A DNA stretch of 35,849 bases from Clostridiales bacterium (GTDB taxonomy: Bacteria > Bacillota > Clostridia > Saccharofermentanales > Saccharofermentanaceae): assembly GCA_017519205.1 (NCBI GenBank), contig JAFWSW010000054.1:1-35849 (forward strand). The letters are read 5' to 3'. The position numbers and the translations under genes are program-made. The notes under the pieces are model-generated. The model saw only the letters and a program-made list of their open reading frames with translations. It did no database searches and was not told the DNA's origin. Below, piece after piece: positions 1 to 35,849 of this stretch (the stretch's first letter is position 1; each line of letters opens with the position of its first letter).

Positions 1-725
1 CCTGCGGACATGAGCTGGGAGCACTGGATCTGGTGCCGATCTTCAGCTGGCTGTGCCTCGGAGGAAAATGCCGTTACTGCAAGACGCCGATCTCTTCCAG
101 ATATATTAAGATCGAGAGCCTGACGGCACTGATGTATATGGTGATGGCAGCGACACATCTGTCCATGTTCCTGGATCCGACGGATGTCGACCCGATGACC
201 AATATCTTCCCGTTCATCGAGCTCTGTGCGCTCTTTATCATGATCAACGTGGTGATCGTCGAGATGATGATCCAGCACGATACGGGATCTTCCATGTACC
301 GCCTTTCCATAGCACTGGGAATCGATTTTGCGGTTCAGCTTATCGCACGGGTTCTTGCGGTAACAACAAATGATTCCGTTTCCGGGAAGCTGGCAGACAA
401 ACTCGCAGACTGGGGCGTAGAGATCCTGGTCGGCGCGGTGATCGCATTCGCAGCGGTAGTGCTGGCGGTGCTTTTCGCGAATAGACCGAAAGAAATGAGC
501 AAATATCTTCACGATCCGAAGTATAGAGGCGTGAGAACATCCGATGTATTTGCGATCGTTCTGGGCGCATGTATCGGCATCATTCCGGCAGCGGTTGCAT
601 CTGCTGTCTATCTGATCGGAAGGATCGCGATCGGTAACGGCAAGAATGTGAAGTATCTCGGCATTGTCCTCGCAGCCGGTGCAGCGGTCGGATATTTTGC
701 ATATTGCGCAATTCAAGTGATATAA
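1..725 (+). CDS. Prepilin peptidase-like (A24 family) membrane protein, 5' truncated
   Basis: The reading frame is open from base 3 and enters before the window, so the start is missing. The first visible residues (CGHELGALDLVPIFSWL, then GKCRYCKTPIS) match the N-terminal cysteine-rich domain of type IV prepilin peptidases, with a Cys-x-His and a C-x-x-C pair. Several hydrophobic segments follow. Family members cut prepilin leaders and methylate the new N terminus at the membrane, using two aspartates. Here the first catalytic region reads VIVEMMIQHD, with Glu where the Asp is usual. The GxGD motif reads RTSD, keeping only the Asp, before LGACIGI. The protein may therefore be an inactive or divergent paralogue. 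No pilin genes are visible. Fold assignment is fairly sure, activity is not. Confidence 0.7.
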   Translation, partial: CGHELGALDLVPIFSWLCLGGKCRYCKTPISSRYIKIESLTALMYMVMAATHLSMFLDPTDVDPMTNIFPFIELCALFIMINVVIVEMMIQHDTGSSMYRLSIALGIDFAVQLIARVLAVTTNDSVSGKLADKLADWGVEILVGAVIAFAAVVLAVLFANRPKEMSKYLHDPKYRGVRTSDVFAIVLGACIGIIPAAVASAVYLIGRIAIGNGKNVKYLGIVLAAGAAVGYFAYCAIQVI

Positions 726-726
726 T
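697..726 (+). promoter_or_regulatory. Putative sigma-A promoter for the yebC operon
   Basis: TTGCAT at 697-702 and a perfect TATAAT at 721-726 are separated by 18 bases. The -10 box overlaps the TAA stop codon (723-725) of the upstream gene. Transcription would begin near 733, giving a short leader that ends in the ribosome binding site AAAGGTGGAGG before yebC. Confidence 0.65.
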
Positions 727-761
727 ACTGTGTACATTTTTCTAAAGGTGGAGGTTTTCCT

Positions 762-1487
762 ATGTCCGGACATTCCAAGTGGAATAACATTAAGAGAAAG
801 AAAGAAGCATCCGATGCAGCCAAGGGTGCAGTGTTTACAAAGGTTGCCAAGGAGATCATGGTAGCTGTTAAGGCAGGAGGTCCGGATCCGGATAACAACT
901 CGAAACTCAAAGACGTAATCGCAAAGGCGAAAGCCGCAAACATGCCGAACGACAACATCAACCGCGCGATCAAGAAGGCGGCAGGTGCCGGTGAAGGCGA
1001 TGATTACGAAGAAATCGTATACGAAGGTTACGGCCCGGGTGGAATCGCCATCATGGTAAGAACCCTGACGAATAACCGTAACCGTACGGCGGCGGATATC
1101 CGTCATATCTTCGATAAGTACGACGGAAACATGGGTGTTTCCGGAAGCGTTTCCTTTATGTTCCAGGATAAGGGAACGATCATGATCGACTCCGAGGAGT
1201 TCGAAGACGAAGAGCAGGTCATGATGGATGCTCTGGACTGCGGTGCCGAGGACTTCAGCGCTGAGGACGGCTACTACGAGATCCTTACTGATCCGGCCGC
1301 TTACTATGAGGTCAAGGACGCACTCGAGGCGAAGGGTTATTCTTTCGTAGACTCTACACTGGGCCCGGTTCCGCTGAACTGGTCGAAGGTCGAGGATGAG
1401 GAGATCGCTACGAAGCTTGAGACCATGCTCGAGAAATTTGACGAGAACGACGACGTACAGGAAGTTTTTAATAACTGGGATAACTAA
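762..1487 (+). CDS. yebC: YebC/PmpR family protein (TACO1-like)
   Basis: The 241-residue protein begins MSGHSKWNNIKRKKEASDAA, the family hallmark, followed by the conserved KAKAANMPNDNINRAIKKAAG and YEGYGPGGIAIMV segments. Length is typical of the family (about 240-250). Members were first described as DNA-binding regulators. Related proteins, including mitochondrial TACO1, are now tied to translation, easing ribosome stalling. The ATG is preceded by GGTGGAGG at good spacing. It is the first gene of an apparent operon, with the next gene 22 bases downstream. Identification is near certain; the molecular role in this organism is inferred from the family. Confidence 0.96.
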   Translation: MSGHSKWNNIKRKKEASDAAKGAVFTKVAKEIMVAVKAGGPDPDNNSKLKDVIAKAKAANMPNDNINRAIKKAAGAGEGDDYEEIVYEGYGPGGIAIMVRTLTNNRNRTAADIRHIFDKYDGNMGVSGSVSFMFQDKGTIMIDSEEFEDEEQVMMDALDCGAEDFSAEDGYYEILTDPAAYYEVKDALEAKGYSFVDSTLGPVPLNWSKVEDEEIATKLETMLEKFDENDDVQEVFNNWDN

Positions 1488-1509
1488 CTAATTAAGAGGT
1501 ATAGTAGGA

Positions 1510-2559
1510 ATGGATCTGCCGAAGCAAAAAGGCAAGGAACAGACTGAACACCCGGAAGAGAGGCAGGGAGCTTCCCGCCGGGGCGTGTTTATACCTGAGC
1601 TTCGCGCCACCCTGCGCCGTCTCGAGAAGAACGTCGAGACCCGTGCAACTGCGCGTATCGAGCGCCAGATCGAAAATGCGGCGAACGACGAGAAGGAGAT
1701 GCGTGAGATCCTTTCCAATATCGCGGTAGTTGCTTTTGTAGGATCATCCGGAACCGGTAAAAGCACCCGTGCGATCCGTGTTGCCAAACAGAATAACATC
1801 AAATACATCATCGATGACGGTCTTCTGATCAACGGAAGCCGCATCGTTGCCGGCAACTCTGCCAAGAAAGCGGCGACGAAGCTCGAGTCGGTGCGTCAGG
1901 CACTTTTCGAGGATCCGAGCCGTTCTTCCATCATGCGAAAAGCACTGGCAGAGAATCTTCCGTCGACACTCATGATCCTCGGTACTTCCGATGCCATGCT
2001 CGAAAAGATCTGTAATAACCTCTGGCTGAACCAGCCGGCAATGCTGATCAGGATCGAGGATGTCAGCTCGGAAGAGGAGATCGCTTCTGCGAAGAACACA
2101 CGTCTTCGTGAAGGTATGCATACGATCCCGGTACCGAGCATGGAGATCAAGCATGAGTTCTCCGGTTATTTTTCCGATCCGCTCAACCGTCTTAGAAGAA
2201 GATGGGATAGAGAGCGCGGACTGCAGCCGGTCGTTCCGGAAACAGAGCGAACGGTCGTACGTCCGACATTCTCGAGTTTGGGAAGTTATTCTATCTCGGA
2301 CGATGCGCTTTTAGACCTTGTCCGGATCATCTTGAGGAAGGTGCCGGGTGTGCACGATGTTGTCGGGTTTAATTCCGAGAAACGTGTATATGGTGTCGTC
2401 TTAAGTATCGACCTCGAACTTTACTACGGATTCAATGCCCAGGAGGTGCTCTATAATGCACAGCAGCGCCTGGGAAGATACATCGAGGAATATTCCTCGA
2501 TCAATATGGTCGCGGTAGATGTCCGTGCCAAGCGCCTGATCCACGAAGATCCGGCCTGA
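1510..2559 (+). CDS. P-loop NTPase with C-terminal Asp23/Gls24-like domain
   Basis: This 349-residue protein has an Arg/Glu-rich N terminus and a Walker A motif GSSGTGKST at residues 78-86. An acidic patch IDDGLLI follows at 101-107, and a sensor-like ILGTSD at 156-161. Residues about 261-345 resemble the Asp23/Gls24 envelope-stress domain: an opening ISDDALLDL helix, the VPGV turn near 278-281, a strand pair around VYGVVLSIDLELYYG, then a helix and VAVDVRAKRL. There is no signal peptide or membrane segment, so it is likely cytoplasmic. I recall similar proteins in many Clostridia without an assigned function. The ATPase core is sure from the P-loop, and the Asp23 assignment rests on pattern similarity. 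It sits between yebC and the DUF6062 gene in one operon. Confidence 0.75.
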   Translation: MDLPKQKGKEQTEHPEERQGASRRGVFIPELRATLRRLEKNVETRATARIERQIENAANDEKEMREILSNIAVVAFVGSSGTGKSTRAIRVAKQNNIKYIIDDGLLINGSRIVAGNSAKKAATKLESVRQALFEDPSRSSIMRKALAENLPSTLMILGTSDAMLEKICNNLWLNQPAMLIRIEDVSSEEEIASAKNTRLREGMHTIPVPSMEIKHEFSGYFSDPLNRLRRRWDRERGLQPVVPETERTVVRPTFSSLGSYSISDDALLDLVRIILRKVPGVHDVVGFNSEKRVYGVVLSIDLELYYGFNAQEVLYNAQQRLGRYIEEYSSINMVAVDVRAKRLIHEDPA

Positions 2560-2580
2560 TACCCTCTGGGAGGTTTTCTT

Positions 2581-3348
2581 ATGAAAGTTGAAAAGATCTA
2601 TACCATTCCGGTGAATGATGCGTATTCTTCGACCTGTGCCTGCCCGCTCTGTGCGCTGAAGGCGAAAGTCGAAGGCGATTCTCTGGATTACTATCTCGGA
2701 CCGTCCCTGATGGAACCGGACAACCGTGTGCTTACAAACGAACAGGGCTTCTGTGGTGACCATCTGAACAAGATGTTCGGACGCGAGATCAACCGTCTCG
2801 GAATGGGCCTTATGCTCCACACACATATCCAGGATGTGAAGAAATCCACGGATCCGCTTTGGGAGAAAGCCGCACCGGCGAAAAGAACGCTTCTGTCCGG
2901 AAAGGATGCGGAGTATAAGAAGCGCCTGACCGCCCTTGCCGATAAGATCGATTCGAGACTGGAATCCTGCATCATCTGCGAGAAGATCAACACCACCATG
3001 AAGCGCTATATGGAAGTCATCATGTGGCTGTATTTCGAGGATGCATCCTTCCGTGAGACCTTTGCGACAAAGACATATCACTGCCTTCCGCATGTGGCGA
3101 TGCTGCTCCGTGCGGCAGCGGATGAGCTGAACCAGAACCAGGCATCCGAGTTTGTCGCAGCGCTGGCCAAGACGCATAATGAGGGCCTCGATGAGCTGAT
3201 CAAGGATGTGGAGTGGTTTACGCTGAAATTCGATTATAGAAATAAAGAGAAGCCGTGGGGGAACAGTAAGGATGCTGTTCCGAGAGCTATCGCCATGCTC
3301 GGCGGAGACTCGGCAGATGCTCCTTCCGCGAAGGAGGGTGACAAATAA
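2581..3348 (+). CDS. DUF6062 family protein with two Cys/His modules
   Basis: The 255-residue protein opens with MKVEKIYTIPVNDAY and matches what I know of DUF6062, a clostridial family without known function. Two modules of the same form are visible: C21-x2-C24 with C58-x2-H61, and C130-x2-C133 with C168-x2-H171. This suggests an internal duplication and two bound metals, probably zinc. C19 is an extra cysteine beside the first pair. There are no membrane segments. The start is supported by GGGAGG eight to nine bases upstream, and the stop overlaps the next start by one base (TAATG), so the two are probably translationally coupled. Family call is good; metal binding is inferred. Confidence 0.72.
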   Translation: MKVEKIYTIPVNDAYSSTCACPLCALKAKVEGDSLDYYLGPSLMEPDNRVLTNEQGFCGDHLNKMFGREINRLGMGLMLHTHIQDVKKSTDPLWEKAAPAKRTLLSGKDAEYKKRLTALADKIDSRLESCIICEKINTTMKRYMEVIMWLYFEDASFRETFATKTYHCLPHVAMLLRAAADELNQNQASEFVAALAKTHNEGLDELIKDVEWFTLKFDYRNKEKPWGNSKDAVPRAIAMLGGDSADAPSAKEGDK

Positions 3349-3779
3349 TGGAAATGGGTAAGATCTTTACAAATGAAAATACCCAGACCGTGCCGCAGAT
3401 CGCACTGACCGACAGAGAAGGTTCTCCGAAAAGAGTCGTTCTCGTGATCGAAGGAGAGATCGTCGGTGACAATAAAGGGGACGATGCATCCCAGGAGCAC
3501 GGAAAAGAACTGATGCTTCATGCGCTTAAGAGTCTGAAGACGGCGAAGGTTGTCCCGGATGAGATCATCCTGATCCATGACGGAGTACGCCTGATCCTCC
3601 CGGAGAGCGAGTGCTTCTGCTGCTGGAAAGATATTCTCGACCGTGAGATCGTCGTAAAAGCCTGCAATGAGACGCTTTTCTATCTCGGGAAGATCCCGGA
3701 GGATCCGAGGATCATCTGCGAGGATATGGCGGATCTTCTTCAGAGCATGCTCACGGCAGACCGCATCGTGCGTCTTTAA
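3348..3779 (+). CDS. DsrE-fold protein, YedF C-terminal-like
   Basis: The 143-residue protein has the layout of DsrE-like domains, such as the C-terminal half of YedF: a first strand RVVLVIEGEIVG, a helix with GKELMLHALKSL, then PDEIILIHDGVRL and a terminal helix ending ADRIVRL. A cysteine lies in the region where the family often has its active cysteine (residue in VVKACNETLFYLG), and a C-x-C-C cluster sits near ESECFCCW. DsrE-fold proteins often handle sulfur on cysteine persulfides. The TusA-like N-terminal half of YedF is absent. It starts inside the stop codon of the DUF6062 gene. The fold is moderately sure; a sulfur-relay role is only suggested. Confidence 0.6.
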   Translation: MEMGKIFTNENTQTVPQIALTDREGSPKRVVLVIEGEIVGDNKGDDASQEHGKELMLHALKSLKTAKVVPDEIILIHDGVRLILPESECFCCWKDILDREIVVKACNETLFYLGKIPEDPRIICEDMADLLQSMLTADRIVRL

Positions 3780-3794
3780 TTTCAGGAGTAAGAC

Positions 3795-4523
3795 ATGTCC
3801 GCAGTTAAAAGATATAAAAAGGAAGATATAGTAACCTACTGTCTCGGTGCGACGGTCAGCATGGAATATCTGAACATCCGCCCGGAAGTGGTCACACAGG
3901 TATATCTGCACAGTGCTTTTTACGAATCGGAAACGAAAGAAAAGATCCTCTCGATCTGCTCAAAACGGCATATTCCCTGCGATGTGAACGATAAAGTATT
4001 TCAGATCCTGTCGCAGAAAGAGAACTGCTTCGTGATCGCCATGATCAAAAAGTACAGCTGTGATCTCGATAAAGATGCTTCACACGTCGTACTGGTCAAT
4101 CCCGGAAACTCGGGAAATGCAGGAACGATCATCCGCTCGGCGGCCGGTTTTGGTGTAAAGAACATCGCCATTATCCGCCCGGGAGTAGACTTCTTCGACC
4201 CGAAGGTCATCCGCGCATCGATGGGTGCACTGAGCCGAATTAACTTCAAGTACTACGATAGCTGGGAAGACTATGAGAAGACGGACGGCGCCGGAAACAG
4301 GCATTTCTATCCGTTCATGCTCGACGGAAGCACGCTCCTTCATGAGACGAAGATCGAGAAGCCGTTCTCCTTGATCATGGGAAACGAAGCGACCGGTCTT
4401 CCTTCTGAATTTTCAAAGATCGGGTGTCCGGTCCGGATCGAGCACACGAACAATATCGACAGTCTGAACCTCCCGATCGCGACCAGCATCGGTCTTTACG
4501 AGGCGACGAAGGGCGATTTTTAA
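3795..4523 (+). CDS. TrmH/SpoU family RNA 2'-O-methyltransferase
   Basis: The 242-residue protein carries the three SpoU motifs. Motif 1 is NPGNSGNAGTIIRSA near residues 102-116, motif 2 is FSLIMGNEATGLP at 191-203, and motif 3 is IDSLNLPIATSIGLYE at 221-236. These form the trefoil-knot S-adenosylmethionine site. The N-terminal 95 residues look like a small substrate-binding domain, as in the 23S rRNA or tRNA 2'-O-ribose methyltransferases. The target nucleotide cannot be read from sequence. It is the last gene of the yebC operon, 15 bases after the DsrE-like gene, with AGGAG upstream of the ATG. Family assignment is very sure. Confidence 0.9.
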   Translation: MSAVKRYKKEDIVTYCLGATVSMEYLNIRPEVVTQVYLHSAFYESETKEKILSICSKRHIPCDVNDKVFQILSQKENCFVIAMIKKYSCDLDKDASHVVLVNPGNSGNAGTIIRSAAGFGVKNIAIIRPGVDFFDPKVIRASMGALSRINFKYYDSWEDYEKTDGAGNRHFYPFMLDGSTLLHETKIEKPFSLIMGNEATGLPSEFSKIGCPVRIEHTNNIDSLNLPIATSIGLYEATKGDF

Positions 4524-4571
4524 AGAAATACCGGCCTCTGCAGAAAATTTGCCGAAAAAACAAAAAAACTC

Positions 4572-4600
4572 TTGCACCGCGTTATTATGCATGGTAAAAT
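4572..4600 (+). promoter_or_regulatory. Putative sigma-A promoter for rpsT
   Basis: TTGCAC at 4572-4577 and TAAAAT at 4595-4600 are 17 bases apart. The predicted start near 4607 gives a leader of about 38 bases that contains GGAGGTGAAGG before rpsT. Confidence 0.7.
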
Positions 4601-4644
4601 GTCTCGGTGTCTGATTAAAGATAAAACTGATGGAGGTGAAGGAA

Positions 4645-4908
4645 ATGCCGAATATCAAGTCCGCATGTAAGCGAGTTAAGGTTGCTGAGAAGAAGACCTT
4701 GGCTAACAAAATGAAGAAGAGCGAGATGCGCACCATTGTCAAGAAGGCAACGGCTTCTATCGCCGCCTCTGATGATAATTCCGCAGAGCTCGTTAAGGAC
4801 GCTCAGGTTGCACTGGATAAGGCTGCTGCTAAAGGATATATCCACAAGAACGCAGCTGCTAGAAAGAAGTCCAGACTTGCTAAGGCTGCTAACGCAGCAA
4901 AAGCTTAA
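4645..4908 (+). CDS. rpsT: 30S ribosomal protein S20
   Basis: The 87-residue basic protein MPNIKSACKRVKVAEKKTL... with KGYIHKNAAARKKSRL at its end is a clear S20, a primary binder of 16S rRNA in the small subunit. An in-frame ATG at 4630 would add five residues (MEVKE), but it lies inside the ribosome binding site GGAGGTGAAGG. The ATG at 4645 has the right spacing and gives the conserved MPNIKSA start. The gene has its own promoter and a terminator straight after the stop, so it is probably a single-gene unit. Confidence 0.95.
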   Translation: MPNIKSACKRVKVAEKKTLANKMKKSEMRTIVKKATASIAASDDNSAELVKDAQVALDKAAAKGYIHKNAAARKKSRLAKAANAAKA

Positions 4909-4934
4909 TTGCTTCTGAAATCGTTTATGAAGAT

Positions 4935-4961
4935 CCCGGTTCGAAAGAGCCGGGTTTTTTT
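4935..4961 (+). terminator. Rho-independent terminator of rpsT
   Basis: An 8-bp stem (4935-4942 with 4947-4954, one G-U pair) closes on a GAAA tetraloop and is followed by seven T residues. It lies 26 bases after the rpsT stop. Confidence 0.9.
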
Positions 4962-5077
4962 ATTCCCTAAAGTTTTGCGAAAAGCACCCGCAGTGTTACG
5001 AAACGATTCGTATGTTAACAAATTGTTTCGAAATGCTAAAAATACCGTTATTCCACCTAAATGAGCCTCAAAATTCC

Positions 5078-5105
5078 TTGAAATATTTTTTTTGCCTTGT
5101 ATACT
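5078..5105 (+). promoter_or_regulatory. Putative promoter of the giant adhesin gene
   Basis: TTGAAA at 5078-5083 and TATACT at 5100-5105 are 16 bases apart. The start would be near 5112, leaving a leader of roughly 97 bases. This is the only longer gene-free stretch in the window (4909-5208). It otherwise holds the rpsT terminator, AT-rich DNA with the motif TTTCGAAA at about 5027 and a related ACGAAACGATTCGT-like dyad at about 4998, and a 14-bp tandem repeat before the start codon. No small gene is apparent. Confidence 0.45.
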
Positions 5106-5161
5106 TGCTATAAGGAATAATGTCGAAACGTGTGTTTTTCTTACGGGTTTTTGACGTATTG

Positions 5162-5197
5162 TGACAGTCTAGTGATGACAGTCGAGTTATGACAAAG
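5162..5197 (+). repeat. 14-bp tandem repeat in the adhesin leader
   Basis: TGACAGTCTAGTGA (5162-5175) is followed at once by TGACAGTCGAGTTA (5176-5189) and then a partial copy TGACAAAG (5190-5197) that runs into the AAAGGGG ribosome binding site. The first two units differ at two positions. It lies in the predicted 5' leader, so it could be a repeated protein-binding site or act on translation. No known operator is recognised. Confidence 0.6.
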
Positions 5198-5208
5198 GGG
5201 ATGCTTAT

Positions 5209-8200
5209 ATGAAAAAGTTTTTCAGATCAAAGAAGTTTATTGGTGTGACCAGTGCGCTCCTGGCGACATCTCTTGTTCTCGGAACAATCGCCGTGCGGAG
5301 ATCTCAGAGAGGAATTCAAGTCGGGATCCCGACCGTGAATGCGGACTCGGATCTGATGGACTATGACTCATCGAGTCAGGTCAACTACAGTACGGTCCTC
5401 GGTCGTGCGGTGGATTACGGTATTCTGACAAGGAATCTGGAACACTTGCACCACATGCAGACGACGTTTGCTACCAGTGTATACACAGGAGGAAAGTACT
5501 CGTGTGACGCGAACCTTTCCGGTCCTGCCGCTGCACAGTTCATCGTTGCGGAGATGACAGAAGGATCCGAACTCCGTTTCAGTGATGATGTGTATAACCA
5601 GCATATGAACTATGTTGTAGATACAACGTATGAGCTGGCATATAATCCCCCGCGTATCCATAGTGCGAAACCGAATCTGATCGAAGTTCTCCCCAGAACA
5701 TATGAAAAGGATGTCCTTAATACCAATCTGGATAAGATTATCGACCATATCCAGACAGAATCTGCAGCGCTTGCAGCGAAACCGGCGATTGATGTGGATG
5801 ATGTGCTGAAAAGATCAGCCACAGACCCCAACCAGTATATTCTTGATCTGGATGACGATGCCTATGAAGGCGCTACTATTTATTTTGATGTAGAAGAAGG
5901 AAGCCCGTTCCTTACGGCGATGGGAAATAATCTGGAAATCAAGAAGAGATCCAGTACTATCATCGTGTTTAATGTCAAGGGTTCCAATGTTACCCTTAAA
6001 AATGTCAATATTACTACTGCCGGAAAAGAAAAGCAGAGTTGTACTACGAACTGGAGTTCTCCGCTGGACGAGAAGAATACATTCGTTGATCAGGAAATCG
6101 CAAGAAAGCTCATCTGGAACATGCCGGAAGCAACCGAAGTTGTCCTGGATTCATGTGCCGGTGCTTTCATTGTTCCCAGAAACGATGCACATCTTGAGGT
6201 TGCGGGTACTCCGAGTGCCGGCTGGATCGCCTGCGCAGGTACGACTACAATCGAGAAGTGTGAGTTCCACTTTGTCTTTACTGACCGTACCGAGGAAGGC
6301 AACGATGTACATAACAGTTACATGCACTTTGCCACAAAGAAGGCTTTCACCAAGGATTTCAGTCAACCGAACAAAGACGAGAATGTTCTGACAAATGTAC
6401 GTCTTCTCAAGGGTGATTACAGTTTCTCCCTTACTGAGATGACGGATGCTACTTTCAGCCAGAAAAAAGACGATGCAGGACTGAATCCGAACCCTGCAGT
6501 TGTAGATAATGATGATTTCGGTAAGGTGACCTTCCCGTCCCTGACGGTCGATGTTACAACGGTCGATCCACGCCAGCCGCTCCATCGTTACTTCAAGATC
6601 ACAGAAACTCAGAATGTTCAGAGAGATACTAAGATCACGGCTTCTACCGGTGAGATCGACATCGATATGGAGATCAGAAATATCGAGGGTATCATCCACT
6701 ACTATATTACTTCTTATCACTATGCAACTGCACAGGATAAGGCTAACGGTAATTACTATAAGAAGAATGATGCTGTTGAGATGTCCGGTACGGAGTTCTC
6801 GCTCGGCGGTTTCTATAACCTCTATGAAGTAGAAACAGCTTCTATTGAAGTCACAAAGAGAGTCGAGTTTGAAAATGATGACAGCACAGGATTCCCGACA
6901 GATAAGAAATATAAGGTAGCTATCAAGAAGGGCGCCCAGTACGTCCAGAATGATAGTTCACTCGGCGGTGCGCCGAACTATTTCGAAGTTTCTGCAGACG
7001 GAACTCTTCGAATCGATAACCTTATGCTGGGTGAATACACTATCGTAGAGGACGAGGGTGATGTCGGTGATTTTGAACTGACAACGACCTATAATTCACA
7101 GACAGTTACGCTGACTTCTAATGGTGAAGTGGGATCATCCACGATCACCAACCACTATAAGAAGGTCGATCACTCGAATGAAGCGACCCTGAAAGTTAAG
7201 AAGACGGTTGAAGTTGAAGGTGAAACAACGCTTCCGAAAGCTTTTGCGAACAAGGAATACCCGTTCATCGTGAAAGCAACCCCCACTGCCGGCGGCCAGG
7301 CTATGTGGGTCGAGAACACAAAGGGAGGTCTCGTTTACAGCCCGTCGATCATGTACGTCAAAGCGGGAGAGGAAGTAGAGATCAAGGGACTCCAGCCGGG
7401 TTACTCCTATGAAGTCGAAGAGTGGGGCGGTTATGGTCCGCAGCAGATATTCGAAGTAGCCGGATATGATTTCAAGCAGAACGATAGTACAACGAAAGTG
7501 ACTGTTCCGGCACTCGGCGCCGGAGACGTAGGAAATGCGGAACTGATCAATAAGTATGAGAAGAAAGTCGGTTATCTCCGCATTTCAAAGCGCTTCGTCG
7601 AAGCGGATATCAATAATATCCAGCAGTCATCTACGGATATTACCAATCCGGAAACCGAACTCGATCTTTCCGGACTGGTATTCCATGTTACAGGCCCCAA
7701 TGGCTTCAGCAGAGATATTACCTGGAGTGAATTTACCAACAATGAATATGTCTTTACCGATCCGGTACCGCTGGGTAAATATACGATCACAGAGACCGGA
7801 GCTGAACAGACAGGTAAAGGAAAGTATGTATTTGTTCAGGCGATCGTCGGTGATACCACTGTAGGCCCCGGCGAGAACCAGGCACATCCGAAAAACGTAG
7901 TTGTCAGAAATGCGTATAGAAATACAGAGACAAATCCGCTCCCGACAGGTAGGCTGATGATTCAGAAGTCAGTAGTACCTTCTACCGCTTCGATGACATC
8001 CTTTAATCTCCTTGTTACTACGGTGCAGAATGGTCAGACACTGTACTGCAAGTTTGACGGGACGGGTGCTTTTGTAAGCGCGGATGTAGTTGCGCAGGGC
8101 GCTGACCTGTCTGCATACAAGGTAGCCATCAACACCAATGGCGGCAATGGTAATCTCACACTTACAGGTCTTCCTATCGGAACATATACAGTATCTGAGG

Positions 8201-11200
8201 TGGAGGAAGATGCTGTGATCACCGATCAGCATCTGCAGGTAAGCTACAATAATCAGACGGTTACTTTCACAGATAATGACCGTAACAAGAATGTGAATAT
8301 CAACAACATATATTCGTCTTATTCCATTAAGGTGAAGAAGGTTGTTGCGGGTACTCCTGTATACAATAACCCGATCGAATATCCGTTCTATATCAAGTGC
8401 GGAGACCAGTTCGTTCAGGCGAACGGAACCCTCGGCAGTGACAAGTACTTCTTCTCCGTTACCGGAAATAGCGAGAAGGAGATCGTGCTGCGCCAGGGCG
8501 GCGACTATGAGGTCGTTGAGAGATTCCAGAACTGGGAATTTGACGGAACCGAAAAAGCATATGACTACAACATCAACTATACGATGACAACGACATACAG
8601 CTCGACCGGCGTGTCTATTTCCGATTCCAATCAGAGTGATGAAGTAACGATCACCAATACGTATAAGCAAAAAGCGGAAAAGGGCAGCCTGACTGTATCG
8701 AAGCAGGTAACAGGAGATGTTCCGGCTACCGGCGCACCGTCAAGCTATTCCTTCTATGTGAAGTGCGGCGACCAGTATGTTCAGGATGATACAACAGGTG
8801 CTCTGGGATCTGATCCTGTACCATTTACAGTAAGCACATCTACTCCGAAGGAGATCAAGGGACTTGCTCTCGATAAGACGTATATCGTCGAGGAAGTTGC
8901 CGTAACCGGTCTTCCGGAGGGATACACCTGTGATGCAAGCTTCGCACCGGCGTCCGTGGACCTCGATTCCACGAACAAAGATGGAGCTATCGAAATCACG
9001 AATAATTACACATACACGGCACCGGAGACAGTGGATCTTACAGTGAAGAAGATATGGGATGATAACGATAACCAGGATGGCATCCGTCCTACTGAACTGA
9101 AAGTTACACTGAAGAAGAACGGTACTACGCTCAAAGAAGTGACTCTGAATGCTGCAAACAACTGGACGGCAACAGAGAGCGGTCTTCGCAAGAAAGAAGG
9201 CGGCGTGGATATCGTTTATACCTGGGTTGAGGATGAAGCTTCTCTGCCGCAGGGCTATGCAAAGACGGATGAATCAGTCAGCACAGACGGACTGACGACA
9301 ACCTTCACAAATAAGCATACGCCGGAAACGACATCTGTAACGGTAATCAAGGATTGGGACGATAAGGGCAATGTTGCCGGCAAGCGTCCGGATTCTATCG
9401 AGATGACTCTCAGTAACGGCCGGAAGGTTACTCTGAATGCTGCAAACAACTGGACGGCAACAGTTGAGGGTCTGCCGAAGTATGCAAACGGCACTCTGAT
9501 CAACTATACATGGACTGAAGGATCGATGCCGGAGGGTTATACCCAGAAAGCTCAGACAAAGAGCGGAAGCACAACGACGATCACAAACACCTACGATCTG
9601 ACCCGTGAGAGAATCACGGCATCCGTTGAGAAGATCTGGGTAGATAACAATAATAATGACGGCAAGCGCCCGACAGGATTAACGGTTACTCTGAATCAGA
9701 ATGGCTCGAAGTATCAGGATGTGACGCTGAATGAAGCAAACGGATGGAAGGCTACAGTGAATAATCTTCCTAAGTTTGATAATGCCGGCGTTGAATACAC
9801 ATATACCTGGGTTGAGCCTTCTGTAACCGATTATACTTCGTCGAGCACGCCTGCCGGTGCGGTAATGACGTTTACCAATACGCATGCCGATGAATTGACA
9901 TCTGCTACAGTTACGAAGAACTGGGTAGATAAGGACAACAAACTCGGAAAGCGTCCTTCCAGTATTGAAATGACTCTCAGTAACGGTCAGAAAGTTACTC
10001 TGAATGCGTCAAATAACTGGACAGGAACGATCGGCAATCTGCCGAAATATGCAAACGGTACTTTGATCGACTATACCTGGTCAGAAGGATCTCTGCCGGC
10101 CGGATATACCCGTACCAATACCAAGAAAGATGCTAATGACGATACGATCACGATCATCACGAATACTTATGATATGAATACCGAGAGGATCGATGTATCC
10201 GTAACGAAGATTTGGGATGATTTCAATAACGTTGCAGGGAAGCGTCCTTCCAGCCTGACGGTTACTCTGAGCAACGGTACTCCGGTAACGCTGAATGAAG
10301 CAAACAACTGGTCCGCAACAGTCAGCGATCTTCCGAAGTATGACGCAAATGGCGATGAGATCGAGTATACCTGGACAGAAGGAACGATGCCGGAGGGATA
10401 TACCCCGGGAGCTCCTGCAAAGAGTGATACAACAACGACTCTTACCAATACCTATGATCTGACCCGCGAGAAGACGACCGCGACTGTTCATAAGGTTTGG
10501 GACGATGCAAATGATCTGGAGGGCAAGCGTCCTTCTGAGCTGACTGTCGTCCTCAAGCAGAACGGTTCGGATTACGACTCCGTATTGCTGAATGATGCGA
10601 ACGGATGGACCGCTACGATCCCGAATCTTCCGAAGTTTGATGCGGCCGGAAATGCGTTCGTATACACGTGGTCGGAGTCGGGTATTCCGTCAGAATACCA
10701 GGTCGTTTCCGCGCAGGATCAGACAGATCCGACGCTCACTACGATCACGAACACGTTTGATTTTACTACTGTTACGACTTCCGTATCGGTAGAGAAGATC
10801 TGGACCGATAACAATAATAACGATGGCAAGCGTCCGATAGAACTGGCAGTTACGCTCAAACAGAATGGTTCGTATTGCGACACCGTATTGCTGAGTGAAG
10901 CGAACGGATGGAAGTATAACTATAACGGACTGCTGAAGTACGATACTTCCGGAAGCACACCAGTCGAGTATGTATATGAATGGACAGAACCTACTGTTCC
11001 GGAATATACACCGAGTTCTTCTACAACAGGCGGAGCGACAACGTTCACCAATAAACATACAGATGAACTGACACAAGTTTCTGTAAAGAAGATTTGGGAT
11101 GATAACAACAACAGTGAAGGAAAGCGCCCGGCTACTCTGAAGGTGACATTGAACAATGGAACCGAAGTGACGCTTGATGATTCCAACAATTGGACGGCTA

Positions 11201-14200
11201 CGGTTAAGAATCTGCCGAAGTATAATAACGGCTCTGAAATCATCTATACATGGACAGAAGAGAATGTTCCGGATTATGTTATGACCGGTAACGGACCGGA
11301 TGGCACGGATCCGACACTGACTGTCATCACGAACAGATATGATGTCAATGCCGTGACGACAACTGCTTCCGTTGAGAAGGTCTGGGTCGATGACAACAAC
11401 CAGGATGGTATTCGTCCGGTAAACCTGACAGTGACCCTGCTCCAGAATGGTTCGGATTATCAGACAGTTACGCTGAGTGACGCAAACAACTGGACAGAGA
11501 CAGTGAACAACCTGCCGAAATATGACCTTACCGGCAATCAGTACACCTACAGCTGGGCTGAGCCGAGTGTAACTGGTTATAGCTCTGTTGCAACGACATC
11601 CGGCAATGACGCAACGTTCACGAATACGCATGCATCTGATCAGATCAGTGTATCTATTCAGAAGAACTGGGAGGATAAGGATAACAAACTGAGCACCCGC
11701 CCGGCGACCCTGCAGGTAACACTTAATGCGGATGGCGTGAAGTATGATGATTACACGCTGGATGAAGCCGGAAACTGGACCACATCAGTAGGCCCGCTGC
11801 CGAAGTATAAAAACGGCACGGAGATCGTCTATACCTGGGAAGAGGATCTGCAGACAGCAGGTTACACCATGACCGGTATGGCGAAAGATACTACTGATCC
11901 GAACAAAACGATCATCACAAATACCTACGATATGAATACAGAGAAGATCGACGTATCCGTAACGAAGGTTTGGGAAGACTTTAGTAATGTTGCAGGAAAG
12001 CGCCCGTCCAGCCTGACGGTTACTCTGAGCAACGGTACGGATGTTGTTCTGAATGAAGCGAACAACTGGACGGAAACGGTAAGCAATCTGCCGAAGTATG
12101 ATTCGAACGGTGATCCGATCAATTATACATGGACAGAAACTCTGCCTTCCGGATACAAAGAGGAGTCTAATACAACTTCCGGAACAGTAACAACGATCGT
12201 GAACTCCTACGACATCACTCTTGAGAAGACTACTTCGACAGTCAAGAAGGTCTGGGAGGATAACAACGACCAGGATGGTAAGCGTCCTGTATCGATCACT
12301 GTTCACCTGAAGCAGAATGGAACTTCTATCCTTGATGAAGTTCTGAACGCTTCTAACAACTGGACAGCAACAGCGGCTGATCTGCAGAAGTTCGATAGCA
12401 ATGGCGTTGCATATACTTATACATGGGAGGAGGATGCCGTAACTGATTACAACGGTACGCTTTCTACTCTGAATGGTGTGACAACGATCACGAATACGCA
12501 TGAAGCAGAGAAGACAACGCTGAGAGTCCAGAAGACATGGGATCACAAGACGAATCCTTCCACCAGCCAGCCGACTGAAGTAACGGTCGAACTCTATGCA
12601 AATAACGCATTGAAGGCGACCAGGAAACTCAACGCGTCGAACAGCTGGAGCGAAGAAGTTACTGATCTTCCGGTCTATGAGAATGGATCCGCGATCACGT
12701 ATGAGTGGAGAGAAGTTGCAGTTGCAAACTATCTGACCACATATTCGACATCCGGTAACATTACCACGATCAAGAATACCTATGATAACTCTACGGAGAA
12801 AACAGAGGTATCTGTTACAAAGGTCTGGGATGATGCGAATAACCAGGATGGCAAGCGCCCGGCTTCTGTAACTGTATATCTGAAGCAGAACACTATAACT
12901 CTTGGAGATCCGTTCGTCCTGAACGATGCTAACAACTGGACAGCAACGAAGTCCAGCCTGCCGAAGTATGATGGAGACGGAAATCTGTATGACTATACAT
13001 GGGAAGAAGCGGCCGTAGCTGACTACACGGCATCTTACTCGAAGAGTGGTACAACGACCACGATCACGAATAAGCATAACGTTGAGACGACAAAGGCTAT
13101 TGTTACCAAGAACTGGGACGATAACAATAATGCCGCAAGAAAGCGTCCTTCCAGCATCGTGATGACGCTGGTCAATGACACGACAAAGACAGTAACACTG
13201 AATGATGCGAACAACTGGACACAGCAGATCGATGGACTGCCGATGTATAAAGATGGTCAGAAGATCACGTATACGTGGACAGAAGGTTCTATGCCGGAAG
13301 GTTATCAGAAGACAGGTGAATCTGTCAGCGCAGACGGTCTGACGACAACATTTACGAACACGTATACAGCTCCGACAGGAAGCCTGAAGGTTTCGAAGTC
13401 TCTGGCGAATGCAGATTCAACGAACAAGAACAAGACGTTTGCGATCGTCATCACATTCAGCGAGGCTGTGAAGTATTCTGTAGATGGTGGAACTCCGATC
13501 GCTACAGCGGATACTACGTACACGGCGAACCTCGCGGATGGTCAGAGTGTCACGCTCGGTAATATTCCGGAGGGTGTAACGTACTCCATCTCTGAGACGA
13601 TCTCCCGTGCAGATCAGGATGCCGGATATTCGAACATCGGATACACCGGAAGCCAGTCTGCGGCCATCGTGAAGGATACGACTACGGAAGTTATCGTTAA
13701 AAACTCCTACACGAAGCCGGCTGAGTACGGTAGCCTGAAAGTAACGAAGTCTCTGGCAAATGCAGATTCTACCAATAAGAATAAGGAGTTCACGATCGCG
13801 ATCTCCTTCTCTGATGATGTCTGCTATGCCGTTGACGGCGGTACACCGATCACAACCGCTACAAGAACCTACACGGCGAACCTCGCAGATGGCAAGAGTG
13901 TCACACTCAGCAATATCCCGGTAGATGTAACCTACACGGTAAGTGAGACGATCTCTACCGACGATAAGAATGCCGGTTATTCGTTCGAAGGATTCACCGG
14001 TAATGCATCTGCGAAGATCGTGAAGGATACGACAGCTGAAGTAACTGTAAACAACAAGTACACGAAGCCCACGGAATATGTTTCCGTCAGCGTTAAGAAG
14101 GTATGGGACGATAATAACAATCAGGATGGCCTGCGTCCTACGAGTCTGAATGTGACGCTGAATAAAAACGGTTCAGCGCACTCGACAGTCACACTGACTG

Positions 14201-15720
14201 AAGCAGAAGGCTGGGAGAAGACGGTAACGAATCTGCCGAAGTATGACGGAACAACCGAGAACCAGTATACCTGGTCGGAAGATACTGTTCCTTCCGGTTA
14301 CACTCTGGTTTCGACCGTAGCAGGAACTCCGACAGTCATTACCAACTCGCATACTCCGGAAGAGATCACCGTGAGTGTAGTCAAGGTCTGGGCGGATAAG
14401 GATAATGCAGCAGGTAAGCGCCCGGCGAGCCTCAAGGTTACCCTGAATGCGGATGGTTCGAAGTATACTGAGGTCGAGCTGAGCGATGCGAACAACTGGA
14501 CAGCTTCGTTCACTGTTCCGAAGTGCAATAACGGTTCCGAGATCAACTATACCTGGGCCGAGGAAGCGCTGCCGGCCGGTTATACAAAGACATCTTCGGT
14601 AAGCGGCAACACCACGACGCTGACAAATACCTATGACCTCGCCCGTGAGAAGACACAGGCCACAGTCAAGAAGGTATGGGACGATAACAACGACCAGGCT
14701 CAGGTACGCCCGGCAAGCCTCAAGTTCACTCTGAGCAACGGAACAGAAGTTACTCTGAGTGATGCAAACAACTGGACAGAGACGGTAACGGATCTTGCGA
14801 AGTTTGATGCAGACGGCAAGCCGATCACATACACCTGGACAGAGGATGAAGCTTCTCTGCCGCAGGGATATGCGAAGACGAAGGAAGAAGTCAGTGCTGA
14901 CGGACTGACGACAACATTTACAAATACGTACACCGCTCCGGCTCCGGTCCTCGGATCCCTGAAGATCAAGAAGGTCCTCGCAGCGGATGCTCCGGCAAGT
15001 GCTTCTTCGACAACATACAACTTCACTGTCGAAGGTCCGAACGGATACAAGGTGCCTGTTTCGATCGTAGGTGCAGGCGAAGCTGAACTCAATAACCTTG
15101 AACTCGGTAAGTACACTGTTACCGAGGATGAGAAGACGGCAGAGATCGACGGCTATGAATTGAGCGTCTCGAATAACGGTCTTACGATCGAACTTACCGA
15201 TGATGTTCAGAAGACCGCTGAGATTACGAATGCGTATGCGAAGAAGACTGAGCCGACGCAGACGGATACACAGCCGACGGATACACAGCCGACAGGAACT
15301 CAGTCGACGTCTACGAGCGACACCACGACGACTCCTTCCGAGACGAATGAGACTGAGGCTCCGTCCGAGAGCACCACAACTCCGACTCCGGATAAGGAAA
15401 TCGATTCCGTGACGATCGACGATACGCCGGTCAAACCGGAAGACTACAAACTGAAGCCGAATGGTACGATCGAGTTCACACCGGAGACGATCGAAGGTCT
15501 CACTCTCGGCGTACACCGTGCGGTCATCAAGTACACAGACGGAACAACAAGGACGATCGAGTTTGAAGTTATCACCTCGTCCAGAGGCAAGCACATCGTC
15601 AAGACCGGTGATGTCGGCGGAACAAATCTTGTTCCGGTAGTTACACTCTTCAGCGTAGCTGCAGCCGCAATCGCCATCGTGATCTTCAGAAAGCGTAAGA
15701 TCGAGCGCTGTGAAGATTAA
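5209..15720 (+). CDS. Giant Cna-B repeat cell-wall adhesin (3503 aa)
   Basis: A basic N terminus with a hydrophobic stretch (residues about 10-28) forms an export signal. Residues about 50-400 resemble a choice-of-anchor-A adhesive head, with STIIVFNVKG, WNMPEATEVVLDS, GAFIVPRNDAHLEV and a following CEFHFVF. Six SpaA/DUF7601-like domains follow (about 544-1269), then fifteen Cna-B domains (1274-2720), two DUF7601-like domains (2723-2955), three Cna-B domains (2957-3242) and one more SpaA-like domain (3247-3345). The Cna-B units repeat V-x-K-x-W near the start, Y-x-W-x-E near the middle and T-N-x-Y/H at the end, consistent with Lys-Asn isopeptide bonds and a catalytic Glu. A Thr/Pro-rich stalk, an X2-like domain (3397-3457) and the sorting tail IVKTGD plus membrane segment plus FRKRK end the protein. 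AAAGGGG precedes the ATG. Sortase-anchored adhesin is very likely; the ligand is unknown. Confidence 0.9.
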   Translation: MKKFFRSKKFIGVTSALLATSLVLGTIAVRRSQRGIQVGIPTVNADSDLMDYDSSSQVNYSTVLGRAVDYGILTRNLEHLHHMQTTFATSVYTGGKYSCDANLSGPAAAQFIVAEMTEGSELRFSDDVYNQHMNYVVDTTYELAYNPPRIHSAKPNLIEVLPRTYEKDVLNTNLDKIIDHIQTESAALAAKPAIDVDDVLKRSATDPNQYILDLDDDAYEGATIYFDVEEGSPFLTAMGNNLEIKKRSSTIIVFNVKGSNVTLKNVNITTAGKEKQSCTTNWSSPLDEKNTFVDQEIARKLIWNMPEATEVVLDSCAGAFIVPRNDAHLEVAGTPSAGWIACAGTTTIEKCEFHFVFTDRTEEGNDVHNSYMHFATKKAFTKDFSQPNKDENVLTNVRLLKGDYSFSLTEMTDATFSQKKDDAGLNPNPAVVDNDDFGKVTFPSLTVDVTTVDPRQPLHRYFKITETQNVQRDTKITASTGEIDIDMEIRNIEGIIHYYITSYHYATAQDKANGNYYKKNDAVEMSGTEFSLGGFYNLYEVETASIEVTKRVEFENDDSTGFPTDKKYKVAIKKGAQYVQNDSSLGGAPNYFEVSADGTLRIDNLMLGEYTIVEDEGDVGDFELTTTYNSQTVTLTSNGEVGSSTITNHYKKVDHSNEATLKVKKTVEVEGETTLPKAFANKEYPFIVKATPTAGGQAMWVENTKGGLVYSPSIMYVKAGEEVEIKGLQPGYSYEVEEWGGYGPQQIFEVAGYDFKQNDSTTKVTVPALGAGDVGNAELINKYEKKVGYLRISKRFVEADINNIQQSSTDITNPETELDLSGLVFHVTGPNGFSRDITWSEFTNNEYVFTDPVPLGKYTITETGAEQTGKGKYVFVQAIVGDTTVGPGENQAHPKNVVVRNAYRNTETNPLPTGRLMIQKSVVPSTASMTSFNLLVTTVQNGQTLYCKFDGTGAFVSADVVAQGADLSAYKVAINTNGGNGNLTLTGLPIGTYTVSEVEEDAVITDQHLQVSYNNQTVTFTDNDRNKNVNINNIYSSYSIKVKKVVAGTPVYNNPIEYPFYIKCGDQFVQANGTLGSDKYFFSVTGNSEKEIVLRQGGDYEVVERFQNWEFDGTEKAYDYNINYTMTTTYSSTGVSISDSNQSDEVTITNTYKQKAEKGSLTVSKQVTGDVPATGAPSSYSFYVKCGDQYVQDDTTGALGSDPVPFTVSTSTPKEIKGLALDKTYIVEEVAVTGLPEGYTCDASFAPASVDLDSTNKDGAIEITNNYTYTAPETVDLTVKKIWDDNDNQDGIRPTELKVTLKKNGTTLKEVTLNAANNWTATESGLRKKEGGVDIVYTWVEDEASLPQGYAKTDESVSTDGLTTTFTNKHTPETTSVTVIKDWDDKGNVAGKRPDSIEMTLSNGRKVTLNAANNWTATVEGLPKYANGTLINYTWTEGSMPEGYTQKAQTKSGSTTTITNTYDLTRERITASVEKIWVDNNNNDGKRPTGLTVTLNQNGSKYQDVTLNEANGWKATVNNLPKFDNAGVEYTYTWVEPSVTDYTSSSTPAGAVMTFTNTHADELTSATVTKNWVDKDNKLGKRPSSIEMTLSNGQKVTLNASNNWTGTIGNLPKYANGTLIDYTWSEGSLPAGYTRTNTKKDANDDTITIITNTYDMNTERIDVSVTKIWDDFNNVAGKRPSSLTVTLSNGTPVTLNEANNWSATVSDLPKYDANGDEIEYTWTEGTMPEGYTPGAPAKSDTTTTLTNTYDLTREKTTATVHKVWDDANDLEGKRPSELTVVLKQNGSDYDSVLLNDANGWTATIPNLPKFDAAGNAFVYTWSESGIPSEYQVVSAQDQTDPTLTTITNTFDFTTVTTSVSVEKIWTDNNNNDGKRPIELAVTLKQNGSYCDTVLLSEANGWKYNYNGLLKYDTSGSTPVEYVYEWTEPTVPEYTPSSSTTGGATTFTNKHTDELTQVSVKKIWDDNNNSEGKRPATLKVTLNNGTEVTLDDSNNWTATVKNLPKYNNGSEIIYTWTEENVPDYVMTGNGPDGTDPTLTVITNRYDVNAVTTTASVEKVWVDDNNQDGIRPVNLTVTLLQNGSDYQTVTLSDANNWTETVNNLPKYDLTGNQYTYSWAEPSVTGYSSVATTSGNDATFTNTHASDQISVSIQKNWEDKDNKLSTRPATLQVTLNADGVKYDDYTLDEAGNWTTSVGPLPKYKNGTEIVYTWEEDLQTAGYTMTGMAKDTTDPNKTIITNTYDMNTEKIDVSVTKVWEDFSNVAGKRPSSLTVTLSNGTDVVLNEANNWTETVSNLPKYDSNGDPINYTWTETLPSGYKEESNTTSGTVTTIVNSYDITLEKTTSTVKKVWEDNNDQDGKRPVSITVHLKQNGTSILDEVLNASNNWTATAADLQKFDSNGVAYTYTWEEDAVTDYNGTLSTLNGVTTITNTHEAEKTTLRVQKTWDHKTNPSTSQPTEVTVELYANNALKATRKLNASNSWSEEVTDLPVYENGSAITYEWREVAVANYLTTYSTSGNITTIKNTYDNSTEKTEVSVTKVWDDANNQDGKRPASVTVYLKQNTITLGDPFVLNDANNWTATKSSLPKYDGDGNLYDYTWEEAAVADYTASYSKSGTTTTITNKHNVETTKAIVTKNWDDNNNAARKRPSSIVMTLVNDTTKTVTLNDANNWTQQIDGLPMYKDGQKITYTWTEGSMPEGYQKTGESVSADGLTTTFTNTYTAPTGSLKVSKSLANADSTNKNKTFAIVITFSEAVKYSVDGGTPIATADTTYTANLADGQSVTLGNIPEGVTYSISETISRADQDAGYSNIGYTGSQSAAIVKDTTTEVIVKNSYTKPAEYGSLKVTKSLANADSTNKNKEFTIAISFSDDVCYAVDGGTPITTATRTYTANLADGKSVTLSNIPVDVTYTVSETISTDDKNAGYSFEGFTGNASAKIVKDTTAEVTVNNKYTKPTEYVSVSVKKVWDDNNNQDGLRPTSLNVTLNKNGSAHSTVTLTEAEGWEKTVTNLPKYDGTTENQYTWSEDTVPSGYTLVSTVAGTPTVITNSHTPEEITVSVVKVWADKDNAAGKRPASLKVTLNADGSKYTEVELSDANNWTASFTVPKCNNGSEINYTWAEEALPAGYTKTSSVSGNTTTLTNTYDLAREKTQATVKKVWDDNNDQAQVRPASLKFTLSNGTEVTLSDANNWTETVTDLAKFDADGKPITYTWTEDEASLPQGYAKTKEEVSADGLTTTFTNTYTAPAPVLGSLKIKKVLAADAPASASSTTYNFTVEGPNGYKVPVSIVGAGEAELNNLELGKYTVTEDEKTAEIDGYELSVSNNGLTIELTDDVQKTAEITNAYAKKTEPTQTDTQPTDTQPTGTQSTSTSDTTTTPSETNETEAPSESTTTPTPDKEIDSVTIDDTPVKPEDYKLKPNGTIEFTPETIEGLTLGVHRAVIKYTDGTTRTIEFEVITSSRGKHIVKTGDVGGTNLVPVVTLFSVAAAAIAIVIFRKRKIERCED
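9028..13371 (+). repeat. Array of fifteen Cna-B domains (tandem coding repeats)
   Basis: Fifteen consecutive units of about 95 codons each start with V-x-K-x-W and mostly contain a D-x-x-G-K-R-P-like motif. They share DNA words such as GCAAACAACTGGAC at the same phase. Unit 13 is the most divergent (WDHKTNPSTSQP instead of the GKRP form) but keeps Lys, Glu and Asn at the bond positions. Three more units lie at about 14080-14935; the last ends with the same ADGLTTTFTNTYTAP tail as unit 15. Confidence 0.88.
13378..14075 (+). repeat. Recent tandem duplication of one DUF7601-like domain
   Basis: Two adjacent units of about 116 codons both begin GSLKV(S/T)KSLANADSTNKNK. They share VDGGTPI, TYTANLADG, SVTL-x-NIP and the ending KYTKP or SYTKP. 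They are much closer to each other than to the other six DUF7601-like units in the protein, so this copy is young. Confidence 0.85.
15262..15291 (+). repeat. 15-bp direct repeat in the Thr/Pro stalk
   Basis: ACGGATACACAGCCG occurs twice in tandem (15262-15276 and 15277-15291), encoding two T-D-T-Q-P units of the stalk before the X2-like domain. Exact in-frame repeats like this can change copy number by slippage. Confidence 0.8.
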
Positions 15721-15752
15721 GCGATCCTCTGAAACCTAAACTAAAACAAGAA

Positions 15753-15783
15753 GGGGTGTCTCACTAAGAGGCACCCCTTTTTC
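15753..15783. terminator. Terminator between the adhesin gene and tmcAL
   Basis: A 10-bp stem (15753-15762 with 15768-15777, one G-T pair) has a five-base loop and is followed on the plus strand by TTTTTCTTTT. On the minus strand the stem is followed by CTTGTTTTAG. It sits between convergent genes and may serve both, the plus strand more strongly. Confidence 0.88.
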
Positions 15784-15821
15784 TTTTGCAAATAGATAGT
15801 GGTGGACGTGTTACGGGCGAA

Positions 15822-17141
15822 TCAGCGGTAGAGACGGTTACGCTTGAACTGGATGACTTCGCGATGAAAATCTTCTTCAAAGGTGTTTCTTGCCTTCATA
15901 GTCCACCAGTCATGGCTTAAGCGGTCGAGCTCATCCATGCGCGAGAAGACAGGATCTTTGCTGAAGTGGCGTGCATCCGAGGCGCGGGAAAGGATCGGAA
16001 GATCGGAATCGGCGCGCATCGCTTTAAGCACATTTCTGCCTTTCTCGGAAAAGCCGAGAAGACGAAGATAGCGAGGAGAATCCAGACGCGAAAGATCCTC
16101 GTCCTTCTGTCCGACAACTAAAGATGCGAGCGAACGAAGGATGCGTGTGTAGGAAAAACACCTTGTCTCGACTGCTTCGCGGAATAAAGAAGCGATCTCC
16201 TTCTCGGAAGAATAGTGCAGAGTGCGGACTTCATTCTTAAGATGCGCCGCCAGCTGCGGACCCATATGGGCGGTCCCGGAAAGATCAGAAACATCCATCG
16301 AACGAAGGAGCGGAAGAGCGGCAGTGATCAGCTCGTTTTCACCCATCGGAATCGTGCCGGAGTTCCACTGCTGAAGCATCTCGGCAAGCATGGGAATCGG
16401 CATATAGGGGAGAAGATCGGAAGAAGACGCCAGAAACTCTCCCTTGGAAAGAGTGTTGTACTTCTCAAGGATCTTCTTGCGAATCGCGGTTGCGCTGGGA
16501 AAAGCACCCGCCTCCAGCGTCTCCTCGTGATAGGCATCCTCCCGGACGAGAAGATGCGGCGTGACAGAGGAGCCGGCGCGGTCGAGCTCGCGCAGGTAAG
16601 AAATCGCGAGGATATTATTCGGCTCGCGGATGATCTTTTCAAAGCTTTCGGCGGAGATGGGATCCGTGATATCGGATCGCGACTCGATCACGGAAGAGGC
16701 CGCCTGCTGCCAGGCTGCCGCATAGGGAAGACCGTCCTTCTGACATTTCTCAAGAGTCTCGGAAAAAGAAGGATCGGATTCAAAATCGATTTTCGCAATC
16801 GTTGAAAGATCGGATAGAGAACTGTGCTCGGCACCGAAATACAGGTCGGTGATCACTCCGCTTCGAAGAAGGGAGGGAACGGCGCCGTGCGCGAAGCGGT
16901 CGGCGGATCCGGTCGCAAAGGTGAACGGAAGCTCGAGGACCACATCCACACCGCAGGAAAGAAGGGCGCAGACACGCGATGTCCGGTCGGAGACCGCAGG
17001 GATCCCGCGCTGGACGAATTCGCCGCTCATGATGACGACGATCGGAGTCTGTTCGCCTAAGTCCTCACGGATTTTCCGGATCAGGCGGAGATGCCCGTTG
17101 TGTAAGGGATTGTATTCAGCTACGATTCCGGCGGCGTTCAT
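15822..17141 (-). CDS. tmcAL: tRNA(Met) cytidine acetate ligase
   Basis: The 439-residue protein starts MNAAGIVAEYNPLHNGHLRL, with the nucleotidyltransferase H-x-G-H motif, followed by VVIMSGEFVQRG and VDVVLELPFTFA. These are hallmarks of TmcAL (YlbM). TmcAL uses ATP and acetate to make N4-acetylcytidine at the wobble base of elongator tRNA-Met, by way of an acetyl-adenylate. The size fits the family (about 400-440). The frame is open for 54 more codons upstream, but these encode an unrelated hydrophobic stretch. The ATG at 17141 is preceded by AGGAGGAGC, so the shorter start is chosen. It is divergent from the next gene and convergent with the adhesin. Confidence 0.92.
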   Translation of the reverse strand: MNAAGIVAEYNPLHNGHLRLIRKIREDLGEQTPIVVIMSGEFVQRGIPAVSDRTSRVCALLSCGVDVVLELPFTFATGSADRFAHGAVPSLLRSGVITDLYFGAEHSSLSDLSTIAKIDFESDPSFSETLEKCQKDGLPYAAAWQQAASSVIESRSDITDPISAESFEKIIREPNNILAISYLRELDRAGSSVTPHLLVREDAYHEETLEAGAFPSATAIRKKILEKYNTLSKGEFLASSSDLLPYMPIPMLAEMLQQWNSGTIPMGENELITAALPLLRSMDVSDLSGTAHMGPQLAAHLKNEVRTLHYSSEKEIASLFREAVETRCFSYTRILRSLASLVVGQKDEDLSRLDSPRYLRLLGFSEKGRNVLKAMRADSDLPILSRASDARHFSKDPVFSRMDELDRLSHDWWTMKARNTFEEDFHREVIQFKRNRLYR

Positions 17142-17160
17142 CTTGCTCCTCCTGATAAAG

Positions 17161-17169
17161 TGGTACAAT
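17161..17169 (+). promoter_or_regulatory. Possible extended -10 promoter for the helical membrane protein
   Basis: TGG followed by TACAAT (17164-17169) forms an extended -10 element in the 70-bp divergent region. A TTGCTC at 17143-17148 is only 15 bases upstream, so the -35 is weak or unused. A second -10-like TATACT lies at 17173-17178. Confidence 0.35.
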
Positions 17170-17211
17170 AAATATACTCTATTTAGTGCTTTTCGAAAAG
17201 GAGAACCGGCC

Positions 17212-18645
17212 ATGCCGTCAATGACCTCAGTAAAATACAGTAACAAAAAGATCAGGAGGATCGCCATGATCTCCGGAATCGCTGTAGCGGCTGTGGTCCT
17301 CATCTCGGTGGGAATCTATCTCCTGATCCGGAACGGTGTGTTCTATAAGAAAACGGACACAGATGCGAAAAAGTACTCCATGACCTGGGATATGCAGCAG
17401 ATCGTTTCCGAGTCGGATGTGCATCAGGGATATATGTTTTCCAGAACGTTGAAGCTCACGTCGGAAGACCGTCTGATGGATCCGTGGGTGCTGTCCTGGT
17501 ATGTGATTCCGGGAACGACGAGAAGCGTGCCGGAGATGGAGTCGGCATATGTGGACAGCTTCGATCAGGTGCTGCTTCTGGAGTCCTACGTGAAGGAAGG
17601 GAACCGGTCAAAGGCGGAGTCTCTGATCAAGGCGATCGACGAATCCCTGACGAACGAAGACGGTTATCTTCTCGCATTCCGGAAAGCGGATGAACTTGCT
17701 TTTGGAACGGACAGGAAAAAAGCCGAAAACTGCGATGACTTTGAAAACCAGGCATATCTTCTTCTTTCTGATCCGCCGGTCTCGATGGAAGCGACCACCA
17801 GATATCTTCGCGCACTTCTTAACTTCTACGATAAGTGGGGAAACAGTAAGACCCTCGATAAGGTAAAAGCACTTGCGGAGAAGGTCTATGCTTACGGAGA
17901 TCAGACGTCTTATCGTGCGGCGGACCAGATGGCGATGCCGACACCGCTCCCGGTAACGGAAAAGAGCCTGATCACACCTATGCCGGAAGATATAGCTGAA
18001 ACGAAACCGACGGGTTCTGACGAATCGGCGGATCCGGATGCGAAAGAAACATCAGCGGAACCGAAGGATCAGCTGGTTAGTCTTTCGGGAACGGAGCTTT
18101 CTGCGATGGACCTGGATGCCATGCGCCGTGCGTCGGTGCTTCTTCCGAAGTATAAGGCGCAGTACGAGGAGACGGTCCGTATCGTAAAGGAAGGAAAGAT
18201 CTCGTCGGAACTTCCTCTTTATGCGTGGATGTATACTAAAGAAGGCGGTTACATGTACTACACCGGAAGCGCCGGAAATGTGGATCTGGTACCGTCTCTC
18301 TATGTTATGGTGCACCTGGCGGAGATCGGTCAGCTCGATGACGAAGGATATGCGTGGGTGTCCCAGCAGATCTACAACACGGGATTTCTCTACACATCCT
18401 ATAACATGATGTCCGGAGATGTCGCATCCGATGTGGAAGCCTCGGAGGCATATCCTCTGGTCCTGTATCTTTCGGTGATCAAGGGCGATGACCGGCTTTT
18501 TGAAGCAACTTATCACGCTATGACGAGAAACTACGCGACGCTCTCAACGAGCACGGCGCTCTATACGTTTTTCCGTAACGTTCCGGAATCCCGCATCGCT
18601 GTTTATGCACGCGATAATCTTCTGATGGAACTGATTCTGAAGTAG
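17212..18645 (+). CDS. Membrane-anchored extracytoplasmic helical protein, function unknown
   Basis: The chosen ATG follows AAAGGAGAA. The frame extends far upstream, but only as a shadow of tmcAL. The 477-residue protein has a basic start, one membrane segment (about 17-39) and a large outside part. Two helical blocks (about 60-240 and 295-477) flank a Pro/Thr/Asp-rich linker (PTPLPVTEKS to TSAEPKD). Spaced helices with DQVLLLESYVKEG, LYAWMYTKEGGY, HLAEIGQLDDEG and ASEAYPLVLYLSVIKGDD recall the alpha/alpha toroids of GH8-like and related glycosidases. I cannot point to sure catalytic residues. A cell-wall or glycan role is a guess. The next gene starts eight bases after its stop. Confidence 0.6.
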   Translation: MPSMTSVKYSNKKIRRIAMISGIAVAAVVLISVGIYLLIRNGVFYKKTDTDAKKYSMTWDMQQIVSESDVHQGYMFSRTLKLTSEDRLMDPWVLSWYVIPGTTRSVPEMESAYVDSFDQVLLLESYVKEGNRSKAESLIKAIDESLTNEDGYLLAFRKADELAFGTDRKKAENCDDFENQAYLLLSDPPVSMEATTRYLRALLNFYDKWGNSKTLDKVKALAEKVYAYGDQTSYRAADQMAMPTPLPVTEKSLITPMPEDIAETKPTGSDESADPDAKETSAEPKDQLVSLSGTELSAMDLDAMRRASVLLPKYKAQYEETVRIVKEGKISSELPLYAWMYTKEGGYMYYTGSAGNVDLVPSLYVMVHLAEIGQLDDEGYAWVSQQIYNTGFLYTSYNMMSGDVASDVEASEAYPLVLYLSVIKGDDRLFEATYHAMTRNYATLSTSTALYTFFRNVPESRIAVYARDNLLMELILK

Positions 18646-18653
18646 GTGAGTGT

Positions 18654-19487
18654 ATGTCGTTTATTCTTTTGCTGGCATTTCTTTTCTTTGTGGGAAGCCT
18701 GACGGGCTGGGCGCTGGAGCTCCTGTACCGCCGCTTTGTCTCGCAGAAAAAATGGATGAACCCCGGTTTCCTCTCGGGTCCGTATCTTCCGATCTACGGA
18801 TTCGGTCTGGTGCTTCTGTATCTGATCGCATCCACGGAGCCGTATATCGACTTTGATCATCCGATCCTCGAGAAACTGGTGCTTTTCGGGCTGATGATGC
18901 TCGGCATGACGATCGTGGAGTACTTCGCCGGTATCTTCTGCCTCAAGTACTTCAAGCTCCGTCTGTGGGACTATACCGACCGCTGGGGAAATATCCAGGG
19001 TGTCATCTGCCCGCTGTACTCGTTCCTCTGGTCAGTCCTCGGCGCGATCTACTATTTCCTGATCCATCCGCACATCCTGAGATCTCTTGAGTGGCTCTCG
19101 AGAAACCTGGCGTTCTCGTTCTTTATCGGATTCTTCTACGGCGTGTTCCTGATGGACCTTTTCCACAGTACGAAGGTCGTGCTCGCGATCAAGAAATTTG
19201 CTTCGCAGCAGCAGCTCGTTCTCCACTACGAGGAGATCAAGGAGCGTATCGGCCAGTATAAGGAGAGCCGCCTGATCAAGGCCGGATTTATCTTCCGTAT
19301 GTGGATGGACAATCCGTTCAGCCGCTTCCTCAAGGACTCCTACGAGAATACGAAGGATGCGCTTTTTGACTTTACGGACGGGCTGAAGGAGAGTATCCAG
19401 GCGGCCGGCCTCGGCGCGAAAAGCACTCCCGCCGATCATTCTGATGCCCCGAAGTCAGAAAACGATAAAAACATAGTGAAGAAGTAG
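18654..19487 (+). CDS. Putative ABC-transporter type IV (CmpB-like) membrane protein
   Basis: The 277-residue protein has about five or six hydrophobic segments in its first 180 residues. It carries the PF06541-type signatures GWALELLYRRFVSQKKW, FLSGPYLPIYGFG and LRLWDYTDRWGNIQGVICPLYS. The family is annotated as putative ABC permease, but no ATPase partner is next to it and the true function is unknown. The C-terminal 90 residues are charged and helical and probably cytoplasmic. A short spacing after the preceding gene and TAGGTGAG upstream support the start. Family assignment is good, biochemical role open. Confidence 0.78.
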   Translation: MSFILLLAFLFFVGSLTGWALELLYRRFVSQKKWMNPGFLSGPYLPIYGFGLVLLYLIASTEPYIDFDHPILEKLVLFGLMMLGMTIVEYFAGIFCLKYFKLRLWDYTDRWGNIQGVICPLYSFLWSVLGAIYYFLIHPHILRSLEWLSRNLAFSFFIGFFYGVFLMDLFHSTKVVLAIKKFASQQQLVLHYEEIKERIGQYKESRLIKAGFIFRMWMDNPFSRFLKDSYENTKDALFDFTDGLKESIQAAGLGAKSTPADHSDAPKSENDKNIVKK

Positions 19488-19497
19488 GTTTTTGATA

Positions 19498-19526
19498 TTT
19501 CTTTCGCCGGCCCCGTTTCTTATAAT
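19498..19526 (+). promoter_or_regulatory. Possible promoter for the ECF S component gene
   Basis: A perfect TATAAT lies at 19521-19526, with a weak -35 TTTCTT at 19498-19503 (17 bases apart). The leader of about 40 bases is too short for the common vitamin riboswitches, and I see none. Confidence 0.4.
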
Positions 19527-19571
19527 CTTCCGTAATGGTGAAGGAATCTGAAGAAAACAGGTACAAGTGAA

Positions 19572-20093
19572 ATGGGAAAGAAGTCTGATAATTCGATTCA
19601 AAACGGCAGAGAGGCGGCACGCAAGGTAGCGATGGCCGGTGTTTTTGCCGCATTGATCTTCGTGGCTACGGAACTGCATATTCCGACGGCACTCGGATAT
19701 ATCCACCTGGGAGATGGTGTGATCCTCTACTGCGGATACGCCATCGGACCGACAGCTTTTCTGGCGGCAGGGATCGGATCGGCTATCGCGGATCTTATCG
19801 CCGGGTATGCCGTTTATATCGCCCCGACATTCATCATCAAAGGCCTGATGGGTGCCCTCACCGGTGCTGTCCTTCTGAAACATAAAGGCATCGTCAGCCG
19901 GGTGGTTGCTTTTGTACTGGCGGAACTGATCATGCTCTCAGGATATTTCCTTTTTGAATGCTTCATGTACGGTGTGACCGCGGCAGAAGGTGCCATCGTT
20001 ATGAATCTGATCCAGGCCGCAGGCGGCATCGTCGTTGGTTTCCTTCTGACGCAGGCGCATTCTCTGGCATCCTCGAAAAAAACGGAAGAATAA
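19572..20093 (+). CDS. ECF transporter S component (substrate-binding membrane subunit)
   Basis: The 173-residue hydrophobic protein has a cytoplasmic basic start, then AARKVAMAGVFAALIFVATEL and YIHLGDGVILYCGYAIGP, which match the PF07155-type S components of energy-coupling factor transporters. Five or six membrane helices are likely. S components bind a vitamin or similar micronutrient and share the EcfA/A'/T module with others. That module is not in this window, so this is a solitary (group II type) S unit. The substrate cannot be read. The ribosome binding site is weak (CAGGTACAAG). Confidence 0.82.
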   Translation: MGKKSDNSIQNGREAARKVAMAGVFAALIFVATELHIPTALGYIHLGDGVILYCGYAIGPTAFLAAGIGSAIADLIAGYAVYIAPTFIIKGLMGALTGAVLLKHKGIVSRVVAFVLAELIMLSGYFLFECFMYGVTAAEGAIVMNLIQAAGGIVVGFLLTQAHSLASSKKTEE

Positions 20094-20108
20094 CAGTAAG
20101 TGCCTCCT

Positions 20109-20154
20109 TGCTGTCCTAGTATTGGGACAGCAGTTAGAGTATAATGACACTCTA
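20109..20154 (+). promoter_or_regulatory. Promoter region of pcrA with two dyads
   Basis: TATAAT at 20140-20145 is a perfect -10, but the -35 position holds only TAGTAT. An 8-bp inverted repeat TGCTGTCC / GGACAGCA (20109-20116, 20125-20132) straddles the -35 area. A second dyad, TAGAGT / ACTCTA (20135-20140, 20149-20154), encloses the -10. The lack of a good -35 suggests an activator or repressor acts here. Neither dyad is the usual Gram-positive LexA box (GAAC-N4-GTTC). Confidence 0.5.
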
Positions 20155-20194
20155 AAGAAAAAAGACCCGTTTGGAAGCGGGCCGGGAGGCACGG

Positions 20195-22516
20195 ATGGAC
20201 GATTTGCTCGAAAAGCTGAATACTGAACAGAGAGAGGCGGTTCTTCACGATGAGGGACCTCTTCTGATCCTGGCGGGAGCAGGTTCGGGCAAGACGCGCG
20301 TAATCACCTACCGTATCGCCTACCTGATCCGTGTCCGCGGAATCTATCCGTCGAACATCCTGGCGATCACCTTTACCAACAAGGCCGCCAATGAGATGCG
20401 TGAACGTATCAATACCCTGATCGGTGATACGTCCCGGAATATGTGGGTCGGCACCTTCCACTCCATGTTCGCGAGGATCCTCCGCCGTCATGCGGAGCTT
20501 CTGGACTATACGCCGACATACTCGATCCTCGATACTGACGATCAGCAGAAGGTCTTAAAAGAGTGTATTAAGGAGATGGAGCTGAACGATAAGCTCTTCG
20601 CGCCGCGCCTCGTGCAGACTATTATCAGTAAGGCGAAAAATGACATGCAGTCACCTCTGGAGTTCCAGGCGATGGCCGGCAACGACATGCGCATGTCGAC
20701 GATCGCGAAGATCTACCGCCGCTATAATGACAAGCTCCTGGCGAATAATGCCATGGACTTCGATGATATCCTCTTTAACACCGTACGCCTCTTCAAGGAA
20801 CACCCGGATGTGCTGACGATCTATCAGGATAAGTTCAGATACATTCTGGTCGACGAGTATCAGGATACGAACCACTGTCAGTATCTCCTGATCCAGCTTC
20901 TCGCCAAGCGATACAGAAACCTCTGTGTTGTGGGAGATGACGATCAGTCGATCTATTCGTTCCGAGGAGCGGACTTAAGAAATATCCTGGATTTCGAGAA
21001 GGATTTCAAGGATGCGAAGGTCATTAAGCTCGAGGAGAATTACCGTTCCACATCCACGATCCTGAATGCGGCGAACGGCGTCATCGCACACAATAAGAAA
21101 CGCAAGATGAAGAATCTCCGTACGTCTGGCGACGAAGGCGACCCGATCACTTTCCTTCTGGCGGACCACCATGGCATCGAGGCATACTACTGCGCCGAGA
21201 GTATACGAAGAGACGCTGAGAGCGGTGCTTTTCCATATAGCGATGTGGCGATACTTTACCGTATGAATGCGCTGTCCCGTACGATCGAGTCCGCGCTCCG
21301 TGAGAAGGGGATCCCGTACCGCGTATATGGCGGCATGCGATTCTACGACAGAAAAGAGATCAAGGACGTTCTGGCGTATCTGCGTCTGATCTATTCCGAT
21401 GCGGACAACTATGCGTGGGAGCGCATCATCAATGTGCCGAAGCGCGGTATCGGCGATACCACGGTGGCAAAAGTCCTGGCGATTTCAGAAAGAGAGAACA
21501 TCCCGGCACTGACGGTCTGTGAGAGAGTCTCGATGTTCCCGGAGCTGAGCAGAGTCTCGGAGAAACTCTTTGATTTCTACCTACTGATCGAGAACCTGCG
21601 GAAGGTCATGACAGAGAACGAGGCGTCTTTCTCCGAGTTCATCGAGTATGTACAGGATAAGACGGGGATGGTAGCCGAGATCGTCGAGCAGCGGGAAAAG
21701 AAAGAAGAGATGGTCGACCGTGTCGAGAACCTGAAGGAACTTCTTTCCGAAGCCGTGGAATTCGAGGCGAGAAGAAAGAAGGAAGTCGAGATGGCACTCC
21801 TTCAGAATACAGAAGAGGAGCTTGCGCAGGATCCGTATATGGAGGAAGAGCAGCAGTTCGGGCTCGACCTGACGGGGATCCTGGGTGCATATCTTCAGAA
21901 TGCCGCGCTCTATTCCGAAGGTGATAATGCAGACGACAGCGAGGACTTCGTCCGCCTGATGTCTATTCACAGCGCCAAGGGCCTCGAGTTCGGCGCCGTA
22001 TATGTGGTTGGCGTGGATGAGACGATCTTCCCGAGTGCGAGATCAGTCAATGACGGCGATGTGGAAGAAGAGCGCCGCCTGATGTATGTTGCGATTACCC
22101 GTGCCAAGAGAAAACTGACGATCATCTCGGCACGAAGCAGGATGCTTTTCGGACAGACACAGAACCTGTCTCCGTCGAGATTCATCAAGGAGATCCCGAC
22201 AGAGTATATGCGCGCGATCGCAAATAAGAGAAAAGAACAGCCGAAGGAGACGGTGAACCCCAGATACGGACGCGAAGCGAAACCGGAGGCGCCGAGTTAT
22301 GTGCCATCGTATAAGGCAGTCAAGCCGGCGGCTGCACCGGGATCGGATTTTACTCCGGATTCCATCAGCAAAGGCATGCGTGTCATGCATCCGAGATTCG
22401 GGGAAGGTATCGTGGTCTCCTGCGAGAAGGTGGCGGGCGATGCCCTGATCTGCGTGGACTTTGACGGTATGAGAAAGAATATGCTCCTCAACAAGTCCGG
22501 TCTGAAGAGGTGCTGA
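20195..22516 (+). CDS. pcrA: ATP-dependent DNA helicase PcrA/UvrD
   Basis: The 773-residue superfamily 1A helicase moves 3'-5' on DNA in repair and replication restart. Motifs appear in order: I AGAGSGKTR, Ia ITFTNKAANEM, II VDEYQDTNH, III VGDDDQSIYSFRGA, IV LEENYRSTSTI, V MSIHSAKGLEF, VI RRLMYVAITRAK. The C-terminal Tudor-like part (VMHPRFGEGIV, VDFDGMRKNMLLNKSGLKRC) is the segment by which PcrA contacts RNA polymerase. Eight more in-frame residues exist upstream, but the ATG at 20195 has GGGAGG five bases before it and gives the normal MDDLLEKLN start. dgt follows after 71 bases with its own possible promoter. Confidence 0.94.
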   Translation: MDDLLEKLNTEQREAVLHDEGPLLILAGAGSGKTRVITYRIAYLIRVRGIYPSNILAITFTNKAANEMRERINTLIGDTSRNMWVGTFHSMFARILRRHAELLDYTPTYSILDTDDQQKVLKECIKEMELNDKLFAPRLVQTIISKAKNDMQSPLEFQAMAGNDMRMSTIAKIYRRYNDKLLANNAMDFDDILFNTVRLFKEHPDVLTIYQDKFRYILVDEYQDTNHCQYLLIQLLAKRYRNLCVVGDDDQSIYSFRGADLRNILDFEKDFKDAKVIKLEENYRSTSTILNAANGVIAHNKKRKMKNLRTSGDEGDPITFLLADHHGIEAYYCAESIRRDAESGAFPYSDVAILYRMNALSRTIESALREKGIPYRVYGGMRFYDRKEIKDVLAYLRLIYSDADNYAWERIINVPKRGIGDTTVAKVLAISERENIPALTVCERVSMFPELSRVSEKLFDFYLLIENLRKVMTENEASFSEFIEYVQDKTGMVAEIVEQREKKEEMVDRVENLKELLSEAVEFEARRKKEVEMALLQNTEEELAQDPYMEEEQQFGLDLTGILGAYLQNAALYSEGDNADDSEDFVRLMSIHSAKGLEFGAVYVVGVDETIFPSARSVNDGDVEEERRLMYVAITRAKRKLTIISARSRMLFGQTQNLSPSRFIKEIPTEYMRAIANKRKEQPKETVNPRYGREAKPEAPSYVPSYKAVKPAAAPGSDFTPDSISKGMRVMHPRFGEGIVVSCEKVAGDALICVDFDGMRKNMLLNKSGLKRC

Positions 22517-22532
22517 CAGCGGTGAAGTAACT

Positions 22533-22564
22533 GTCACAGATTGTGTGACGAATAATGATATACT
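22533..22564 (+). promoter_or_regulatory. Dyad and -10 box before dgt
   Basis: A perfect inverted repeat GTCACA-N5-TGTGAC (22533-22549) stands ten bases upstream of a -10-like TATACT (22559-22564), where the -35 should be. There is no good -35. The layout fits a regulator site over the promoter. A strong AGGAGG follows eight bases before the dgt start. Confidence 0.45.
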
Positions 22565-22587
22565 AGACAGGTAAGGAGGATGACAAC

Positions 22588-23817
22588 ATGGATAACAAGG
22601 AACAATCGCTCTTTGACCAGTTTCCGGACGAGTTCTCCCATCTTCAGGAGGAGAAGACCGGGATCAACAGTCCGCGTGACCGCCAGCTTCTGACGATCCT
22701 TCGTGACGAACGTGAGAAGAATCTGTCAGCATATGCCTTCCATACGAAGGACAGCCGCGGACGCCGCTTCGACGAAGAACCCTGTCTTGTCAGATCTCCC
22801 TTCGAAAGAGATACGGGACGTATCATCTACTGTCAGGCATTCCGGAGACTGCGCCATAAGACACAGGTGTTCTTCAATGCGAAAAACGATCATATCTGTT
22901 CCCGTCTCGAACATGTTATCTATGTAAAATATATCGCCACGACGATCGCCAGAGCCCTGAATCTGAATCTGGATCTGGTCGAGGCGATCGCACTCGGACA
23001 CGATCTCGGACATGCCCCCTTCGGACATACCGGAGAGAGGATGCTGGAGAGCTGCGCACAGAAATACGATCCGGATATCACCTTCCGGCATGAGTACCAG
23101 AGCCTGCGTGTCATCGATCTTCTCGAGCAGCGTGCCAACGGCAATCCCGGCGGACTGAACCTCTCCTTCGAAGTAAGGGACGGTATCGTTTCCCACTGTG
23201 GAGAGACATACAGCGAATACATGATCTCTCCGTTCAGAGATAAGCCCTCCGATATCCTCGATGATCCGAAGAAGGCGCTGCACTCTCTTCCGGCCACACT
23301 GGAAGGCTGTGTCGTACGCATCTCGGATAAGATCGCCTATATCGGAAGAGATATTGAGGATGCCTGTGAAGCGGGCATCATGGAATTCGAGGATATTCCG
23401 TCTGCGATCCAGTCCCGGCTCGGAACGAATAATTCGCAGATCATCAACACGCTGGTCAGCGATCTGATCCATAACAGTCTGGATAAGGATGAGATCCGTC
23501 TTTCGGACGAAGCGGGCGAGGCGATGAAGGAACTCCTCGAACAGAATGTGGCACGGATCTACCGCTCTGAGAAGATCCGCCGCTATGAGAACTCGGTGAA
23601 GAACTCGCTGGAAGGCCTCTTTGAAGCGCTGATGGGTGCGATGGCGGACCGCGAGAAGACAGCAAGATCCTTAAATCCGGTATTCCAGGGACTGACGAAG
23701 TTCGTCGCGGAGTATCCGGATAAGAATACAAGTGATGTTCAGATGGTCGTAGATTATATCGCAGGCATGACGGATTCATTCGCCACGAGCTGTTACGAGA
23801 AGATCTACTGGATCTGA
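22588..23817 (+). CDS. dgt: Deoxyguanosinetriphosphate triphosphohydrolase-like HD protein
   Basis: The 409-residue protein shows the dGTPase signatures AFRRLRHKTQVF (residues 84-95), RLEHVIYV with H109, and the HD motif GHDLGHAPFGHTGE (137-150). These metal-bound enzymes cut dNTPs, classically dGTP, to the nucleoside and triphosphate, limiting the dNTP pool. Lengths of 330-420 are usual in Clostridia. The exact nucleotide preference cannot be read from sequence. It is followed 16 bases later by a second HD-domain nucleotide hydrolase, so the two probably share a transcript. Confidence 0.9.
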   Translation: MDNKEQSLFDQFPDEFSHLQEEKTGINSPRDRQLLTILRDEREKNLSAYAFHTKDSRGRRFDEEPCLVRSPFERDTGRIIYCQAFRRLRHKTQVFFNAKNDHICSRLEHVIYVKYIATTIARALNLNLDLVEAIALGHDLGHAPFGHTGERMLESCAQKYDPDITFRHEYQSLRVIDLLEQRANGNPGGLNLSFEVRDGIVSHCGETYSEYMISPFRDKPSDILDDPKKALHSLPATLEGCVVRISDKIAYIGRDIEDACEAGIMEFEDIPSAIQSRLGTNNSQIINTLVSDLIHNSLDKDEIRLSDEAGEAMKELLEQNVARIYRSEKIRRYENSVKNSLEGLFEALMGAMADREKTARSLNPVFQGLTKFVAEYPDKNTSDVQMVVDYIAGMTDSFATSCYEKIYWI

Positions 23818-23833
23818 GAAAACGGGAGAAAGA

Positions 23834-24445
23834 ATGGAAAACAAAGACGAACTTTATAACTTCTATGCGATGCTGGACAGAATGCAGTATATCCAGCGAT
23901 GGGGTCTGATGAGAAATACCCGTCAGGAGAACTTAAAGGAACACAGCTTCGATGTGGCGGTCATCGCACATTCGCTTGCCCTGATCCATAACAATATTCT
24001 GAAAAAAGATCCTGTGGATCCTTTTCTGACCATGGGAGAAGCTCTCTATCACGATGTGACGGAGATCATTACCGGCGATATGCCGACCCCGATCAAGTAC
24101 AAAAACGACGAACTCAAGACTGCGTATAAAGAAGTGGAAGCGCAGGCGGCAGAGAATATCCTGTCCCTTCTTCCCGGTGAGATCGAGGGCGAGTACAGGA
24201 AACTCCTGCTCCCGGATCTTTCCGATGCGAAGCGCGCGGAGGTCCACCGTCTGGTCAAGGCGGCCGATCGGCTGAGTGCTTTTCTGAAGTGCCTGATGGA
24301 AGAAAAGGCGGCCAACGATGAGTTCCACTCCGCCAAAGAGACGATCGAGAAATCGATCCATGCACTCCACTGCGAAGAAGCGGAATACTATCTGACACAC
24401 TTTGTCCCGCCGTATGGCATGACACTGGACGAGATCAGCCAATAA
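23834..24445 (+). CDS. yfbR: 5'-deoxynucleotidase YfbR-like HD protein
   Basis: The 203-residue protein matches YfbR: MLDRMQYIQRWGLMRNTRQENLKEHSFDV-type start, H37, H73-D74 in ALYHDVTEIITGDMPTPIKY, and D145 in KAADRLSAFLKC. These correspond to the metal-binding residues of E. coli YfbR (H33, H68, D69, D137). The enzyme removes phosphate from deoxynucleoside 5'-monophosphates in the cytoplasm. Its place right after dgt suggests joint control of deoxynucleotide levels. GGGAGAAAG precedes the ATG. Family is sure, exact substrate range is inferred. Confidence 0.88.
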   Translation: MENKDELYNFYAMLDRMQYIQRWGLMRNTRQENLKEHSFDVAVIAHSLALIHNNILKKDPVDPFLTMGEALYHDVTEIITGDMPTPIKYKNDELKTAYKEVEAQAAENILSLLPGEIEGEYRKLLLPDLSDAKRAEVHRLVKAADRLSAFLKCLMEEKAANDEFHSAKETIEKSIHALHCEEAEYYLTHFVPPYGMTLDEISQ

Positions 24446-24458
24446 CAAGAAGGTCGGA

Positions 24459-27014
24459 ATGGGAGATAAACTTCGAAAAGTATATATCATTCTGGCGGCA
24501 GTTACCGGTCTTATAGGACTGATCGTGATCCTCTTTGTCGGAGGGACACTTCTCAGCATTGACCGTGCATCGGAGCTTCCAAATGAAGCGAAAGATACGA
24601 TGTACAGAACAGCTGTGCTGACCGGATCGGAAGCATCCCTGCCTTACTGGGAAAGAGAGATCATTCAGGGACATCTGAGCGTTTCCGATTATGTGGAGAA
24701 CCAGTTTACATCCCACCCGTATCTGCTTTCCGGAAAGGATGACAGTGCTTTTGCATCGGATCTGGCTTGCGTTGCCTATAACGATGCTTTTAAGGTCGAT
24801 GAGATCAAGGACCTTCTGAATGGCGGGTCAAGAAGATATGCAATCGAGAAGATCCTCAGCGATGTCAGCCGCACCTATGCGCCGTCGAACGGCTTTTCGG
24901 ATCCGGTCGGAACAAGATGCAGCGGCATCGACATCAAGAGCCCTCTGGAAAATGAAGAAGGGTATGCTTTCGGTATCCGGAAGATCGAAGGGACCATGCA
25001 GGTCGAAGGCAGAGAGATGCGTACGGATTTCTTTGTCGACAATTCGCTCCGTCCCGGACAGATCTATGTTCCTCAGGTATCCGGACAGGTGGACTTCACG
25101 ATGGAGTGGGATACGATCGGAGAGATCCCGGGCAATCATAACGTAGTCATTCTCCTTCGTACATCAGATGGACGCGGGCAGGTAGTCACCGGAGGAAAGG
25201 TGAATATTCCGGACTTTATTCCGCTCGAAAACGATTCGGTAGTTCCGTCCTGCATCGAGGTGGGAAACCAGGAAGCCTGGTATTCTCTGGATGCAGAAGA
25301 CAGGAACGCATATGTGAATCTGGTGGAGGCTTCCTCGGATGTCGCGGTATCTCTTTACGACCGCTATGGCATGCCGGTCGGGAAAAATGACCTTCACGAT
25401 GTAGACTTTGAGACGCTCCGTGGTAAAAAGCAGGAGCAGGATGTGGTTGAAGAAGAGGGGGCGGAAAGCACGGCGAAGAATGCTTTCTTTATCCGAGTGC
25501 AGCGAAGTGAAGCAGCCGCACCTTCGATAGCAGAGGTCTCTTACGTACTGGTACAGTCCAAGGAGGTCGGAAAGACGGATGAGACCGGATATCTGGCTAT
25601 CGTCAGCGATGAGGGTGTCGTCCCGACGCCGAAACCGACCGGTGCGGTGACCGATGAGGAAAGAGAAAAGATCGTGACATGTAAAGATCAGAGCGGGTCT
25701 ACGGTCGAACTGACACGCTCGAGTATTGTTTTCCTGCCGTTAAATGCATACCTGACAGAACTGTCCTTCCTTGACGGCAATAAGGGAGCGCTTCCGATCT
25801 ATCCGGAATTCTCCATGGATAATTTTGACTATTCCCTGGTTGGAGATTCTTTCTCTGAAGTAGGCATAGAGTATACGGCGGTGGAAGGATATGCCGCGGA
25901 CGTGAATCTGAAAAACATCTCGGGTATTCTTCCTTCGGGCGGAGGACTCGATAACTCCGTGAAGATCAATCAGGGCGCCAACAAACTGACGGTGACAGTT
26001 ACCTCGATCGATGGAACGAACAGGACATATACACTGCATCTTCTGAACGGACAGGACTCGGAGGGCTTCCGCAAGACTACGCTCTCGAAGTTCCCGGACA
26101 CCTATGCGGACGGACTGTGGCTCCTTCACAGCCTGCATCCGAAATACCGTTTCGAGGCATACCAGACGGGACTTGCTTTCGAGGAGGTCCTTGATAACGA
26201 AGATCATGTGGACCGTTCCCTGATCAGCTCGGCGTACAACCCGGACTGGGTAAAGCCGGGAAGCCCCGTGTATGACGGAAAGAACTGGAAAGCCGCGAAA
26301 AGGGAAGTCGTGCAGTACTTCCTCGATCCGAGAAACTTCCTTACTCCGGACGGAGTCTTCCAGTTCGAGAAGCTCTCTTTTGACGAGACGGCCCATACCA
26401 AGGAAGGTATTTCCGCGATGGTCAGAAATTCCTTCATGAACGAAGAAGATCCGGATTATGTATCGATCCTTCTTAAGGCGGGACAAGAGGCAGGAGTCTC
26501 TCCGTACTTCCTGACCAGCCGTATCCTGCAGGAGATGGGGAGAAATGGCGAATCCAAGCTGGCGCATGGTACGCTGGACGGATACGAAGGCTACTTTAAC
26601 TTCTACAATATCGGCTCGACACCGAATCCGAGCGTGAAGAACGGTGCGCAGATCAACGGCGCCAAGTACGCCAAATACGGATCCAAGCCGGATGAGAAGC
26701 AGATCACGCCGGATGAAGAAGAACTGCTCCTTCCGTGGACGACGCCGGAGAAGGCGATCTGCGGCGGTGCGAAGTGGATCGCGAAGAGTTATATCGAGAT
26801 CGGGCAGAATACGCTGTATTTCCAGAAGTTCGATATCCTGGATAATGAGGACGGCATGTATAAACATCAGTATGCGCAGAATATCGCCATGGCGGCGAAC
26901 GAAAGCGTCCGCTACTATACTGCATATGCTTCTCAGGATATGCTCGACGGATCGTTCGTGTTCATTATTCCCGTGTATGAGCAGATGCCGGCGGAATACG
27001 GAAAATCACTTTAA
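24459..27014 (+). CDS. Membrane-anchored endo-beta-N-acetylglucosaminidase with cadherin-like domain
   Basis: The 851-residue protein has one N-terminal membrane segment (about 8-30) and an outside part. Residues about 150-400 are beta-rich and unassigned, followed by a TPKPTGAVTD linker. Residues about 428-532 resemble the cadherin-like beta-sandwich (PF12733 type: FSMDNFDYSL, INQGANKLTVTVTSIDGTNRTYTLHL). The C-terminal 300 residues match clostridial LytB/GH73 glucosaminidases: YFLDPRNFL, FQFEKLSF, SPYFLTSRILQEMG (Glu is the likely acid) and GYFNFYNIG. It should cut glycan strands of peptidoglycan in growth or separation. AAGAAGG lies before the ATG, and the gene follows yfbR after 13 bases. 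Confidence 0.85.
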   Translation: MGDKLRKVYIILAAVTGLIGLIVILFVGGTLLSIDRASELPNEAKDTMYRTAVLTGSEASLPYWEREIIQGHLSVSDYVENQFTSHPYLLSGKDDSAFASDLACVAYNDAFKVDEIKDLLNGGSRRYAIEKILSDVSRTYAPSNGFSDPVGTRCSGIDIKSPLENEEGYAFGIRKIEGTMQVEGREMRTDFFVDNSLRPGQIYVPQVSGQVDFTMEWDTIGEIPGNHNVVILLRTSDGRGQVVTGGKVNIPDFIPLENDSVVPSCIEVGNQEAWYSLDAEDRNAYVNLVEASSDVAVSLYDRYGMPVGKNDLHDVDFETLRGKKQEQDVVEEEGAESTAKNAFFIRVQRSEAAAPSIAEVSYVLVQSKEVGKTDETGYLAIVSDEGVVPTPKPTGAVTDEEREKIVTCKDQSGSTVELTRSSIVFLPLNAYLTELSFLDGNKGALPIYPEFSMDNFDYSLVGDSFSEVGIEYTAVEGYAADVNLKNISGILPSGGGLDNSVKINQGANKLTVTVTSIDGTNRTYTLHLLNGQDSEGFRKTTLSKFPDTYADGLWLLHSLHPKYRFEAYQTGLAFEEVLDNEDHVDRSLISSAYNPDWVKPGSPVYDGKNWKAAKREVVQYFLDPRNFLTPDGVFQFEKLSFDETAHTKEGISAMVRNSFMNEEDPDYVSILLKAGQEAGVSPYFLTSRILQEMGRNGESKLAHGTLDGYEGYFNFYNIGSTPNPSVKNGAQINGAKYAKYGSKPDEKQITPDEEELLLPWTTPEKAICGGAKWIAKSYIEIGQNTLYFQKFDILDNEDGMYKHQYAQNIAMAANESVRYYTAYASQDMLDGSFVFIIPVYEQMPAEYGKSL

Positions 27015-27019
27015 TTTGA

Positions 27020-27048
27020 TTGTCAATCGGGCATTTATCCTATATAAT
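27020..27048 (+). promoter_or_regulatory. Strong sigma-A promoter for the cohesin-domain gene
   Basis: TTGTCA (27020-27025) and TATAAT (27043-27048) are 17 bases apart, one of the best promoters in the window. The -35 lies inside a perfect 11-base palindrome GATTG-T-CAATC (27018-27028), a possible operator. Confidence 0.78.
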
Positions 27049-27092
27049 GCAGGCACAAAGAAACACATTAGAACCAGGAACAGAAAAATAAA

Positions 27093-28580
27093 ATGAGAAA
27101 ATACGTGCATAGGATATGTGTGTCTGTCTTATTGCCGCTGCTTTTCACTGTAGCGGTCGTATTTTCGTTTGCGGCTAATAAAAGGGCGGCCGGCGGTGTT
27201 ACAGTAAACCTCGCTTTTAGAGAGCCGTCCGCACAGACCGGCGAGATCGTCTCGCTGGATGTCAGTTTTACTGCTTTCCCGTCTATAACGAGATTCGGAC
27301 CGATCGAGATCGGATACGATTCGGCAGCACTCGAATTTATCGGCATGGAGATCAGTGAAGAGCTTGAGGGCTTTAAACTTGACTATGAACAGCCGGAGGA
27401 AGAAGCCCTGATCCGCTTCTCCGCCGTAAACGAAGAGGTCGAGGCCAGCATCATGCAGGGCGCGACCGAACAGGATAAGAAAGATGCTACCACAAAAGCT
27501 GCGGACAAGGAATCGGTATTCTCGACGGATGCGCCGATCGTTGTCGCGACATTAAGATTCCGTATCAGCGATCAGGCGAGAGGTGAGGTCAAGGCATGGC
27601 TCGGAACGATTTCCGGTCTTCGTGACAGCGCGCTCGAAAACGTCGTAGCCGGTACAGGTACGGGCGGAGCGCTGGTCGTGCAGGCGATGACTTCTACGGA
27701 TGCTACGCTCTCTGCACTTTCCGTAGGATCTTTCAAACTCGATCCGGAGTTCGACCCCGGTATCTTTTCGTACACGATGACCGTCTCGAAAAACACGACC
27801 GATGTTGCCATTAACGGCATCGCCTATAACGTTAAGTCCAAGGTCACGGTCGAAGGCGGATCGGATCTTCAGATCGGAAACAATACGGTCCTTGTCAGGG
27901 TCGTGGCAGAAGACGGAGAATCCACCAATGTATACACGATCAACGTGATCCGCAGTGATTCGCTTCTGGTCGAGGGAATCGTACTGAGTGATAAGGACGG
28001 AAAGATCTATGAGTTCGTCGCACTTCCGGAATCCCTGGTGATCCCGGCGAATTTCTATCAGTCGACCTGTATGGTGGATGGTAAAGAAGTACCGTGCTTC
28101 CGAAAAGACGGCGTCTTAAGCGTACTGATCTATGTCAGCACGGAGGGACAGGAACCGGGACTCTACGTATATAACCAGGAAGCCGATACGATGCGCCGTT
28201 ACGAACCGGGAAAGATGCTTCTTAGATCTTCCCTGATCCTGACGGTTGCGGATAAGCCGGATGATGTGATGGTCCCGGAAGGATTCTCCCCGACGAAGGT
28301 CACATACGGTGCTACGGAAATCAACGGATACGTCTCCAAGGACGGTTCCACGAAGATCGCTTATCTTAAGAACGAAGACGGGTCTGCGAAGTTCTATGTG
28401 ATCGACTCGAACGAAAAGGATTTCTACCCGTATAAAGCACCGAGCAGCCACAGAAACCTGTTTTTGTATTTGTTTATTATATGTGCTAGTATAGCAGTGG
28501 TTGAGGCCCTGATCATTGGCATCCTCTTCTACAGAAGAAGGATCGCATACCGCCGTCAGGTCAAGCCAAGGAGAGTCTAA
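27093..28580 (+). CDS. Cohesin and cadherin-like domain surface protein
   Basis: The 495-residue protein has a signal peptide (hydrophobic about 10-27). Residues about 34-199 read like a type I cohesin fold: VTVNLAFREPSAQTGEIVSLDVSF, then IGYDSAALEFIGME, and later VATLRFRISDQARGEVKAWLG. A cadherin-like beta-sandwich follows (about 200-290: LSALSVGSFKLDPEFDPGIFSYTMTV, VYTINVIRSD). A beta-rich part leads to a C-terminal membrane helix (about 454-478) and a basic RRRIAYRR tail, so most of it is outside. No dockerin or cellulase is visible here, so a cellulosome role is not supported. Its stop overlaps the gtrA start. Confidence 0.78.
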   Translation: MRKYVHRICVSVLLPLLFTVAVVFSFAANKRAAGGVTVNLAFREPSAQTGEIVSLDVSFTAFPSITRFGPIEIGYDSAALEFIGMEISEELEGFKLDYEQPEEEALIRFSAVNEEVEASIMQGATEQDKKDATTKAADKESVFSTDAPIVVATLRFRISDQARGEVKAWLGTISGLRDSALENVVAGTGTGGALVVQAMTSTDATLSALSVGSFKLDPEFDPGIFSYTMTVSKNTTDVAINGIAYNVKSKVTVEGGSDLQIGNNTVLVRVVAEDGESTNVYTINVIRSDSLLVEGIVLSDKDGKIYEFVALPESLVIPANFYQSTCMVDGKEVPCFRKDGVLSVLIYVSTEGQEPGLYVYNQEADTMRRYEPGKMLLRSSLILTVADKPDDVMVPEGFSPTKVTYGATEINGYVSKDGSTKIAYLKNEDGSAKFYVIDSNEKDFYPYKAPSSHRNLFLYLFIICASIAVVEALIIGILFYRRRIAYRRQVKPRRV

Positions 28581-29122
28581 TGAGCACAAAAGAACAGCCT
28601 TCCGGGCTGAAAAAACTGATGCAGAATGAGAAATTCCGGGAGATCTTCTGGTATTTCGTATTCGGTGTACTTACCACGATCGTTAACCTGATCGCCTTCG
28701 CGGTCCTCAGAGAGGTCTTTAAAGTAAAATGGCCGGTCACGATCGGTAAATGGAGCTTCGATCTCTTCGTTACGTTTATCAATGCGATCGCCTGGGTAGT
28801 CGCTGTCGTGTTCGCTTATGTCACGAACAAGCTTTTCGTCTTCCATACGAAAGGAAACGTCAAGAAAGAGTTCATCAGCTTTGTGGCGGCGCGTCTGTTT
28901 ACTTTCTTTGCTTTCGAACTCGGTCTGTTCTCCCTGTCCGTTATGGTCATGGAGAATGCCTGCAATATGCCGAAGGACGATATCCTGATCAGCATCTTCG
29001 GTATCGATATTGCCAATATTTACCTCGTCAAGCTCTTTATTGCAGTCTTCGTCGTAATCGCCAACTATATTTTCAGTAAACTCTTCATCTTCAAGAAGAA
29101 GGAGAGCAGCGATGAGGAATAG
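28580..29122 (+). CDS. GtrA family membrane protein
   Basis: The 180-residue protein has four hydrophobic segments with charged ends. It carries the paired GtrA signatures FAYVTNKLFVF in helix two and ANYIFSKLFIF in helix four, each followed by lysines. GtrA-like proteins are thought to help move lipid-linked sugars across the membrane for cell-surface glycosylation. The start shares one base with the stop of the cohesin-domain gene (TAATG), pointing to coupled translation. A longer loop (NACNMPKDDILISIFGIDIAN) sits between helices three and four. Confidence 0.88.
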   Translation: MSTKEQPSGLKKLMQNEKFREIFWYFVFGVLTTIVNLIAFAVLREVFKVKWPVTIGKWSFDLFVTFINAIAWVVAVVFAYVTNKLFVFHTKGNVKKEFISFVAARLFTFFAFELGLFSLSVMVMENACNMPKDDILISIFGIDIANIYLVKLFIAVFVVIANYIFSKLFIFKKKESSDEE

Positions 29123-29173
29123 CCTGCCGCCGAACCGGAGAAGAGCGACGCAGGAGAATAACAGGAGCCTACC

Positions 29174-30598
29174 ATGATCGATCAAAACGCTCCGGAATTC
29201 CTTCAGACAGCTAATAAATTCGGAATTAAACTCGGGCTTGATAGGATGGAGGGTCTTCTTGAGAAGCTTTCTCATCCCGAAAAGCACCTGTCCGTCATCC
29301 ATATTGCCGGAACCAACGGAAAAGGTTCCGTTTCCTCCTACTGTGCCTCTATGCTGGCCTGGGACGGAAAAAGAGTCGGCCTTTATACATCCCCGTTTCT
29401 TCAGCGTTTCTCCGAGAGGATCCGTATCCTGGACGGAAGAGAAGGTCTTCTTTCCTGGGAAAAAGACGATACCTACGGGGAGATCGACGGAGAATCCCTG
29501 AAACGCCTCTCGGATCTGGTTGAGAGCAAGGTCGGTGAGATGCTCTCAGAGGGGCAGGAACACCCGACGGAATTTGAACTTGTCACCGCGGTGGCATTCC
29601 TCTATTTTGCCGAGCAGAAATGTGACGCGGTCGTCCTGGAGACGGGACTCGGAGGACGCCTTGACTCGACCAATGTGATCGAGAAGCCCATGGCGTGCAT
29701 CATCACGGCGCTGGGCTATGACCATACCGACCGCTTAGGCGATACGCTCGGCCTCATCGCCGGAGAAAAGGGCGGCATCATCAAGGAAGGCGTCCCGGTA
29801 TTTGCGATGGATACCCATCAGCGGGAAGTTCCGAGAGAAGATGCCGAAGAAGCCGCCGAAGTGCTCGAAAAGATATCTAAAGAGAAACACGCGCCGCTTA
29901 CGTGGCTGAGAAGAGACGAAGCCGTACGGACCAGCCAGAACCTTCGCGGCCAGTGCTTTTCGTTCAGAAATAAGAATTACCGCATCCGCATGCACGGCAG
30001 TTACCAGCTGGAGAACGCTTCTCTGGCACTTCTGGCGATGGAATCTTTCGTATCGCAGGAAGCAAGGATCGAGGGGCTGTCCCACGTGCTCTGGAAAGGC
30101 CGTCTCGAGGCGATATGCCAGGATCCGCCGGTGATCCTCGACGGCGCACATAATCCGCAGGGCGTGACCTCCTTTGTTTCGTTCCTGGAGGAGATGGAGG
30201 TCCTCTCCGAAGAGAAGCCCTGTGAAGTGATCATGGGCGTCATGGCGGACAAGGATGTTACGCGAATGCTGGATATCCTTGTAGACCGCTGGTGCGTGCC
30301 GCTCGGGCGGATCACGCTGGTCACGCCGAACCAGAAGCGGGCCATGAAGGCGAAGGATCTCCGGAATGCATGGGACGAAGCGCTCAGAAGAAGCACGGAG
30401 TTTTACAATTTGGAATCGTGTATGTATAATGCTAGAGAAAAACTGATCGCTGTCGACGACGTCGAGACAGCATGCCGAAATGCCGTTGCCCGCGCGGTCA
30501 GGAATCACGCCCCGATCTACATGATCGGCTCCCTCTACCTCCTGGGTGAGGCAAGAGGCGTGATCGAAGAAGAACTGCGGAGATACCGCCTTCTTTAA
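29174..30598 (+). CDS. folC: Bifunctional folylpolyglutamate synthase/dihydrofolate synthase
   Basis: The 474-residue Mur-ligase-like enzyme carries the ATP loop HIAGTNGKGSVSSYCASML (P-loop GTNGKGS at 46-52), YTSPFLQRFSERIRI, and LETGLGGRLDSTNVI. LDGAHNPQG opens the C-terminal domain. It joins glutamate to dihydropteroate or to folates in the cytoplasm. Whether it does both steps cannot be told from the sequence. AACAGGAG precedes the ATG. The 51-base gap before it holds no gene. Confidence 0.93.
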   Translation: MIDQNAPEFLQTANKFGIKLGLDRMEGLLEKLSHPEKHLSVIHIAGTNGKGSVSSYCASMLAWDGKRVGLYTSPFLQRFSERIRILDGREGLLSWEKDDTYGEIDGESLKRLSDLVESKVGEMLSEGQEHPTEFELVTAVAFLYFAEQKCDAVVLETGLGGRLDSTNVIEKPMACIITALGYDHTDRLGDTLGLIAGEKGGIIKEGVPVFAMDTHQREVPREDAEEAAEVLEKISKEKHAPLTWLRRDEAVRTSQNLRGQCFSFRNKNYRIRMHGSYQLENASLALLAMESFVSQEARIEGLSHVLWKGRLEAICQDPPVILDGAHNPQGVTSFVSFLEEMEVLSEEKPCEVIMGVMADKDVTRMLDILVDRWCVPLGRITLVTPNQKRAMKAKDLRNAWDEALRRSTEFYNLESCMYNAREKLIAVDDVETACRNAVARAVRNHAPIYMIGSLYLLGEARGVIEEELRRYRLL

Positions 30599-30629
30599 AG
30601 AAAAAAGGAAAAAGAACAGGACAGCGCAT

Positions 30630-31520
30630 ATGGATTGGAAAACTGCAGGAAAGACCATACCGGAGATCACGACACGAGACCTGGTGGTATTCCGTCTTCC
30701 GCCGGAAGAATCGGAACAGCTCGCACGCCAGTACAACCGCGCGCTCTCGAATATGAACAGTGATGGCGCAGATGTCGCCATTATCTCCCTTAAGAAGATC
30801 ATCACGGAGTACCCGACCTGGGGCGAGCCTTCGCTTCTGTTCGGTATCTGCGTGGCGCAGTGTGAAGAGTATCACAGAGCGCTCAAGTGCTTCGAACATG
30901 CACTGACCTGCGGTCTGCATTCGCAGCAGATGACGGAGCTGGCCCAGTACTGTCTGGCGCAGGCGAAGGTCGAATACGAGCAGGCACAGGCGATCGCAGA
31001 TGCGACGCCCGAAGAGTCTCCGCTAAAAGCACTCTCCTCGGCGATCACACGTCAGGAGTCACCGATGGTGGCCGAAAGCGAGAACAGAGAGAGAATCCAC
31101 GTACAGGCTCCGATCCTGATCAAGGCGCCGAAGAAGCCGAGAAAGAGAAGGATCGCGACAGAAAAGGAAATCCGCGATGCGCTGGCCCAGTCCACTTCCT
31201 CGAACGGAGAGATCCCCGATGAGGCGATCAACGTCGAGTTCCCGAAGACTCCGGCCGAGAAGATGCGCACGACGGCGATCGTTTTCGCAATTATCGTTGC
31301 TGTTGCAGGCCTGATCGCTCTTTCGTATTTCGTGATCATCCCGGCGGTGAAAAAAGCCACCGCGAAGAGCAAGGATGCGGAGAAGGTCGAGTTCCTCGAG
31401 AAAAAACTGGCGGAAAATGCCGCCGATCCGGAAGTAGCTGCGATCCTTGCCGAATACGGAATGGAATTTGCAGATGGTGAAGAAGGCGAGACGACTGCGG
31501 AAACTCAGGCAGAAGCATAA
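30630..31520 (+). CDS. TPR-like protein with single membrane segment, function unknown
   Basis: The 296-residue protein begins with a cytoplasmic helical part containing two or three TPR-like units (about 35-115: RQYNRALSNMNSDGADVAIISL-type helix pairs, GICVAQCEEYHRALKCFEHAL). A basic linker (KAPKKPRKRRIATEKE) leads to a membrane helix at about 214-236 and an acidic C-terminal tail that ends in Glu/Thr/Ala repeats. TPRs bind partner proteins. The lysine/arginine stretch before the helix suggests the N-terminal part is inside. It lies between folC and thrC with short gaps. No function can be assigned. Confidence 0.65.
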   Translation: MDWKTAGKTIPEITTRDLVVFRLPPEESEQLARQYNRALSNMNSDGADVAIISLKKIITEYPTWGEPSLLFGICVAQCEEYHRALKCFEHALTCGLHSQQMTELAQYCLAQAKVEYEQAQAIADATPEESPLKALSSAITRQESPMVAESENRERIHVQAPILIKAPKKPRKRRIATEKEIRDALAQSTSSNGEIPDEAINVEFPKTPAEKMRTTAIVFAIIVAVAGLIALSYFVIIPAVKKATAKSKDAEKVEFLEKKLAENAADPEVAAILAEYGMEFADGEEGETTAETQAEA

Positions 31521-31544
31521 GATATCAATAAGGAGATTACGTCC

Positions 31545-33050
31545 ATGATGTATATAAGCACAAGAGGTTATGATAAGAAGTTTACTTCGGCAGAGGCCAT
31601 CAAGCAGGGTATTGCACCGGATGGCGGACTTTTCGTACCGGAGGAGATCCCGCAGCTCAGCAAAAGCGAGATCATGGCAATGACGGAGATGACATATCCG
31701 CAGATCGCGGCGACTGTCCTCTCCAAATATCTTACCGACTTTACATACGACGAGCTCCTCGATTATGCCGAGCAGGCTTACGCTGAGGAGAAGTTCGGCG
31801 AGAAGCCGGCACCGCTCGTTCAGCTGAATAAATACAACCCGAGAGAATATATCCTCGAACTGTGGCACGGTCCGACGGCGGCATTTAAGGATATGGCGCT
31901 GCAGCTCCTGCCGCACCTGATGACCGCGTCTGCCAGAAAGACCGGTGAGAACAGAAAGATCTGCATCCTGACAGCGACATCCGGTGATACCGGTAAAGCA
32001 GCGCTCGAGGGCTTCAAGGATCTTCCGGGCACAGAGGTCATCGTTTTCTATCCTTCCGAGGGTGTATCCGATGCGCAGAAGCAGCAGATGATCACTACTG
32101 AAGGAAACAACGTACATGTTGTCGCAGTAAACGGCTGCTTCGACGATGCACAGTCCGGCGTGAAGGCGATCTTCGGTGATCCTTCCGTAGCGGAGGAACT
32201 GGATAAGAAGGGCTGCGTGCTCTCGTCCGCAAACTCCATCAACTGGGGCCGTCTCGTTCCGCAGATCGCATACTATGTTGCATCCTATGTTGAGCTTCTG
32301 AAGTACGAAGAGTTTAACTTCGGCGAGAAGATGAACGTAGTCGTTCCGACCGGTAACTTCGGTAATATCCTTGCGGCATGGTTTGCCAAGAAGATGGGTA
32401 TCCCGGTAAGAAAGCTGATTTGTGCTTCCAATAAGAACAAGGTCCTTTCCGACTTCTTCAGAAGTGGTACCTACGACCGTAACCGTGAGTTCTATAAGAC
32501 GAACTCTCCGTCGATGGATATCCTGATCAGCAGCAACCTCGAAAGACTCCTCTTTGAGGTGACCGGCATGAACGCGGAAAAGACCGCGCAGTGGATGGAA
32601 GAACTGAAGACCAAGGGCGTCTACTCCGTTGATCCGGATACTTTAAAAGCACTGCAGACGACATTCGTCGGCGGATTTGCCGATGAAGCCGGTATCAGTA
32701 AGACGATCAGAGATGTCTATGACCGCTGTGATCACGTTGTGGATACACATACTGCAGTCGGCTTTAACATCTATAACCGCTACTATCAGAGATCCGGCGA
32801 CGAGACCAAGACTGTCTTCGTATCGACCGCTTCTCCGTTCAAGTTCGCACCTTCCGTTATGGATGCATTAAACGGCTCCGGCTACAGCAAGGGCAGATCC
32901 GATGAAGTGATCAGTAACGAGCTGTCTGAAGAGAGCGGACTTCCGATTCCTTACGGCCTCAAGGACATCAACAAGAAGCCGGTACTGCATAATCTAATCA
33001 TTGAGAAAGAAGATATGAGAGCAACGGTTCTCGACCTTCTGAATAAGTAA
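31545..33050 (+). CDS. thrC: Threonine synthase
   Basis: The 501-residue PLP enzyme converts O-phospho-homoserine to threonine. The start MMYISTRGYDKKFTSAEAI and APDGGLFVPEEIP are typical. HGPTAAFKDMALQLLP holds the PLP lysine (K115). TATSGDTGKAALEGF and PTGNFGNILAAWFA bind the phosphate. Length is normal for the bacterial fungal-like class of about 490-500 residues. Two consecutive ATG codons follow AAGGAG; the first is used here by convention. A strong terminator follows 28 bases after the stop. It stands apart from other threonine-pathway genes. Confidence 0.94.
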   Translation: MMYISTRGYDKKFTSAEAIKQGIAPDGGLFVPEEIPQLSKSEIMAMTEMTYPQIAATVLSKYLTDFTYDELLDYAEQAYAEEKFGEKPAPLVQLNKYNPREYILELWHGPTAAFKDMALQLLPHLMTASARKTGENRKICILTATSGDTGKAALEGFKDLPGTEVIVFYPSEGVSDAQKQQMITTEGNNVHVVAVNGCFDDAQSGVKAIFGDPSVAEELDKKGCVLSSANSINWGRLVPQIAYYVASYVELLKYEEFNFGEKMNVVVPTGNFGNILAAWFAKKMGIPVRKLICASNKNKVLSDFFRSGTYDRNREFYKTNSPSMDILISSNLERLLFEVTGMNAEKTAQWMEELKTKGVYSVDPDTLKALQTTFVGGFADEAGISKTIRDVYDRCDHVVDTHTAVGFNIYNRYYQRSGDETKTVFVSTASPFKFAPSVMDALNGSGYSKGRSDEVISNELSEESGLPIPYGLKDINKKPVLHNLIIEKEDMRATVLDLLNK

Positions 33051-33078
33051 GCGCTTCAACAAAAGCAAAATAGATTGT

Positions 33079-33114
33079 AAGAGCACGTCAAATATACCTT
33101 TGACGTGCTCTTTT
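33079..33114 (+). terminator. Terminator of thrC
   Basis: A 14-bp perfect stem (33079-33092 with 33099-33112) with a six-base loop is followed by T residues. It is the strongest hairpin on the plus strand here. Confidence 0.93.
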
Positions 33115-33127
33115 GTCATAGTAGAAT
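33100..33127 (+). promoter_or_regulatory. Promoter of the zinc-ribbon gene, inside the thrC terminator arm
   Basis: TTGACG (33100-33105) and TAGAAT (33122-33127) are 16 bases apart. The -35 lies in the 3' arm of the thrC terminator. Transcription would start near 33134, about 25 bases before the ATG, and includes the GGGGGG ribosome binding site. Confidence 0.5.
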
Positions 33128-33159
33128 AGAAATAGGGTTGTGAAATGGGGGGATAGCTT

Positions 33160-34788
33160 ATGACACTGGTGAAAGTCCATGCCTGTTCCAAGTGCGGCGG
33201 CACACTGACGGTGAATGACGAGCTGCAGAGGTACGAATGTCCGTTCTGCGGCATCTCCTACGAATACGAGTATTTCCAGAAGAAAGTCATCCTTGAGATG
33301 GCCGAATCTTCTCTGCATGCGGGGGATTTCCCTTTCGCGGAGAAGAGATATCTTTTCGCGCTGAAAAAACAGCCGCACGACCCTCGTCTGCTTCAGGGCC
33401 GTATCTTAAGCCATGCCAGACTCGACAGAGTTGAGAAAACGCTCTCCATCCCTGATCTGATCGAAGTGGACTATCCGAATGTCGAGCGCGCGATGAAGGG
33501 TGCCGAGGAGAGTGCTTTTCCCGAAGATAAGGAATACTTCGGAACACTCCACGATGCATTCCGTGCTGCAGAGGAGCTGGAGGGCATCAAGAAGACAAGA
33601 GGTGAACTGGAAAGCAGGATCAAAGCTGATCAGGATGCTCTGGAATTCAGTGAGTGTGACGGGCTTCTGCAATCGATCCTGAGTACCATCGGCAATATTC
33701 TGCATAGCCTGTTTTCCAAGCCGTATGATTCGGATCTGTACGCGCTCAAGTTATTCTTTATCTTTTATGTTGGAATGCTCTTTGCGGCCCTGATTTTTGC
33801 AGATAACGCCCTGGAGGACGAAACATTCCGCAGCATGGTCTGGGTATTTGTGGCGATGCTCCTGATCCCTCTGATCGTTGTCCTGATCCTGAATATACAT
33901 CTGAGAAGAAAAGATAAGAAAACGAGAGAAGAAAACATCAGAGTCAATACGGCCGAACTGGAAAAGACGGTAAAAGAGGAGGCCGAGAAAGAGAAGGAAC
34001 TTTCTGAGATCATTGAACGTCTTGGGGAAATGGACCTTAGCAAGTCAGAGGGTGAGCCGGATGCATCTGATCATCAAAGTTATGAAGAGAACCTGAAGGA
34101 GATCGTGACGTGCCCGTCCTGCGACGGCGAACTGATCGATAACCAGTCCAGAGCTCTGTATGAGTGCCCGTTCTGCGGCCTGACATTCGATTATGAGTAC
34201 GTGCGTCATGACCGTGTCCTTGATCAGGCGGAAAAAGCACTTCTGAATAAACTGTATCACGAAGCGGAACTGTTCTTTTCGAAAGCGGAAGAGAACCGTC
34301 CCGGAGATTTCCGCGTGCTCCGCGGATATATGCTCAGCGAAATGAAGGTCCCGAAGACACCGGACATAAAACTGGAATGCGATCTGACGGCGGAAGAACT
34401 GGCCGATCTCAGGATGCGTGTCGATGAGGTCATCCGTAAGGCTCCTGACGGGGATAAGGAATACTTTAAGAAATACTCCGAGATCGTCGACATCTACGAA
34501 GAGCAGCTGGCCATCCAAAAGGAGATCGCCGAGCCGCTGAAGAAGATCAATGAGCAGAAGAGAAAAGAGTACACGCTTGATTCCCAGAGTAATGTGAACA
34601 AACCCAGAGGCGGAAAAACATGGAGCAAGACGTACACTCCGCCCAAGAAGAAATTCCCGAACGAGAGAGTCGTGATCTCATATGCCAATAGGCAGAACCG
34701 GGAACTGAAAACCCGCGTACTTGAGATCAGAACCGCATTGGTCGAAATCGAAAAAGCACACGGGCTCCCAAAGGAACTATATATCTAG
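33160..34788 (+). CDS. Membrane protein with duplicated zinc-ribbon/helical-repeat modules
   Basis: The 542-residue protein has two copies of one module. Copy 1 has CSKCGGTLTVND with C9, C12, C27, C30; copy 2 has CPSCDGELIDN with C318, C321, C336, C339. Both then run CPFCG-(I/L)-(S/T)-(Y/F)-(E/D)-YEY and TPR-like helices, including matching DKEYF near the end of each module. Two membrane helices lie between them (about 193-248), followed by a charged coiled coil (about 255-300). With two helices, both modules should face the same side, probably the cytoplasm. The basic C-terminal tail has GGKTWSKTYTPPKKK. The zinc ribbons may bind nucleic acid or protein. No family with known function is recognised. 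Confidence 0.7.
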   Translation: MTLVKVHACSKCGGTLTVNDELQRYECPFCGISYEYEYFQKKVILEMAESSLHAGDFPFAEKRYLFALKKQPHDPRLLQGRILSHARLDRVEKTLSIPDLIEVDYPNVERAMKGAEESAFPEDKEYFGTLHDAFRAAEELEGIKKTRGELESRIKADQDALEFSECDGLLQSILSTIGNILHSLFSKPYDSDLYALKLFFIFYVGMLFAALIFADNALEDETFRSMVWVFVAMLLIPLIVVLILNIHLRRKDKKTREENIRVNTAELEKTVKEEAEKEKELSEIIERLGEMDLSKSEGEPDASDHQSYEENLKEIVTCPSCDGELIDNQSRALYECPFCGLTFDYEYVRHDRVLDQAEKALLNKLYHEAELFFSKAEENRPGDFRVLRGYMLSEMKVPKTPDIKLECDLTAEELADLRMRVDEVIRKAPDGDKEYFKKYSEIVDIYEEQLAIQKEIAEPLKKINEQKRKEYTLDSQSNVNKPRGGKTWSKTYTPPKKKFPNERVVISYANRQNRELKTRVLEIRTALVEIEKAHGLPKELYI

Positions 34789-34798
34789 GAAAACAATC

Positions 34799-34823
34799 TC
34801 CCGGAGCGATTCCGCTTCCGGGA
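34799..34823. other. Hairpin after the zinc-ribbon gene
   Basis: A 10-bp stem with a one-base bulge (34799-34808 with 34813-34823) lies 11 bases after the stop. It has no T-run on the plus strand (TAAAGAAAAA follows), so it is not a standard terminator there. On the minus strand it is followed by GATTGTTTT and could back up the prfC terminator. Confidence 0.5.
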
Positions 34824-34831
34824 TAAAGAAA

Positions 34832-34885
34832 AACATCTTAACGGCGAGTTTTGCGTAAGCAAACTGTCTGAGCCGGAAAGATGTT
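34832..34885 (-). terminator. Long terminator hairpin of prfC
   Basis: Read on the minus strand, an outer stem AACATCTT/AAGATGTT (34878-34885 with 34832-34839) is followed by TTTTCTTT. Inside are GGC/GCC and a further GTTTGC/GCAAAAC stem around a four-base loop. It lies six bases after the prfC stop, between convergent genes. Confidence 0.78.
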
Positions 34886-34891
34886 ATTTCT

Positions 34892-35849
34892 TTATCTTTC
34901 ATGAATATCGTCGAGCTTGAGCCCCTCATTATGCTCAAGTGCCCAGGAGATGGCCCACTCCGACTCGAAAAGCACTACCGGCATCTCGTCTCTGTCGAGT
35001 ACGAGCATGGAAGTGGAGGTCAGCGTGAGCTTGGAAAAATCGATGTCCGCGCTCTCATCCTGCTTGCTGCACCATCTGGCGAAGCGGTAGTTGAGGTTGT
35101 TTCTCAGGATATCTACACCATATTCTGTCTTTAAACGGTGCTCGAGAACTTCAAACTGGAGAACACCGACCACGCCCATGATGTAGGTCTCTGTACCGAT
35201 GCCCGGCTGCTTATAGAGCTGGACGGCACCTTCTTCAGAGAGTTGCTCGATACCTTTCAGGAACTGCTTTCTCTTCATGGAGTCCTTCGGCTGTACGCGG
35301 GCGAAGTGCTCCGGCGGGAAGACCGGGATGTTTGCGAAATTGAAGTTCTTCGAAGATGTGGTCACGGTGTCGCCGATGCGGAAGATGCCCGGATCGAAAA
35401 GACCGATGATGTCGCCGGCATAAGCGTCCTCGACGATCGTTCTGTCCTGTGCCATGAACTGCTGCGGCTGGGCAAGCGTGATCTTCTTTCCGGTTCTCAT
35501 ATGCTTGACGGACATACCCTTTTCGAACTTTCCGGAGCAGATGCGCATAAAGGACATTCTGTCTCTGTGGTTCGGGTCCATGTTTGCCTGGATCTTGAAA
35601 ACGAATCCGGAGAAGAAGTCTTCATCCGGCGCGATCACACCTTCGGAGGTCTCGTGGGCCTGCGGTCCCGGAGCGATCTCAAGGAACTTTTTCAGGAACG
35701 GCTCGACGCCGAAGTTCGTGATCGCGGATCCAAAGAATACAGGGGTGAGCTCGCCGGCAAGGATCTTATCGAGGTCGAAGGGGTCACCCGCCATGTCGAG
35801 AAGCTCGATGTCATTCTTTAATGTCTCATAATGATGATCGCTTAAGATC
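34892..35849 (-). CDS. prfC: Peptide chain release factor 3, C-terminal part
   Basis: About 318 codons of the C-terminal part are seen; the frame stays open to the window edge, so the GTPase start lies outside. TPVFFGSAITNFGVEPFLKKFLEIAPGP ends the G domain. FSGFVFKIQANMDPNHRDRMSFMRICSGKFEKGM starts domain II, and GVVGVLQFEVLEHRLKTEYGVD lies in domain III; all match RF3. RF3 is a translational GTPase that helps release RF1/RF2 from the ribosome after stop-codon reading. An internal ATG at 35794 is not the start. Identification is very sure. Confidence 0.93.
   Translation of the reverse strand, partial: ILSDHHYETLKNDIELLDMAGDPFDLDKILAGELTPVFFGSAITNFGVEPFLKKFLEIAPGPQAHETSEGVIAPDEDFFSGFVFKIQANMDPNHRDRMSFMRICSGKFEKGMSVKHMRTGKKITLAQPQQFMAQDRTIVEDAYAGDIIGLFDPGIFRIGDTVTTSSKNFNFANIPVFPPEHFARVQPKDSMKRKQFLKGIEQLSEEGAVQLYKQPGIGTETYIMGVVGVLQFEVLEHRLKTEYGVDILRNNLNYRFARWCSKQDESADIDFSKLTLTSTSMLVLDRDEMPVVLFESEWAISWALEHNEGLKLDDIHER

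Follow-up and report, generated by a model that had tools for sequence, protein, structure and literature searches.

What kind of protein is encoded by the unbroken 10.5 kb frame in this window (the whole stretch of 35,849 nucleotides that was analysed), and how does it vary between related genomes? The frame runs from ATG to TAA at 5209-15720 on the forward strand and encodes 3503 amino acids without interruption. We consider it about 80% probable that the product is a wall-anchored fibrillar adhesin, in which an isopeptide-locked stalk carries a replaceable head-neck cassette and the gene occupies a fixed slot. The features on which this reading depends are as follows.

4630-4908, forward: rpsT (30S ribosomal protein S20), left neighbour of the slot, conserved
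4935-4954: terminator-like site of the S20 gene, preceding the promoter-like site
5078-5105, forward: promoter-like site TTGAAA-16-TATACT, by consensus only
5209-5343, forward: signal peptide region, residues 1-45, with SKKFxGxxSLVLATSLVVGTIA... kept genus-wide
5368-6279, forward: head domain 1, residues 54-357, PF20597 pAdhesive_15, a DUF3494 ice-binding-like solenoid by Pfam, AF2 model and fold match
6313-6843, forward: head domain 2, residues 369-545, an FctB/SpaC-like pilin domain by fold match, with the invariant triad K378/E466/N537
6829-9024, forward: neck, residues 541-1272, six SpaA/DUF7601/DUF5979-like units (D1-D6), each with Lys, Glu and Asn
9031-13371, forward: rod, residues 1275-2721, 15 tandem Cna_B units (B1-B15), each with Lys, Glu and Asn
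13372-14079, forward: DUF7601 units D7-D8, residues 2722-2957
14077-14937, forward: base, three Cna_B units (B16-B18), residues 2957-3243
14941-15246, forward: base, SpaA-like unit D9, residues 3245-3346, K3255/E3306/N3341, position kept in relatives
15247-15390, forward: Thr/Ser/Pro-rich spacer, residues 3347-3394, with a 15-base tandem repeat
15391-15597, forward: small tail domain, first read as X2-like, conserved, with no Pfam match over cut-off
15598-15717, forward: sorting signal VKTGD (motif conserved; PF00746 in 7 of 13 tails), hydrophobic segment and basic tail
15751-15779, forward: inverted repeat with a T run after it, immediately 3' of the gene, a likely terminator read by eye
15822-17303, reverse: HIGH_NTase1 nucleotidyltransferase, right neighbour of the slot, conserved

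Given the E-values and the conservation of its parts, chance is ruled out as an explanation of this domain layout. The whole protein matches the Cna_B family (PF05738) with an E-value of 9e-303. The unit order and counts proposed in an earlier sequence-only reading held when searched with profiles: Pfam returned exactly 18 Cna_B matches, all over the curated cut-off, with 15 at 9040-13362 and three at 14086-14928. The two DUF7601 units at 13372-14079 were matched at about 2e-12 and 3e-12. At 6829-9024 (the neck, with its six units) and at 14941-15246 (the final SpaA-like unit), the matches were to DUF7601, DUF5979 or SpaA, several of them under the curated cut-off. No NCBIfam model covers the full protein, and an Rfam search of the window gave no match.

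The capacity of these units to form isopeptide bonds can be predicted from their residues. A complete Lys-Glu-Asn triad is present in all 27 stalk units, namely the 18 Cna_B and nine SpaA/DUF7601-like units. When the Cna_B units are aligned, 11 positions are invariant, among them one Lys, one Glu and one Asn. Their best match among solved structures is the Staphylococcus aureus Cna B region (1D2O/1D2P), where the Lys and Glu align with 1D2O chain positions 99 and 160, corresponding to Lys633 and Glu694 if the chain is numbered from 535. These are listed as the bonded lysine and catalytic glutamate of 1D2O in Table 1 of PMC12617251, which treats Cna_B and DUF5979 as structurally proven isopeptide families and DUF7601 as a predicted one. 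The nine SpaA-like units share 15-24% identity with the reference unit, excepting one near-twin of that reference. Four of their 165 aligned columns are invariant: the Lys, the Glu, the Asn and a Tyr two residues past the Asn. These triads back all nine of the units of this type proposed in the sequence-only reading. In D2 and D6, the triad Glu is one of an adjacent pair, and a wider alignment favours E738 and E1229.

Conservation and modelling extend this pattern to the neck and the head. All six neck triads are kept in 19 relatives; gaps aside, the lone departure is a Val that once replaces the Glu of D6. AlphaFold2 models the neck with pLDDT 85 and pTM 0.40, and in every unit of the model Lys is in the first strand, Glu in a central one and Asn in the last. 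Most of the fold matches are to isopeptide pilins and adhesins, 4BUG and 4UZG among them. As predicted by this model, the neck folds as CnaB-like domains; together with the invariant triads, this bears out its earlier division into six units. The head had no match among the sequences of solved structures and therefore required a fold search. Its model (pLDDT 89) has two parts, the second of which (residues 369-545) resembles the pilin FctB (Z 9.8, rmsd 3.0, 121 residues); an FctA match was also obtained by fold search with the head of one relative. None of the residues K378, E466 and N537 varies among 20 homologues; in the modelled domain they fall in the first strand, a middle one and the last one. 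As these residues fit the pattern, the protein probably contains 28 isopeptide-type domains. The sequence-only reading had counted about 27, which stands for the stalk but misses the one in the head. Its proposal that the units form intramolecular Lys-Asn bonds is well supported by the triads, the 1D2O alignment and the neck model, and we infer such bonds on that basis.

The gene occupies the same place across a genus of rumen Clostridia. The order rpsT, adhesin, HIGH_NTase1 is kept, and the upstream genes for YebC, a 349-residue protein, DUF6062, a YedF-like protein, SpoU and S20 are found in all loci of the genus that include that flank. Heads were detected in 21 of 23 genomes and tails in the other two; the tail was not found in five relatives (G002, G009, G013, G018, G020). 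Of 18 tail loci, 14 have HIGH_NTase1 next to the tail. The remainder comprise one locus cut at a contig end, a paralogue that is not in the slot, and two loci (G017, G019) with another neighbour within 1.5 kb. The terminator-like site of the S20 gene, followed by a promoter-like site before the adhesin gene, suggests a single-gene unit by consensus. Almost all relatives are metagenome assemblies, and the named records are mostly rumen and gut assemblies of Clostridia. Among cultured relatives, Eubacterium ruminantium ATCC 17233 has a distant head. Two frames were also observed elsewhere. The paralogue outside the slot, in G001 (L052 4397-13414), is a second head-bearing frame of 3006 amino acids; it comprises about 18 SpaA-like units, two Cna_B units and the same tail as the slot adhesin. 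In another genus, a head-bearing frame of G032 (L076 9773-13669) has a non-anchor tail and may be frameshifted or truncated.

While the slot is fixed, its contents do not appear to share one history. A tree of six flanking genes groups the window (G000) with G005, G007 and G011 (100/99) and G014 with G017 and G019 (100/99). The head tree instead unites G000, G011, G014 and G019 (100/100) against G004, G005, G007 and G017 (100/99). Imposing the flank groups on the head data was rejected (AU p 3e-29 and 3e-72), and the neck tree sides with the head against the flanks (AU p 1.4e-6). In contrast, the tree of the last 265 residues agrees with the flanks and rejects the head grouping (p 2e-56). The groups subjected to these AU tests were picked after the distances had been seen. 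The conflict is also visible in pairwise identities: the window and G007 are 96% identical in their flanks and 38% in their heads, and the window and G014 are 88% and 66% identical, respectively. Overall, head-neck cassettes are as low as 37-39% identical between species with 96% identical neighbouring genes. By eye, the signal peptides are species-like up to the cleavage region.

Because the head and neck trees conflict with the flanks while the C-terminal base agrees with them, head-neck cassettes appear to have been exchanged, and recombination that swaps them is the simplest reading of the conflict. Alternate ancient paralogues that were lost differentially at one locus could mimic such an exchange, and one genome, G001, has a second copy elsewhere.

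The number and type of rod units differ, with about 20 to 27 units in the four complete members. G007 and G012 have 26-27 Cna_B units and G021 has three Cna_B and about 20 DUF7601 rod units. A base composed of Cna_B units, D9 and the tail domain is found again in relatives. The nearest counterparts of the window's units D7-D8 are neck unit 6 in relatives having the other head type (49-52%) and a G004 tail unit (54-55%); against the neck of the window itself they gave no significant match. It may be, speculatively, that they are the relic of a replaced neck. Taken together, a giant adhesin in a fixed slot could serve as a modular platform, with a vertically inherited signal peptide and base, exchanged head and neck, a rod rebuilt from Cna_B or DUF7601 units, and D7-D8 as the stranded end of a previous neck; we give this fuller account roughly even odds. 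A two-unit supra-repeat was considered for the window's Cna_B array and rejected, the lag profile being flat. The rods of G012 and G007 (L038, L049) differ from the window in that B13- and B14-like Cna_B types alternate over much of their length.

This variation in unit number and type between species of the genus raises the question of whether the gene encodes a Periscope Protein, in which near-identical repeats recombine, stalk length shifts rapidly within a species, and the projection of the head is set thereby. We consider this improbable. Adjacent Cna_B units of the window have a mean protein identity of 45%, the longest exact repeat within the gene is 34 nt, and the repeats thus lack the similarity that defines that class.

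The protein more probably remains a single adhesin chain fixed to the wall by its C-terminus. It ends with VKTGD, a hydrophobic stretch and RKRK. The motif [IV]VKTGD is common to all relatives' tails found, with VKTGD invariant in 13 sequences, seven of which match the Gram-positive anchor model PF00746. It differs from the LPXTG pentapeptide in being without the Leu-Pro. The T-G motif, hydrophobic segment and basic tail of a sortase substrate are all present, and the same genome has four sortase-family matches. On these features we infer anchoring, with VKTGD as a candidate non-canonical sorting signal. The small domain preceding it had been read as X2-like; this identification found no support, since CBM_X2 was matched in only two of 13 tails (best E 0.04) and the window sequence gave no match.

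Two further regions of the genome encode surface proteins near sortases. On contig C71 (5594-11999; L060 1595-8000) there are a signal peptidase I, a DUF7601 pilin, a class B sortase and an FctA-like pilin ending in VVKTGDTG, the sorting motif also used by the window adhesin, together with a long surface-type ORF from L060 5094. On contig C110 (L058 24-2303), a fragment of a SpaA-rich surface protein with six PF17802 units, truncated at the contig start, adjoins a sortase match. The motif shared with the C71 pilin, as well as the FctB/SpaC-like fold of head domain 2, would be expected if the adhesin were a building block or tip of a sortase-polymerised pilus encoded on C71. Such a role is nonetheless unlikely: throughout the genus the gene is by itself, with conserved housekeeping genes on either side, and its 28 domains in one chain already make a fibre-like molecule.

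It is very improbable that the frame is an assembly artefact, produced by repeat collapse or the joining of two genes. Contig ends do break the gene in 17 of the 21 assemblies, compared with 7.4 expected from contig counts (P about 5e-6, under a rough Poisson model), and the window copy is one of four intact at the slot. However, the units are diverged, and collapse is unlikely in the window because its longest exact repeat is so short. Complete frames of 4061-4271 amino acids were obtained independently in three relatives, with head, neck and base in the same order. In the broken relatives, head and tail are on different contigs wherever both were found, and each contig adjoins the expected flanking genes. 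Plain exact repeats over 70 nt end the contigs of just two of the 17 broken relatives; strain variation may therefore be a further cause of broken assemblies.

At the other end of this frame, head domain 1 matches PF20597 (pAdhesive_15, "putative ice-binding-like adhesive domain") over the cut-off, with an E-value of 1.5e-10, and would place a putative adhesive domain at one end of the protein. Its predicted model (residues 54-357) aligns with ice-binding DUF3494 solenoids over 196 residues (Z 15.6, rmsd 3.0). That its ligand is ice or a crystalline mineral, as for DUF3494 proteins, is the most far-fetched of the alternatives despite this solenoid match: sequence identity is only 10-16%, Pfam names the family an ice-binding-like adhesive domain, and ice-binding activity is unlikely because the relatives come from the rumen or gut of warm-blooded animals, where there is no ice.

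On the preferred reading of a wall-anchored adhesin, the protein would be expressed as a single transcription unit from its chromosomal slot and secreted by its N-terminal signal. Sortase cleavage at [IV]VKTGD would then fix its C-terminus to peptidoglycan. About 28 CnaB-type domains would lock themselves through intramolecular Lys-Asn bonds, giving a protease- and force-resistant stalk of perhaps 0.1 micrometre. This stalk would display the ice-binding-like solenoid to a putative ligand, which in the rumen would most likely be carried by adjacent cells, by plant particles or by the host surface. Between the conserved signal peptide and wall-proximal base, the head and neck would act as a replaceable specificity cassette, and the rod would change in the number and kind of its units.

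These results add a family of very long adhesins with isopeptide stalks, found throughout a genus of rumen Clostridia. They also describe a single locus whose product appears to evolve its head specificity, the length of its stalk and its anchor independently of one another. As contig ends break the gene in most assemblies, full-length members are under-reported: short-read genome collections break it in most species, and such adhesins are under-counted and mostly seen as fragments.

No paper describing the system was found in the open-access literature on rumen isopeptide adhesins and this head family, but several known systems share parts of its design. The Staphylococcus aureus Cna B region has Cna_B units with the same Lys-Glu-Asn triad. 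Cna itself binds collagen through its head and has many fewer B units, in contrast to the 18 Cna_B units, nine SpaA-like units and solenoid head found here. A very long stiff rod, as proposed in the sequence-only reading, is plausible at most: isopeptide domains resist unfolding, yet spring-like behaviour has been reported for the Cna B region (PMC5080380). Streptococcal and lactobacillar pilins (FctB, Spy0125/Cpa, SpaA, SpaD) resemble head domain 2 and the neck units in predicted fold, but are assembled into pili by sortases, whereas the adhesin is one polypeptide. Periscope Proteins likewise have their functional domain at the N-terminus, borne on a stalk whose repeat number varies; high similarity of the repeats at the DNA level defines that class (PMC8201768), whereas the repeats here are diverged, and the variation in their number was observed between species.

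Of a comparable kind is the giant adhesin of Mobiluncus mulieris, a single chain of cross-linked domains that has 7651 residues, 51 Ig-like domains and also ester, disulfide and thioester bonds (PMC10619420). Related species are reported there to differ by an insertion of 21 isopeptide domains, and the text consulted mentions no ice-binding-like head such as that of the window protein. Closest in overall design are the fibrillar adhesins of Monzon and Bateman (PMC9210967, PMC8286594), which combine an adhesive domain, a long stalk of repeated domains and a surface anchor. The Pfam name of the head family is absent from the text of PMC9210967. With its putative adhesive PF20597 domain at one end, stalk of 27 units and surface anchoring signal, the protein is by its sequence features a fibrillar adhesin with isopeptide stalk domains, a known design (PMC9210967, PMC12617251). 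It differs from other members of this class in the apparent exchange of head and neck at one fixed locus.
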